DNA of 44,619 nucleotides from the IMG/VR virus record IMGVR_UViG_3300020034_000032, positions 1 through 44,619 of that record, one strand, 5' to 3'. Of this stretch, positions 1 through 44,619 are shown one piece after another. The notes beneath the pieces are model-generated. The model searched no databases, was not told the origin of the DNA, and saw nothing but the letters and a program-made list of their open reading frames with translations. Both the position numbers and the translations under genes were made by a program. This DNA is from a virus. Position 1 is the stretch's first letter. Each line of letters starts with the position of its first letter.

Positions 1-1
1 C

Positions 2-1726
2 GAGTTCCGCCGGCTATATCTGGGTCAGCCGCTTTTCCCGCTGCACTACAACATTCTCGACACCATCGAAGGCCGCACGCCCCGGTACATGGACACGGCG
101 ATGAGCTACGAACCGAACGAGCCCACCCGGGTCATTGTCAACATCCCGCCGAACCACGGGAAAACCACATGCTTCTCCATCGACTTCCCGGTGTACCTGA
201 TTCACCAGAACCCGGGGATTTCCATCGCGATTATCTCCAAATCGCAGGCGTACGCGAAGAAAATCCTGCTTGCCATCAAAATGCGGCTGACGTCGCGGAC
301 CTACCGGAACATGCACGCCGCGTTCGCGCCGAGCGAGGGCTGGCGGGACCCGGATGGTTCATGGACCCAGACTCAGATTTACGTCTCCGGGAAATTCGAC
401 GGCGAGACCGAGAAGGAACCGACCGTGGAAGCGATCGGTCTGGGGGGCCACATCTACGGGGGCCGGTTCGATGTCGTGATCCTCGACGATGTGGTCGACT
501 CGGAGAATGTGAATGCGTACGAGAAGCAGGCCGACTGGTGCATGACGATGATCGACTCGCGGCTGCCGCCAGATGGCGGGCTTATGCTGATGCTGGGTAC
601 CCGGTTGGCGTCGCACGATATCTACTCCGAGTTGCGGAGCCGGAAAACTGAGGACGACGAGCAGTTCTTCACCTACTTCTCCATGCCGGCGGTGCTGGAA
701 TATGGGGAGCGCCAGGAGAACTGGCGAACCCTGTGGCCGTGGGAAACCTGCGAGGCCGGTGCGCCGGCAGCGGAGATGCGCTGCATTAAATGTTTCCACT
801 CCCCGGCGGAATGCCGGGACTCTGAACCAGATATCCAGCTGTGTAAGCCGCGATGGAGCGGGGTGCGGCTAGCGAAGCGCCGCTTCCCGCTCGGTGAGCG
901 GCGTTGGTCTTTGATTTGGCAGCAGCAGCAGCTACCGGACGACGCAACATTCCGGTACGAGACGTTGCAGACCGCGATCGACACCGGGCGTATCCCCGGG
1001 AAACTCACCCACTCGTGGAGGGCTGGCGGTAGCGATGGGCTTTATATGGTTGGGGGGCTTGACCCAGCGACCACGGGGCACACAGCCATGGTGGTGGCCG
1101 GTCTTGATCGCTTTACCGGTAAACGTTGGATCATCGACGGCTACGATCGTGCCGGTCTCTCTCCGTATTCCATGCGCGAAAAAATTTACGAACTGACGGA
1201 GAAGCACAACATCGCCGAGTGGGTGATTGAGCGCAACGCCTTCCAGAAGTTCCTGTCCGACGATCCAGAACTCAAGCAGTTCCTGTACGCACGCGGCTGC
1301 AAGATCACGCCGCACTTTACTGGCCAGGAGAAGCGCGACCCGGACTTCGGTGTCATGTCGATCGCGCCGCTGTTCGAGTCGACCGGCATCCAGCACGCGC
1401 AGAACCAGGGCTGGATGAGGGTGCGCGACGGCACCGAGCGGATCACCTTGCCGGACCCGCGTCAGCACTCGTGGGTGGCGTTGCTCATCTCGCAGCTGGC
1501 CGCGTGGGAACCCTCCGGCATGAACGCGCGGCAGAAAACCGACATCGTCATGGCGCTGTGGTTCACCGAGATCGCCTTCAAGAAGATCTTGAATCAGGGC
1601 CGGCATCTCGAAGATCATGTCAAGAATCCGTTCGCCAGCAAGATCCGTCTCGCCGACCGTCAGGTCGTCGACCTGCTCGAACTCAAGGCCCAGCAGGCCG
1701 AGACGCGCGGCTGGGCCGCTAGCTGA
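2..1726 (+). CDS. terL: Terminase large subunit (5' end cut by window)
   Basis: DNA-packaging motor: an ATPase pumps DNA into the prohead and a nuclease cuts it. The reading frame is open to the window edge, so the true start lies upstream; the first ATG inside is at 89. A Walker A-type loop (PPNHGKTT) is encoded near 146-169 and a Walker B (FDVVILDD) near 467-490. The RNase H-like nuclease half begins with GGLDPATTGH near 1055. The 545 residues after the first ATG match a usual large terminase. It sits directly before the portal gene, the classic packaging order. No small terminase is visible; it should lie to the left. The family call is secure; the exact start is unknown. Confidence 0.93.
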   Translation, partial: EFRRLYLGQPLFPLHYNILDTIEGRTPRYMDTAMSYEPNEPTRVIVNIPPNHGKTTCFSIDFPVYLIHQNPGISIAIISKSQAYAKKILLAIKMRLTSRTYRNMHAAFAPSEGWRDPDGSWTQTQIYVSGKFDGETEKEPTVEAIGLGGHIYGGRFDVVILDDVVDSENVNAYEKQADWCMTMIDSRLPPDGGLMLMLGTRLASHDIYSELRSRKTEDDEQFFTYFSMPAVLEYGERQENWRTLWPWETCEAGAPAAEMRCIKCFHSPAECRDSEPDIQLCKPRWSGVRLAKRRFPLGERRWSLIWQQQQLPDDATFRYETLQTAIDTGRIPGKLTHSWRAGGSDGLYMVGGLDPATTGHTAMVVAGLDRFTGKRWIIDGYDRAGLSPYSMREKIYELTEKHNIAEWVIERNAFQKFLSDDPELKQFLYARGCKITPHFTGQEKRDPDFGVMSIAPLFESTGIQHAQNQGWMRVRDGTERITLPDPRQHSWVALLISQLAAWEPSGMNARQKTDIVMALWFTEIAFKKILNQGRHLEDHVKNPFASKIRLADRQVVDLLELKAQQAETRGWAAS

Positions 1727-1744
1727 TCACACCCGCGTGCCCTA

Positions 1745-1770
1745 CCATGACGATCACACGGTCATGGAGG
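1745..1770 (+). promoter_or_regulatory. Hairpin overlapping the portal ribosome-binding site
   Basis: CCATGAC (1745-1751) and GTCATGG (1761-1767) form a perfect 7-bp inverted repeat with a 9-nt loop. The right arm covers the first two bases of the GGAGG at 1766-1770 that serves the portal GTG start at 1775. Folding would partly hide this site, so it may tune portal translation. The structure is seen; the role is inferred. Confidence 0.4.
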
Positions 1771-1774
1771 TTGC

Positions 1775-3679
1775 GTGACGTACCCACTGCGTGCTATCGG
1801 TCGGCCGACGTACATCACCAACGCCGGCTCCGCCATCGACCCCAAACTGACTGGCATCGTCGAACGCATGCGGTCCAACGCCGCGCAGCGCGACAACACG
1901 ATGGCCCGGGTCCTGGCGATCCGGCGCGGTCGGTTCGCCGAAGTGTGGCCGGAGTACTTCTCCGAGCGCCTGCCCACGTCCATCGTGGCCAACTACGTCG
2001 ACGTTGCGGCCCGTGACCTGGCCTCCAACCTGTCGAACCTGCCATCCCTGACGTGCAGCGCCGGTCAGATGCGCACCGATGTGGACCTGCGCCGCGCCGA
2101 GCGCAAGAACCGGATCGGCCAGTACTACTGGGAGCAATCCCGACTCACGACGCAGATGAAATACGGCGCTGACCAGTACCTCACGTACGGTTTCCTGCCG
2201 ATGTGGGTTGAGGCCGACTACACCCGGCGGTGCCCGATCATCCACGTCGAGGACCCGTCCGGGGCCTACTTCGAACTGAACCGGTGGCTTGAGTGCCGCC
2301 GGTATGTGCGGGTGTGGCGGCAGGACCGTCACGAACTGGCGGCAATGTTCCCCGAGTTCGAGAACCGCATCCTCTACGACAACTTCGGCTACGCCTACCA
2401 GGCGGAACAGACCGAGATCATCCGCTACATCGACGACACCAACATCTGCATCTGGCTCCCCGAATGCTCCAACATGGTCATCGCCTCCTACCCGCACGGC
2501 CAGGCGAAATGCCCCGTCCACATCGCGCTGCGGCCCGGGGTCGAACTCGACCCGCGCGGACAATTCGATGATGTTCTATGGATCCAGTTGGCGAAGTCGG
2601 TCATGGCGTCGCTGATGATGGAAGCCGGACACAAGGCGGTCGAGGCCCCGATCGTGGTCCCGTCCGACGTGAACCGGCTACCGCTCGGGCCAGACGCGCT
2701 GCTCGTCACCGACAACCCGGCCGGCGTCGGCCGTGTGCCCTTCCATGTGCCGCAGGAAGCGTTCGTTCTTGAGCAGCAACTCGACACCGAAATGTCCAAG
2801 GGGGCCGGCTATCCGGACACCCGGTTCGGGCAGGGACCGTCCGGCGGTTCGACCGGTCGCGGCATCTCCGCCCTCGAAGGTGGCTTCGACTCGCAGATCA
2901 AACTGGGCCAGGACATCATCGGCGAAGGCTTGAAGCTGATCACCGAGAAGGCGTTTGAGATGGACCTGACCCTGTGGGCCGATGTACAGCGGACCATCAA
3001 CGGCACGATTTCCGGCGAGTCCTTCCAGACCGTCTACATCCCGAGCAAGGACGTGAAGGACACCCGCTGTGCTGTCTCTTATGGGTTCGCCTCGGGATCT
3101 AACGCCAATGCGCAGATTGTGTCTCTCCTACAGCTTCGTGGAGACTCCATCATTTCGCGAAACACCTTCCGTCAGAATCTCCCCTTCGACATCGACAGCG
3201 ATCAGCAACAGCGCGACTTGGACGTGCAGGGGATCGAAGACGCTCTCAAACAGGGACTCGCTGCCGGTCTCACGGCGGTAGGCCAGATGATGGCGTCCGG
3301 CCAGACGGCGGAGGCGATGCAGTTCTTCACCGCCGCAACCTCCATTATCGAAGGCCGGCGGGCCGGCAAGGAACTGTCGCCGCTGTTCGAAGAGGCGTTC
3401 GCTCCGCCGCCGGCACCGCCGGCCCCGGAGCTACCACCGGGAGCGCCGCCTGGGGCTGGTGGGCCCCCGGGCGCGCCCGGCGCACCCGGTGCGGTTGGAC
3501 CCGATGGCCAACCACTGCCCGGTGTGGGACCTGGCGGTCTGCCCGTAGGCGTCGCGCCCGGTCAGGCGGGCCTACCGCCCGGCGGGCGACCGTCAGTGTC
3601 CGATCTCACCGCTGGATTCCTGTCCTCCGGTGCCCCGAATGTGGCGGCAAATGTCCGCCGCAGACTGCCAACCGGCTAG
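1775..3679 (+). CDS. Portal protein
   Basis: Dodecameric ring at the unique capsid vertex through which DNA enters and leaves. The call rests on position just after the terminase, length (634 aa) and the overall portal-like composition; I see no single diagnostic motif. The GTG start is chosen because GGAGG lies 4 nt upstream (1766-1770). The last ~95 residues are extremely rich in Pro, Gly and Ala (PPGAPPGAGGPPGAPG-type), an unstructured or collagen-like tail that may face the inside of the head. Codon use drops in G/C third bases around 3060-3200 compared with the rest of the gene. Confidence 0.85.
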   Translation: MTYPLRAIGRPTYITNAGSAIDPKLTGIVERMRSNAAQRDNTMARVLAIRRGRFAEVWPEYFSERLPTSIVANYVDVAARDLASNLSNLPSLTCSAGQMRTDVDLRRAERKNRIGQYYWEQSRLTTQMKYGADQYLTYGFLPMWVEADYTRRCPIIHVEDPSGAYFELNRWLECRRYVRVWRQDRHELAAMFPEFENRILYDNFGYAYQAEQTEIIRYIDDTNICIWLPECSNMVIASYPHGQAKCPVHIALRPGVELDPRGQFDDVLWIQLAKSVMASLMMEAGHKAVEAPIVVPSDVNRLPLGPDALLVTDNPAGVGRVPFHVPQEAFVLEQQLDTEMSKGAGYPDTRFGQGPSGGSTGRGISALEGGFDSQIKLGQDIIGEGLKLITEKAFEMDLTLWADVQRTINGTISGESFQTVYIPSKDVKDTRCAVSYGFASGSNANAQIVSLLQLRGDSIISRNTFRQNLPFDIDSDQQQRDLDVQGIEDALKQGLAAGLTAVGQMMASGQTAEAMQFFTAATSIIEGRRAGKELSPLFEEAFAPPPAPPAPELPPGAPPGAGGPPGAPGAPGAVGPDGQPLPGVGPGGLPVGVAPGQAGLPPGGRPSVSDLTAGFLSSGAPNVAANVRRRLPTG

Positions 3680-3686
3680 GAGAATC

Positions 3687-3893
3687 ATGGCTCAGAGCGC
3701 TAAGAAGTTGCCCAACCCGTACGCCACCCCGGCCCGAGGGGCGGTCAAGAAGGCCAGCAACCCGAAGGTCCCCAACCCGAAGCCGTCCGGCATGCCGGCC
3801 AAGTCGGTGGCGAAGAAGACCAGCGCGCCGAAGGTGTCGAACCCGAAGCCGAACAAGACCCTCAAGGGCACCGGAATTGCGAAGGGGAAGTGA
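3687..3893 (+). CDS. Small basic Lys/Pro-rich protein
   Basis: A 68-aa protein of low complexity with repeated NPK and KKxS motifs (NPKVPNPKPS, KKTSAPKVSNPKP). AGGAG at 3678-3682 selects the ATG at 3687 over an earlier ATG without a site. The strong positive charge suggests binding of DNA or of an acidic scaffold inside the head. It lies in the small-gene group between portal and the giant virion protein. Function unknown. Confidence 0.7.
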   Translation: MAQSAKKLPNPYATPARGAVKKASNPKVPNPKPSGMPAKSVAKKTSAPKVSNPKPNKTLKGTGIAKGK

Positions 3894-3894
3894 C

Positions 3895-4062
3895 ATGGCT
3901 GCAGACGTGTACCCAGCACCAGCGAACGAGACCGCCAGTAAGTCGCAGGGCCAGGTGAACGCGGACGCGATCACGAAGCTGGTCCAGCCGCAGTGCAACA
4001 CCGGCATGGTCGAGACCCGCTGCGGCGACCCGCTCGTGTACTCCGGTGGAAACGGTCGTTGA
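3895..4062 (+). CDS. Small hypothetical protein
   Basis: A 55-aa protein starting at ATG 3895, one base after the previous stop, with AAGGGGAAG just upstream. It has no hydrophobic segment and two Cys residues (QPQC and TRCG) in the C-terminal half. Its TGA overlaps the ATG of the Acb2-like gene (TGATG), so the two are probably translated together. I do not recognise the family. Confidence 0.65.
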   Translation: MAADVYPAPANETASKSQGQVNADAITKLVQPQCNTGMVETRCGDPLVYSGGNGR

Positions 4063-4283
4063 TGAACGCTGCAGATATCGAGAATCGGTTCGCGTTCCAC
4101 GCGGCCAGCACGGAAGAGAAGCGGGACGAGCACACCAGCGTCCGGCAGAACTGCCGCCAACTGGCTGACTTCCTGAACGACAGGCTTCCCGAGGGGCGCG
4201 AGAAGGCACTTGCGATCATGCACCTCGAAGAAGTGATGTTCTGGGGCAACGCGGCTATCGCGAGGAGTGACGGTGGCAGCTAA
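4062..4283 (+). CDS. acb2: Acb2-like anti-CBASS cyclic-nucleotide sponge
   Basis: A 73-aa protein matching the pattern of Acb2 (Acb2/Tad1 hairpin family): FAFH near residues 10-13, a central helical stretch with RQLADFLNDRLPEGREKALA, and the signature LEEVMFWGNAAIAR at 55-68. Acb2 proteins form small helical oligomers that soak up cyclic di- and trinucleotides made by CBASS enzymes, stopping effector activation. Family knowledge gives the function; the sequence shows the motif pattern. It sits among virion genes between portal and capsid, coupled to its neighbours (TGATG upstream, 11-nt overlap downstream), so expression with late genes is likely. Confidence 0.82.
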   Translation: MNAADIENRFAFHAASTEEKRDEHTSVRQNCRQLADFLNDRLPEGREKALAIMHLEEVMFWGNAAIARSDGGS

Positions 4284-4467
4284 GAAGAAGACCGGGAGTC
4301 CGATCCACATCAAGCCCGCCAACAGGGGCAAGCTGCACGCTGAACTTGGCGTAGCGAAAGACAAGAAGATCCCGGCGAAGAAGCTGGCGGCGGCAGCGAA
4401 GTCGGCGTCGCCAGCTGAACGCAAACGCGCTCGGTTCGCGATCACCGCCAAGAAATTCAAGCACTAG
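4273..4467 (+). CDS. Small basic hypothetical protein
   Basis: A 64-aa Lys/Ala-rich protein with LHAELGVAKDKKIPAKKL followed by SPAERKRARFAITAKKF. This layout (KLH-x-LG-V, then KIPAKKL, then RKRAxFAxxAKK) is seen in many phage hypothetical proteins with no known function. GTG 4273 is preferred over GTG 4267 because GAGGAG (4262-4267) then has a 5-nt spacing. It overlaps the end of the Acb2-like gene. DNA binding is possible from the charge but unproven. Confidence 0.68.
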   Translation: MAAKKKTGSPIHIKPANRGKLHAELGVAKDKKIPAKKLAAAAKSASPAERKRARFAITAKKFKH

Positions 4468-4476
4468 GAGATCAAC

Positions 4477-4920
4477 GTGGCCGGAAAGGGCGGGTATCAA
4501 CCGCCGGCAAATCCTGCCCCGGCCAGTGGCCCAGGAAGCCTGAGCCGCCGGACGGACGGGCAGGTTCAGGCGGTCCCCACCGGGCTCCCGTACGGGGACG
4601 CCTCCGCGCTGCAGTCGCAGGAGGGCGCGGCCCCGATGTCGGCGACGCCGAGCATCCCGCAACCGTCGCCGTCCGACATGGCCCAGCCGGCCGCGCCGGA
4701 AGCGCCGCCGTTCGACCGGGCCTCGGAGCGCCCCGACGAGCCGATCACGTCCGGCGTTGACATCGGCGAAGGCCCGGGCGCGGACAGTCTGCCCGCGCAG
4801 CACCAGATCCAGACTGTGCAGCCGGGCCCGATGACCACCATGTTGGGGCAGCTGTCGAACATGGACACCTCCGGCATCCTGTCCGACATTTACGCCGCCG
4901 CTAAGGCGATGAATGCATGA
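4477..4920 (+). CDS. Pro/Ala-rich virion-region protein
   Basis: A 147-aa protein, GTG start with TAGGAG upstream. The first ~110 residues are low-complexity and rich in Pro, Ala, Gly and Ser; the C-terminus (GILSDIYAAAKAMNA) is helical. No enzymatic motif is visible. Its last four bases are the ATGA that opens the giant virion gene, so the two are probably co-translated. The position suggests a head or ejection component, but the family is unrecognised. Confidence 0.65.
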   Translation: MAGKGGYQPPANPAPASGPGSLSRRTDGQVQAVPTGLPYGDASALQSQEGAAPMSATPSIPQPSPSDMAQPAAPEAPPFDRASERPDEPITSGVDIGEGPGADSLPAQHQIQTVQPGPMTTMLGQLSNMDTSGILSDIYAAAKAMNA

Positions 4921-7900
4921 CCCAACCCGACCCGAGCGCGTTCGCGTCGCAGATCTCTTCGCTGTCGGCCGCGAACACGGCACTGATCCGAACGCCGCAG
5001 ATCATCACGGCGCTCGCGAACGTGCACGGCACGCCGCAGCAGGCCGGGGCAATCAACGCGTTCCTTGAGCAGCAGAACAACGACAGCGCGGCGGCAGCAG
5101 TGCAGGCCGCGCAGGGTGCGGGCCTGTCGCCGCAGGGCGCGATCGACCAGTACAAGGCGCAGCTGGCTGCGCAGAACAAGCACCACGGGATCTCCGGGTT
5201 CTTCTACCACGTCACCCACAACCCGGTCACCGATGTGCTCAACAAGGGCACCAACTTCATCAACTCGGCGCTATCGGTCGGTGCGGGGATCGGTGAGGCG
5301 GCAGTCGAGGACGTCACTAACGCGGTCATCCACCCGGCGTCGCTGTTGCACGGCGGCGATTTCTCGCACTCGACCTCGCTGTCCGATTCAATCAAGCAGC
5401 AGGCTGCTGCCGCCGGCTACGACCCGAGCAACCCGTTCTCGATCGCCGCGTTCATGGCGTCCGGCCAGGTCCGGGAAGACCTGACCGACTTGCAGACGAA
5501 GGTTGCGCCGGCAACCTTCATTGATGTCGAGCATTACGTCAACAACCCGGAGGCATACCAGCGGAGCATCACCGACTCGTCGTCGATCCCGCCGGACCGC
5601 AAAGTCGCGATGCTCGCCGCGATCAACGGCAAAGAATTCCAGGATCTGGCGAAGCAAATCTCGGCCCGCAGCGCCACGGTCGGCCACTACGTCATCCACG
5701 GCGTCGGGCTTGACCCGACGTCCGGGTCCGGTAAGTGGATGGCTGCCGGTGTCGACCTGTTCGTCGGTTTCAAATTCGACCCGCTCATCGTCGTCGGCGG
5801 CACCGCGAAAGCGGTGTACCTCGCGCCGGTCACCCTGGCCGGGGCCGACGATGTCGGCACCGTCGCTCGGGTGTTAACGAAGCCGGAAGGTCTGTCGGCG
5901 AACGCTGCCGCCATCTTCATGACCCCTGGTGCGGTGCGCACCCGGCAGGGTTTCGAATACGCGCTCAACCAGACGCACAAAATCCAGGCCGCTAAGGCGG
6001 AAGGCGATCTCGCGAAGGTCGGCCAGTACGACGCCGAGTTCGCGAAAACCGCACCGGACCTCTACCAGTTCCGGGGCGACTTCGCCGGGGAAACCCAGAT
6101 CAAGGGCTTCAACACCGCGCCCGGCGCGGTGCGTAACCCGATCATCTTCGGTCCGGGGACGCCGATGAAAGACCTGGCCGACGTGAAGCAGTACTTCACT
6201 TCTGAACTGGGTCTGCAGCGGCTGCGTCTCGGTATGGCCGTGGAGAAGACCGCCATCATGCCCGGCCGGTTGTCGCTGACCGGGGCTCGGCAGCTGCGCG
6301 GTGTCCTCTCCGGTGCCGCGACCGCCCGGGGCGTACGGCGACTCACGATCGATCTGCGCAAGGCCGGCTACGCGCACAGTCTGCTGGCCACGCCCGGCGA
6401 CAACGCGGCGGCGACCGCCGTGGTTGATGCGGCCGACCCGACTGGTGGGCTCGCCGCGATCACCGCCGGGGCCGGTAGTGACCTGCCGGCGATCGAAGGC
6501 GCGGCCGGGTCGGCCGTGCTGCCGTCGCAGGCGCGCGGGGCGGCGACCGCCGCCGACATCGGTGACGTGGTCTTTGCCCGGCGGGCCGGGCGCAGCCTTG
6601 ACAGTGTGCAGTCCGGCAAGGAACTCACCGGCATGTCCGGAACCGCTCAGCAGTTGCTGCGGTCGCTGAACCCGTCGACGTATAACGCCCGGATGCGGCT
6701 GCTCGCGCAGCGCTGGTCGTCGACGCTGAACCGCGACGAAGTGATGACCACGGCCGGTATCGACATGACCGACAAGGTCCTCAAGTACGGCCAGATCTAT
6801 CTGCCTCGCTCGTACGCCCACGTTCTGCAGGGCCTGTACGGCATCGGCGACGAGGGTGCCCGCAAGGCGATCCTGCATTCGCTCGGCGTCTCACAACTGC
6901 ACGCCGCCGGCATGGGAACCACGGTCGGCGGCAAGGCGCTCATCGACAAGTTCGAAGAGGAGTTCGCCAACAACACCTACGGCCTGACCGGTTCGGCGTG
7001 GAAGGACCCGGCAACCGGCATGGTCCGCGACTCCGCGATCTGGGCCAGCCAGCTGCAGGAGAAGCTGACCCTGCCGAACATGCAGACGCTGATGAAGGTT
7101 GCGCCGAAGATCGGCATCTGGGAAAACACGATCGGCGCGGCACTCAACCGGCCCGTCGTCAACGCCCTGACGGACCTGGCCCGCATCGGCTGGGTGTTCC
7201 GTGCGGCGACCGCTGTGCGCGCCGTGCAGGAAGACTTGGCGTCGGTGGTTGGCCGGGAACGCTTCGGCGAGCACGTCCTCACCTTTATGGCCGCGAAGGA
7301 CGCCGGGCTCACCATCCCGTACAGCGCTGCCGCGCAACGCATCTTCAACACCAAGGCGTGGCAGGGCCTGATCGCACCGGTTGAGCGGTACTACCGTTCG
7401 CAGGGCATCAGTCTCGCCAGCAAGCTGCACCCGGAACTGGGCTTGGAGCACATCAGCAACCACTCGCCCGAGATGATGGCCGAGATGATGGGCACCTACA
7501 TGTCCACCCACATGCGGCAGATGATGAACCCGGACGCCGACATCGCCGACATGGCCCGCGCCGGCTACAACGTCAAGCGCGTGCGTATGCGCCAGAAGGT
7601 CGGCTACGGGGCGAAGGAAACCTTCGACAACGACGGGTCGATGGGCGGCGCGACGGCGTACGCCGCGCACCTCAAGACCGTGTTCGGTGGCGACGTCGAC
7701 TACGCCAACGAAGTGATGAACTACATCGACCGGGCCCGGCACGCGCCGGACGCCGACCCGAACCAGTTGTTCGACGACCTGGTCGCCACGCACATGAACA
7801 ACCTGCGCACCCCGCAGTACAGCCGCGATTCCGTGTTTCGCGATCCGAACACAAACGTCGACACCCAGGTCGCCACCGACGAGGAACGGTACAAGGCGGC

Positions 7901-9938
7901 CATTGACCATGTGAACCTGCAGGTTAAGGAAATGCACAACCTGTTGCACTCGCAGGACGGTCGGCTCAACACGAAGCTGGTCGACCATCTGCGGGAGACC
8001 CGGGCCAATGTGAAAGCTGACTGGATCGCCGACAACATCCCCAACGCGGACCGGCCCCGCCAGGTCCTCGGGGCGATCTACGAGGCAGCGCCGAAGGCGG
8101 AGGGCCGCAAGGAATTCGCGGGTGCTATCAGCAACGCTGCGGCCGGCGGCTACGCCCGGCTGGTCGAGGCACCGATCGCGCGGTGGAGCGTGCAGCCGCA
8201 GTACCTGGCGAACTACGGGCGGTCGATGAAGGAGTTCGACGGCTACCGGGCGATCATGGTCAAGAACGGTATCTCGCCGGAAGCGGCGATGGAGGCGTCC
8301 CGGAACATCAGCTACGGTCGTGCGTGGAATACCACCATGAAGTACGTGGACGACCCGACTGTCCGGGATCAGCTTGACATCGTGGGGAAGGCATTCTTTG
8401 GATTCAGCCGTGCGACGACGCAGTTCATCCGTCGTTGGTCGAAGCAGTTCATCGAAGACCCGCTACGCGCTCGCCGGCTCATGCTTTCATATGAGGCAGC
8501 GCAGCAGTCGGGTTTCATGTACAAGGATTCGAACGGCCAGCAGCAGTTCATCTTCCCGGGCTCGGGAGTTGCGCTGCGTGCGCTGTCGGACGGTTTGTCT
8601 CATCTGGGTGTTGGGGCCTACGTCCCAGCTTTACTCCCCAACCTGGGTTCCCGTTTTGCGTTCCTCAATCCTGGCCTTCAAGGACCATTCCAGTACTCAC
8701 TCACGCCGATCGGCAATATTCCACTCCGAGCCCTGGAAGCCGCTCTCCCGGGACACCGGGAAATGCTTGACCAAGTCGATACCGCTATCAACGGTCAGAT
8801 CTCGGCGGGGGAAGGATTCGCGGCGCAACTCGTCCCGACCGTGGGTAAGAACCTCTACCAGGCGCTCAACACCGACGACCGAAATTCAATGCTGGCCAGT
8901 GCTACGAATTCCGCCGTCCTCAATCTGATCGCAGCCGGGCAGGGCCCGCCACCGAACGCCGACGCGGCCGAGCGGCAGCTGTGGCAGACGAAGGTGCGGG
9001 CGGCGGTGAAGAACCAGCTGTACTTGCGTGCGGTGTTCGCGTTCTTCGCGCCGGCCGCGCCGTCGCAGCCGACCGAAGAAGTCGGCAAGTCGAACGAGGC
9101 GGACGCCAGTTATCAGGCGATCGGTATTCGTGGCCTCAACGACGAGTACAAGAAGATGATCAACGAGATGGGCTACGAGGAAGCCAACACCGTCTGGGCC
9201 GGGTTGCACCCGGACAAGCTGATGTACGCGGTGCCGACAACGCAGGTCTCCGAGAAGGGCGGCAGCATCGGCGCGACCACGGCGACGCTGGACTGGCTCC
9301 GCACGAACGAGAAGTTCATGAAGGGCTACTCGGGTATCTCGGCGTACTTCATTCCGCAGGCAATCCAGCAGGGCACGTTCGACATCCGCGCCTACAACGC
9401 CGAACTCGAACTGGGCCTGCGGCAGCACAAGACGACGGAGGACTACTTCAACGACGTCGCCTCCGCGAACTCGGCGAAGATCTACTTCGATGCGCTGCAC
9501 CAGCGGGACCTGGCGATCGCGCAGGAGCCTGACCTTGAGCCGAAGATCCGGGCCGCGTTCTCTGACTGGGCCTCGACCTTCGGCGCGCAGAACCCAGTGT
9601 TTGCCGCGTCGCAACCCGATTTCGGTGCGCAGACCACCAACGCCAAGGATCAGCTGGCCCAGCTGGGGCGGCTCGCCGCCGACAAGAACACGCCGGCCGA
9701 CGTGAACCGTACGCTGGTGGCGCAGATGGTCGGCTCGTACAACGCGTACCACCAGGCCCTGCTGCAATACCCGACCCAGTCGAACGCGGACAGCGCCGCG
9801 CGGGCTGTGATCGGATCGTCGTATAACCAGTGGTGGTCCCAGTTCCTGGGTCAGCACTATGAGATGGGTGGCGTGTATACCGGGGTCTTCCGCACCTTGG
9901 ACAACAAGACTCTCGATTCGCTATCTCAGGGGACATGA
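4917..9938 (+). CDS. Giant internal virion (ejection) protein candidate, 1673 aa
   Basis: The longest gene in the window. The protein is rich in Ala and Gly and largely helical, with Gln/Ala-rich N-terminal segments and a hydrophobic stretch near residues 110-140 (SALSVGAGIGEAAVEDV). No lysozyme or peptidase signature is evident. Its place right after the portal group and before the capsid, and the lack of a tail-assembly-chaperone pair, fit an internal/ejection protein of a short-tailed phage better than a tape measure. It starts at ATGA 4917. A block at about 8370-8900 uses many more A/T-ending codons than its flanks. Role inferred. Confidence 0.7.
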   Translation: MTQPDPSAFASQISSLSAANTALIRTPQIITALANVHGTPQQAGAINAFLEQQNNDSAAAAVQAAQGAGLSPQGAIDQYKAQLAAQNKHHGISGFFYHVTHNPVTDVLNKGTNFINSALSVGAGIGEAAVEDVTNAVIHPASLLHGGDFSHSTSLSDSIKQQAAAAGYDPSNPFSIAAFMASGQVREDLTDLQTKVAPATFIDVEHYVNNPEAYQRSITDSSSIPPDRKVAMLAAINGKEFQDLAKQISARSATVGHYVIHGVGLDPTSGSGKWMAAGVDLFVGFKFDPLIVVGGTAKAVYLAPVTLAGADDVGTVARVLTKPEGLSANAAAIFMTPGAVRTRQGFEYALNQTHKIQAAKAEGDLAKVGQYDAEFAKTAPDLYQFRGDFAGETQIKGFNTAPGAVRNPIIFGPGTPMKDLADVKQYFTSELGLQRLRLGMAVEKTAIMPGRLSLTGARQLRGVLSGAATARGVRRLTIDLRKAGYAHSLLATPGDNAAATAVVDAADPTGGLAAITAGAGSDLPAIEGAAGSAVLPSQARGAATAADIGDVVFARRAGRSLDSVQSGKELTGMSGTAQQLLRSLNPSTYNARMRLLAQRWSSTLNRDEVMTTAGIDMTDKVLKYGQIYLPRSYAHVLQGLYGIGDEGARKAILHSLGVSQLHAAGMGTTVGGKALIDKFEEEFANNTYGLTGSAWKDPATGMVRDSAIWASQLQEKLTLPNMQTLMKVAPKIGIWENTIGAALNRPVVNALTDLARIGWVFRAATAVRAVQEDLASVVGRERFGEHVLTFMAAKDAGLTIPYSAAAQRIFNTKAWQGLIAPVERYYRSQGISLASKLHPELGLEHISNHSPEMMAEMMGTYMSTHMRQMMNPDADIADMARAGYNVKRVRMRQKVGYGAKETFDNDGSMGGATAYAAHLKTVFGGDVDYANEVMNYIDRARHAPDADPNQLFDDLVATHMNNLRTPQYSRDSVFRDPNTNVDTQVATDEERYKAAIDHVNLQVKEMHNLLHSQDGRLNTKLVDHLRETRANVKADWIADNIPNADRPRQVLGAIYEAAPKAEGRKEFAGAISNAAAGGYARLVEAPIARWSVQPQYLANYGRSMKEFDGYRAIMVKNGISPEAAMEASRNISYGRAWNTTMKYVDDPTVRDQLDIVGKAFFGFSRATTQFIRRWSKQFIEDPLRARRLMLSYEAAQQSGFMYKDSNGQQQFIFPGSGVALRALSDGLSHLGVGAYVPALLPNLGSRFAFLNPGLQGPFQYSLTPIGNIPLRALEAALPGHREMLDQVDTAINGQISAGEGFAAQLVPTVGKNLYQALNTDDRNSMLASATNSAVLNLIAAGQGPPPNADAAERQLWQTKVRAAVKNQLYLRAVFAFFAPAAPSQPTEEVGKSNEADASYQAIGIRGLNDEYKKMINEMGYEEANTVWAGLHPDKLMYAVPTTQVSEKGGSIGATTATLDWLRTNEKFMKGYSGISAYFIPQAIQQGTFDIRAYNAELELGLRQHKTTEDYFNDVASANSAKIYFDALHQRDLAIAQEPDLEPKIRAAFSDWASTFGAQNPVFAASQPDFGAQTTNAKDQLAQLGRLAADKNTPADVNRTLVAQMVGSYNAYHQALLQYPTQSNADSAARAVIGSSYNQWWSQFLGQHYEMGGVYTGVFRTLDNKTLDSLSQGT

Positions 9939-10765
9939 TGGTTGGCGTCGCAGGTCCATCGCCGCAGGGCGGCGAACACTCGGGCGGCAGTAGCAGTGCA
10001 GCGCCGAGCGCCCAGGACTACATCAACCAGGCGAACGCGGCCACGCCGACGAGCAGCGGCAGCAGCGGTAACCCGGATACGTACCTCATCTATGCCGGCA
10101 CCACCAGCGTCGTCACGAACCAGTACGGCGATGTGCGGGTTGGCCACTTCAACCCACGTCCCGCGCCACAGAAGAACGCGTCCGAATACGCGCAGTTCAT
10201 CATCAGCCTGCAGGCCAGCAACCCGACCCTGTACAAGCAATACCAGCAGCAGTTGTACAAGGCCGGCTACTACGGCAGCAGCAAGCCGATCTATGGCACG
10301 TACACCGGCCGCGACGGCCAGGCCATTCAGCAGATGCTGACCGACTACGAGGCGGCCGACAGCGCCCGGGTGTCCAACGGGTTGGGTCGGCTCACCCCGG
10401 TCGACTATCTGTCCGACACGATCAAGAAGGGCGGCGCTGCGCTGGCCAACGGCGGTGTCACGAAGCAGCCGCTGACGATCCAGTACACCGACCCGGAAAC
10501 CCTCAAGGCCACACTACAGAGTGCTGCGCAGGACGGGCTCGGTCGTAACCTCACCGACAAGGAACTGTCCGCGTTCGTGTCGAAGTTCCACGGCGAGGAG
10601 GCGTCGGCGCAGACCGATGCGTACAACAACGCCAGCAGCATCACGCCGCCCGACGCGGGCGCTCAAGCGCAGGCACTGGTGACCACTCAGCATGGGCCGG
10701 AGCATGACCAGAAGCTGGCCGCCGGCTACCTCGACCAGATCAACCAGATGCTGGGCGTTTTGTAG
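9935..10765 (+). CDS. Probable internal virion protein
   Basis: A 276-aa protein starting at ATGATG 9935-9940, overlapping the stop of the giant gene. The N-terminal ~45 residues are Ser/Gly/Ala-rich and disordered; the rest is mixed helical with Gln-rich stretches (QYQQQLYKAGYY). No catalytic motif is visible. Its TAG overlaps the GTG of the peptidase gene. Being sandwiched between two virion candidates points to a structural or ejected protein. Confidence 0.62.
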   Translation: MMVGVAGPSPQGGEHSGGSSSAAPSAQDYINQANAATPTSSGSSGNPDTYLIYAGTTSVVTNQYGDVRVGHFNPRPAPQKNASEYAQFIISLQASNPTLYKQYQQQLYKAGYYGSSKPIYGTYTGRDGQAIQQMLTDYEAADSARVSNGLGRLTPVDYLSDTIKKGGAALANGGVTKQPLTIQYTDPETLKATLQSAAQDGLGRNLTDKELSAFVSKFHGEEASAQTDAYNNASSITPPDAGAQAQALVTTQHGPEHDQKLAAGYLDQINQMLGVL

Positions 10766-10821
10766 TGGCCGCCCTCGACGCTCACCAACTCCACGTGCTG
10801 CACGAGAAGCACCTTGCCGCC
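10763..10821 (+). repeat. Duplicated gene-start segment, copy 1
   Basis: Sequence around the TAGTG start-stop overlap and the next ~55 nt closely matches 12764-12822. Both encode AALDAHQLHVLH-x2-HLA directly after the start codon. See the second copy. Confidence 0.8.
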
Positions 10822-12141
10822 GTGGGCAACCCGAGCGGCAAGTCCGCTATCGACTACGCCAAGGAACAACTCGGCGTCAAGTATGTCTTCGGCGGCGAAG
10901 ACCCGGGCATTGAGTTCGACTGCTCAGGTCTCGTCCAGTATTCGTATGGCAAGGCCGGCATCAAGATGCCCCGCACCGCTGCGCAGCAACAGAAAGCCAC
11001 CAGCAGGGTATCGGCGGCGAACGCCAAGCCGGGCGACCTCGTCTTCTTTGGTAACCCGGCCACGCACGTCGGTATTTATCTCGGCAACGGCGAGTTTCTT
11101 GAGGCACCGCACACGGGCGACGTTGTTAAGATCGCCCACTTCAACCCGGCCTCGGTGACCTTCGGTCGCGTCAGTGGTTCGGATGCAGCAGCAGGAAGGA
11201 GCAGTGCCGTGGCGAATGCCAGTAACCCCGCCACCTATCAGTCGTACGGCTACGTCGCGACGCTCGCGAACTCGGTGCCTGACATCAAGAAGACGCTGAA
11301 CCAGGCGATCGCCGGCAACTGGTCGCCGCAGCGTTTCCAGGATCAGCTGCAGACCACGAACTGGTGGAAGCAGAACAGCGACACCGCGAAGAAGATGATC
11401 GCGCTGTCGAAGGCCGATCCGGCTGAGTACAACCAGCAACTCAAGAACGCCGAGAATCATGTGATGCGGCTGGCCGCGTCGCTGGGCGTCCCGATCTCCG
11501 CGTCGTTCGCGCAGAACCTCGCCCGGCAGGATCTGTTCCAAGGTCTCGACGACGAGGCGATGACGGCGACACTCGCCGCGAACTGGCACCCGACCCAGAT
11601 GACGGCGGGCATGGGCGGCAAGTCGGTCGAGTTGATCCAGCAGGCCCAGGCCCTGGCGAGCCAGTACGGGGTGAAGGTCACCGGGTCGTGGATCGACAAG
11701 GAAGTGCAGGCGGCGTTGAAGAACAACACCGGGGTCGAGGGTATCCAGGCGGCGCTGACCGACCTGGCGATCTCGGCGTTCCCGACGTTGGAGAAGCAAC
11801 TGCGGGCCGGCCAGACTGTGCAGCAGATTGCGCAGCCGTACATCGCGCAGATGGCGGCGACGTTGGAGGTGCCGGATTCGCAGATCCAGCTGACTGATCC
11901 GATGATCCAGAAGGCGTTGAACGGTCAGTTGCCGGCGGCGGACACGGCGACGGGGACAAAGGCTCAGGGCGGCGTCGGGGCGAAGCCAGCGGCGGCGACC
12001 GCCGCGACTGCGCCGACAACGCTCTACGATTTCACCAACGCGCTCCGCGCGGACCCGCGCTGGGACAAGACCGACAACGCTAAGGCGAGTGCGTACACGA
12101 TGCTGCACCAGCTGGGCCAGACGTTTGGTTTCGCGTCATGA
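10765..12141 (+). CDS. Virion-associated NlpC/P60 peptidoglycan hydrolase
   Basis: A 458-aa protein. Residues ~25-140 form an NlpC/P60 cysteine-peptidase domain: FDCSG with Cys53 as nucleophile, ATHVGIYLG with His101, and APHTGD with His116 as third polar residue. Such domains cut peptide bonds in peptidoglycan. The remaining ~310 residues are helical and Gln/Ala-rich like the neighbouring virion proteins. The location among internal proteins, apart from the endolysin-holin pair, suggests local wall digestion during DNA entry. The N-terminal 18 residues are nearly identical to those of the protein starting at 12766. GTG start overlaps the previous TAG. Confidence 0.85.
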   Translation: MAALDAHQLHVLHEKHLAAVGNPSGKSAIDYAKEQLGVKYVFGGEDPGIEFDCSGLVQYSYGKAGIKMPRTAAQQQKATSRVSAANAKPGDLVFFGNPATHVGIYLGNGEFLEAPHTGDVVKIAHFNPASVTFGRVSGSDAAAGRSSAVANASNPATYQSYGYVATLANSVPDIKKTLNQAIAGNWSPQRFQDQLQTTNWWKQNSDTAKKMIALSKADPAEYNQQLKNAENHVMRLAASLGVPISASFAQNLARQDLFQGLDDEAMTATLAANWHPTQMTAGMGGKSVELIQQAQALASQYGVKVTGSWIDKEVQAALKNNTGVEGIQAALTDLAISAFPTLEKQLRAGQTVQQIAQPYIAQMAATLEVPDSQIQLTDPMIQKALNGQLPAADTATGTKAQGGVGAKPAAATAATAPTTLYDFTNALRADPRWDKTDNAKASAYTMLHQLGQTFGFAS

Positions 12142-12224
12142 TGCCGTTGCTGCTCGGCTTCATCGACCTCGCTACTCACATGATCGTGCACTTCGTGTCC
12201 TACCTAGTCCCGGGGGTCTCATGA
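12138..12224 (+). CDS. 28-aa hydrophobic peptide
   Basis: A tiny frame beginning MMPLLLGFIDLATHMIV and ending LVPGVS, hydrophobic through most of its length and able to form one membrane span. Its ATG lies in the ATGA that stops the peptidase gene (12138-12141), and its own TGA lies in the ATGA that starts the methyltransferase gene (12221-12224). This double coupling is the main evidence that it is translated. No own Shine-Dalgarno is evident. Function unknown. Confidence 0.55.
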   Translation: MMPLLLGFIDLATHMIVHFVSYLVPGVS

Positions 12225-12766
12225 CAACGACCGAAGCGTCGTGGACGCCGCCGACGACCTGGCAGGAGCACCCGGAGCGCTGGCATGCCGACGACAATCA
12301 GGCCACCGAGCACGAGGTGTCGAAGCTGGTGGCCGCGTTTGTCACCGCGCTGCAGCCCGACTACTGCGTGGAGACCGGGACCAACTCGGCGCAGACGGCG
12401 CTGTGTATCGGTCGGGCACTGCTCGACAACCGGCACGGCCAGCTGATCACGTTGGAGACGGACCCGGATCTGGCGGCGGCGGCACAGCGCAAGCTGCGCG
12501 GCCTGCCGGTGACCGCGCTGAATGTGTCGTCGGTGAACTTCACGCCGACGCAGCGGATCGACTTTGCCTGGCTCGACAGCGAGACCTACCTGCGGCTTGC
12601 GGAGTTCAGCCTGTTCCGGCCGTACCTGCATGCTGGTTCGCTGGTCGGTTTCCACGACACCGCGCCGCACCATGGGGCCTGGGGCGACATGGTTGATCTG
12701 TTGCCGGATACCCGATCGATTCGTCTGCACACGCCGCGCGGCGTGACCTTCGTGCAGGTGATGTAG
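12221..12766 (+). CDS. Class I SAM-dependent methyltransferase-like protein
   Basis: A 181-aa protein with a Rossmann-type pattern: YCVETGTNSAQTA resembles the glycine-rich SAM loop, LITLETDPD gives the acidic end of strand 2, and FAWLDSE plus GSLVGFHDTAPH match the later motifs of the Methyltransf_24 type. The methyl acceptor cannot be read from sequence. ATG 12221 is set by the ATGA overlap. A methyltransferase in the middle of virion genes is unusual; it could modify a structural protein or a surface sugar, or be a passenger. Confidence 0.7.
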   Translation: MTTTEASWTPPTTWQEHPERWHADDNQATEHEVSKLVAAFVTALQPDYCVETGTNSAQTALCIGRALLDNRHGQLITLETDPDLAAAAQRKLRGLPVTALNVSSVNFTPTQRIDFAWLDSETYLRLAEFSLFRPYLHAGSLVGFHDTAPHHGAWGDMVDLLPDTRSIRLHTPRGVTFVQVM

Positions 12767-12822
12767 TGGCCGCTCTCGACGCCCATCAGCTGCATGTGCT
12801 GCACTTGCAGCACCTGGCCAAT
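12764..12822 (+). repeat. Duplicated gene-start segment, copy 2
   Basis: Matches 10763-10821 including the TAG/GTG overlap and the codons for AALDAHQLHVLH. Many differences fall at third codon positions, which suggests an old duplication or exchange kept by selection on the peptide. Confidence 0.8.
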
Positions 12823-13734
12823 ACGGGCCAAGGCACCCCGGTCGGTCCGGTCCAGGCCCCGGTCGGTCCCGCGACTCCGGCCTCACCTGCCGTCCCGGTG
12901 GCCGGCGGGCCGACGACGGGGACCGACGTCGGGTACGCCGATCTGATCAAGCAGACGCTAGCGTCGTGGGGGTTGAGTAGCCTTGGAGCCTTGGTCGATC
13001 AGCTTGGCCGCACAGGCGCAAGCCAAGATCAAATCACTCTACAAATCCAGCAGTCCCCTGAATATAAGGTCCGATTTGCTGGGAACGATGCTCGCATCGC
13101 CAATGGTCTTGCCGCCCTCGATCCCGCTACCTACATCGCCCTTGAGGGCCAGTATCGACAGATCCTTTCTCAGCTACCCGCAGGGTTTTATGACTCTAAG
13201 CAGGCGTTTGACGGATTCATTGGCAACGACATATCCCCCTCAGAATTATCTGACCGGGTCGCCGTCGCCAACCAGGTCTATCTGACCGCCAGCCCGCAGG
13301 TCCGCAACGCGTACGACACCTACTACGGCAACACCTCGGGCGTCGGTGGGGCGATCGCCACGATCCTCGACCAGAAGGTGGCGGCACCGATCATTGAGCA
13401 GCGGGCGCTCGCCGCCGAGATCGGTGGTGCCGCCGCGCAGTCCGGGCTGGCCCTGTCGAGTAAGGCGAATGCGACCGCCGCCGCGCAGCAGGGCGTGACG
13501 CTGGACTCGGCCCGGCAGACCTTCCAGGGCATCGCTGCCCGGATCGCCACGGACACGTCGCTGTCTGGCCGGTTCGGTACGACGTTCGGCCAGAACGAGG
13601 AGGAGCAGGCAAACCTACTCGGACAGGGAGCAATCGCCACGCAACAGTCCAACTTGTATAGCGAGGAAGCGGCACAATTCGCGGGTCGCGGTGGTGCCGA
13701 TACCACTTCAGGCAATGTTGGTGGTAACTTCTGA
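12766..13734 (+). CDS. Internal virion protein with shared N-terminal tag
   Basis: A 322-aa protein. Residues 1-18 repeat the tag of the peptidase (AALDAHQLHVLH, then HLA). A Pro/Val/Gly linker follows to ~residue 48. Next is a helical module with the pattern QIQQSPEYKVRF ... YIALEGQYRQIL ... SPSELSDRV, a type found in large actinophage virion proteins. The C-terminal half is Ala/Gln-rich. GTG start overlaps the methyltransferase TAG. Codons from about 12960 to 13260 are distinctly A/T-richer at third positions than the rest. Probably ejected or structural. Confidence 0.68.
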   Translation: MAALDAHQLHVLHLQHLANTGQGTPVGPVQAPVGPATPASPAVPVAGGPTTGTDVGYADLIKQTLASWGLSSLGALVDQLGRTGASQDQITLQIQQSPEYKVRFAGNDARIANGLAALDPATYIALEGQYRQILSQLPAGFYDSKQAFDGFIGNDISPSELSDRVAVANQVYLTASPQVRNAYDTYYGNTSGVGGAIATILDQKVAAPIIEQRALAAEIGGAAAQSGLALSSKANATAAAQQGVTLDSARQTFQGIAARIATDTSLSGRFGTTFGQNEEEQANLLGQGAIATQQSNLYSEEAAQFAGRGGADTTSGNVGGNF

Positions 13735-13737
13735 TCA

Positions 13738-13771
13738 CCCGGGGCCCCAGCCGCGCGGCTTAGGCCCCGGG
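13738..13771 (+). terminator. Strong hairpin after the internal-virion genes
   Basis: CCCGGGGCC (13738-13746) pairs perfectly with GGCCCCGGG (13763-13771); the loop contains a second palindrome, AGCCGCGCGGCT. There is no T run. It lies 4 nt after a stop codon and 5 nt before the tRNA, so it may terminate transcription or guide tRNA processing. Confidence 0.6.
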
Positions 13772-13776
13772 TGCCT

Positions 13777-13852
13777 AGCGACGTAGGGAAGCTCGGTTGT
13801 TCCCGCAGCCCTCATAAGGCTGAGATCGTGGGTTCGAATCCCACCGCCGCCA
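13777..13852 (+). tRNA. tRNA-Met-like (anticodon CAT)
   Basis: A full cloverleaf can be drawn over 76 nt: D stem GGGA/TCCC with an 11-nt loop containing GG, anticodon stem CAGCC/GGCTG with loop CTCATAA (anticodon CAT), T stem GTGGG/CCCAC with loop TTCGAAT. The acceptor stem 13777-13783 with 13845-13851 has two A-C mismatches, at the end pair and the fifth pair. No CCA is encoded after the A at 13852. The anticodon stem lacks the GGG/CCC pairs of an initiator. CAT could read Met, or Ile if lysidine-modified. The weak acceptor stem means it may be decaying. Confidence 0.68.
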
Positions 13853-13854
13853 CT

Positions 13855-13886
13855 CGCACCGGCCATCGACCGGCCGGCCCGGTGCG
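13855..13886 (+). terminator. Hairpin after the tRNA
   Basis: CGCACCGG (13855-13862) and CCGGTGCG (13879-13886) are a perfect 8-bp inverted repeat, with more GGCC pairing inside. It starts 3 nt past the tRNA. It may end the upstream transcript or help release the tRNA 3' end. The next ~95 nt up to 13982 show no gene and no convincing promoter. Confidence 0.5.
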
Positions 13887-13982
13887 TAACTCAGCCCGGT
13901 AGCCAAGTCCTGGCTCGCCCTTCCCCTGGGGACAGCCTTGTATTGGTGCCTCATGTGACGACGACAGGGAGCACACAAGTCA

Positions 13983-14453
13983 ATGGCAGACGACGACGAC
14001 CAGTTCGACGACGACGGTAACCCGATTGAGCCGCCGAAGAAGACCCCTGGCGCGATCATGCGCGAGAAGCTGGAAACGGCTTTGCGCGAGAACGCGGAAC
14101 TCAAGAAAGAACGCGAGACGATCGCGCTTGAGCGCAAGCAGGGTCAGATTTCGAAGTTTCTCCGGGGCGTCGAGTTGGATGAGGACATCGCGGAGTACGT
14201 GGCCAGAGACATCCCCGGCGAGGTGAACGAGCAGTCGTTCGCCACATGGCTGGAAACGAAGGGCAAGCGCTTCGGTTATCAGAAGCCGGAACCGTTGACC
14301 CCCGAGCAGGAGTACGTGGCGGAACAAGCGGCCCGAGTCAGTGCCGCGACAGCCAACGCGTCCCCGCCGCCACCCGGCCTCACCGTGGAATTGCTCAAGT
14401 CGCTGCCCCACAAGGAACTCATTCAGCGCGGCTACATCAACGCCGACGACTAG
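13983..14453 (+). CDS. Capsid scaffolding protein candidate
   Basis: A 156-aa protein with a very acidic start (ADDDDQFDDDGN), a long heptad-like charged helix from about residue 20 to 55 (EKLETALRENAELKKE), and a Pro-rich stretch near residue 125. This acidic-plus-coiled-coil layout directly before the capsid gene is typical of scaffolding proteins that guide prohead assembly. The ATG at 13983 has GGGAG about 13 nt upstream. No protease motif is seen. The call rests on composition and position. Confidence 0.7.
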   Translation: MADDDDQFDDDGNPIEPPKKTPGAIMREKLETALRENAELKKERETIALERKQGQISKFLRGVELDEDIAEYVARDIPGEVNEQSFATWLETKGKRFGYQKPEPLTPEQEYVAEQAARVSAATANASPPPPGLTVELLKSLPHKELIQRGYINADD

Positions 14454-14485
14454 GCCCTCGTCCTCTCATCACATGAGGACACTTA

Positions 14486-15451
14486 ATGGCCAACGTTCTT
14501 ACCGGTGGCTCTTCCGGCCAGCCGTGGGACCTTCTCGTCGAGACGGCCTACGACCGCCAGGTTGAGTACTACCTCCGCGACATGCCGCTGTGGCGGCAGG
14601 TCATCGACAAGAAGCCAGGACAGCAAGCGATGCCTGGCGACACCGTCACCCTCTCGCTCCACAACCCGTTCGCCGCGCTGGCCACCACGCCACTGACGGA
14701 GGTCACGGACCCCGACTCGGTCGCGGCTGTTGCGCCGACCCGTGTCAACGTGGTCATGAACGAATACGGCAACGCCGCGATCGCAACGCTGCGTCTGACC
14801 ACGCTCGGCTTTACGAAGCCGGACGCGGAAATGGCCCAGCTGATCGGCTTCAACATGGCCGACTCGATCGACGCGATCATCCGGGCCGTTGCGGACGCCG
14901 GCACAAACCTGCTGTTCGTCAACTCCGGCCTGCTCAAGACCGCGACTGGTACCGGCAACGGCGTGCTCGGCACCGACATCATGTCCCGCGCCCCGGCGAC
15001 CGTCGCAGTGAAGCTGCTGCAGCGCGCGAAGGTGCAGCCGAAGCAGAACAACCGGTTCGTCGGCATCATCCACCCGGATGTGGCCTACGACCTGCAGGCT
15101 GAGACCACGGCAACCGCGTGGAACGCGCCGCACACGGTCGGTACCGACACTGAAGCGATCTACTCCGGTGTGGTTGGCGACTACCAGGGTGCTCGGTATG
15201 TGGAGACGACCCGCTGCACGATCGCCGCGAACACGGCGACCCCGGTGGTCAACCTCTACTCGACGTACTACTTCGGCAAGCAGGCGCTGGTCGAGGCTAC
15301 GGCGATCGAGCCGCACATCATCGTCGGCCCGCAGACCGACAAGCTGAAGCGGTTCTTCCCGCTCGGCTGGTACTGCCTGTTCGGCAACTCCATCTACCGG
15401 CCGACCGCCCTCGTGACGGTCAAGACGGCCTCGTCTATCGCAGCGCTCTGA
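14486..15451 (+). CDS. Major capsid protein, N4-gp56 type
   Basis: A 321-aa shell protein. The opening (WDLLVETAYDRQVEYYLRDM), the early GDTVTLSLHNP stretch, the long VMNEYGNAAIATLRL-type strand and the late DKLKRFFPLGWYCLFG resemble the N4-gp56 capsid family, which has an HK97-like fold. It follows the scaffold candidate by 32 nt. Length is in the normal range. Nothing odd in codon use. It would be the most abundant virion protein. Confidence 0.85.
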   Translation: MANVLTGGSSGQPWDLLVETAYDRQVEYYLRDMPLWRQVIDKKPGQQAMPGDTVTLSLHNPFAALATTPLTEVTDPDSVAAVAPTRVNVVMNEYGNAAIATLRLTTLGFTKPDAEMAQLIGFNMADSIDAIIRAVADAGTNLLFVNSGLLKTATGTGNGVLGTDIMSRAPATVAVKLLQRAKVQPKQNNRFVGIIHPDVAYDLQAETTATAWNAPHTVGTDTEAIYSGVVGDYQGARYVETTRCTIAANTATPVVNLYSTYYFGKQALVEATAIEPHIIVGPQTDKLKRFFPLGWYCLFGNSIYRPTALVTVKTASSIAAL

Positions 15452-15462
15452 GGTGATCAGCA

Positions 15463-15828
15463 ATGGCTGATGGCCTCGGTACTACGGGTGCCAACGCCGC
15501 TCTTACGACGGTCCTGGCGACCGGTGTGTGGATGCAACTGCACACCGGCCTGCCGGGTGCCGCCGGCACGAGCAACGTGGCGACCAACAACACGCGTGTC
15601 TCGGTCACCTGGGGCGGGCCGTCCGCTGGTTCGGCCAGCAACTCGGTAGCGATCGCGTTCAACGCGGTGCCAGCGACGGAGACGTACACGCACGCCTCCT
15701 TCTGGTCCGCGATCACGGCCGGCAACTTCTGGTTCTCCGGTGCGATCGCCGGTGGCGCTGTGGTGTCCGGCAACAACTTCGTGATCGCAATCGGCGGCTA
15801 CGTGGTGTCCTTCACGCTCGCTAGCTAA
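15463..15828 (+). CDS. Small fibre/decoration-type protein
   Basis: A 121-aa beta-rich protein with the motif MQLHTGLPGAAGTSN near residues 24-38. This LHTG-x-PG-x2-GT pattern is common in phage tail-fibre or surface proteins. It ends in alternating hydrophobic strands (NNFVIAIGGYVVSFTLAS). It lies 11 nt after the capsid gene, which also allows a capsid-decoration role. Fibre versus decoration cannot be decided from sequence. Confidence 0.65.
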   Translation: MADGLGTTGANAALTTVLATGVWMQLHTGLPGAAGTSNVATNNTRVSVTWGGPSAGSASNSVAIAFNAVPATETYTHASFWSAITAGNFWFSGAIAGGAVVSGNNFVIAIGGYVVSFTLAS

Positions 15829-15841
15829 GCGGGGGTGAACG

Positions 15842-17236
15842 ATGGCCGTCGCTGTTGACGTAGTAGGTCCCGGTAGCGGCGGTAGCGCCGTTACCGGCGG
15901 CCACTTTGACACCGGCATCACGAACTCCTGGTCGCACGCTGCCACGGGCACGAACCGTGCGGTTGTCGTCGGTGTCGCGCTCGGTGCATCCACGAGCGAC
16001 GCCACCCTGACCACGCACACCTGCACGTATGACGGTGTGGCGATGACCTCGCTCGGCCTCAAGCATTCCAACAACCAGGTCAACGGCTTCGTCGAACTGT
16101 TCGGTCTGGTTAATCCGCCGACCGGCACGAAGACTGTCGTCTCGTTCGTTCAGGGCTCGGCCGGCGGAATCGTGTCGTCCGAGGCCGGGTCGATCAGCTT
16201 CACCGGCGTCGACCAGACCACGCCGTTCGGGACCGCTGTCACAGCGGCTGGTGACAACTCTTCGGGCTCGACACCGCCGCAGGCCACGGTCGTATCCGCC
16301 ACCGGCGACATGGTGGTCGACGTTGTCGGCTACGGCTCGGCGCTGTCCGGGGCGACCGGTACACAGCGGTGGCTCAATAACGCCGATACGCTCTCGGCCG
16401 CCGGCAACGGGGCCGGCTCCACATATGCGGGCGCGTCGAGCGTCACCGCCAAATACAACCCGACCGCGCACGACTGGTGGGGCCTGGTCGCGGTCGACGT
16501 CAAGCAGGTTTCGGGCGGTCCGACTCAAGTCAACGGCACTGGCGCGGCAACGCTCGGCGCGATCGCCGCCTCGGGCACCGGTCAGGTTACGGTCCTGGGT
16601 AGCGGCACGGCTCCCCTTGATGTTTTTGCCGCTAGCGGTACCGGCGTCGCGGTGGTCCTCGGTGCCGGTACCGCGCCACTCGGGGCGATCACCGGTCTGG
16701 GCGGTACGTTCTCCGTCTTCGGTTCCGGTTCGGCGACGTTCAGTCTGAATGCTTCGGGCACCGGCAAGGTCACCTCGTTCGGTACGGGCACCGCCCCGCT
16801 GGGGACGGCGAACGCCTCCGGCGTCGGCTCGGGTGCGACCGTCGTCGGCGGCACCGGACTGGCCAGCTTTGATCTGAACGCTTCCGGCCTGGGCGTGGCG
16901 ACCGTGCTGGGTTCGGGCAGCGCGCAGCTGGGCTCGATGGGGAACTCGCTGATTCAGGTGCTGGTGTTCTTCCCGCTGTTCCGTAAGCAGACGACGATGC
17001 TGGCCGGGTCGCTGCGTTACTCGTATCCGGTGTCGTTCACGGTGTGGAAGGACGAGAACGGAGTCTGGCGGGCGCAGGAGACCCCGGCACCTACGGCCCT
17101 GGCTGCGGCAACGAGACTGTTGGCGGTTTCGGGTCGTCCGCAAATCGTGGATGATCAGACTGCCAACGAGCTACTGGCGGCAGGGGTCGGCACGATTGTG
17201 CCGACGTCGTTCCCCGCCGCGCAGCAGTGGATCTAG
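15842..17236 (+). CDS. Surface protein with beta domain and Gly/Thr repeats
   Basis: A 464-aa protein in three parts. Residues ~1-220 are a beta-sandwich-like domain (FDTGITNSWSHAATG ... VVVGVALGAS). Residues ~225-370 are seven imperfect ~21-residue repeats of the form GTGxxTVLGSGTAPLGxxxAS. A C-terminal domain of ~90 residues follows (TMLAGSLRYSYPV ... LLAVSGRPQIVD). No enzymatic motif is seen. Position after the capsid and composition suggest an exposed head or tail protein that may bind the cell surface. Confidence 0.62.
   Translation: MAVAVDVVGPGSGGSAVTGGHFDTGITNSWSHAATGTNRAVVVGVALGASTSDATLTTHTCTYDGVAMTSLGLKHSNNQVNGFVELFGLVNPPTGTKTVVSFVQGSAGGIVSSEAGSISFTGVDQTTPFGTAVTAAGDNSSGSTPPQATVVSATGDMVVDVVGYGSALSGATGTQRWLNNADTLSAAGNGAGSTYAGASSVTAKYNPTAHDWWGLVAVDVKQVSGGPTQVNGTGAATLGAIAASGTGQVTVLGSGTAPLDVFAASGTGVAVVLGAGTAPLGAITGLGGTFSVFGSGSATFSLNASGTGKVTSFGTGTAPLGTANASGVGSGATVVGGTGLASFDLNASGLGVATVLGSGSAQLGSMGNSLIQVLVFFPLFRKQTTMLAGSLRYSYPVSFTVWKDENGVWRAQETPAPTALAAATRLLAVSGRPQIVDDQTANELLAAGVGTIVPTSFPAAQQWI
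16523..16945 (+). repeat. Seven tandem ~63-nt coding repeats
   Basis: Encodes the repeated block GTG-x-A-T-V-L-G-S-G-T-A-P-L-G with a variable xxxAS spacer. Copies differ at many bases but keep Gly, Thr, Leu and Ser positions. Such arrays usually form a regular beta rod and can change copy number by recombination. Confidence 0.7.
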
Positions 17237-17245
17237 GAGGACCAC

Positions 17246-17896
17246 ATGGCAGCACTGGCTGGCAACCTGGCCAGGATTCGCAGCTTGGAGGAGGGGTGCT
17301 TCCCTAAGCTGGTCGTCGGCTGGATCGGTAATCCGGCCCATCAGTCCGAGAACAGCGATCACAACCCGGATTCGCGGGGGCTCGTGCATGCGATCGACCT
17401 GATGTTCGGCGACGACGTGGCGTTCCACCATGGCGCGCCGGAAAGCCTGGCGTGGCTACTGACGCCGGGGGTCCGGGGGTCATTGGAGTACGTCATCCAC
17501 GACCGTCAGATCTGGACCCGCAGCAAGAACTGGCACCCGGTGAAATATACCGGGGTCGACCCGCACACGAACCACATTCATGTGTCCGGGATGCACGGAA
17601 CGGTCGGCCAGAACGCGGCCACCGGTACCGGTTACAACGTAGCGGCTGAGCATATGGTTCCGACCGGCTCACCGTGCGAACCAGTGGAGGAAGACGTGGC
17701 AACAATCGACAAGATCAGCCCGGAAGCGGCGAAGGCGATCGGCCAGGCAGTGGTGGACGCGCTCGTCGCGGAGAAGCTGGGCTCGTCCGGCCCGACGATC
17801 GGCGTCGTCTTGCAGCGACAGCCGGGCCAGCTCGACGATCTGATCGCCTCGAACAAGACGATCGCCGCCAACACCGCTCCTGCGGCGACGCCATGA
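17246..17896 (+). CDS. Endolysin, M15-type peptidase
   Basis: A 216-aa lysin. The zinc-peptidase signature is clear: SDHNPDSRGLVHAIDL (His39, Asp51) and TNHIHVSG (His110, His112), as in M15 peptidases that cut peptidoglycan cross-links or stem peptides. AGGAGG sits 6 nt before the ATG. No signal peptide, so release needs a holin. Residues 151-216 form a separate C-terminal segment (DKISPEAAKAIGQAV ... TIGVVLQRQPGQLDDL) with its own in-frame start signal at 17696. Its ATGA overlaps the holin candidate. Confidence 0.85.
   Translation: MAALAGNLARIRSLEEGCFPKLVVGWIGNPAHQSENSDHNPDSRGLVHAIDLMFGDDVAFHHGAPESLAWLLTPGVRGSLEYVIHDRQIWTRSKNWHPVKYTGVDPHTNHIHVSGMHGTVGQNAATGTGYNVAAEHMVPTGSPCEPVEEDVATIDKISPEAAKAIGQAVVDALVAEKLGSSGPTIGVVLQRQPGQLDDLIASNKTIAANTAPAATP
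17686..17698 (+). promoter_or_regulatory. Internal ribosome-binding site and GTG start in the endolysin
   Basis: GGAGG at 17686-17690 lies 5 nt before an in-frame GTG at 17696 (codon 151). Starting here would give a separate 66-aa C-terminal protein. Some phage endolysins are known to make such short C-terminal isoforms, which join the full-length enzyme. The signal is seen; use is inferred. Confidence 0.55.
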
Positions 17897-18111
17897 ACTG
17901 GAAGAACTTCCGCAAGGTCGGTGTCGCCGCGCTCGGCGCGGCGTTGACGATCGGCTTCCAGCTGGGCCTGACCGGCACAGCGCAGCAGGTACTGACGGCG
18001 GTCGCCGCGCTCGCGACGGCGCTCGGCGTCTACACGGTGCGCAACGGCGTGAAGTCGGAGGCGACGACGGTGAACGGGACCGGCGAAGCCAAGATCGTCA
18101 TGGGCGGCTGA
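17893..18111 (+). CDS. Holin candidate
   Basis: A 72-aa membrane protein. A short basic N-terminus (MNWKNFRKVG) leads into hydrophobic stretches at about 10-30 and 33-50, with a polar C-terminal tail. Size, topology and position right after the endolysin (ATGA overlap at 17893-17896) match actinophage holins, which pierce the membrane at a set time to free the lysin. No family signature is diagnostic. Confidence 0.75.
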   Translation: MNWKNFRKVGVAALGAALTIGFQLGLTGTAQQVLTAVAALATALGVYTVRNGVKSEATTVNGTGEAKIVMGG

Positions 18112-18117
18112 GGTGGC

Positions 18118-18394
18118 GTGCCGAAGCGCGTGCCGCACACAGGACCACAGGTCTTGGGGCGCTTGCGCGCGCGCGGCACGCATACAAATCGACGGCTACT
18201 CGCTGGTGGTGGACACCCGGCTAGACCGGGACAAGGACCGGCGGCTCGGTACGTACGCGGCACTACGCAAGGAAGGTCTGCAGCCGAAGACGACCTCCTG
18301 GTATGACGTGCGTAGGGCCGAGAATGACGGCGGTATTCCGAAGATCCTTCAACAAGTGGCAGGACAGGGCGCATGGTCCTCGCAGCCAGCCTGA
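18118..18394 (+). CDS. Hypothetical protein with apparent +1 frameshift
   Basis: Two frames join into one plausible ~90-aa protein. From GTG 18118 (GAGG 4 nt upstream) the frame reads PKRVPHTGPQVLGRLRARGTH with strong G/C third bases, then decays. From about 18185 the +1 frame reads QIDGYSLVVDTRLDRDKD and on to a stop at 18394, again with strong G/C third bases. The change falls just after the GCGCGCGCG run near 18170-18177. This could be a sequencing indel, a mutation or a programmed frameshift. The second frame alone, from GTG 18113, gives a poor Cys-rich N-terminus. Function unknown. Confidence 0.55.
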
Positions 18395-19293
18395 TCGATC
18401 AGACCCGCAGCTATCTGCAGACGGCTGGGTCGGACACCGACCAGTCGTCGACGCTGGTGACGGTGCTCGACAGCAACGATCTGGTGTTCACGGCCAACCC
18501 GGCCCGGGGGCTCTCGACGGCGATGTCCGCCGGGTTGATCGAGATCGGCTCGGAACTGATCTGGGTCGACGGTATCGACGCGTCGGGTAACGCCACGATC
18601 CCGCCGTGGGGCCGGGGCATGCAGTCGACAACGGCGGCGGCGCACAGCGTCGGGGACCGCATCATCAGCCAGCCGCGTTACCCGCGTCAGTTGACTCTGA
18701 ACGAGATCAATATCGCGATCGGCCGGGTCTACCCGGGCGTGTTCGTGATCAAGCACTACAACACCATCACCACCAGTCCATCGATTACCTACGATCTCCC
18801 CGATGACTTCGAGTGGATTCTCAAGGCCGAATGGCTGATGCCGGACGGGCGCAACTACTGGCGCGACGTGACCAACATGCGCAGCAACGAAGGCGGTCGC
18901 CCGGTCGTCGCCGGCAACACCCCCGACAAAGGGCGCACCGTCGACATTGCCGAAAACTGCTCGGTCGGCCAGCCGCTGCACTTCGCCTACGCCGCGCAGC
19001 CTGTGCCGCTGGTCGCCGAGACTGACGACTTCACGACGGTGACCGGGCTCGGCACCAACATCACCGACGTGGTGTGCCTCGGCGCAGCCGCCAACATGAT
19101 CAACGCCTTCGAGGCAGTGCGGGTCCAGCAGTCCACGATCGAGCAGCAGACGCGCGGCCAGTACGTGCAGCCCGGCACGGCCATGAACGTGTCCAAGTAT
19201 CTAGAGCAGCGCTACCAACAGCGCCTCAAGGAAGAGCGGGCCGCTCTGCAGATCCAGTACCCGCCAGTGCAGCAGAGGATGTGGCGACATTGA
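18373..19293 (+). CDS. Head-to-tail adaptor / tail-tube candidate
   Basis: A 306-aa protein with a helical start (ASLIDQTRSYLQTA), a beta section with GLIEIGSELIWVDGI, then LNEINIAIGRVYPGVFVI, and a long C-terminal helix (YLEQRYQQRLKEERAAL). In short-tailed phages a protein of this size just before the fibre and nozzle genes is usually the adaptor ring below the portal. The match is by position and layout, not by a firm motif. The ATG overlaps the preceding gene by 22 nt. Confidence 0.55.
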   Translation: MVLAASLIDQTRSYLQTAGSDTDQSSTLVTVLDSNDLVFTANPARGLSTAMSAGLIEIGSELIWVDGIDASGNATIPPWGRGMQSTTAAAHSVGDRIISQPRYPRQLTLNEINIAIGRVYPGVFVIKHYNTITTSPSITYDLPDDFEWILKAEWLMPDGRNYWRDVTNMRSNEGGRPVVAGNTPDKGRTVDIAENCSVGQPLHFAYAAQPVPLVAETDDFTTVTGLGTNITDVVCLGAAANMINAFEAVRVQQSTIEQQTRGQYVQPGTAMNVSKYLEQRYQQRLKEERAALQIQYPPVQQRMWRH

Positions 19294-20489
19294 CCCGCCG
19301 GCACTACATCGATAACGCCCCGACCACCACGCTGTCGGGTTCGATCAACGCGTCCACCACCACGGTGGTGGTGGCGTCGCTGTCCGGCTACCCGACCAGC
19401 TTCCCGTTCCCGGCGACCATGGGCATGGGCACCACGTCGGCCGAACAGATCACCGTCATCTCGACGGTCGGCACCACACTGACGGTGATCCGTAACGCCA
19501 ACGGCCAGGGGGCGTTCAGCCACCCGGCCGGGGAAATCTTCAACCACACCGCCAACGCGGTCGAATACGACGAAGCCAACGCGCACGTCAACGCGTCGAC
19601 CGGTGTGCACGGCATCACGGGCGCGGTGGTTGGTACTACCGACAGCCAGACCCTGTCGAACAAGACGTTCGCGAACACTACGTTCAATGCGGTCGGCGGC
19701 GTGCCCGGCATCAACTTCACGACCGGTGCCACCTCCGACAACCCATGGGTTGCCCGTAACCCGTCGTCCACGATCGTGGCGAAGGTCGACGGCCTCGGCA
19801 CTATCACCGCTGTCACCCTCGCGGCGACGGCCGCCATCACGGCGGCGACCACGATCACCGCGACCGGCACGGTCACGGGCGGCGCGCTGACGACGGCCGG
19901 CAACGTCACCGGGTCCAGCCTCATCGGTTCGGCTGACGTGACCACCTCGACCGCGCGGCAGACAGCAGTTGCGGCGGTCACCCTGGCCTCGACCACGCAC
20001 GCCGAGCAGATCGGTGCGACCGCGTCGGCCAACATGGCGTTCGATACGGCGCATATCCAGGCCCGTAACAACGGCTCCGCCGCTGCGATCTCGGTCAATA
20101 GCCTCGGTGGCGACGTCACCATCGGCACCTCCGGTTCGGCGATCACGATCCCGGGCACGATCACCGCCGCCGGCACGGTCAACCTGACCGGCTCGGTCCG
20201 GGTCACCGGCCTCCTGCTCAATGCGGCCGGCGCGCAGCCGCTATTCCAGGGCGGGCTGAAGCTCTACACCTTCTCGGCACAGTCGGCGGTCACCTTGACC
20301 ACGACGTTCCCGACCGCGTTCGCTAACCCGCCGGCTATCGGGCTGGGCATCGCCAGCGCAGCCGGCGCAGTGGTCGGGGCCACCGCACTGATCACGGCGG
20401 TCACGGCGACCAACTTCACCGCCCGCATGGACCTGACGACGTCGCAGTCCCTGACCGTGAACCTGCACTGGGTTGCGATCGGACAGTAA
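19281..20489 (+). CDS. Tail fibre with lectin-like C-terminal tip
   Basis: About 402 aa. The N-terminal ~100 residues form a virion-attachment-like region (TRRHYIDNAPTTTLSG). A middle zone of Thr/Ala/Val-rich repeats includes SQTLSNKTFANTTF, a phrase common in trimeric fibres. The last ~75 residues (TFPTAFANPPAIGLGI ... NLHWVAIGQ) match the beta-sandwich tip seen in gp53-like or H-type-lectin fibre ends, which bind sugars. GTG 19281 or TTG 19290 could be the start; both overlap the previous gene, and 19281 is chosen with modest confidence. Confidence 0.72.
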   Translation: MATLTRRHYIDNAPTTTLSGSINASTTTVVVASLSGYPTSFPFPATMGMGTTSAEQITVISTVGTTLTVIRNANGQGAFSHPAGEIFNHTANAVEYDEANAHVNASTGVHGITGAVVGTTDSQTLSNKTFANTTFNAVGGVPGINFTTGATSDNPWVARNPSSTIVAKVDGLGTITAVTLAATAAITAATTITATGTVTGGALTTAGNVTGSSLIGSADVTTSTARQTAVAAVTLASTTHAEQIGATASANMAFDTAHIQARNNGSAAAISVNSLGGDVTIGTSGSAITIPGTITAAGTVNLTGSVRVTGLLLNAAGAQPLFQGGLKLYTFSAQSAVTLTTTFPTAFANPPAIGLGIASAAGAVVGATALITAVTATNFTARMDLTTSQSLTVNLHWVAIGQ

Positions 20490-22399
20490 TGGCGATCCCG
20501 AGCCTGATCCCACACGTCATCCCGGACACCGGGCTGGTGGCCGCGCCACCAGTCACGATCCAGGTTGACCCGTTCAGCCTGTACGACGTGGCGATCGGTG
20601 GGCAGGGCCTCGTCTACGCGGACACGGTGCAGAACCCGAACGTACGGGAGACGGTACCGGCGTCGAAGGACCGAATCGACCAGGCGAGAAACCCGGGCGA
20701 GCAAACCCTGACCTCCTGGTGGATCACTAGCCAGCAGTCGTTCCACGGTGGTGCCGGCCAGGTCAATCTTGAGCCCAGTATTCCCACGCCGACCGACCAG
20801 ATCCGTTACCTCGTGTCGAAGAACGTCGACCCGTTCACCCCGTCGAAGCTGACCGCACTGGCCGGCACGATCCTGCTGTCGTCGATCAGCACCAGCCTGC
20901 TGGTGGCAGTTCCGGACGGGGCGAACGAGGCGCTGGTGATTGTGGACGCTGGGGTGCCGAAAAAGCTGGGCAACCTGGGTGGCGTGGTGACGACGGCGAC
21001 GTTCACCGGGGCCGGCGTCACCGGCATCATCTCGATCGCCACCGATGGCCGCTACGTGTACTGCGCGAACACGACCACCATCTTCCGGGTCGACCCGACC
21101 TCAATGGCGGCGGTGGTCACGGTCGCCACGTACACGGGCACGAACATCCTGATCGGCTGGGTGAAGGCCCGGCTGATGGCAGCCGTCGACAACAAGGTCT
21201 ACGAGGTGGATGTCAACGCGGTCGCCACCGCCCTCGGTGCGACTCAGCTGCGCTACACGCACCCGTCGCCGACCTACATCTGGCGCGCGTTCGGCGTGTC
21301 CCAGGTGGCGATCCTCGCGGCCGGGGATGTGGGCGGCATCTCCGCGATCACCCAGTTCGCGATCAACCTCGTCTCCGGTGCCCCGGTGCTGCAGGTAACC
21401 GGCGAGATCTCCATCATGCCGACCGGTGAGCGCATCCTGTCGATGCAGCAGGTGATGGGTACGTTCCTGGCGCTGGGTACGAGCAAGGGCATCCGACTGG
21501 GCACGTTCAACACGTACACGGGGGCGCTCACGTACGGTCCGTTGACGCTGACCCCGGACCTGCCGGTGATCCCGTGCAACGCGCTCACGTCGCGGGACCG
21601 GTTCGTGTTCGGTGCCGGTCTCGACTATGACGAGGGTGGCCTGATCTGTGTCGACGTCGGAACGACGATCGACCAGGCTGGCCGGTTCGCGTGGGCCCCG
21701 TCCTACATCTGCCCGGCCCTGCCCTCGGTGCCCTCACTGCCCGCTACAGCCGTCACCACGACGACCACGAACAACCGCCTGGTCTTCTCCGTTCCGGGCA
21801 CAGGCGTGATCCTGGAGGGCACCACGCTAGGTTCCCGGGCGGCGACGCTGACCACCTCGCGCATCCGGTACGACACGGTCGAGCCGAAGCTGTACAAGTT
21901 CGGCCGGGTCCGGGGCGACCTGACCTCTGGCGAGATCAAAGTTGAGGCGGTCCCGCAGCTGGGCGACAGCGTGCCCGTCCTCGTCGGCTTCGTCGTCGGC
22001 GACCCGCCGGAGTTCCGGCTACCGTCCGGGCTCAACGAGTGGCTGCAGATGACGTTCACCCTGCTCGGTGCGGTCACCATGACCAGCTACCAGGTGAAGG
22101 CCCTGCCCGGCACCCGCAGGCAGCGGCACATCCAACTGATCCTGGCGCTCTACGACGACATCTCCTCGCGCAACGGCACCCGAATCTACCAACGGGGCGA
22201 CACCCGCCGCATTCTCGACATTTTGGAGGACATCGATGCGGGTGGCGATGAGACGATCTACCAGGAGTTCACTCCGTTCAACGTAGTCTCGACACGGGTA
22301 GTGATAGAGCGGTTGTCCTTCCAGGAAACAGGACGACCGACGAACAGTTCCGACATGGGCGGTGAGTTGACCGTTCTACTACGTACCGTGGAGAGCTAA
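20489..22399 (+). CDS. Tail nozzle / hub protein candidate
   Basis: A 636-aa almost entirely beta protein. The middle (about residues 140-460) has repeated blade-like strands (TDGRYVYCANTTTIFRV, DNKVYEVDV, LALGTSKGIRLGTF) suggesting a beta-propeller. T7-type nozzle proteins at the tail end also have a beta-propeller. With the adaptor candidate and fibre upstream this completes a short-tail set. The start codon overlaps the fibre TAA by one base. Role inferred from fold impression and order. Confidence 0.6.
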   Translation: MAIPSLIPHVIPDTGLVAAPPVTIQVDPFSLYDVAIGGQGLVYADTVQNPNVRETVPASKDRIDQARNPGEQTLTSWWITSQQSFHGGAGQVNLEPSIPTPTDQIRYLVSKNVDPFTPSKLTALAGTILLSSISTSLLVAVPDGANEALVIVDAGVPKKLGNLGGVVTTATFTGAGVTGIISIATDGRYVYCANTTTIFRVDPTSMAAVVTVATYTGTNILIGWVKARLMAAVDNKVYEVDVNAVATALGATQLRYTHPSPTYIWRAFGVSQVAILAAGDVGGISAITQFAINLVSGAPVLQVTGEISIMPTGERILSMQQVMGTFLALGTSKGIRLGTFNTYTGALTYGPLTLTPDLPVIPCNALTSRDRFVFGAGLDYDEGGLICVDVGTTIDQAGRFAWAPSYICPALPSVPSLPATAVTTTTTNNRLVFSVPGTGVILEGTTLGSRAATLTTSRIRYDTVEPKLYKFGRVRGDLTSGEIKVEAVPQLGDSVPVLVGFVVGDPPEFRLPSGLNEWLQMTFTLLGAVTMTSYQVKALPGTRRQRHIQLILALYDDISSRNGTRIYQRGDTRRILDILEDIDAGGDETIYQEFTPFNVVSTRVVIERLSFQETGRPTNSSDMGGELTVLLRTVES

Positions 22400-22720
22400 A
22401 TGGCAGCAAGTAGTGTCGCCGGGATCATCACGGCCACCTCGACCGTACTGATCGCAGCCGGCGGAGTGATCGCCGCGCTCACCCTGTTCCTGCCGGTGCT
22501 CCGGGGGACCAAGCAGAACGCGGAAGCGATCGAGGAGGTCAAGGTCCAATCAGCCGAGATCCATACGATCGTCAACCAGCAACGCACCGACATGGGTAAC
22601 TACAATCGCGCCCTGATCCGGGCATTGCAGGATCAGGGCATCGCTGTACCAGTAGACCAGAGCGTTAAGACTCCACCGCAGGGGATTCCAGCGACTCCAC
22701 CGGTTCCCCATCCCGGGTGA
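22400..22720 (+). CDS. Small membrane protein, holin/spanin-like
   Basis: A 106-aa protein with one hydrophobic segment at about 7-33, then a charged helix (KQNAEAIEEVKVQSAEIHTI) and NQQRTDMGNYNRALIRAL, ending in a Pro-rich tail. Proteins of this shape occur near actinophage lysis genes and are often called holin or membrane protein. GGAGAG precedes the ATG, which follows the nozzle stop directly. It is the last rightward gene and its 3' end overlaps the leftward glycosyltransferase by 56 nt. Confidence 0.6.
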   Translation: MAASSVAGIITATSTVLIAAGGVIAALTLFLPVLRGTKQNAEAIEEVKVQSAEIHTIVNQQRTDMGNYNRALIRALQDQGIAVPVDQSVKTPPQGIPATPPVPHPG

Positions 22721-23432
22721 ACGACTCGACCATGCCGGTCAGGTCGGACACCTGCTTCTGCACCCGCCAGTCATTGATGGTGAGCATTCGTTCCTTCATG
22801 TGCCCCACCTCGACCCCGGTGTCGACGTAGATCGGCATGAGCGCCATCTGGGCCCGGATGCAGAACGTGACATCCTCGCTCATTGGCTCGCCTTTCCACG
22901 ACGACTCCTGAAACCAGGGGAACGCATCCGAGAACGCCGCCTTCTTGATCTTCTCCGCCGCCGCGCGGTGAATCATCAGGCACGCGGCACCGGTAGCCCA
23001 CACCTGAACGAGCGCATCGTCCGGCCACGACTCGGGCTGGATCAGCTGCTGGTTCTCGTCCATCAGATACATGGTGGTGGACACCTTGTTGTCGACCTTG
23101 CTGACCCGCCAGGTGAGGCCACCGACGATCGGCACCTCACCGCTGCACGACTCCGACAACTTCGACACCATGTCCGGGCGGAACACCATGTCTGAATCGA
23201 TTAGCATCAGTTTCTCCGCCGACGAATCCAGGAACTGCGCGACCGCCATGTTGCGGGCGCTGGTGATGTTCGCCGACGACTGGATGCGGGTCGCGCCGTA
23301 GATCTTGTGATCGTAGTTCGCGTCCCACACACCCATGTCGAGCAACGACTTCGTGAACTCGCCCCGGGTGTTGCCGTTGTCCAACCAGATCACCAGCACG
23401 TTGCGTTCGCCCGGCGGCAGCGCGCCGCTCAT
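22665..23432 (-). CDS. GT-A-type glycosyltransferase
   Basis: A 255-aa protein with an early Rossmann-like strand (NVLVIWLDNGN), the acceptor-side SARNMAVAQFLDS and the metal-binding LMLIDSDMVFRPD (DxD motif). These mark a glycosyltransferase of the GT2-like type found in phages. It transfers a sugar from an activated donor; the acceptor (virion protein, DNA or host surface) is unknown. ATG 23432 overlaps the previous stop (ATGA). The 3' end runs into the last rightward gene, tail to tail. Confidence 0.78.
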   Translation of the reverse strand: MSGALPPGERNVLVIWLDNGNTRGEFTKSLLDMGVWDANYDHKIYGATRIQSSANITSARNMAVAQFLDSSAEKLMLIDSDMVFRPDMVSKLSESCSGEVPIVGGLTWRVSKVDNKVSTTMYLMDENQQLIQPESWPDDALVQVWATGAACLMIHRAAAEKIKKAAFSDAFPWFQESSWKGEPMSEDVTFCIRAQMALMPIYVDTGVEVGHMKERMLTINDWRVQKQVSDLTGMVESFTRDGEPVESLESPAVES

Positions 23433-24211
23433 GTCGCCGCCGGCACGTACACCAGCGTCAACCGGTCCGGCTTCACCGTCGTGATCGAATCCGTCGTACC
23501 CCGCCAGCTGTGATCCTGACACCAGATCAGGTGGGTGCCTTCGTAAACTCCGAGCGCTCCGCTGGGCAGGGAAGACAGATCCTGCTCCGGGGTGATGACG
23601 TCTCCTACGGCCCATGAATGGCTCAACACCCTCACTTCGTAGATGTTGCTGTGCGCCTGGTTGATCCAGTACTTCATCTGGTTGTGGATGCTGTCGCCGT
23701 ACTTGATGCCGAACGACCAGTTGTTGCTCTGCGCCTCCACGTCGGATACGACGCCGCGCATTATCACCTCGACAGTGTCGCCGACGTTGACGACAACCCG
23801 GTCCACATGCTCCATAGCTTCCTTGCTCTCCCTCAACTCGTCGGCGGTCATCACCGGCAGCCCGGTCAGGTTGGCGACCTCCTCGGCCGCCTCCTCCTGG
23901 CTGAGTGCAGCCAGAACGTCGTCGTTAACGTGCAGCGTATTGATCGGCAGGATGCCCTTGCGTATCAGGCGTGGGGTGATGATCTCCTCGACCCGCTCAC
24001 CCTTGTCGTGCACCAGATCGCCCTTGTCGTCGTAGACATAGTTCGGGTGCGCGATCCCGGTGAACCCGGAACCCGACGTACGAATCCCGTTGTCGTCGAA
24101 CATGTGGTACACGAACGTGCCCACATCATTCGGTGGCCACGAGTCGATGGTCCAGGCCACGCCGGGCCACGCCGGCAAGGACACCACGTCGCCCGGCTCA
24201 AAGAGCGCCAT
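23429..24211 (-). CDS. Hypothetical protein with two small-barrel-like regions
   Basis: A 260-aa protein not recognised. The N-terminal section (FEPGDVVSLPAWPGVAWTI) and the C-terminal section (WAVGDVITPEQDL ... GVYEGTHLIWCQDHSW) both look like short SH3/KOW-type beta barrels; the centre holds an acidic helical stretch (ALSQEEAAEEVANLTG). It overlaps the glycosyltransferase by four bases, so they are probably co-expressed and could work together. Confidence 0.6.
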   Translation of the reverse strand: MALFEPGDVVSLPAWPGVAWTIDSWPPNDVGTFVYHMFDDNGIRTSGSGFTGIAHPNYVYDDKGDLVHDKGERVEEIITPRLIRKGILPINTLHVNDDVLAALSQEEAAEEVANLTGLPVMTADELRESKEAMEHVDRVVVNVGDTVEVIMRGVVSDVEAQSNNWSFGIKYGDSIHNQMKYWINQAHSNIYEVRVLSHSWAVGDVITPEQDLSSLPSGALGVYEGTHLIWCQDHSWRGTTDSITTVKPDRLTLVYVPAAT

Positions 24212-24728
24212 CGGTTTCCTCCCGGTTGTCGGCAGCAACCTTGCGCAACTGCTTAACCACCTTCTCGGCCGTCTGCTGCGGCAGATCATTCCACTCCGTG
24301 ATGGCGAAGCCGCCCAGCGTTTCCTCAAGCAGCACCAACGCCAACCGCAGTTCCATGTAATGCGGTAGCTCGCCGTACATCGGCTGGTACGGCACGCCAT
24401 ATGCGGCCATGTTCAGCGCACCCGACGCGCAGACTGCGCATTCAGCGAAACCTTCCGGCCTCATGTAGATGCAGGCGGACAGCGCCGTGCGGTGAATACC
24501 TCCGGCTCCGGCCTCGTGGCCATACTCGTTGAAGGGATACCAGTCGAAGTCGTCGAACAGCTTTCGCCAGCCCTCCTTCGTCGTCGGGTAGTCGAACATC
24601 TGAAACTGTCGCCAGCCCTGCCGCTCAAGAATGTCGGCCGAGAGATCGATCAGGTCAGCGGCGGTCAACGGTCCAGGCGGGCCCCACACCGTCTCGCGGA
24701 CGCGGGACTCGTCCTCCGGTCTCTCCAT
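24198..24728 (-). CDS. DUF6197-like protein
   Basis: A 176-aa protein. The layout resembles DUF6197: an N-terminal helix with AADLIDLSADILERQGW, a Cys-containing core (SACIYMRPEGFAECAVCASG) and the ending AITEWNDLPQQTAEKVV with LRKVAA. DUF6197 proteins are common in actinobacteria and their phages; no function is known. AGGGAGAAGG precedes the ATG at 24728. Confidence 0.62.
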   Translation of the reverse strand: MERPEDESRVRETVWGPPGPLTAADLIDLSADILERQGWRQFQMFDYPTTKEGWRKLFDDFDWYPFNEYGHEAGAGGIHRTALSACIYMRPEGFAECAVCASGALNMAAYGVPYQPMYGELPHYMELRLALVLLEETLGGFAITEWNDLPQQTAEKVVKQLRKVAADNREETDGAL

Positions 24729-24960
24729 TGCCTTCTCCCTTCGGATTCGGTTCACGCAACTGCCAAAACGGCAGGGTGCTGTGAACGTTGCACGCCTTCG
24801 CGTAGCCGAGCGCCACCTTCTCGGTGGCCTGCCGCCACGCAGCCCTATGCGTCTCACCCAGTTCCGACCAGTACGGCAGATGCACCCCGGTGGAGGTTTG
24901 CCACCGCAGCGTTGCGCCGTACGCGTTGTACGCCGCCTCGGTCAGTTCATCAATAAGCAC
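24655..24960 (-). CDS. Hypothetical protein
   Basis: About 101 aa from a GTG at 24960, read as LIDELTEAAYNAYGATLRWQ and onward; GGGGAAG lies 8 nt upstream. The first ~65 residues look like a real globular helix-rich domain; the rest is Gly/Pro/Arg-rich and overlaps the next gene by 74 nt. A later stop or frame problem near the end is possible. Family not recognised. Confidence 0.5.
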   Translation of the reverse strand: MLIDELTEAAYNAYGATLRWQTSTGVHLPYWSELGETHRAAWRQATEKVALGYAKACNVHSTLPFWQLREPNPKGEGNGETGGRVPRPRDGVGPAWTVDRR

Positions 24961-25216
24961 TGCTATCGCTTCCCCGGTATTCGTAGATGAAATACCCGTG
25001 CTTGTCGCGGTTACTGGTCGGCTCGTAGTGCGCGACCTGGTAGCCCGCCGGTTGCAAGTCCTCCGGCAAGATCGGTGCCGGGTACATGTAGTGGACCGGC
25101 AGCGATGCGCCGACCTCAATGCGCCGACCGTCGACGGGACCACCGTTAAGCGTGATCCACAACGTCGGATGGGGCTTGTGCCCTTCCGTCTCCACTGAGT
25201 CCCATTGCTCTTCCAT
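24950..25216 (-). CDS. Hypothetical protein with GGPVDG motif
   Basis: An 88-aa protein with LNGGPVDGRRIEV near residue 23 and HYEPTSNRDKHGYFIYEYRG near the end. Short proteins with GGPxDG near the start are frequent in actinophages without known function; the fold looks all-beta. AGGGAG precedes the ATG. Confidence 0.62.
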   Translation of the reverse strand: MEEQWDSVETEGHKPHPTLWITLNGGPVDGRRIEVGASLPVHYMYPAPILPEDLQPAGYQVAHYEPTSNRDKHGYFIYEYRGSDSSAY

Positions 25217-25526
25217 CTGCCAACTCCCTAAAGTCTTCGAGCCTCATCACAACCAGCCACTTCCCGATCTTCTCGGGGCCGTAGCCGTCCGGTCGCCAGA
25301 TGACGATCGGTGTGCCCTCGCCCGGGTGCTTCTCGCACTGTGTCATCGCACCGGTCAAGGTGCCGTCGCGGGTGGCTTTACATTCGACCCGCCAGCCCGG
25401 GGTGTTCTTGATGTCGGTGCCGGGCAGGCTGGCCGCGCGGCTTTCGCCACGCGGCCAGACACTGCGCATGAAATCGGCAACGATCTCCTGCGACTTGCGG
25501 CCCCGGCGAACCCGGGGACTAGGCAT
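25146..25526 (-). CDS. PD-(D/E)XK nuclease, resolvase-like
   Basis: A 126-aa protein. RRGRKSQEIVADFMRSVWP starts the fold, then PGTDIKNTPGWRVECKAT supplies the Asp and ExK of a PD-(D/E)XK active site, followed by PIVIWRPDGYG and WLVVMRLEDF strands. The size fits small phage Holliday-junction resolvase-like or related nucleases. It probably processes replication or recombination intermediates before packaging. The ATG overlaps the vWA gene end. Confidence 0.7.
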   Translation of the reverse strand: MPSPRVRRGRKSQEIVADFMRSVWPRGESRAASLPGTDIKNTPGWRVECKATRDGTLTGAMTQCEKHPGEGTPIVIWRPDGYGPEKIGKWLVVMRLEDFRELADGRAMGLSGDGRAQAPSDVVDHA

Positions 25527-26211
25527 GCGCCTTACCGCTGCAGCCGCAGTCCGGGATCATGCACACGTCGGACGCCATCGCCGCACGCACAGTTTCGGCC
25601 ACCGCGTCCCGCCCGGTTGACGCCAGCAAAATCGTCGAGCCACGGAGCGCGTCGTACGTGTTGTGGGTGCCTTGCCCGGTCGCCCGGGTGTTCACGTACG
25701 AGCCGTGCCGGATACCCATGCCCCTCGCTTGCAGCCAAGTGTCCATACCGGCACCCAGATAAATGACCGACCAGCGCTGCAGTTCCTGCCGCGCATCCAG
25801 CATCATCTTGGTAGTGCTGGCGGTGTACTCCACCGAAGAGTTCTCCAAACCATCGGTTTGGATCACCACCAGCACCCGGTCATTCTTGGCCAGGCCGGTT
25901 TTGGTGTGCGCGTTCTCGAAGTCGATGACAGTGCGGCACACCGCATCGTAGAGCGCGGTGTTGCCACCGGTTGCGTAGTTGTTGTGGTCCAAATCGGGGA
26001 CCTTGTCCAGTTCGGCGTCGACGCAGAGCAGCCTGTAGGTCGTGTCGAACAGCGCAACCGTCAACCGGTACTCGTGCTTGTCATCCTTGCGGAGCCCGTC
26101 GACGTACGCGTTGAATCCGCCGCGCACATCCCCGGCGAGATGGAACATGCTGCCCGACTTGTCGACCACCATCAGGACGTGGGTGACTGCCGTGCGGTGC
26201 TTGCCTGCCAT
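25519..26211 (-). CDS. vWA-domain protein
   Basis: A 230-aa von Willebrand factor A protein. The metal site is complete: DKSGSM (Asp17, Ser19, Ser21), the Thr in GGNTALYDAV, and the Asp in VIQTDGLEN. A Cys-rich end (CMIPDCGCSGKAHA) may bind a metal. vWA domains mediate protein-protein contacts and often work beside ATPases; no such partner is next to it here. GAGGAGAGG precedes the ATG. Role in the phage unknown. Confidence 0.82.
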   Translation of the reverse strand: MAGKHRTAVTHVLMVVDKSGSMFHLAGDVRGGFNAYVDGLRKDDKHEYRLTVALFDTTYRLLCVDAELDKVPDLDHNNYATGGNTALYDAVCRTVIDFENAHTKTGLAKNDRVLVVIQTDGLENSSVEYTASTTKMMLDARQELQRWSVIYLGAGMDTWLQARGMGIRHGSYVNTRATGQGTHNTYDALRGSTILLASTGRDAVAETVRAAMASDVCMIPDCGCSGKAHA

Positions 26212-26229
26212 TGCCTCTCCTCTTTTCTT

Positions 26230-27279
26230 TTAGCCGAGCGGAGTCGCTAGCGGCGTACCGGCCGGGTAGTACACATTCGTTGACCCGACACCCTCAGTCG
26301 CGCAGTCCGACGTCGGTCCATATATGCCAACCTTCGCCCCGTACTTCGTCGAGAACTTGTTGCCCTGCACCGTAAACGCGCTATCCGCACCGCGAGGGCA
26401 GTACAGCGTGTACCCGCCACCGGCCAGCAGGTTGTCGGAGATTTTGACGTTGGTGTCGCCGCCGCCCTGGTTGTCGTAGATGATCGCCGACGTCGCCTGC
26501 AACGACGCCGGACCCGAGTCGAACGTGTTGTGCACGATGCTCACATTCGACGCCGCACCATCGGTCTGCAAACCATCCGTGTGCGCTCCGGACGCGCCGG
26601 ACAGCAGGTCGTGAACGTAGTTGTCGTGGATGTTCGAGTTCGGGCCGATGTAGAACCCGTTCTCACAGCCGTGGATGTTGTTCCCCGACGCGACGAAGTT
26701 GTCGACGATGATCGCCGTACCCTGGCCGGGCTGCCCGGCCGTGTTGTTGCAGGTCAGCTCATTGTTTGTGATCGTCAACGCAGCGCCGGTGGAGATGCCG
26801 TCGGAGTTGATGACGAACCCGCCGTTGCAGTCGATACGGTTGTTTTTGATCGTGACACCGGTCGCTTTGACCAGGACGCAGCCGGTGATGTTCATGCCCT
26901 GCAGCGTGCTACCGGCGGTGGTGATGGTGATGTCGCCGGTGTGCGCCGTCAGCGTGCCGGCGGGGCCGGTGTTAGTGGCGTCGGGGTAGCCGGCCAGCGG
27001 GGGCGTGCTGACCGATGGGCTCGGCGTTGGTGTGGCCGATGACGTACTCGGCGTCGGCGTCGGGTGCAGCAGCGCGTTGCCCTGGTTGAACACGGCGACG
27101 CAGTTCTGTGCGAACGTCACCTGGTCGGGGGTCAGCGTGTTGCCGGCACCCTGTGCGGCGGTACATACCGTTGCGTTGTCAGTTGCCGTGGTAGTCGTGT
27201 CCGCAGCGGACACACCAAGCATGGCTCCGGCGAACGCGAGCCCTGCAATACCAACCACTGCGAAATAGCTCTTCCTCAT
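26230..27279 (-). CDS. Secreted right-handed beta-helix protein
   Basis: A 349-aa protein. A Sec signal peptide (RKSYFAVVGIAGLAFAG, likely cut near GVSA) is followed by a Cys-containing segment and a Thr/Ser/Pro linker (HPTPTPSTSSATPTPSPS). The rest is a parallel beta-helix with repeated N-rich turns (VTIKNNRIDCNGG, LTITNNELTCNN, NVKISDNLLAGGG). Such folds occur in polysaccharide lyases and surface-binding proteins; no catalytic residues can be assigned. It is not in the tail block, so it is more likely exported during infection than a tailspike. Confidence 0.8.
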   Translation of the reverse strand: MRKSYFAVVGIAGLAFAGAMLGVSAADTTTTATDNATVCTAAQGAGNTLTPDQVTFAQNCVAVFNQGNALLHPTPTPSTSSATPTPSPSVSTPPLAGYPDATNTGPAGTLTAHTGDITITTAGSTLQGMNITGCVLVKATGVTIKNNRIDCNGGFVINSDGISTGAALTITNNELTCNNTAGQPGQGTAIIVDNFVASGNNIHGCENGFYIGPNSNIHDNYVHDLLSGASGAHTDGLQTDGAASNVSIVHNTFDSGPASLQATSAIIYDNQGGGDTNVKISDNLLAGGGYTLYCPRGADSAFTVQGNKFSTKYGAKVGIYGPTSDCATEGVGSTNVYYPAGTPLATPLG

Positions 27280-27306
27280 GCGTTTCCTTTCCGGGGGTTG
27301 TGGTGC

Positions 27307-28128
27307 TTACGAGTGGGAGAAGTAGCCAACAATGTTGACGTTGTACCGTCCCACGGGGAATGACAGCGAGTCGACGTCGCCACCAGCCGGCAGGGTGCCA
27401 GCTTCGCCGCAGTCGAACGATCCACCGACGTTGACCTTGACGTTGGTCGCGGTCGAGGTGATGTCGGTCGGGGCAGCACCAGCGGCACCGTCGCCGTACT
27501 CGCACGGCACGTCCGGGCCACCCGCGTTGAAGTCTTGAACGTCCAGGTTGATGCGCGGGTAGAACTTCTCACCGGACTTCGTGCTGTACGCCTGGATGGT
27601 GAACACGCACGGTGCCTGCGCGGCCGAGCATGAGAAGCGGAAGTTGGTACCAGCGTTGTCGCCCATGACAGCCGGGCTGCCGAGCGTGGTACTCGCCGTG
27701 GCCCAGATGGTGGGGTCAGCGCCACTACGCGAGACCAGCGCGTTCATGACACCGTACTGGACGGTTGCGGCCGGAGTGCCCGCGTCACCCTTATCGCCCT
27801 TGGCGCCCGCAGCACCAGCTGGACCGGTCGCGCCGGTGTCACCCTTCACGCCCGCAGCACCAGTCGCGCCCGTCGTGCCCGTCGCGCCAACACCGGAGGC
27901 GATGGGGAATCCGAGGCCACCGTTTGAGCACGTCGCGTCGTTCAGCGTCGGGTTGACGAAGACAGCCCCGCCTGACCGCGCGCACATGTGGTAGGTGTTG
28001 CCCGACCGCCCAACGCCCGGACGATCGCTGGCATTGGCGACGCCCGCGAACGCGAGAGCGCCGATGACGACTCCCACAACGGTCGTGGTGATAGCACTCT
28101 TGCGGTGCTTGATAAGCCAGCTCTTCAC
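27307..28128 (-). CDS. Secreted collagen-like protein
   Basis: A 273-aa protein. It has a signal peptide (basic start, hydrophobic 12-30, cut near VANA), a short Cys domain, 13 uninterrupted Gly-X-Y triplets at about residues 81-119 (GAAGVKGDTGATGPAG-type) and a ~150-aa C-terminal beta domain with two Cys pairs. Collagen triplets trimerise. In virions they occur in fibres, but the signal peptide points to export. GTG start with GAAGGAG upstream; GTGA overlap with the gene before it. It is followed at once by the secreted beta-helix gene. Confidence 0.82.
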   Translation of the reverse strand: MKSWLIKHRKSAITTTVVGVVIGALAFAGVANASDRPGVGRSGNTYHMCARSGGAVFVNPTLNDATCSNGGLGFPIASGVGATGTTGATGAAGVKGDTGATGPAGAAGAKGDKGDAGTPAATVQYGVMNALVSRSGADPTIWATASTTLGSPAVMGDNAGTNFRFSCSAAQAPCVFTIQAYSTKSGEKFYPRINLDVQDFNAGGPDVPCEYGDGAAGAAPTDITSTATNVKVNVGGSFDCGEAGTLPAGGDVDSLSFPVGRYNVNIVGYFSHS

Positions 28129-28340
28129 TTGTACTCCTTCAATTGATGATCCGGGTGGAACGTGTACGCCTTTTCGATTACCGACACCACGGTGCAGTGC
28201 TCGAAAGGGTTGTGCTGCACGACGGTGAGTCCACCAGCCTCAACCAGGTCACTGTCGGGAATCCTGAGCACGAACAACCCCGGCTCCACGGCGACACCGT
28301 GGCGCTTGATCAGCGCCGCCAGGGTTAGCTCGTCAATCAT
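28125..28340 (-). CDS. Small hypothetical protein
   Basis: A 71-aa protein (MIDELTLAALIKRHGVAV ... EKAYTFHPDHQLKEYK). It looks like a compact alpha-beta domain; no family is recognised. GGAAG precedes the ATG, and its stop overlaps the GTG of the collagen-like gene. Confidence 0.6.
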   Translation of the reverse strand: MIDELTLAALIKRHGVAVEPGLFVLRIPDSDLVEAGGLTVVQHNPFEHCTVVSVIEKAYTFHPDHQLKEYK

Positions 28341-28566
28341 TGGCACTTCCCTTCGCCTCCATTTCGGCGACCTTCGCTCGCAGTTCAGCCATGCGCACCG
28401 CCGACAGCTCGGCATCTTCGAGCCGGTAGATCAGGCTGTCCCAGCCAGCCGCGATCTTGATCCAGGTCCGTGCGTTCGCGTTCGCGCTCGCACCGCCGTA
28501 GCTGACCTGCCTCTCGGCCTGCTCAAGCGCCTTGACCTGACGCTCGGTTGCTTCCTGGGCGTTCAC
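28333..28566 (-). CDS. Small helical protein
   Basis: A 77-aa charged helical protein (EATERQVKALEQAERQVS ... MAELRAKVAEMEAKG) with likely coiled coils at both ends. GTG 28566 is chosen because AAGGGAG lies just upstream; an earlier ATG at 28590 sits inside a terminator hairpin with no ribosome site. Function unknown. Confidence 0.55.
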   Translation of the reverse strand: MNAQEATERQVKALEQAERQVSYGGASANANARTWIKIAAGWDSLIYRLEDAELSAVRMAELRAKVAEMEAKGSAND

Positions 28567-28593
28567 TTGCGTCTCCCTTCGTTTGGGCATAGG

Positions 28594-28628
28594 AAAACCC
28601 CCCGGACGAGGTGGGACCGGGGGGCTTT
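28594..28628 (-). terminator. Leftward intrinsic terminator
   Basis: CCCCCCGG (28598-28605) pairs with CCGGGGGG (28617-28624); on the minus strand the stem is followed by TTTT. It stands between a leftward promoter candidate at 28741-28770 and the gene at 28566. Confidence 0.7.
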
Positions 28629-28740
28629 CGCTTAAGATGCCAAGTTAAAGCACCTTCGGGGCGGATGGTGCCTGTCCGAGCCAGCACCCGCAGGTGCCCC
28701 CACTGAACTCCTAGCCAGAGATTAAACCAGGGCAGGTTGA

Positions 28741-28770
28741 ACCTTAGCCACACACTTCATCGAACGTCAA
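28741..28770 (-). promoter_or_regulatory. Sigma70-like leftward promoter candidate
   Basis: On the minus strand TTGACG (28770-28765) and TAAGGT (28746-28741) are separated by 18 nt. It lies in a non-coding stretch (28629-28784) that also holds two GCACC/GGTGC hairpins at 28650-28671 and 28684-28697. A transcript from here would meet the terminator after about 110-140 nt, so it could be a leader or a small RNA. Confidence 0.42.
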
Positions 28771-28784
28771 CGGTTTAACCGTGC

Positions 28785-29018
28785 CTAACTGTTGACGATT
28801 CTCTCCTGGTCCTGCACGGCGACGTGCGCCCGCACGATACAGTCCTTAGCCTCCAACAGTTTCCGCAGACCAGCAGTCGCCTCGGGGCCGTCGTACTGTT
28901 CGGCCAATCGGTAGGCCATCTTCTCGAACGGCTTCACCACTTCCTGTAGTGCCGGGTTGTAGCTCAGATGATCCGAGTTAAACCAGCGCAGGATCTGCGC
29001 GGTCGCGGGGTGAATCAT
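28785..29018 (-). CDS. Acb2/Tad1-hairpin-like small protein
   Basis: A 77-aa protein with the plan WFNSDHL near residue 12, QEVVKPFEKMAYRLAE in the middle and LRKLLEAKDCIVRA at 51-64. Small actinophage proteins of this FxxxHLP-LRKLLEAKDAAVRA type share the spacing of the Acb2/Tad1 hairpin (F-x-H, central helix, LxEAxxxxxRA). I infer distant relation to the sponge at 4062-4283; the tip residues differ, so the ligand may differ or binding may be lost. GGAGG lies 7 nt before the ATG; ATGA overlap with the previous gene. Confidence 0.6.
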   Translation of the reverse strand: MIHPATAQILRWFNSDHLSYNPALQEVVKPFEKMAYRLAEQYDGPEATAGLRKLLEAKDCIVRAHVAVQDQERIVNS

Positions 29019-29278
29019 TGGTGTGCCTCCGGTCCTGGGCCAAGTGGCTCGTCGTCTTCGACGTCGATGATCGGGTACTGGGCGGTCAGGCCCCCGCTGA
29101 TCGAACGGATTGTGCGGTGCGCTTCGTCCAGCGCCGCCTGCAGCCGGGCGATCTCGTCGTCCTTGTCCGGCTCGGGGTCGTCGATAATCATCACGCCTTG
29201 GCAGGAACTCATCCGGAGGATGCCCCCGCCCGGCAGAGCAATCTGCCAGGCGGGAATCCCCACATCAAGAATTTGCAT
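29015..29278 (-). CDS. Small hypothetical protein
   Basis: An 87-aa protein: beta-like start (QILDVGIPAWQIALPGGG), central acidic helix (KDDEIARLQAALDEAHRTI) and acidic tail. AAAGAGGAAG precedes the ATG at 29278. The stop overlaps the Acb2-like start. Not recognised. Confidence 0.6.
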   Translation of the reverse strand: MQILDVGIPAWQIALPGGGILRMSSCQGVMIIDDPEPDKDDEIARLQAALDEAHRTIRSISGGLTAQYPIIDVEDDEPLGPGPEAHQ

Positions 29279-29525
29279 CTTCCTCTTTCCCCTCGTCCAC
29301 AAAGGATTTCCAGTAGTCGGTGTCGGCTGCGAGCAGTTCCTCGATCTGCGGACACAGGGTCTTGATCTTCTCGGTCTTGTCGAGCGCGACCTGAAACCCT
29401 TCCGGTGAGCCGATCACGATCTCAACCGGCACAGCGTAAAGGTCAGTGCAGAGCCGGTATAGCTCCACCAGTTTCGAATACAGTGCGTCGGTCACTACCC
29501 GTGGCACGTCATCCCCCTCGCTCAC
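29265..29525 (-). CDS. Small acidic hypothetical protein
   Basis: An 86-aa protein from GTG 29525 (GTGA overlap with the SPFH gene). It is helical with an acidic C-terminus (FVDEGKEEDANS). No motif recognised. Confidence 0.58.
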   Translation of the reverse strand: MSEGDDVPRVVTDALYSKLVELYRLCTDLYAVPVEIVIGSPEGFQVALDKTEKIKTLCPQIEELLAADTDYWKSFVDEGKEEDANS

Positions 29526-30481
29526 TTCGCCTGCACGGTCAGCGGCAGGCTCGCGCCGCCGCTGTTGCAGTTGAAGTTCGCCGGCAACTGATACTTGTTG
29601 GCGATCGCGTTGTTCACCACGTTCAGGCAGTTCTGTTGGAACGCCTGCGCGCTGGTGCCAAGTGCCGCGTTAGCCGCAGCGACCGCCTTGTTCGTGTCTT
29701 CCAGCCGCTGAGCAACCAGCGTCTGCGCCGCCTGCTTCGTGACCGCGTTCAGGTTCTGCTGCACATCCGGCGAGTAGGTGATGCCCACGATCTTCACCGA
29801 GCGCAGCACCAGGCCGGACGGCATGGCCGCGTTCACCTCCGACTCGACCGGCGCGGCCAACGTGGTGACAGCAACAGTGCTGCCACCCTTCTGGTCGATG
29901 ACGGCTAGCGGGTCCCAGCCAGCGAACTGGTCATTCAGGGCCACCTGCAGCGACCGCTTCACGACGTTGTTCTCGACGTTGGCGAACGTCTGCCAGTTGT
30001 TGTAGAGCGACAGGAACTGATCGTTCGGGTCGATCTGCCACTGCGCGGACACGTCAACGTGCGCCTCGGTGTTGTTCTTGAGCCGCACCACCTGGTCGAA
30101 CGTGACCGGCTGGATGACGGTCGGGAACAGGGTGACCTTCGACCACGGCCGCATCCAGTGCCCGCCATTACTGACGACACCGGACGGGCGTCCTTGGACG
30201 GTGACGACGCCGACGTTGCGCGCCGGGATCGACTGGTGCGACGCGACGATGATGCCCATGCCGCCGACCACGAAGAACACGAGGCCGACGAGTGCAACGA
30301 TCGGGCCAACCGGCGACCTGCCGCCCGGGATGGTCTCGGTGTTGCGTTCCCCGGTGTACGGGTCGCGATAGCTGGCGGTGCGCTCTTCCTTCGGTTCCTC
30401 AAGCTTCCACCAGATCAGCCCGCCGATCAGGGCGAAGAACCCAAGAGCCCCCACCACGATCAAGAAAATTGATAGTCCCAT
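29522..30481 (-). CDS. SPFH/band-7 membrane protein
   Basis: A 319-aa protein with two membrane spans at about 4-26 and 58-82, then a band-7-like domain (IPARNVGVVTVQGRPSG ... FDQVVRLKNNTEAHVDVS ... SLQVALNDQF) and a coiled helix (NAVTKQAAQTLVAQRLEDTN). SPFH proteins form membrane rings that scaffold microdomains or regulate proteases. In a phage it could shield the membrane, alter host protease activity or block superinfection. GGGGAGAGG precedes the ATG. Family call firm, role inferred. Confidence 0.82.
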   Translation of the reverse strand: MGLSIFLIVVGALGFFALIGGLIWWKLEEPKEERTASYRDPYTGERNTETIPGGRSPVGPIVALVGLVFFVVGGMGIIVASHQSIPARNVGVVTVQGRPSGVVSNGGHWMRPWSKVTLFPTVIQPVTFDQVVRLKNNTEAHVDVSAQWQIDPNDQFLSLYNNWQTFANVENNVVKRSLQVALNDQFAGWDPLAVIDQKGGSTVAVTTLAAPVESEVNAAMPSGLVLRSVKIVGITYSPDVQQNLNAVTKQAAQTLVAQRLEDTNKAVAAANAALGTSAQAFQQNCLNVVNNAIANKYQLPANFNCNSGGASLPLTVQAK

Positions 30482-30499
30482 TACTGTGCCTCTCCCCTA

Positions 30500-30832
30500 C
30501 TAGTTTTGGTTACTGCGCCCATCGCCGAACTCGCTGGTCTGCTTCCCCCACTCCTGCAGCTTCCGCGCTGCCTCCTCGTAGGACGCCCTGCTGGCGACCC
30601 TCTTGTCTACCTCTTCCTGGGTGCGCAGGCCGACCGGGTCCCGTTCGGGGACCCAGATGCCGGCGTACTCAAGCTCGGTCGCGCCGCAGGAACACCGGCA
30701 TATGGGCATGAGCCCGTGCTGCGCGATCATGATGCGCTCGTGTTTGCCGCGCTTGCACCGCCGCACATCGCGGCGGGTGCGTACGACCTCGGTCCAGTCG
30801 CGACTGTTGTCGGCGAACCAGATGCGATCCAT
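30500..30832 (-). CDS. Hypothetical protein with Cys cluster
   Basis: A 110-aa protein with a basic start (RTRRDVRRCKRGKHERIM), a PICRCSCGATELEYAGIW stretch resembling half a zinc ribbon, and a charged C-terminal helix. AAGGGAGAG lies 3 nt before the ATG. Possible nucleic-acid binder; not recognised. Confidence 0.58.
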   Translation of the reverse strand: MDRIWFADNSRDWTEVVRTRRDVRRCKRGKHERIMIAQHGLMPICRCSCGATELEYAGIWVPERDPVGLRTQEEVDKRVASRASYEEAARKLQEWGKQTSEFGDGRSNQN

Positions 30833-30842
30833 GCTCTCTCCC

Positions 30843-31232
30843 TTACTGGTTGTCGTTCTCCTCGGCGATGGGTTCAGCGGGTCCGTACCAGACGCGGCGC
30901 TTCATATCGTCGCTGCGGCTCGGCTCCTTGTGCGTCCGCTCGAAGAACACCGTCTCACCGAAGTCGACATCGAACTGGCCGTACTCGGTTCGCCATTCGC
31001 CGCCGTCTGGCATCTGGTTCGCCTTCAACCGATCAACCTCGTCGTTCAGCGCGTCCCGCTCGGCCTCAAGCGACGTGACGATGACCTGGCAGCCGAACTC
31101 GACGTAGCACTTGAGACGCACGTCGTGGCCGTGAGCGTCTTCCCACGCGGTCAGTGACGGTCCGTCGGGCCACGGCGGTGGCCCTAGCTTCTCGTCCTGG
31201 TCGAACGGCTGGTACGCGTCGCGGTCATTCAT
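30843..31232 (-). CDS. Hypothetical protein
   Basis: A 129-aa protein. N-terminal Pro-rich acidic part, a coiled segment (VTSLEAERDALNDEVDRLKA) and a beta-like tail (QFDVDFGETVFFERTHKE). ATG 31232 overlaps the previous gene by 8 nt. Not recognised. Confidence 0.58.
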   Translation of the reverse strand: MNDRDAYQPFDQDEKLGPPPWPDGPSLTAWEDAHGHDVRLKCYVEFGCQVIVTSLEAERDALNDEVDRLKANQMPDGGEWRTEYGQFDVDFGETVFFERTHKEPSRSDDMKRRVWYGPAEPIAEENDNQ

Positions 31233-31377
31233 CGCCGGCCGCCCGTTCGGCCGCTCTGCGCTGAGCGATGGTCTTGGTGAGATCGATTTCTGACCCGTCG
31301 CTGCGGAAGGCGCGCACCTGCAACTCTGGGCCGCGATAGAACCAGGTCCAGAACTTCCACCAGCGTCGCTCATTCAT
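31225..31377 (-). CDS. Very small protein
   Basis: A 50-aa protein with a Trp/Phe-rich start (NERRWWKFWTWFYRGPELQV) and a charged helical end (IAQRRAAERAAGDE). The aromatic N-terminus could lie on a membrane. ATG 31377 is fixed by the ATGA overlap with the lipoprotein gene. Confidence 0.58.
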   Translation of the reverse strand: MNERRWWKFWTWFYRGPELQVRAFRSDGSEIDLTKTIAQRRAAERAAGDE

Positions 31378-31706
31378 CGCCGCACTACCTCTGCCGGGCC
31401 ACCGTGCCCTACGCACGCGCCCGGTGTCTTGATGTAGGACATCCCGCTGTCGCCGCAGATCCAGGTGGCACCGTGCGCGGTCGCGTAGTCGGTTTCGGCC
31501 TGGTTCTTCGGGAACGTGACGCTGGTGTCCTTCGGGATGATGGACGCCGACGCCTTGCCGGTCGGGGCGGGCCCGACGTGCGTGGTGTGCGCGTCGGACG
31601 GTGTGGCCTTACATCCGGCCAGCGCGGCCAGTGCGAACCCGGTGATCACCAGGGCGATCACTATCCATGCCGTGAACGCCCAGCGGGCGGTCTTGTCGTT
31701 AACCAT
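31374..31706 (-). CDS. Phage-encoded lipoprotein
   Basis: A 110-aa protein with a charged start, a hydrophobic segment (14-31) and the lipobox LAGC ending at Cys32, followed by a Ser/Thr/Pro region and a small domain with two Cys (WICGDSGMSYIKTPGACVG). Lipid anchoring outside the membrane fits known superinfection-exclusion lipoproteins, but that role is inferred. AAGGGAGAG lies 4 nt before the ATG. Confidence 0.72.
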   Translation of the reverse strand: MVNDKTARWAFTAWIVIALVITGFALAALAGCKATPSDAHTTHVGPAPTGKASASIIPKDTSVTFPKNQAETDYATAHGATWICGDSGMSYIKTPGACVGHGGPAEVVRR

Positions 31707-32097
31707 TTCCCTCTCCCTTTTCGAATCTTGTCCGCCACCATTCGGTGGCGGGGTCGGGCTCTATCTCGATCACCGCCACCCCGTTGTCCCGCGCTTGGCG
31801 GGTCATGTCGGCGGTGCCTCTTCCTCCCCAGAACGCGACGACCGCGTCGACTGGGTAGCCCTCGTGCAGCATGAGTCGGTTGCGGATCGGCCCGGCTGCT
31901 TTCTGGTCGTGGAACCAGTCCGGGTAGTACACCCGGTGGTGGATGCGCTTGGCTCGGGCGTAGGTGATGGCGAGGGAATCTATCCCGGCTGTTCCCCCGG
32001 CAATAATTTCCGTGGGCCCTATTCCGCCCAGCCTACTTGATAGATATACGTAACTGCATGACTCGAACCAGCGGGACCCGCAGACGATGATCCTCAC
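31699..32097 (-). CDS. SLOG-family protein (DUF2493, YspA-like)
   Basis: A 132-aa Rossmannoid protein: RIIVCGSRWFES at the start, EIIAGGTAGIDSLAITYA in the middle, VDAVVAFWGGRGTADMTRQA and IEIEPDP at the end. This is the SLOG fold of DUF2493/YspA proteins, predicted to bind a nucleotide or nucleotide-derived ligand. Substrate unknown. GTG 32097 overlaps the stop of the DUF397-like gene (GTGA). The ATAGATATACGTAA repeat lies inside this gene at 32040-32053. Confidence 0.78.
   Translation of the reverse strand: MRIIVCGSRWFESCSYVYLSSRLGGIGPTEIIAGGTAGIDSLAITYARAKRIHHRVYYPDWFHDQKAAGPIRNRLMLHEGYPVDAVVAFWGGRGTADMTRQARDNGVAVIEIEPDPATEWWRTRFEKGEGNG
32040..32053. repeat. 14-bp direct repeat, copy 1
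   Basis: ATAGATATACGTAA, identical to 32279-32292. A/T-rich against a GC-rich background. This copy is inside the SLOG gene. Confidence 0.7.
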
Positions 32098-32261
32098 GGG
32101 GTGACCCGGCGCACGAAATCGATGTACTGCTGCCATTCTTCGAGGGTGAACTTCATCGCGCCCCGGCGCGGATGCGCCGTGTCTACGACATACACGATTC
32201 CATTTTCCTCGAACACGCTCACACACTCCCCGGTGTCACAGCGGAATTCCCAGTCATACAT
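32094..32261 (-). CDS. DUF397-like small protein
   Basis: A 55-aa gene shorter than usual ORF cut-offs. It reads YDWEFRCDTGECVSVFEENG, then VYVVDTAHPRRG and MKFTLEEWQQYIDFVRR. This follows the DUF397 plan: GxCV-x-V, then V-x-V-x-D-x3-P, then L-x-F-[ST]-x-x-EW-x-x-[FY]. In actinomycetes DUF397 proteins are usually partners of helix-turn-helix regulators. GGAGG and GTGGAG precede the ATG at 32261. The stop overlaps the SLOG GTG. Family inferred from pattern. Confidence 0.66.
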   Translation of the reverse strand: MYDWEFRCDTGECVSVFEENGIVYVVDTAHPRRGAMKFTLEEWQQYIDFVRRVTP

Positions 32262-32278
32262 CTCCACCCCTCCATTTC

Positions 32279-32292
32279 ATAGATATACGTAA
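32279..32292. repeat. 14-bp direct repeat, copy 2
   Basis: ATAGATATACGTAA just upstream of the DUF397-like gene and touching the terminator hairpin at 32288. It may be an operator or an A/T-rich site for the neighbouring Lsr2-type protein. Confidence 0.65.
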
Positions 32293-32320
32293 GCCCGGAG
32301 GATATACCCCCGGGCTTACG
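32288..32320. terminator. Hairpin between Lsr2-like and DUF397-like genes
   Basis: CGTAAGCCCGG (32288-32298) and CCGGGCTTACG (32310-32320) form a perfect 11-bp stem with an 11-nt loop, downstream of the leftward Lsr2-like gene. Confidence 0.65.
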
Positions 32321-32380
32321 CCGCCTAGCCGCGCCACAATGGCAGCACTGAAACCGCTAGCTCTCGGACCCTATCCGAGC

Positions 32381-32402
32381 ACTCCCCTTTAAAAGGGGGA
32401 GT
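32381..32402. terminator. Hairpin just after the Lsr2-like stop
   Basis: ACTCCCC (32381-32387) pairs with GGGGAGT (32396-32402) around an A/T-rich loop, 2 nt past the leftward stop. Together with the 32288 hairpin it isolates the genes to the left. The 142-nt gap 32262-32403 holds no gene. Confidence 0.6.
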
Positions 32403-32403
32403 C

Positions 32404-32793
32404 TCACTTCGTGACCTCGGCCTCGACCTCCTGGGTCGGAGCCGTCGACGCGTTAGCGTCGGCCGTGTACGGGACTAGCGACGCCGTCGCCTTGTCCCAC
32501 TCGTTCTGCAGGCGCTTGATCCGACGATCGAACACACCGGTCGCGGCATCCCACTCGTCCGCGAACACCTTCTTGATCTCGCCTGCCCGAGCGGCCGAAA
32601 GTCGGCCCCGGGTCGGCAGGTCCAGACCACGGGTCCGCGCGAACGCACGCACCTGCGAGTCGTGGAGTTCCGTCGATTCCGGCTTCACGATCACGTCCGC
32701 GTCGTCCGCCGGCTCGACCGCGACCGCGCCGAACTTCTGGTCATCGGCAGTCTCGGCCTTCGCCGGAGCTGCCGTCTCATTCTTAGCTGTCAT
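32404..32793 (-). CDS. Lsr2-type DNA-binding protein lacking the N-terminal oligomerisation domain
   Basis: A 129-aa protein. Residues ~43-78 (SQVRAFARTRG, then LPTRGRLSAARAGEI) match the Lsr2 C-terminal domain, whose RGR loop enters the minor groove of A/T-rich DNA. The usual Lsr2 N-terminal oligomerisation domain is absent; the first 40 residues are acidic and disordered and the last 30 Thr/Ala/Glu-rich. It could compete with host Lsr2 or silence phage genes. AGGAGGTGA, a near-perfect ribosome site, precedes the ATG, so high expression is likely. Confidence 0.7.
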   Translation of the reverse strand: MTAKNETAAPAKAETADDQKFGAVAVEPADDADVIVKPESTELHDSQVRAFARTRGLDLPTRGRLSAARAGEIKKVFADEWDAATGVFDRRIKRLQNEWDKATASLVPYTADANASTAPTQEVEAEVTK

Positions 32794-32805
32794 CTAATTC
32801 ACCTC

Positions 32806-33279
32806 CTAGCCCCACTGGACTTCACACAGGCCATGTGAGCAGTTGTACCTGGTGTACGGCTTGTTGTTCTTCCCCTGACCCTGCTTCACCAGCATCGGGC
32901 CGTGCTCGGGGTGGTCCTTGCAGTACTTCGTCGGAACGGGCGGCACGTACGGCTGCGGTGCCGCCTCGCGCTGGGCCCAGACCGGTGGTGCCTCCGACTG
33001 CGGCTGGTTGCCCGGTCCAGTGGCGTACGTGTTCGCCGGCTGCCAGCCGGCCGGGGTGGAGGTTCCCGCCGGCACGATAGTCGCGACGGACCCAGCAGCC
33101 GGCACGTTGAAGTTGGCGAACATCTCGATCCCGACGCCCATCTTCACTTCCAGCGCCTTCGCCACGTCGTAGCCGTAAAACGCGGCCACCTGATCGAGCA
33201 CACCCTGCCAGGTGTCCGATCCGATGGTCATGATGTTCTCGCCCTGCTTGATGTTCACCGAACAGACTGCGGCACTCAT
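32806..33279 (-). CDS. Hypothetical protein with C-terminal zinc-like motif
   Basis: A 157-aa protein. A helical start (DTWQGVLDQVAAFYGYDVAK), a long Pro/Ala/Gly-rich linker and a C-terminal Cys/His group (KYCKDHPEHGPM ... YNCSHGLCEVQWG) that could hold zinc. AGGAGGG precedes the ATG. It sits upstream of the Lsr2-like gene and downstream of the Cas4-like nuclease, 12-17 nt from each. Not recognised. Confidence 0.6.
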   Translation of the reverse strand: MSAAVCSVNIKQGENIMTIGSDTWQGVLDQVAAFYGYDVAKALEVKMGVGIEMFANFNVPAAGSVATIVPAGTSTPAGWQPANTYATGPGNQPQSEAPPVWAQREAAPQPYVPPVPTKYCKDHPEHGPMLVKQGQGKNNKPYTRYNCSHGLCEVQWG

Positions 33280-33296
33280 CGACCCTCCTGGGGGTT

Positions 33297-34079
33297 CTAC
33301 TTTTGATAGAACTCACAATAGCGGTTAACTGAGCATGTGCCGCACATGGGAGTGACATGAGGTATGAAGATTTCAGCTTCGATCGCCCGATTCACCGTCT
33401 CGAACTGGTAGCCGAGACTGTCGGCGGTGAAACGGCTCAGGTCGAACATCTGGGTGGTGGTTCCCTTGCGGGTCATGTAGTAGGCCCCCCAGGTCACGGG
33501 CTTCTTGAAGAGTCGTTCCAACAGCACCGAATAAAGGCCAAGCTGCTCCGGACCGGGTTCGCGGGAGCCCGTCTTGTAGTCGATGGGGCAGAGCACCCCT
33601 GTTGGATCTTCCAGGACGACATCCACGAAGGCTTTTACCTCAACACCACCGAGTATCCCAGTAGTTTCAATCTCTACGGCTGGCACGCCATCGACATTCG
33701 CGAGCTTCCAACCGCCAGCGTCCATGCCTTCGCGCCAGCGTACGTAGTCCGTGACCATCACCCGGCCGTTAGTGCGCCACCAGTCGATGTCCTCTTTGTT
33801 CGGCCACTGTTTGGTAGCCCGACCGCCCACCATCCACTTATCGCGGTTCGGCTCGACCTTGTCCAACTCGGAGAGCCGGTACTCAAAATCGGCGGTGAAG
33901 TGATCTTCCGCAGTCCCGTTCAGCCGGCCTAGCTCGCAGGCTTCCAGCGTGGCGTGGACGGCCGAACCGCCCGGAAACCAGACGGCCGGCAACTCCGGGA
34001 CGTTGTCGACCCGGTGCAGCTTGTACTTCCAGGAGCAGTCCAGGTACTCGCTTTTTTGTGAATAGCTTCTGTGCGTCAT
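33297..34079 (-). CDS. Cas4/RecB-like exonuclease with Fe-S cysteines
   Basis: A 260-aa PD-(D/E)XK nuclease. SYSQKSEYLDCSWKYKL (Cys15) opens the fold; FVDVVLEDPTG and CPIDYKTGSREPG give the Asp and D-x-K active site; QLGLYSVLLERLF is the conserved Gln helix; the end MCGTCSVNRYC supplies Cys246, Cys249 and Cys255. Four Cys in this layout bind a 4Fe-4S cluster in Cas4/AddB-type enzymes. Phage members act in recombination or DNA processing; no CRISPR array is present. It overlaps a small membrane gene by four bases. Confidence 0.83.
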   Translation of the reverse strand: MTHRSYSQKSEYLDCSWKYKLHRVDNVPELPAVWFPGGSAVHATLEACELGRLNGTAEDHFTADFEYRLSELDKVEPNRDKWMVGGRATKQWPNKEDIDWWRTNGRVMVTDYVRWREGMDAGGWKLANVDGVPAVEIETTGILGGVEVKAFVDVVLEDPTGVLCPIDYKTGSREPGPEQLGLYSVLLERLFKKPVTWGAYYMTRKGTTTQMFDLSRFTADSLGYQFETVNRAIEAEIFIPHVTPMCGTCSVNRYCEFYQK

Positions 34080-34207
34080 GCGGTAGATCCTAGGTGCGCC
34101 ATCACCCACAGGACGAACAGCAGCGCCAACATTCCCAGGCCGCACCAGAGCGCGACGCCGACGATCGGCACGATGATCTGGTCGGCGAACCACTTCACAT
34201 ATTTCAT
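34076..34207 (-). CDS. Small membrane protein
   Basis: A 43-aa protein (KYVKWFADQIIVPIVGVALW ... FVLWVMAHLGSTA) that is nearly all one or two membrane spans. ATG 34207 has no strong ribosome site; the ATGA overlap with the Cas4-like gene supports it. Function unknown. Confidence 0.55.
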   Translation of the reverse strand: MKYVKWFADQIIVPIVGVALWCGLGMLALLFVLWVMAHLGSTA

Positions 34208-34220
34208 GCCCTGAGGGTAG

Positions 34221-34254
34221 CGAGAAGCCACCGGGTGTAGCCGGTGGCTTCTCG
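34221..34254. terminator. Strong hairpin
   Basis: CGAGAAGCCACCGG (34221-34234) and CCGGTGGCTTCTCG (34241-34254) are a perfect 14-bp inverted repeat with a 6-nt loop, between two leftward genes. The arms resemble those of the hairpin at 34707-34738. Confidence 0.72.
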
Positions 34255-34282
34255 TTATGCGCAGCGCACGCATGGTGTTGCG

Positions 34283-34486
34283 TCACACCGGGTCATCTGG
34301 GCCCGGATGTTCAGATCGTAGCCTGCGGTTCCGCGCGATGAACGCCCTGTACGGTCCATAACAGTCGCGGTGAATGAGCGAGCCCTCGGCCTGAACGGCC
34401 AGCGTGCCCTGGGTGATCGGCGCGAAGCACGCCGCGCAGCACATGCTAGGCATCGTCGCACCGGCTTCGCTCGTCGCCGTGGACAC
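34283..34486 (-). CDS. Small zinc-finger-like protein
   Basis: A 67-aa protein with MCCAACFAPITQGTLAV and LIHRDCYGPY: CxxC followed 20-odd residues later by HxxC, a compact zinc-binding pattern. GTG 34486 is used; ATG 34453 just before the Cys pair is an alternative and would give 56 aa. It overlaps the next gene upstream by 41 nt. Confidence 0.52.
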   Translation of the reverse strand: MSTATSEAGATMPSMCCAACFAPITQGTLAVQAEGSLIHRDCYGPYRAFIARNRRLRSEHPGPDDPV

Positions 34487-34685
34487 GGTCGGCTCGCCAC
34501 CGTAGCGCGAAGTCCATCCGGTCTTTCTGTGCCGCCTCGTACTGCTCCCGGAGCGCTTTCTCCTCGGCGAGCAGTAGCTGAAAAGCGGGGTCGTCCCAGA
34601 TCGGCTCGTTGAGGAGCTGGCCCATGGTGCGCCAGCGGGGTACGTCCGGGTCGTCGCTGTGGGCCATGTCGTTGAGTAGTTCCAT
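34446..34685 (-). CDS. Hypothetical protein, possible long isoform
   Basis: A 79-aa protein from ATG 34685, with AAGGGAGAG 3 nt upstream. It is acidic and helical (ELLNDMAHSDDPDVPRW ... LLLAEEKALREQYEAAQ). The same frame continues upstream to ATG 34781, which has its own GGGGAGCAGG; that longer version is read straight through the 34707-34738 hairpin. Not recognised. Confidence 0.6.
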   Translation of the reverse strand: MELLNDMAHSDDPDVPRWRTMGQLLNEPIWDDPAFQLLLAEEKALREQYEAAQKDRMDFALRWRADRVHGDERSRCDDA

Positions 34686-34706
34686 GATCTCTCCCTTAGG
34701 GGTAAC

Positions 34707-34738
34707 GAGAAGCCCCCGGGGTGAGCCGGGGGCTTCTC
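34707..34738. terminator. Strong hairpin, possible attenuator
   Basis: GAGAAGCCCCCGG (34707-34719) and CCGGGGGCTTCTC (34726-34738) form a perfect 13-bp stem with a 6-nt loop, 22 nt before the leftward ATG 34685. There is no T run. A frame with its own ribosome site crosses it. Confidence 0.72.
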
Positions 34739-34812
34739 TAGGGAGAGGCAAGATAACCAACCGACTCACGTCCGTCGCCATCTGACCTGCTCCCCTACGT
34801 TAGCAGGTGTTT

Positions 34813-35379
34813 CTAGTCGCAGGCAGTGTTCACGGCATCTTGTGCCGCCTGGTTACTCGGGTTGTTCACGGCGTTCGTGATCGCCTGGTCACACTTGTTG
34901 GCGCTGGTCGACGCCGCACCCACCAGGGCGAAGAACGTGATCAACTCCACGACCGCGATGACGGCGGCCAGGATGCCCAGCGACAGGCCCCAGGTGGCCA
35001 TGGTCCTGTTCGTCGCTTCGCCCCGGCTGGCCCGCTTGCGGCCGATCGCGCCGAAGATGATCGCCAGCACGGACAGCGGACCGCCGACCCACGGACCCAG
35101 GAAGTACGTGAACGTGAAGCACAGGCCGACGATGCCGCAGACCAGGGCAGTGATGCCCAGCCCGTTTTTGGGCTGTGCCGGCTGCAGGTGGCCGAACGCC
35201 ACCGGGCTCATCGGCTGCACCGCGTACAGCGGGGGACCGACCGCCCCACCGAACAGGTTCGGATCGTACGGCTGGGCCACGTTCTGATGCTGATACTGCG
35301 GTGCCTCCCGGTATGTCTCAGCGCCCACGGTGGGGTCGGGCGCGACCGGGTAGCCCTCGGCGTTCTGCGGGTTTGTCAT
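34813..35379 (-). CDS. DUF4190-like membrane protein
   Basis: A 188-aa protein. The first ~80 residues are Pro/Gln/Tyr-rich and cytoplasmic-looking. Two hydrophobic blocks follow (GLGITALVCGIVGLCFTFTY and GGPLSVLAIIFGAIGRKRAS) and a third (GLSLGILAAVIAVVELITFF), then a polar tail. This is the DUF4190 pattern common in actinobacterial membrane proteins. AGGGAGAG precedes the ATG. It may have come from a host; role unknown. Confidence 0.75.
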   Translation of the reverse strand: MTNPQNAEGYPVAPDPTVGAETYREAPQYQHQNVAQPYDPNLFGGAVGPPLYAVQPMSPVAFGHLQPAQPKNGLGITALVCGIVGLCFTFTYFLGPWVGGPLSVLAIIFGAIGRKRASRGEATNRTMATWGLSLGILAAVIAVVELITFFALVGAASTSANKCDQAITNAVNNPSNQAAQDAVNTACD

Positions 35380-35641
35380 TGTCTCTCCCTCTAGATTCTG
35401 CCGCCCGAAATGGTGCGGCATGATTTTCGCACAGGTACAGCGTGCCGCCGGCTTCCTTGCGGATGTAGATGGCGCGCGAGGCTGGCAGGAAAGCCCTGCC
35501 GGTACCCCAGTTCTCGTGCAGGTTCACTACGCACGGCGTGCATAGCTCATGGCGCTTCCCGGGCACCCGGGACCACACCGGCTTAGTCGCGGTCTTCTTC
35601 GGCTTCGCTTCCGGTTCGATGTTGCCGAACAAGTCGGTCAT
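35318..35641 (-). CDS. Small protein with zinc-ribbon-like Cys pairs
   Basis: A 107-aa protein starting TDLFGNIEPEAKPKKTATK. HELCTPCVVNLHENWG and TLYLCENHAAPF give CxxC and CxxH, a possible zinc site. The Arg-rich C-terminus overlaps the DUF4190-like gene by 62 nt. The ATG overlaps the previous stop (ATGA). Not assigned to a family. Confidence 0.55.
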   Translation of the reverse strand: MTDLFGNIEPEAKPKKTATKPVWSRVPGKRHELCTPCVVNLHENWGTGRAFLPASRAIYIRKEAGGTLYLCENHAAPFRAAESRGRDNDKPAERRGLPGRARPHRGR

Positions 35642-36090
35642 GGTCCCAGATGCTCCCCGAGATAGCCGGTCGGCCGGTGAGCCTGGCAGAACCGGCCCCC
35701 CGAGAACTGCAGGGATCGGTGTGACCCGCATTTTTCGCACGGCCCAGCACCGCCCCACATCAGTGGCCACGGCGGATTGTCGGGCCATTCGAGCAGCGGG
35801 TCCTTGCCGGCCGCTTTGCGCTTGTATTTGACCCGGTCCTTGTTGGCCCAGGCTTTGCATTCGGCGCACTTGCAGCCGTAGATCTTGTAGCTGTATCCGG
35901 TGCCATGCCGGAGCTGACCCTGGTCACCTTTGGCCAGTGCGTTCGCTTTCATGCGGATTTTGTAGAGCATGTACGCCTCGCGGCACGCCCGGCACGGTCG
36001 GGCCGATAGCTTCCCGATCTCTCGGTGGCGTTTCGCTTCGATCCGGTACCGGTACACCGTTCCGTGCTTCCCGGGGATTTTCGCGCCCAT
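35638..36090 (-). CDS. Multi zinc-ribbon protein
   Basis: A 150-aa basic protein with three Cys/His groups: ARPCRACREAYML, HGTGYSYKIYGCKCAECKAW and GPCEKCGSHRS...FCQAHRP. The HGT-x-GY-x4-GC-x-C-x2-C phrase recurs in actinophage zinc proteins, likely nucleic-acid binders. GAGGGAGG precedes the ATG. A hairpin at 36110-36148 separates it from the ParB-like gene. Confidence 0.65.
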   Translation of the reverse strand: MGAKIPGKHGTVYRYRIEAKRHREIGKLSARPCRACREAYMLYKIRMKANALAKGDQGQLRHGTGYSYKIYGCKCAECKAWANKDRVKYKRKAAGKDPLLEWPDNPPWPLMWGGAGPCEKCGSHRSLQFSGGRFCQAHRPTGYLGEHLGP

Positions 36091-36109
36091 GTTGCCTCCC
36101 TCGCGGTAG

Positions 36110-36148
36110 AGCGGGCCCCTGCCGCTCTATATTCGGCAGGGGCCCGCT
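36110..36148. terminator. Strong hairpin after the ParB-like gene
   Basis: AGCGGGCCCCTGCCG (36110-36124) and CGGCAGGGGCCCGCT (36134-36148) are a perfect 15-bp inverted repeat with a 9-nt loop, 4 nt past the leftward ParB-like stop. It probably ends that transcript. Confidence 0.75.
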
Positions 36149-36151
36149 AGC

Positions 36152-37081
36152 TCACCGCCAGTTCGGCAGCTTCGTGGTGGTCCGACGACGGTTGTACTCG
36201 TCCATGGCGTTCTCACAGACGGCATCCGGCACTGAGCCACCCCGCAGTGCCCGCAGGCCGCGTGAGCGACCCAGGAGGCCCTGCGCGCCGCCTTCGTAGC
36301 CGGCCATGCGCCGGGTCATGTCTGGCACGTCGATCTCATCGCCGTAGCGGATAAAGATCTTGCCGAACGCGGCCACGATCGACCGGTTCGCCGTGATCTG
36401 GTGGGCACCCCACGCGCGGGTGATCACCGACAGGGTGCGGTTCAGGGCAATCGGCGACTGCCCGTAGATGTTCTCGGTCGTGTCGACGCAGGCCAGGTAC
36501 GGACCCTTGCCGCCGGCCATCACCTTCCAGCCGTACGACTCCAACAGCTTGTTGATGTTGATGGCGGTCTCGTCGCCCTCGACCAGGCGGGCGTGGAACA
36601 GGGCTAGCTTCGACACCGGGATGCGGTTGTTGCGCAGCCGGAACATCAGCGCCTCGTCAGCTTGCGACAGACCCTTGTACACCTCACAGTGGACCACGTC
36701 GTCCTCGGCGAAGCCGTACACCCGCAGCACCTCGGCCCGGTGCGCACCGTCGATGGTGGCGTACAGGCCGTTCGGCCGCTGCGACACACACAGCAGACCG
36801 AGCGCGTCCAGGTCCAACGTGCTCACGATCTTGTCGACCTTGTGCATGTCCAGACCACGCTGATACTCCGGATCGGAGAACAGCAGGTTCAGCGCGATCC
36901 ACTCGGTGGTGGTCGGCTTCGCCGTCAGCGTCGCGACTCGCGCCGCTTCGCGTTCGCTTCCATCCGTGCCCGTGCTGCCGTCTGGCCCACCGATGCTTTC
37001 ATCGCTCGCCACTCGGGTGACCGGAGCCGATTTACGGCCCGCGCTAGGACGGACTTCGACTTTTGTAGTTCGGTTAGCCAT
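36152..37081 (-). CDS. ParB-like nuclease-domain protein
   Basis: A 309-aa protein. After a ~60-aa Ser/Thr/Gly-rich start comes a ParB/Srx-type domain: YQRGLDMHKVDKIVSTLD, then LCVSQRPNGLYATIDGAHRA, where DGxHR is the typical nucleotide-binding loop. A helical C-terminal part follows (ALNRTLSVITRAWGAH). Such phage proteins may bind or nick DNA; there is no ParA partner. GAGGGAGAG precedes the ATG. The first 157 nt overlap the end of the upstream gene in another frame. Confidence 0.72.
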   Translation of the reverse strand: MANRTTKVEVRPSAGRKSAPVTRVASDESIGGPDGSTGTDGSEREAARVATLTAKPTTTEWIALNLLFSDPEYQRGLDMHKVDKIVSTLDLDALGLLCVSQRPNGLYATIDGAHRAEVLRVYGFAEDDVVHCEVYKGLSQADEALMFRLRNNRIPVSKLALFHARLVEGDETAININKLLESYGWKVMAGGKGPYLACVDTTENIYGQSPIALNRTLSVITRAWGAHQITANRSIVAAFGKIFIRYGDEIDVPDMTRRMAGYEGGAQGLLGRSRGLRALRGGSVPDAVCENAMDEYNRRRTTTKLPNWR

Positions 37082-37749
37082 TTCTCTCGCTCTCCCTCGG
37101 ATATGGACGAATGAATGTCGCCCAGGTTCCGTAACCCGTCAGCCAAACCGGCCATGACGGTCACCGCGCCTTCATATGCGCGGCGTTGTGCGGCAGCGTT
37201 GGTGATCTCCACTCGCGCCTTGGCCCGCACGATCTTCGGTGGTTCGCCGTTCAGCGCCCGTAGGACCGCTTCGCGGGTAATCACCTGTGCCTCGCGGCAC
37301 TTGCCCAACGCCACCTCGAAGGCGGCGTCGGAGTATTCGGCCAGCACCCAAATGTTGCTGGCGGGGGTTCTGCTCTTGAGATCACGCAGCCGGAATGCGG
37401 TGCTGGCCGGCAGGCGGCCCCCGTGCCTGGCCATCAGGCCCTTGTCCTGTGCGGCACGGATAGACACCATCAGGGCCCGGTCGGCCCGGCGCTCGATCTC
37501 GTAGATGAGTAGTCGGCGGGCCGCATCGCGCTCGATGGCGGCCCGAGTGCCATCCTTGGACCCGTGGGTCCAAGGATGCAGTTCCGTCTTGAGGGTGACC
37601 ACGAATTCGTCGACTAGTTTTATGTCGCCGGCCCGTGCTCGCACCGGTAGTTTCTCGGTCGCGTACGCCAGGTACTTCCTGGCTTTCGCTTCGGCTCGGT
37701 CCACGTCTCCATCCGGGGGACGTGGGTGTGCGGATCGGGTTCCTGGCAT
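36925..37749 (-). CDS. Hypothetical helical protein
   Basis: A 274-aa strongly basic, mostly helical protein with many Arg/Ala/Glu stretches (ARRLLIYEIERRADRALM, AVNRLRSPEWRAMKASVG). AAGGGAGAG lies 4 nt before the ATG at 37749. Its last 157 nt overlap the ParB-like gene. It could be a DNA-binding or packaging-related factor, but no family is recognised. Confidence 0.62.
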   Translation of the reverse strand: MPGTRSAHPRPPDGDVDRAEAKARKYLAYATEKLPVRARAGDIKLVDEFVVTLKTELHPWTHGSKDGTRAAIERDAARRLLIYEIERRADRALMVSIRAAQDKGLMARHGGRLPASTAFRLRDLKSRTPASNIWVLAEYSDAAFEVALGKCREAQVITREAVLRALNGEPPKIVRAKARVEITNAAAQRRAYEGAVTVMAGLADGLRNLGDIHSSISEGEREKWLTELQKSKSVLARAVNRLRSPEWRAMKASVGQTAARARMEANAKRRESRR

Positions 37750-37772
37750 CTTGCTCTCCCTTGTTGTGAACA

Positions 37773-37811
37773 GGCCGACCCCTGAGCCATCCCCATGTCC
37801 AGGGGCCGGTC
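37773..37811. terminator. Imperfect hairpin
   Basis: GGCCGACCCCTG (37773-37784) pairs, with a mismatch and a wobble, with CAGGGGCCGGTC (37800-37811) in the gap between two leftward genes. Weaker than the others. Confidence 0.42.
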
Positions 37812-37813
37812 CG

Positions 37814-38245
37814 TTATCGTGCGCCCGCAAACAAAGGCCGTGGTCGGGCCACGACTGCGGTCCTGCGGGGAACCGTGCGCCGAATCGTCGGCGGTTTACC
37901 TAAATCGGAAACGATCTTGTCCATGTTGGATCGGAACCGGAGCAGCGCCAGGTCCGTCTCCGGGAAAAGCACGGGACGGGTGAACGTGACGCCGGCAGCG
38001 CGCCGAATTGATCGGAGGGGCTGCGCCGAATCGGCCGGTTTCGCTTGGAGAACTTGAAGCCATTCGCCGGTACTTTCGTCGTCGGCAGCCCCAGCATTTC
38101 CGAACAGGTCGCGTGAATGCGTTGGTGCGCCTGGTTTTCCGTGAACTGGCTTCGAAAGCTTGGCAGTCGCACTCAGAAAGCTAGGTCCGAAAGCTACGAA
38201 AGCTACAGCCAGCGACCCAACGACCTGGGCCAAGATCTCGATCAT
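37814..38245 (-). CDS. Hypothetical protein with N-terminal membrane segment
   Basis: A 143-aa protein: hydrophobic start (IEILAQVVGSLAVAFVAF), then Lys/Pro-rich and acidic stretches and a basic end (RRTVPRRTAVVARPRPLF). Probably one membrane span with the rest inside. GGAAGGG precedes the ATG. Not recognised. Confidence 0.58.
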   Translation of the reverse strand: MIEILAQVVGSLAVAFVAFGPSFLSATAKLSKPVHGKPGAPTHSRDLFGNAGAADDESTGEWLQVLQAKPADSAQPLRSIRRAAGVTFTRPVLFPETDLALLRFRSNMDKIVSDLGKPPTIRRTVPRRTAVVARPRPLFAGAR

Positions 38246-38257
38246 GTTCGTACCCTT

Positions 38258-38304
38258 CCTGCCGGGTGCGGGGGTGTCACTGACAGTAACCCGCACCGGG
38301 CAGG
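38258..38304. terminator. Long hairpin
   Basis: CCTGCCGGGTGCGGG (38258-38272) and CCCGCACCGGGCAGG (38290-38304) pair at 14 of 15 positions, between two leftward genes. Confidence 0.65.
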
Positions 38305-38311
38305 GTGGCAA

Positions 38312-38482
38312 CTACTTACGTACGGCGGTCCGTTGAATCTCGCGAATATGGTCGGAGAGCAACGGCCGGTTAATGCCGTTGCCACCGATCACGCCACACG
38401 AGCAGAACGGCGGCACGCCCCCCTCGAAAGGGACCGTGATGATGTGGCCGGGCACGCCCGGCTGAATCGGCTCACCGGTCAT
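38312..38482 (-). CDS. Very small protein
   Basis: A 56-aa protein (TGEPIQPGVPGHIITVPFEG ... CSCGVIGGNGINRPLLSDH) with a CSCG that may bind metal. ATG 38482 is fixed by the overlap with the 34-aa membrane peptide gene (ATGA). Not recognised. Confidence 0.52.
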   Translation of the reverse strand: MTGEPIQPGVPGHIITVPFEGGVPPFCSCGVIGGNGINRPLLSDHIREIQRTAVRK

Positions 38483-38583
38483 GACTTCACCCGCGCTGGC
38501 TCGAATATCCAATGCCACGGATTCGACAGGCACAGCACGAGCGCGGCCATGAGGCACAGCCGGCCGAGCGTCAGCGCGCTCAC
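38479..38583 (-). CDS. 34-aa membrane peptide
   Basis: A short frame reading SALTLGRLCLMAALVLCLSN and ending FEPARVKS, one clear membrane span. Its GTG lies in the stop of the upstream gene (GTGA at 38583-38580) and its stop overlaps the next ATG (ATGA). The double overlap fills an otherwise empty gap exactly, the main reason to call it real. Confidence 0.58.
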   Translation of the reverse strand: MSALTLGRLCLMAALVLCLSNPWHWIFEPARVKS

Positions 38584-38858
38584 GATTCGCCGTATTCCTC
38601 GGCGACCATGATGCCGAGCGTTCCGGCCGTCATGCGCCCGGGACTCTCGGCAACCGGCGTGCGTATCGCTGCGATCTCTTCACGTGCCCGTGTGAGGCTC
38701 TCTAGCGCGCGATCCCGGGTCAGCTTGTACCGCGCACGGGCATCGTCAATTTCGGCTACACAGTCGCGCTCAGCGCGATTCAGCCATCGGTCTAGGTCTT
38801 GCTCGGTTGGCGCAGTGCGCGCCTGGGCGAGCGCTACGCGCTCCGCAAACTCAGTCAT
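38580..38858 (-). CDS. Small charged helical protein
   Basis: A 92-aa protein (TEFAERVALAQARTAPTEQD ... RARYKLTRDRALESLTRARE) with a long coiled-coil-like helix over most of its length. GGGGAGAGG precedes the ATG. Not recognised. Confidence 0.6.
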   Translation of the reverse strand: MTEFAERVALAQARTAPTEQDLDRWLNRAERDCVAEIDDARARYKLTRDRALESLTRAREEIAAIRTPVAESPGRMTAGTLGIMVAEEYGES

Positions 38859-38901
38859 GGTTCATCCTCTCCCCTTGTCGATGCGTTCGGACGCATCAGA
38901 A

Positions 38902-38931
38902 ACGCCAGGGACCATTTAAAGCCCCTGGCGT
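38902..38931. terminator. Terminator after the amidotransferase gene
   Basis: ACGCCAGGG (38902-38910) and CCCTGGCGT (38923-38931) pair perfectly; on the minus strand the stem is followed by TTTCTG. A second hairpin GATGCGT/ACGCATC lies beside it near 38880-38897. It ends the amidoligase-amidotransferase unit. Confidence 0.68.
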
Positions 38932-38948
38932 CTCGTGTCGCAGCCGAA

Positions 38949-39980
38949 CTAGTCGGGCAGTATGTTTCCCCGGTCGTCAACCCGCACGGCCGTCTTGAGT
39001 GCCCTGGCGGGCACTAGCTCCTTGCCTGACGCATGTCGGGTGCGTAGCAGCTTCATCGATCCCGAAAACTCAGCTTCGGTCCCGTCGTGCGCCGGACCCA
39101 AGACGACGGGTGACCGTGCATCGTCCCACCATGTTTTCTTGTCCGCCGTGGTGCCGTGGCAATACTTCAACGGCCACGACGACTTGCACCAGCATTCCTC
39201 TAGGTTGTCATCGTCCAGGCCGCGCGGGAGTCCGTAGCAGTCGCAGTCTCGCGGCTGCATGTCGCAGGACACGCAAGCGTCGCACCAGTTGCACGACCCT
39301 AGCCGCATGTCCACGACGAGGAGCGATCTACCGCACATCACGCACGACCGGTCAGTCGGTGCGTAGTCACCCGGGCGGTATGCGTGGCGGATACCCTTGT
39401 GACCGGGCATCGCCCACGCAAACGACGTGTTCGAATACCAGACACCGTCCAGCCAGTCGCCTTCTTTCTCGTTGATGATGATGCCCTGCTTGCCGTATGA
39501 GGGGTTCACGGTCAGGATCACCAGTTTGTTGTATGCGGTGATCGCGTTCGCCAATCGCTGTTGGTTGTGTTTCAACCACAACGGGCCGTAGCGCTGCGGC
39601 ACTAGCTGCAGCGCCAACAGGCGCGTATCGGACCAGGTCGAACCCTTCACCGGTTGCATCCAGGCGGGCAAGATTCCGTTGTGCGCCAACACGGTGCGCC
39701 GGTCGCGGCCCACATAGAACGGGTGGCAGTTGTCGAGATCGTTCGGGCCGGCCGTGCCGATACGGGAGTGAAAGAGCGCCGGACCGTTCGGGTGCAGCGC
39801 GCGGGATGTTTCGAAGGCGTCGACAACTTCCGGCCCCTTCATTCCCTTGTGGACAATCAAACAGTCATTGTCGTTGTCGACAATGGCAAAACCGTGCCCG
39901 TCACTGTTGATGACCGTGCCAGCTAGCAGCCGGTCGCGGTCGATGTCAGCGCCGATCGGGAAGTAAGTCAGGAGACACAT
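38949..39980 (-). CDS. Class-II glutamine amidotransferase
   Basis: A 343-aa N-terminal-nucleophile enzyme. It begins MCLLTYFP, so Cys2 becomes the N-terminal nucleophile after Met removal; NSDGHGFAIV, ALFHSRIGTAG and VLAHNGILP match the glutamine-binding and oxyanion elements. It frees ammonia from glutamine for a partner enzyme. A Cys-rich zinc-like region follows at about 215-270 (CVMCGRSL ... CNWCDACVSCDM). It overlaps the amidoligase gene by 13 nt, so the two are almost surely one functional pair. Confidence 0.8.
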   Translation of the reverse strand: MCLLTYFPIGADIDRDRLLAGTVINSDGHGFAIVDNDNDCLIVHKGMKGPEVVDAFETSRALHPNGPALFHSRIGTAGPNDLDNCHPFYVGRDRRTVLAHNGILPAWMQPVKGSTWSDTRLLALQLVPQRYGPLWLKHNQQRLANAITAYNKLVILTVNPSYGKQGIIINEKEGDWLDGVWYSNTSFAWAMPGHKGIRHAYRPGDYAPTDRSCVMCGRSLLVVDMRLGSCNWCDACVSCDMQPRDCDCYGLPRGLDDDNLEECWCKSSWPLKYCHGTTADKKTWWDDARSPVVLGPAHDGTEAEFSGSMKLLRTRHASGKELVPARALKTAVRVDDRGNILPD

Positions 39981-41446
39981 AGCTTGCTCATTTCTGCGGT
40001 TAGCGGTGCGTAGTCCGGGCGGTCATTGACCCAGGTACGGAACGCACCCCACGACCACCCGTCGTCCTTAATGATCTGACGGGAGGTGAGGTGTCGGGTG
40101 TACTCCACACTTGCCGATGCCAGCCCTAGGGCCGCGCCTAGCTCTTGCTTGTCCAATGTGGAGGCGAATACTCGCATCTCGAAAGTGTTCGCGTTGGTTG
40201 TGTTGACCGCGCTGTAACGCTGCGGACCGTTGCCGTACCCGCTGCGCTCCGCTTCGGTCTGTGCCGCTTCATACAGCCGGTTGTATTCCGCGCTGCGTGG
40301 GTAGGTGCTACGGGAGCGACCGGGCAGATAGTCGCCGTACGTACGGGACTCACTACCGACCGGACCCCACAACCAGGTGTCGCGATCTTCACGGATAGCC
40401 GCAAACCGTTGTGCCGCAAGCGATGCACGCTCCGGCAGGTTTGGCTTCGCAACCCGCCTAGCTAGCGCGCGCTCGCTGGCATGGAACCGTGCCCAGCTAG
40501 AACTACGTCGCCGCGCGATCGCGGTGACGCCCCTCTCGTTGCGGTAAATGAACTTGAGCCAGCGGTAGACATGCGTCGGACTTGAAAACCCGTCACGGTT
40601 GACGTGAATGTGCAGCCCGCAACTGTCTGCGGCACGGGCACGGCGACGCTTGGCCAGGTCCAGCACATCGAACGGGAAATTATCGATCGCCCAGTTATAG
40701 GACATCGGGTGCGTGACCATTTCGAAGCCGTACGAGATCGAGCCGTCGTGCTTGAGGTAGGCGAGATCCCGCGTGGTTGCGTTGGCATCGAACACGTCAA
40801 GCAAGGCGCGCCCGGTCGACTGCTCCCGGTCGGGACCGGTCTCCATCTCAAGTTCGAAGCCCATAAATGTGGGGCCGTCGCCGTAGAAGACCGGAGTCGG
40901 ACGGTAGTAGTAATCGTGAACGGTGGCGCGGCCGGGCGATACCGGGTTACAGCACGGATCAGTGCATCTGCTGCCGTCGTAGTTGTTGTCCTCGCCGTCG
41001 CCCTCGTCCTCTTCGCCGATGTACGTAGGGCACGAGTCGCGACCGCAGTCGGTTGACGAAAAATCGGCAGTGAACTCGCGGCATGAGGTGCATACGGTCG
41101 CGTAATTCGATGCGTGGTAACGACACCAAGTCTGCGCAGTTTCGAGGTGTTCGATGTAGACCACGGTGCGGTCCGTCATCTCCCGATCGCAGAACATGCC
41201 GGAACGGCGGTCTACCCATTCACATTCGCCGTAGTGGCGCGGCCGGGTGCGCTCACGTCGTCTTGCGGCCGCAATGTCGTAGGAGATTGACGGGGCGTGG
41301 GCGATAACTGGGGCTGTCGTGCGGATTGTGAGCGTGGTAAGCGGCTGCAGTTCGGCCGGGTCGGCAGGTGTCGCCCAGTCGCGCGTAAGCGACTCGTAAT
41401 CGATCTGGAACGGCTGCAGTTCGGGCGGGTCGTGAATCTCAGGCAT
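39968..41446 (-). CDS. Amidoligase (glutamine-synthetase-like)
   Basis: A 492-aa protein. The C-terminal ~300 residues carry the amidoligase plan: MGFELEMETG, LKHDGSISYGFEMVTHPMS, SCGLHIHVNRDGF and TFEMRVFASTL, giving the Glu, Asp, His and Arg sites of the glutamine-synthetase-like ligase family that joins a carboxylate to an amine with ATP. The N-terminal ~170 residues contain a Cys-rich stretch (CTSCREFTADFSSTDC) that may bind zinc. AAGGGAGAGG precedes the ATG. Substrate unknown: peptide, protein tail or modified nucleobase are all possible. Confidence 0.78.
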   Translation of the reverse strand: MPEIHDPPELQPFQIDYESLTRDWATPADPAELQPLTTLTIRTTAPVIAHAPSISYDIAAARRRERTRPRHYGECEWVDRRSGMFCDREMTDRTVVYIEHLETAQTWCRYHASNYATVCTSCREFTADFSSTDCGRDSCPTYIGEEDEGDGEDNNYDGSRCTDPCCNPVSPGRATVHDYYYRPTPVFYGDGPTFMGFELEMETGPDREQSTGRALLDVFDANATTRDLAYLKHDGSISYGFEMVTHPMSYNWAIDNFPFDVLDLAKRRRARAADSCGLHIHVNRDGFSSPTHVYRWLKFIYRNERGVTAIARRRSSSWARFHASERALARRVAKPNLPERASLAAQRFAAIREDRDTWLWGPVGSESRTYGDYLPGRSRSTYPRSAEYNRLYEAAQTEAERSGYGNGPQRYSAVNTTNANTFEMRVFASTLDKQELGAALGLASASVEYTRHLTSRQIIKDDGWSWGAFRTWVNDRPDYAPLTAEMSKLCVS

Positions 41447-41499
41447 AGCAGGCCCTCTCCCTTAAGAGGTGTTGTGCTGCATTTCTGCTAGCAGCATCG

Positions 41500-41533
41500 A
41501 AAAGCCTTACAACCGTTGGGCTGTAAGGCTTTT
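41500..41533. terminator. Bidirectional intrinsic terminator
   Basis: AAAAGCCTTAC (41500-41510) and GTAAGGCTTTT (41523-41533) form a perfect 11-bp stem with T runs on both strands. It separates the small genes on the right from the amidoligase unit. Confidence 0.8.
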
Positions 41534-41542
41534 GCGTCGCGT

Positions 41543-41743
41543 CTAGAAGTAAAAGATCTGTAGTCCGGCATCTTGCTGGCGTTCGCCACCGGGACGATGC
41601 ACACCGCGATAGCCGGCTGGGGCGTTGCCCAGCGCGCGGCGTGCCTTGATACGGGCACGGCGGGCGGCACGGAAGGCACGGCGGCCGATCACGGCGCGAC
41701 TGATGGGCCGCAGTAGCCAGTGCAGCGCCTCGACGGGCCTCAT
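41543..41743 (-). CDS. Small Arg-rich protein
   Basis: A 66-aa very basic protein (RAVIGRRAFRAARRARIKAR), perhaps nucleic-acid binding. ATG 41743 overlaps the previous stop (ATGA) and the gene ends 9 nt before the terminator. Low complexity makes it less certain. Confidence 0.48.
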   Translation of the reverse strand: MRPVEALHWLLRPISRAVIGRRAFRAARRARIKARRALGNAPAGYRGVHRPGGERQQDAGLQIFYF

Positions 41744-41982
41744 GGTGTGATGTCCGATCCGACGATCGTCACTAGCTGGTCAAGTGATGAGAAATGCCCA
41801 ATAGGGCTGTCGCCCTTGTAGTAGAGGTGCGTGGACTCGTCGTCGGCGCGCTGTAGCTGGACGTTGTACGCGTACGCGCCACCCTCCTCGGATAGTTGGT
41901 CGTACACACCGACCGGCGAGTCAGGGTCGAACAGTTGCAACGCTTCGATGAGCTGTCCCACGGTCTTGATTAGGTCGCTCAT
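41740..41982 (-). CDS. Small acidic hypothetical protein
   Basis: An 80-aa protein (SDLIKTVGQLIEALQLFDPD ... HFSSLDQLVTIVGSD). The start resembles small phage proteins that open with a helix and an LxxFDPDxPV phrase; function unknown. Overlaps its neighbours by four bases on each side. Confidence 0.65.
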   Translation of the reverse strand: MSDLIKTVGQLIEALQLFDPDSPVGVYDQLSEEGGAYAYNVQLQRADDESTHLYYKGDSPIGHFSSLDQLVTIVGSDITP

Positions 41983-42326
41983 GATGCGTTGCCTAGCTGT
42001 GCTTCTACGTCGTCCTGCGCCCGGTCGATCTGGGTGCGCAGGTCATCGGGTAGCCAGTTGCGGGAACGTAGGTCGGTGGCCTCGTACCGCTGCGGCCAGT
42101 CGACGCCTTGCCCTACGTCATCGGTCACCGTGCGCCCGGCCGAGCCACGGTGGGCGGCTTCGGTAATGCGCGCCACGGTGGCGGCTTGTTGATCGTTGAT
42201 CAGGACGAGCATGTCCGTGCGGGCAGCGCTGGCCGCTTCCCAGTCGCGACGCGCTACGTACTTCACGAACAGGCCGGCGATGCCGGCCAGGTGCGTCAGG
42301 TCCTGTGTCTCTTGTGTGTTGTGCAT
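41979..42326 (-). CDS. Hypothetical protein
   Basis: A 115-aa helical protein (LTHLAGIAGLFVKYVARRDW ... LVLINDQQAATVARITEAAH). GGAGAGG precedes ATG 42326. It is the first clear gene of the leftward unit that follows the hairpin-rich non-coding stretch. Confidence 0.62.
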   Translation of the reverse strand: MHNTQETQDLTHLAGIAGLFVKYVARRDWEAASAARTDMLVLINDQQAATVARITEAAHRGSAGRTVTDDVGQGVDWPQRYEATDLRSRNWLPDDLRTQIDRAQDDVEAQLGNAS

Positions 42327-43137
42327 GGTCACCTCTCCATTCACGCAAGGCGCGCGGCGGATGCCGTGCGCCCAGCGCGGAGCGGAAGGGTGCTACCAGG
42401 TAGACATTGTGTTGATACAACATCCCCGGGCGAACCGTTCACCAATGCGGACACGTCATGGCCGCGACGCATAGGTCTGCGGCACGCATGGTCTGTCCGG
42501 CTAGCCCGGGGTCGTGCTCTATGGAATCGACAAGTGACCTGCGCCGATCGCGTGTCCACCGTGAGCTAGCGGGGCTGCTGCTACAGCCCCTTGCGCCTAC
42601 ATCATCAGGCTTCGTTCCGTGCCGCGCCTTGCGATACGGACAGTGCCAGGTGAGAGGGCAGGGAGACAACGGTCTGTCGTTGATCCGACAGTTTTCGGGC
42701 ACGATTTGGCACACTCGACAGAAGTATGTCGATGAGCGCATATGTTGTGTCAGCAAGGATGCGGCACTAGGACACAGCAAGATCAACCGTGACGCGTAGA
42801 TCATTAGTCGCGGCCAACTATCAACCTGAACTTGAGACCGATCTGTCTACCCGCCTACCTACGCTTACCTATTCACGCATCAATTAACCGAATGGTTAGG
42901 TCGGACATCATCAGTTATACGTGTATATGATCATGATCTACATCAATGTCACGCTCTGTAGCGTGCACATCCACCATACGTATGAGCCACAACCACCGTT
43001 AGGTGGTATGTGGCTCAACTCTTCGGTCGATAATCATCGACCGGCCGTATCCCCGGCCGCCAGATGATCATTTAGACGTTACCCTCGCGCTACTGCGCGG
43101 AACATTACGGACATAGGGCGGCGGGGGACAGAAAGAA
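42327..43137. other. Hairpin-rich non-coding stretch, possible promoter or origin region
   Basis: About 800 nt with no convincing gene. The right half is A/T-richer than the rest of the window. It holds TGTTG/CAACA (42410-42422), the palindrome GATCATGATC (42929-42938), CACGCT/AGCGTG (42950-42965), an interrupted 15-bp stem TGAGCCACA...TGTGGCTCA (42983-43017) and CGGTCGAT/ATCGACCG (43024-43043). A weak leftward promoter could be GTGACA (42952-42947) with TATACA (42927-42922), 19 nt apart. It lies between two leftward units. Confidence 0.5.
42439..42741 (-). CDS. Doubtful Cys-rich protein
   Basis: A 100-aa frame with CRVCQIVPENC, then CPLTWHCPYRKARHG and a basic C-terminal half. The Cys spacing resembles a zinc-binding protein, but there is no ribosome site, third-base bias is weak and a rival frame exists on the other strand. 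Kept only as a possibility inside the non-coding stretch. Confidence 0.22.
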   Translation of the reverse strand: MRSSTYFCRVCQIVPENCRINDRPLSPCPLTWHCPYRKARHGTKPDDVGARGCSSSPASSRWTRDRRRSLVDSIEHDPGLAGQTMRAADLCVAAMTCPHW

Positions 43138-43159
43138 GGCCCGGTCCGAAGACCGGGCC
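43138..43159 (-). terminator. Strong leftward terminator
   Basis: GGCCCGGTC (43138-43146) and GACCGGGCC (43151-43159) pair perfectly around CGAA; read leftward the loop is TTCG and the stem is followed by TTCTTTCTG. It ends the right-hand leftward unit. Confidence 0.8.
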
Positions 43160-43262
43160 CCACACGCTCTGATCCTACGCCACCGCCCCACCACCGCACC
43201 TAGCGTACCGCCCCGCGTGACCATTCGGGATAAGGTGCAGCACTACGGTTTTAGGAGTGCCT

Positions 43263-43281
43263 GTCGCGGTTTAACCGCGAC
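43263..43281. repeat. Palindrome over a stop codon
   Basis: GTCGCGGTTTAACCGCGAC, two 9-bp arms around one base, covering the TAA of the 57-aa membrane gene. It may act as a compact terminator or a protein-binding site. Confidence 0.6.
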
Positions 43282-43444
43282 GATTCTCGTAATAGGCACC
43301 ACGGATCTCATACATGGTCGAGAAGCACCAGATACACAATCCGAGCGCTACCGCGTCAAGTACTCCCCAGCCTTTGATCGTGAAGTCGAAGATCCCCATT
43401 GCTGCCGCGAGCAGCAGCGTGATGAACGCGAACAGCCGAAACAT
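43271..43444 (-). CDS. 57-aa two-span membrane protein
   Basis: A short gene (FRLFAFITLLLAAAMGIFDF, then VLDAVALGLCIWCFSTMYEI) with two membrane segments joined by a short polar loop, and a basic end (YYENRRG). GAGGAGG lies 5 nt before the ATG, a strong ribosome site. It is the last gene before the terminator at 43138. Function unknown; holin-like or exclusion roles are possible. Confidence 0.68.
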   Translation of the reverse strand: MFRLFAFITLLLAAAMGIFDFTIKGWGVLDAVALGLCIWCFSTMYEIRGAYYENRRG

Positions 43445-43479
43445 GGGTCCTCCTCAGGACAGGACGGTGTTGTGCTGCA

Positions 43480-43638
43480 CTATGCCCCATCCGGGCCGTC
43501 TGTAGGCGTCATGTCGTCCAGGATGTCCCAGGAGGCCATCTCGTGCTGCCACAGCCGCTCACAGTCGGCCAGCGGGCCGCTGCAGCCCATCTCGTGCAGG
43601 ATCTCGATGGTTTCCTGCCGCAGCACCTCGTCCATCAT
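43480..43638 (-). CDS. 52-aa acidic protein
   Basis: A short helical gene (MDEVLRQETIEILHEMGCSG ... MASWDILDDMTPTDG). It starts at ATGATG 43638-43633, overlapping the stop of the RyR-like gene (ATGA). Not recognised; the overlap and G/C third-base bias support it. Confidence 0.6.
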   Translation of the reverse strand: MMDEVLRQETIEILHEMGCSGPLADCERLWQHEMASWDILDDMTPTDGPDGA

Positions 43639-43892
43639 GACCTCACCCGCCGGGGCGGGAAGCCCTCGCGCTCGCGCAGCACGTACGGCGAGTCCTCGAT
43701 CGCGGCCAGCACCGCGCGTACGGTCACCCGGTCGAACTCTTTCACCTGCTCCGAGAGCTGGTCGTAGCCGACCATCTGCTCCTCGCCGGTCAATGCCGAG
43801 ACCCGGGAGACGAAGCCGTTCTCGGCCTGGGCAGCCACCCAGGCGTCGTGGACTTTCGCTGCGATCAGTTCGATCGCCGGGTTGGTGGTCAT
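43635..43892 (-). CDS. RyR-like domain protein
   Basis: An 85-aa protein with IELIAAKVHDAWVAAQAENG, VGYDQLSEQVKEFDRVTVRA and VLAAIEDSPYVL. This follows the RyR-domain plan (A-x2-H-x2-W, then Y-x-L-x-E-x2-K-x-x-DR). Small RyR-like proteins occur in phages; the ligand is unknown. Family inferred from pattern. Confidence 0.6.
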   Translation of the reverse strand: MTTNPAIELIAAKVHDAWVAAQAENGFVSRVSALTGEEQMVGYDQLSEQVKEFDRVTVRAVLAAIEDSPYVLREREGFPPRRVRS

Positions 43893-44098
43893 GCCGGCGG
43901 CTCGTAATCGGCCCCGACCAGCTGGTAGCCGGGGTCCAGGTCGGCCAGGTAGCTGAGGCCGGAGACGAGCCGGCCGGTGAGTTCGTTGAAGACGAACGGC
44001 GTGCCGGTCTCGTCCCAGGCGACGATCGGCACGGTGACGTGCGTTTCGCCGGTCAGGTTGTGGAAGTCGAGCGCGTAGCCGGGCGGGGCGATGATCAT
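43889..44098 (-). CDS. Small hypothetical protein
   Basis: A 69-aa protein (IIAPPGYALDFHNLTGETHV ... YLADLDPGYQLVGADYEPP), probably beta-rich. GGAGGAG lies before ATG 44098. Its ends overlap both neighbours. Not recognised. Confidence 0.6.
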   Translation of the reverse strand: MIIAPPGYALDFHNLTGETHVTVPIVAWDETGTPFVFNELTGRLVSGLSYLADLDPGYQLVGADYEPPA

Positions 44099-44619
44099 GA
44101 GTTCTCCTCCATCAAGCCATACACCAGCTGCGACCAGTCGGTGTGACGGAACCAATTCTTCTCGGCCAGATGAGCCGACCATTGCAGCAGGTCAAAGTAG
44201 TTGATGTACCCCTTGACGCTGATGTCGTAGCGGCTCCCACCGTACGGGTAGCAGGCGTCGCAGTACTGCTCCCAGCGCGGCGGCTCCGGGCAGTCCATCA
44301 TGTCGTCGCCCGACCAGACGATGAAGCCACGACCGGCGTTCTCCGGCCGACTCTTGATCCCGTCCCTGTGTGCCTTGATCAGCTTCGGGTATTCGAAGGC
44401 GGCGGCCTGGTCGACCGAGATCTCCGTGGCCGGTTGCTTGCACTCACGGCAGCGGACTACGAAGAAGCCCGAGCCACGCTCGCGTGTGCCCGCCGGCTGA
44501 CGCTTCGCCGGCCGCACGCGTGCGGCGTGCTGGATGTTGTAGATCGGGTCCTCGGTCTGAATGGCGACCCGCTCGGCGGTGAGCGCTTCGAGCCGCGACG
44601 GGAAAGTCTCCACGTCGAT
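44095..44619 (-). CDS. Hypothetical protein, possibly cut by the window edge
   Basis: At least 172 aa from GTG 44613, but the frame is open to the edge, so the start may lie outside. It contains VVRCRECKQPATEI and EQYCDACYPYGGSRYD, two CxxC pairs that may hold zinc, and a Trp-rich C-terminus (LLQWSAHLAEKNWFRHTDW). It overlaps the next gene by four bases. Not recognised. Confidence 0.58.
   Translation of the reverse strand: MDVETFPSRLEALTAERVAIQTEDPIYNIQHAARVRPAKRQPAGTRERGSGFFVVRCRECKQPATEISVDQAAAFEYPKLIKAHRDGIKSRPENAGRGFIVWSGDDMMDCPEPPRWEQYCDACYPYGGSRYDISVKGYINYFDLLQWSAHLAEKNWFRHTDWSQLVYGLMEENS

Follow-up and report, generated by a model that had tools for sequence, protein, structure and literature searches.

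Adjoining genes for a predicted exported beta-helix protein and a predicted exported collagen-like protein in the accessory arm of a Beephvirinae-related actinophage

The DNA analyzed here is an IMG/VR virus record of 44,619 bases (IMGVR_UViG_3300020034_000032), hereafter called the window. Two adjoining genes on its minus strand encode proteins with signal-peptide-like N-termini. P0001 (positions 26230-27279) starts with ATG and encodes a putative exported beta-helix protein of 349 aa, whereas P0002 (positions 27307-28128) starts with GTG and encodes a putative exported collagen-like protein of 273 aa. In P0001, the signal peptide (aa 1-25) is followed by a Cys-containing helical stretch (approximately aa 33-71), a Thr/Pro/Ser linker (approximately aa 72-93) and a predicted right-handed beta-helix (approximately aa 95-345) with an invariant His233. 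P0002 is composed of a signal peptide (aa 1-33), a stretch with a Cys pair (C49 and C67), 13 Gly-X-Y triplets (aa 81-119) and a C-terminal domain (aa 119-273). The sequence AAGGA lies 5 nt upstream of the P0001 ATG and there is no in-frame start between this ATG and the preceding stop, while AAGGAG lies 5 nt upstream of the P0002 GTG, which overlaps the stop of the upstream ORF. At the downstream in-frame starts (aa 8, 20, 23 and 54 of P0001; aa 18 and 48 of P0002), the Shine-Dalgarno match was weaker or absent. Signal peptides were evaluated with a home-made score, different from SignalP, that considers a positive n-region, a hydrophobic h-region and an A-X-A-like cleavage site. P0001 scored 8.66 with cleavage after aa 25, a value reached by 5 of 2000 N-terminal shuffles, and P0002 scored 9.62 with cleavage after aa 33, reached by 1 of 2000. 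Besides the pair, only one window ORF of at least 60 aa scored 8.66 or more (31374-31706, minus strand). These frames and home-made scores agree with the preliminary description of this DNA, which had proposed two adjoining leftward genes with Sec-type signal peptides. Starts located past the signal peptides, named there as its weak point, were checked, and the best Shine-Dalgarno site precedes the first start in both genes. The number of cysteines was also considered as a sign of export; the mature chains have even numbers (8 and 6), yet other leftward genes are equally dense (about 2%), making this character uninformative.

The next gene downstream of the pair (25519-26211, minus strand) belongs to the phage gene family phrog_7371, some relatives of which are annotated as von Willebrand factor A-like. 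Upstream, a small ORF (28125-28361, minus strand) has its stop overlapping the GTG of P0002, and the two are likely co-translated judging from this arrangement. A host-phage assembly chimera was ruled out because phage gene families are found on both flanks of the pair and the P0002 start overlaps the preceding ORF stop. Two further leftward genes encode products that might be directed to the envelope. The first (22665-23615, minus strand; phrog_34859, E 5.4e-17) is a glycosyltransferase-like gene located directly beyond the structural genes, at the far end of the leftward stretch, and it may be part of the same envelope-directed set. The second is the high-scoring ORF at 31374-31706, upstream of the pair and in the same direction, which encodes a small likely lipoprotein whose N-terminus ends in ALAALAGC, with a lipobox (LAGC) recognized by eye; we infer that it is a third exported product of the leftward arm. 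Beside this gene lies one for a YspA-like SLOG-family protein (31699-32226, minus strand; PF10686, E 2.3e-9), and slightly upstream of the pair is a gene for an SPFH/Band 7 membrane protein (29522-30481, minus strand; PF01145, E 6.7e-21; phrog_200). Farther away, two overlapping genes encode a class-II glutamine-amidotransferase-like protein (38949-39980, minus strand) and an amidoligase (39968-41446, minus strand; PF12224, E 5.8e-9), possibly a peptide- or wall-modifying pair. Promoter and terminator scans of the window gave nothing beyond shuffle level.

By its gene content, the window can be assigned to a Beephvirinae-related actinophage, and its host group is the soil-type actinobacteria. 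Its portal matched 31 INPHARED records at approximately 37% identity, most of them from Beephvirinae-type phages of Streptomyces. The window shares with phages Manuel, Abafar and Vorvolakos a gene order comprising terminase, portal, NlpC/P60 tail protein, major head protein, minor tail protein and a phrog_11667 protein; of these relatives, Abafar is described as a podovirus and predicted to be virulent (PMC11536984). P0001 and P0002 are outside this syntenic structural block, which reaches position 22720, and lie in the leftward accessory arm, shortly after the rightward structural genes stop. Small hypothetical genes occupy the corresponding place in Manuel, Abafar and Vorvolakos. The nearest viral fragments, L005 (87% in the major head protein), L006 (69%) and L007 (55% in the phrog_11667 protein), are pieces of 11-21 kb without P0001 and P0002. 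The beta-helix was likewise absent from all 34 window-related viral records among 39 records searched; these 34 are IMG/VR pieces, many of which are incomplete. The GC3 values of the pair (0.83 and 0.78) are inside the range of the other window genes (0.68-0.88). Between the tail and head genes, the window has one tRNA-Met (13777-13853, plus strand), a place where related Streptomyces phages have 14 to 21 tRNA genes. In 9 of 85 viral loci (L013, L015, L027, L041, L058, L063, L064, L073 and L077), a different type of putative exported protein is encoded directly after the phrog_11667 gene, with a signal peptide, a beta-like domain, a very long Pro/Glu/Ser/Thr linker and a conserved end. No strong PHROG was found for the six of these nine proteins that were checked, and the starts of those from L063, L073 and L077 look near-identical. 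Proteins of this type possibly span the wall.

Starting at aa 81, P0002 has an unbroken row of 13 Gly-X-Y triplets. In 20,000 shuffles, the longest run was 7 when the whole protein was shuffled and 9 when the local segment was. Pfam family PF01391 matched with an E of 6.5e-6 and 26.3 bits, slightly under the 27.2-bit cut-off. The PHROG matches to the Gly-X-Y stretch were mostly tail fibres, and no phage fibre domain was found outside the run using Pfam and PHROG. When 396 Actinomycetota genomes were searched, 21 matched P0002 at E <= 0.001, many via the collagen run alone. Selecting places where the match begins before query residue 40, we found eight distinct genes in six genomes (L141, L142, L144, three of L146, L157 and L165) that share the part order of P0002: either a signal peptide or a hydrophobic start, then a Cys pair and finally a Gly-X-Y run. 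Excluded from this count were L164, which covers the L146 place again, L166, which lacks the Cys pair, and L145 and L149, which are built differently. The Cys-pair stretch of P0002 alone (residues 31-80) gave a best E of 0.75, so that the tie to these actinobacterial collagens is one of layout and not of statistics. In this layout, P0002 is built like the predicted secreted collagens of actinobacteria. Its C-terminal domain had no relative in the databases searched, INPHARED included, and its model, made without an alignment, was unreliable (mean pLDDT of 46.6). P0002 itself was not found in INPHARED, genome contigs or plasmids, a weak negative since the BLAST low-complexity filter masks collagen repeats; the actinobacterial Cys-domain gave a best E of 9 against INPHARED.

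No significant Pfam or PHROG family was obtained for P0001. Its AlphaFold2 model, made with a 27-row alignment, has a confident beta-helix core (block means of 95-97 for residues 101-150) and aligned with solved right-handed beta-helices at VIA-align Z values of up to 19.7. Foldseek matches were weak (best E 3.6e-3 in PDB and 8.8e-4 among viral structures), and the fold assignment rests on the AlphaFold2 model and on the VIA-align Z, a value that cannot separate an enzyme from a binder. According to this model, P0001 is a right-handed beta-helix. The preliminary description had proposed 13 Gly-X-Y triplets in one gene and a Thr/Pro linker with a beta-helix in the other and had called for a fold prediction; the run beyond shuffles and the beta-helical model are in line with it. 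The modelled fold leaves the function undecided: virion tailspikes are also right-handed beta-helices, and the best-aligned chains, tied at Z 19-20, are alginate epimerase/lyase, NosD, alginate lyase and tailspikes. In a 47-row family alignment that includes P0001, His233 is present in 47 of 47 rows and Asp235 in 94%, and Asn251, Asn283 and Asn307 are invariant. Across the family, the invariant His and nearly invariant Asp form an HxDG motif, a candidate catalytic pair recognized from the alignment. These observations bear on the possibility that P0001 acts in the host exopolysaccharide as a secreted hydrolase, lyase or epimerase and thereby lets progeny escape from hyphae or flocs by diffusion, with P0002 anchoring or stabilizing it. 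The alginate epimerase/lyase and alginate lyase among the closest structures, the HxDG residues and the precedents of WceF (PMC7949094) and RbmB (PMC11637428) point in this direction. However, the His/Asp pair is a candidate, matched to no known active site, and the remaining structures tied with these two either are not enzymes or only bind glycans. We regard such matrix loosening as possible but not very likely.

Homologues of P0001 were found in bacteria. A tblastn search of plasmid records returned 32 records, including Pararhizobium (E 2e-21), Microvirga (3e-16), Nonomuraea (2e-13) and Sinorhizobium, and a bacterial genome scan gave 30 loci from Nonomuraea, Planobispora, Nocardioides, Georgenia, Tessaracoccus, Acidimicrobiia and rhizobia. 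Six of the 396 Actinomycetota genomes matched at E <= 1e-6, with E values down to 4.9e-27. The family profile, which itself includes P0001, matched P0001 with an E of 4.7e-67 and nothing else in the window; the tail fibre at 19074-20489, which has an H-type lectin domain at its cut-off, was not matched. The actinobacterial members are built like P0001, with a signal peptide or lipobox, a Pro/Thr/Ser linker and the beta-helix, and in most rhizobial members the home-made score detects no Sec signal peptide. Based on these homologies, P0001 belongs to a bacterial family of predicted secreted beta-helix proteins. Neither P0001 nor the Nocardioides beta-helix was found among the sampled phages of INPHARED, and a single-protein scan of viral contigs confirmed no close relative of P0001 or P0002. 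In a 49-row family tree, P0001 emerges from an open fork with a branch length of 1.53, apart from the two phage sequences described below; its origin is unreadable from this tree.

We inspected the neighbours of the beta-helix gene in 10 bacterial loci, hand-chosen from 34, scanning part of the neighbours and using no random-locus control, and found polysaccharide genes adjoining in seven. These comprised Wzz, CpsD/CapB, WecB and glycosyltransferases (L087), CpsD/CapB (L089), UDP-glucose dehydrogenase and epimerase (L100), glycosyltransferase and polysaccharide deacetylase (L105), UDP-GlcNAc 2-epimerase (L106), a flippase-type polysaccharide synthesis protein with a pyruvyl transferase (L120) and a flippase-type protein (L102). 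The three other loci had no clear polysaccharide gene: L091 had none, and L104 (Asn synthase) and L118 (acyltransferase) were ambiguous. The phage has no exopolysaccharide operon, the nearest candidate being the glycosyltransferase-like gene 2.6 kb from P0001. The lack of such an operon is expected for a phage-borne copy, and we treat P0001 as related to the family and acting in its manner, without counting it as part of an exopolysaccharide locus. The proximity of surface polysaccharide genes to the family also fits a role in receptor masking or superinfection exclusion, in which the beta-helix would bind the receptor glycan and the collagen stalk would retain it on the cell, sparing later phages or progeny adsorption to doomed cells or debris. 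Glycosyltransferases and small lipoproteins are common in exclusion modules, and the leftward arm has one candidate for each. On the other hand, the tail fibre at 19074-20489 shares no beta-helix with P0001 and relatives without P0001 and P0002 thrive. We regard masking, like matrix loosening, as possible but not very likely.

Scanning viral contigs with the beta-helix alignment revealed two loci, L167 and L168. L168 (IMGVR_UViG_3300045391_000899) is a piece of phage genome of 8 kb that encodes a portal, a head maturation protease and a major head protein. At L168 positions 5245-6531, a single chain comprises a signal peptide, a coiled-coil-like stretch (by eye), a long Gly-X-Y run, a Pro/Glu linker and the beta-helix. 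Its ATG at 5245 is preceded by GAAAGGA and its signal-peptide score is 9.04. P0001 and this fusion share 27% identity (blastp, E 5e-14), and the order collagen-then-beta-helix is the gene order P0002-P0001 of the window. A second, truncated beta-helix protein with predicted export follows the fusion. The record that contains L167 is 152 kb long and includes terminase and portal genes; the L167 protein, not found in INPHARED, has a signal-peptide-like start (score 8.3), a PTPT linker and the beta-helix. The family is thus present in three phage records and coupled to collagen in two, by adjacency in the window and by fusion in L168. Neighbouring genes that are found fused elsewhere are a usual sign of products working together. 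The L168 fusion therefore supports a partnership, which the preliminary description had implied by adjacency, and P0001 and P0002 probably act together, the sample being small with one fusion found. Gly-X-Y-like runs were observed in three of 68 beta-helix loci, which are mostly bacterial and partly overlapping: L168, L171 (the L168 place again) and L087, the last being an antisense artefact of a Pro/Thr linker. No true collagen run was found beside a bacterial beta-helix in these loci within the flanks available.

The L167 and L168 loci also inform two other explanations. If the pair were passenger genes, recently acquired from a host and with no role in infection, one could account for homologues that are bacterial, for their absence from every isolated INPHARED phage and for the lack of the beta-helix in the 34 window-related records. 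Against this stand the GC3 values within the range of the other genes, the tightly packed start and stop signals and the recurrence of the same module in two other phage lineages, and we find a passenger origin improbable. Alternatively, the hydrophobic N-termini could be membrane or assembly anchors of proteins that end up on particles. Virion fibres typically contain collagen and beta-helix domains, the PHROG matches of the Gly-X-Y stretch are mostly tail fibres, and a virion role is conceivable with the L167 and L168 homologues among head genes. However, the pair is outside the structural block shared with Manuel, Abafar and Vorvolakos, both N-termini contain cleavage-site-like sequences and are preceded by good ribosome sites, and none of the eight listed collagen-type ORFs at related viral loci (two of them artefacts by eye) has a signal peptide. 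We consider virion parts very improbable.

We moderately favor the explanation that the pair are accessory genes whose products leave by Sec and act at the envelope or extracellular matrix on the surface polysaccharide of the infected cell. The position in the leftward accessory arm and the lack of signal peptides in the collagen ORFs of related loci argue for exported, non-virion proteins, as had been suggested, and the presence of the beta-helix family in bacterial exopolysaccharide loci is consistent with the proposed action on surface polysaccharide. The idea of virion-fibre domains redirected outward holds in part: both proteins look exported, but a fibre ancestry is unneeded with a family of bacterial secreted proteins for P0001 and an actinobacterial collagen layout for P0002. 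According to our model, the leftward operon would be read after infection and P0002 and P0001 made from their adjoining frames, exported by Sec and trimmed of their signal peptides. P0001 would be a phage copy of the bacterial exopolysaccharide-locus beta-helix, kept off the membrane or wall by its Thr/Pro linker, and would bind or cut the host surface polysaccharide, catalysis being one of the two options. The Gly-X-Y stretch of P0002 could form a trimeric stalk that presents the P0001 beta-helix or its own C-terminal domain and supplies reach and trimer avidity. The phage might benefit through receptor masking against a second phage or through matrix loosening for progeny escape, adhesion being a further option. 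Another idea is counter-defence outside the cell, proposed because a secreted actinobacterial protease has been reported to lower phage infectivity (PMC13175485). It is also possible, though we would not count on it, that the collagen stalk and beta-helix heads make a tailspike-like device outside the particle, formed by two partners or by one chain as in L168 and never present in the virion.

By exporting domains of the virion-fibre type from the cell it infects, a phage would act on the host surface in a different manner. If true, this locus would offer a testable case of a phage altering actinobacterial matrix or receptors before lysis, as well as an entry point to an uncharacterized family of beta-helix proteins encoded repeatedly at exopolysaccharide loci in two bacterial phyla. 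Known phage exports include small proteins for lysis or exclusion and certain enzymes, such as Tgl of Kayvirus (PMC7150955). Our literature search, in which most subscription journals were outside the scope, found no exported collagen and beta-helix pair in a phage.

The closest known counterparts of P0001 are the bacterial exopolysaccharide-locus beta-helix proteins of Nocardioides, Tessaracoccus, Georgenia, Planobispora and Nonomuraea as well as Sinorhizobium, Pararhizobium and Mycoplana. They share with it 28-37% identity, the TG(V)PxGT start motif, HxDG and the Asn ladder, and the actinobacterial ones also share the Pro/Thr linker and a signal peptide or lipobox; P0001 differs in being phage-borne, in adjoining a collagen-like gene and in its long branch without a firm sister. 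Actinobacterial secreted collagen-like proteins have the part order of P0002 (signal peptide, Cys pair, Gly-X-Y run and variable C-terminus), whereas P0002 is phage-borne and has a short collagen stretch and a C-terminal domain without relatives. The tail fibres of E. coli prophages have Gly-X-Y repeats in common with P0002, but they are described with phage-fibre N- and C-terminal domains (PMC3368898), which P0002 lacks while having a signal peptide. WceF of Pantoea stewartii is reported as an exported trimeric beta-helix from a biofilm operon that hydrolyses its exopolysaccharide (PMC7949094). At the level of build, it resembles P0001, as predicted, in being an exported right-handed beta-helix with a tailspike-like fold and a link to an exopolysaccharide operon, but it is bacterial, Tat-exported, 736 residues long and a demonstrated hydrolase (PMC7949094). 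The L168 fusion resembles the window pair in its predicted signal peptide, Gly-X-Y run, Pro linker and homologous beta-helix, arranged in the same order; it differs in being one chain instead of two genes, in following the major head protein gene and in belonging to an unrelated phage type.

Follow-up and report, generated by a model that had tools for sequence, protein, structure and literature searches.

A coupled amidoligase and glutamine amidotransferase gene pair in a viral genome and in actinobacterial mobile elements: a candidate two-subunit amidoligase

The viral genome analyzed here carries, side by side, a gene encoding a GS-fold amidoligase and a gene encoding a class-II glutamine amidotransferase (GATase), which raises the question of whether the two proteins act as one enzyme and on which target. 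Throughout the text, the window denotes the whole stretch of DNA that was analyzed, a virus record of 44,619 bases. Genes of these two types have reportedly been noted in phages since 2009, by Iyer and collaborators, and the combination of an amidoligase with a class-II GATase is of a kind already known from phiEco32, LUZ24, and Marvin; no demonstrated target of such phage pairs was found in the literature. According to the reading that we favor, and hold to be reasonably probable, the pair is a single functional unit, namely a glutamine-dependent two-subunit amidoligase that would modify a host protein or the host envelope soon after entry.

Genome setting and features of the gene pair

The terminase gene of the window is located at 89-1726, with tail and head genes reading rightward from there, and the genes right of approximately 22.7 kb read mostly leftward. 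The large terminase subunit resembles those of Streptomyces phages (39%). The two open reading frames and the short overlap proposed in the initial annotation were both recovered in the ORF calls of the window (Table 1), and this overlap makes translational coupling of the two genes probable, as far as gene layout can indicate.

Table 1. Coordinates of the gene pair, its cysteine-rich regions, and the flanking hairpins within the window
Feature	Position	Strand	Description
GS-fold amidoligase (Amidoligase_2)	39968..41446	-	492 aa, ATG start; PF12224 E 5.8e-9
Class-II glutamine amidotransferase (Ntn, Cys2)	38949..39980	-	343 aa, ATG start
Gene overlap, 13 nt, ATGTGTCTCCTGA	39968..39980	-	Read from sequence
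Cys-rich N-terminal ligase region, residues ~75-166 (C75-C166)	40949..41224	-	Conserved Cys; probable Zn-binding
Amidotransferase C-terminal CxxC..CxxCxxCxxC..CxC cluster, residues 213-248	39237..39344	-	8 conserved Cys
Hairpin upstream of the pair, terminator-like	41500..41533	-	dG -27.3 kcal/mol (61-nt stretch), z -6.35
Hairpin downstream of the pair, terminator-like	38899..38934	-	dG -31.5 kcal/mol (61-nt stretch), z -5.09

Families, active sites, and folds

The ligase is composed of a variable Cys-rich N-terminal part and a catalytic domain spanning approximately residues 190-492, and it reached 36.6 bits against the Pfam family PF12224 (Amidoligase_2; curated cut-off 22). Residues E198, E200, D234, S236, E242, H279, E423, and R425 were essentially invariant across 28 phage and 114 chromosomal or plasmid ligases. 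The AlphaFold model of the ligase matched YbdK with a Z of 13.2 (rmsd 3.9-4.1, ~220 aligned residues) and glutamine synthetases and GmaS with Z values of 11-12.6; weak Foldseek matches included Dop and PafA, which are pupylation enzymes with a GS fold. The GS/GCS fold and the conserved acidic, histidine, and arginine motifs of the active site are therefore present, the catalytic residues are intact as read from the alignment, and the protein is probably an ATP-dependent amide-forming enzyme, to judge by its residues and its model.

The amidotransferase fell below the curated Pfam cut-offs of PF13522 and PF13230 (GATase_6 and GATase_4; E 6e-4 and 8e-3), with 20.2 bits vs a cut-off of 27 and 15.6 vs 23, while its homologue L003 exceeded the GATase cut-off (28.9 vs 23 bits). 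However, C2, R73, H100-N101-G102, and S117-D118-T119 showed no or hardly any variation among 25 phage and 112 chromosomal or plasmid amidotransferases, providing the complete class-II set of a cysteine nucleophile after Met removal, the arginine R73, the N101-G102 oxyanion, and D118 for glutamine. The AlphaFold model showed the Ntn/GATase-II fold, with GlmS (Z 13.6, rmsd 3.8, 179 aligned residues), EgtC (Z 13.3), and PurF (Z 12.5) all within a Z range of 12-13.6. Because the catalytic residues are invariant and the fold matches, we assign the protein to the class-II GATases in spite of its Pfam scores. Both family assignments of the initial annotation were consequently borne out by profiles, active-site residues, and folds.

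In the two-subunit reading, the class-II subunit would hydrolyze glutamine through its N-terminal Cys2 to release ammonia, the GS-fold subunit would activate a carboxylate with ATP to form an acyl phosphate, and attack of ammonia on this intermediate would yield an amide. The folds do not establish the ammonia transfer, since EgtC is structurally as close to the amidotransferase as GlmS is (Z 13.3 vs 13.6), and EgtC is a gamma-glutamyl hydrolase that passes no ammonia to a partner. A cycle resembling that of EgtA and EgtC, in which the GS-fold enzyme links a gamma-glutamyl group to an amine (as in the YbdK, GmaS, and EgtA type) and the Ntn enzyme hydrolyzes the gamma-glutamyl bond with no ammonia passed, would account for YbdK (glutamate-cysteine ligase fold) being the best structural match of the ligase, for GmaS being among its top matches, and for EgtC standing level with GlmS; a gamma-glutamyl cyclotransferase (GGCT) is also present in related proteobacterial phage cassettes. 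We nevertheless regard this cycle as unlikely, as GGCT is absent from the window and from phage RedRaider77, and the strict 1:1 pairing and the translational overlap described below fit a two-subunit enzyme at least equally well. YbdK, GmaS, GlmS, and EgtC share the folds and active-site types of the window proteins at 10-20% identity, and EgtA presumably belongs with the ligase in both respects, but we know of no EgtA/EgtC, GlmS, YbdK, or GmaS system that joins both folds in one Zn-bearing pair.

Cysteine-rich regions

Both proteins had been described as carrying Cys-rich, zinc-like insertions. The cysteine content and its conservation were confirmed, but the regions are terminal and lie outside the catalytic domains, so that they are not insertions. 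Among 114 aligned chromosomal or plasmid ligases, C108, C119, C122, and C161 were found in 110-114 sequences (C119 and C122 in 110), and all 28 phage ligases bore C86, C119, and C122. Each of the eight cysteines of the amidotransferase (C213-C248) was present in 105-107 of 112 chromosomal or plasmid sequences and in 23-24 of 25 phage sequences. The Cys region of the ligase gave weak LIM-like PDB sequence matches alone (E at least 0.14), and model confidence was low across the Cys-rich parts, with a pLDDT below 50 for the ligase and of 60-77 for the amidotransferase. Cysteine spacing suggests that these parts probably bind Zn, and such modules may join the two subunits and/or dock the pair on a macromolecular target.

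Pairing and gene overlap across relatives

Searches seeded with either gene returned the partner gene too. Besides the window, ligase and amidotransferase genes were adjacent and on one strand in 28 of 30 viral loci, and both unpaired loci stop at a contig edge; on contig L016, the gene order was reversed. Among 71 loci on plasmids or chromosomes, the ligase preceded the amidotransferase in 70, L107 being the only locus without a ligase among those not cut by a contig end, and at least two tandem pairs were present in 38 of the 71. The exact 13-nt overlap of the window recurred in 101 of 109 chromosomal or plasmid pairs, whereas the spacing at phage junctions extended from a gap of 421 nt to an overlap of 1 nt, with an overlap of 10 nt at MEP402. 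Since the overlap is kept in chromosomal and plasmid pairs and varies in phages, it is an inherited trait of the clade of the window genes; it is partly explained by the conserved Met-Cys-x-Leu start, where CTG followed by A gives the stop codon of the ligase. The adjacency in nearly all relatives and the frequency of this overlap agree with the earlier claim that the two genes form a unit, and their near-constant co-occurrence makes a single machine probable. That they are two adjacent but functionally separate auxiliary metabolic genes is scarcely credible, given how regularly they adjoin and how well the overlap is conserved.

Tandem ligase-amidotransferase-ligase-amidotransferase arrays were found in Nocardia, at L047, L050, L057-L070, and further loci of this genus. 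The first and second copies in Nocardia are ~51% identical within a locus and 62-66% identical to the same copy elsewhere; as identity is higher across loci than within them, two distinct pairs have been retained. Both pairs are intact, and the clades of the partners agreed in 595 of 595 comparisons. Ligase and amidotransferase distances were correlated with an r of 0.91, but an unrelated neighbor gene, C1, correlated nearly as well with the two (0.90 and 0.87), and the mirror-tree correlation was therefore rejected as proof of contact: co-evolution here is not specific evidence of it.

For the neighbors of the pair in the window, no clear homologs were seen beside the other pairs. In freshwater actinophages, the neighboring WhiB (F2) and sigma-70 region 4 (F4) genes track phage relatedness. 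A third partner was rejected as a candidate, the neighbors not being shared between the window and other loci, and a search for a conserved substrate peptide among the neighbors of the pairs found none. Two capsid-sister contigs (L032 and L033) lack the pair but are merely fragments of 21 and 11 kb, and hence uninformative.

Flanking hairpins

The pair had further been proposed to be an insulated unit bounded by terminators. Two strong hairpins do flank it, and 0 of 200 shuffles folded as well as either of them; however, a consensus terminator scan requiring a T run after the stem flagged neither, so that "terminator" is at best a putative label. A search of the 53 nt that separate the amidoligase start from the upstream hairpin yielded no sigma70-like promoter. 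Approximately nine equally strong minus-strand hairpins occur between 25 and 43 kb of the window, the strong ones other than the flanking two lying at 43136, 37551, 36110, 34707, 34221, 32287, 29223, and 25429, and in relatives another gene often begins within a few dozen bases downstream of the amidotransferase, the gap seen in the window being absent. Because hairpins are widespread in the window and the downstream genes of relatives are close, the insulation is a local habit of this genome and not a hallmark of the system, and this part of the proposal did not stand. Among the intergenic hairpins of the leftward region, those at 34221-34254, 34707-34738, 36110-36148, and 37551-37578 are long and near-perfect; they are possibly terminators or regulatory sites.

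Origin and carriers of the pair

In the maximum-likelihood tree, the amidotransferase of the window groups within a clade of chromosomal and plasmid sequences from actinomycetes (support 100/96), apart from the freshwater actinophage clade. Its nearest relative is from Labedaea rhizosphaerae (46-47% identity), although the branch of the window is long and the exact nearest neighbor is therefore unsure. The freshwater actinophage contigs encode terminase and portal proteins 34-42% identical to those of the window, and their pair is oriented divergently from the terminase genes, an arrangement that the window would share if its genome ends were joined.

Three chromosomal elements, from Amycolatopsis, Nocardia nova, and Labedaea, were read over 39-58 kb. 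In all three, a large TrwC relaxase-helicase gene (E 9e-42 to 1e-86) is located downstream of the pair and co-oriented with it, at ~2.3, 8.8, and 9.7 kb; owing to this position upstream of a TrwC relaxase, we consider these carriers to be conjugative elements. Other neighbors encode Prim-Pol, DUF4192, SSB, DprA-like, and ParB-like proteins, and a scan of 41 element proteins gave one coupling-protein match and two integrase matches. Four mycobacterial plasmids bear the amidotransferase, with an adjoining ligase in three. Being found on phages, plasmids, and conjugative elements, the pair is a cargo of all three, and what these carriers would have in common is the injection of DNA into a new host. 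The enzyme would probably act soon after entry, either on the host envelope (exclusion) or on host factors (counter-defense).

Comparison with known systems and candidate targets

Like the window, the cluster S mycobacteriophages (Marvin and RedRaider77, genes 112-113) bear adjacent Amidoligase_2-like and class-II GATase genes. Their amidotransferase is 37% identical to that of the window over residues 1-264 and has the C-terminal Cys cluster in common with it, but their genes are separated by a 78-nt gap in place of the 13-nt overlap, and the genome type differs. Gene 112 of RedRaider77 (L001 3827-5191), a ligase, bears the annotation "glutamine amidotransferase domain protein", which seems to have been transferred from the neighboring gene. 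The OM43 phage genes MEP401 and MEP402 likewise encode an amidoligase (ligase profile match 99.7%) and a GATase that overlap, but the host is proteobacterial, unlike those of the actinobacterial pairs, and the MEP402 protein lacks the eight-cysteine cluster. The architecture of the window is found on the plasmids and TrwC elements of Nocardia, Amycolatopsis, Mycobacterium, and others, mostly with the same 13-nt overlap; these pairs differ in often being two in tandem and in residing on conjugative elements rather than phages, and the records consulted assign them no function. A stand-alone pair with Cys modules, borne by conjugative elements and frequently present in tandem, seems to be a variant of the known kind, and we found no description of it.

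In the phiEco32/LUZ24 cassette, the amidoligase gene is followed by a class-II GATase gene, as in the window, but the cassette also carries a COOH-NH2 ligase, an ATP-grasp protein, and GGCT, none of which was detected in the window. Searches for PF14395 (COOH-NH2 ligase) and GGCT were negative in the window and RedRaider77 and positive in LUZ24 and phiEco32, and that for GGCT was positive in the Stenotrophomonas phage StenR_269 as well. RimK was found in phiEco32 and StenR_269 and in neither the window nor RedRaider77; this is the weakest of the family absences, because the model missed the annotated RimK gene of LUZ24. In StenR_269, both enzyme types belong to a longer cassette (L035 6001-12357) that comprises two amidotransferase and two GS-type ligase genes, ATP-grasp, and GGCT.

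The peptidoglycan of the hosts of the actinobacterial pairs has free carboxylates, and a cell-envelope peptide (peptidoglycan stem carboxylates) or a host protein would be a likelier target than DNA. One possibility, to which we give limited credence though more than to the EgtA/EgtC-like cycle, is that the pair is a reduced envelope module of the phiEco32/LUZ24 type that amidates or cross-links peptidoglycan peptides and thereby keeps out rival phages and conjugative elements. This is a more specific version, as to role, of the two-subunit amidoligase, and the two readings overlap. The missing COOH-NH2 ligase, GGCT, and RimK-type ATP-grasp genes in the window and RedRaider77 count against it, as does the marginal profile similarity between the LUZ24 and window pairs. 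The LUZ24 ligase also differs in lacking a Cys-rich N-terminus. Conversely, both families adjoin in LUZ24 and phiEco32, whose module is termed a putative peptidoglycan-modification module in papers citing Iyer et al. 2009 (PMC11945000, PMC10580990, PMC11318856), where the cassette is also said to possibly prevent superinfection. The literature searched contained no experimental demonstration of the role of the cassette.

DNA hypermodification, in which the pair would amidate or decorate a modified base in the phage DNA, is very improbable. Class-II GATases do serve 7-deazaguanine DNA modification in some phages, with Gat-QueC fusions in some mycobacteriophages, and restriction confronts phages and conjugative elements alike; yet GS-fold ligases act on amino-acid-like carboxylates, a QueC search that was positive in 12 control genomes was negative in all five records of the cassette comparison, and the Pfam scan of the whole window revealed no known base-modification family. 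The earlier remark that no known base-modification enzymes are nearby thus holds for both searches. A known anti-phage defense system was rejected as well, the PADLOC defense-system models giving no match to the pair up to an E of 0.1.

The two-subunit amidoligase can be extended to a Zn-scaffolded, glutamine-fed machine that amidates proteins or peptidoglycan and is expressed upon entry by actinobacterial phages, plasmids, and TrwC elements for counter-defense or exclusion. In this full form the proposal is doubtful, but if true, it would be a chemical device without an experimental description so far. The occurrence of the minimal pair, with its Cys modules and an equal overlap, on conjugative elements of Nocardia, Amycolatopsis, and relatives, often in tandem, speaks for a common function in hosts that the element has just entered, and as a two-gene system, the pair could be expressed and assayed without the remainder of the phiEco32/LUZ24 cassette.

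Other features of the window

Several further features were recorded in the window. An ORF at 3993-4283 (+), situated between the portal gene and a 1673-aa ORF, contains an Acb2/Tad1 hairpin domain at 4095-4265 (PF24729, E 1.4e-20), a family of phage anti-CBASS/anti-Thoeris sponges. A tRNA-Met (CAT) gene at 13777-13853 (+) lies immediately upstream of the head gene cluster. In the leftward region, the ORF at 31699-32226 (-) encodes a YspA-like SLOG domain (PF10686, E 2.9e-9). Finally, the ORF at 22665-23615 (-), which overlaps another minus-strand ORF at 23429-24400, matched a PHROG glycosyltransferase (E 5e-17) and no Pfam family.
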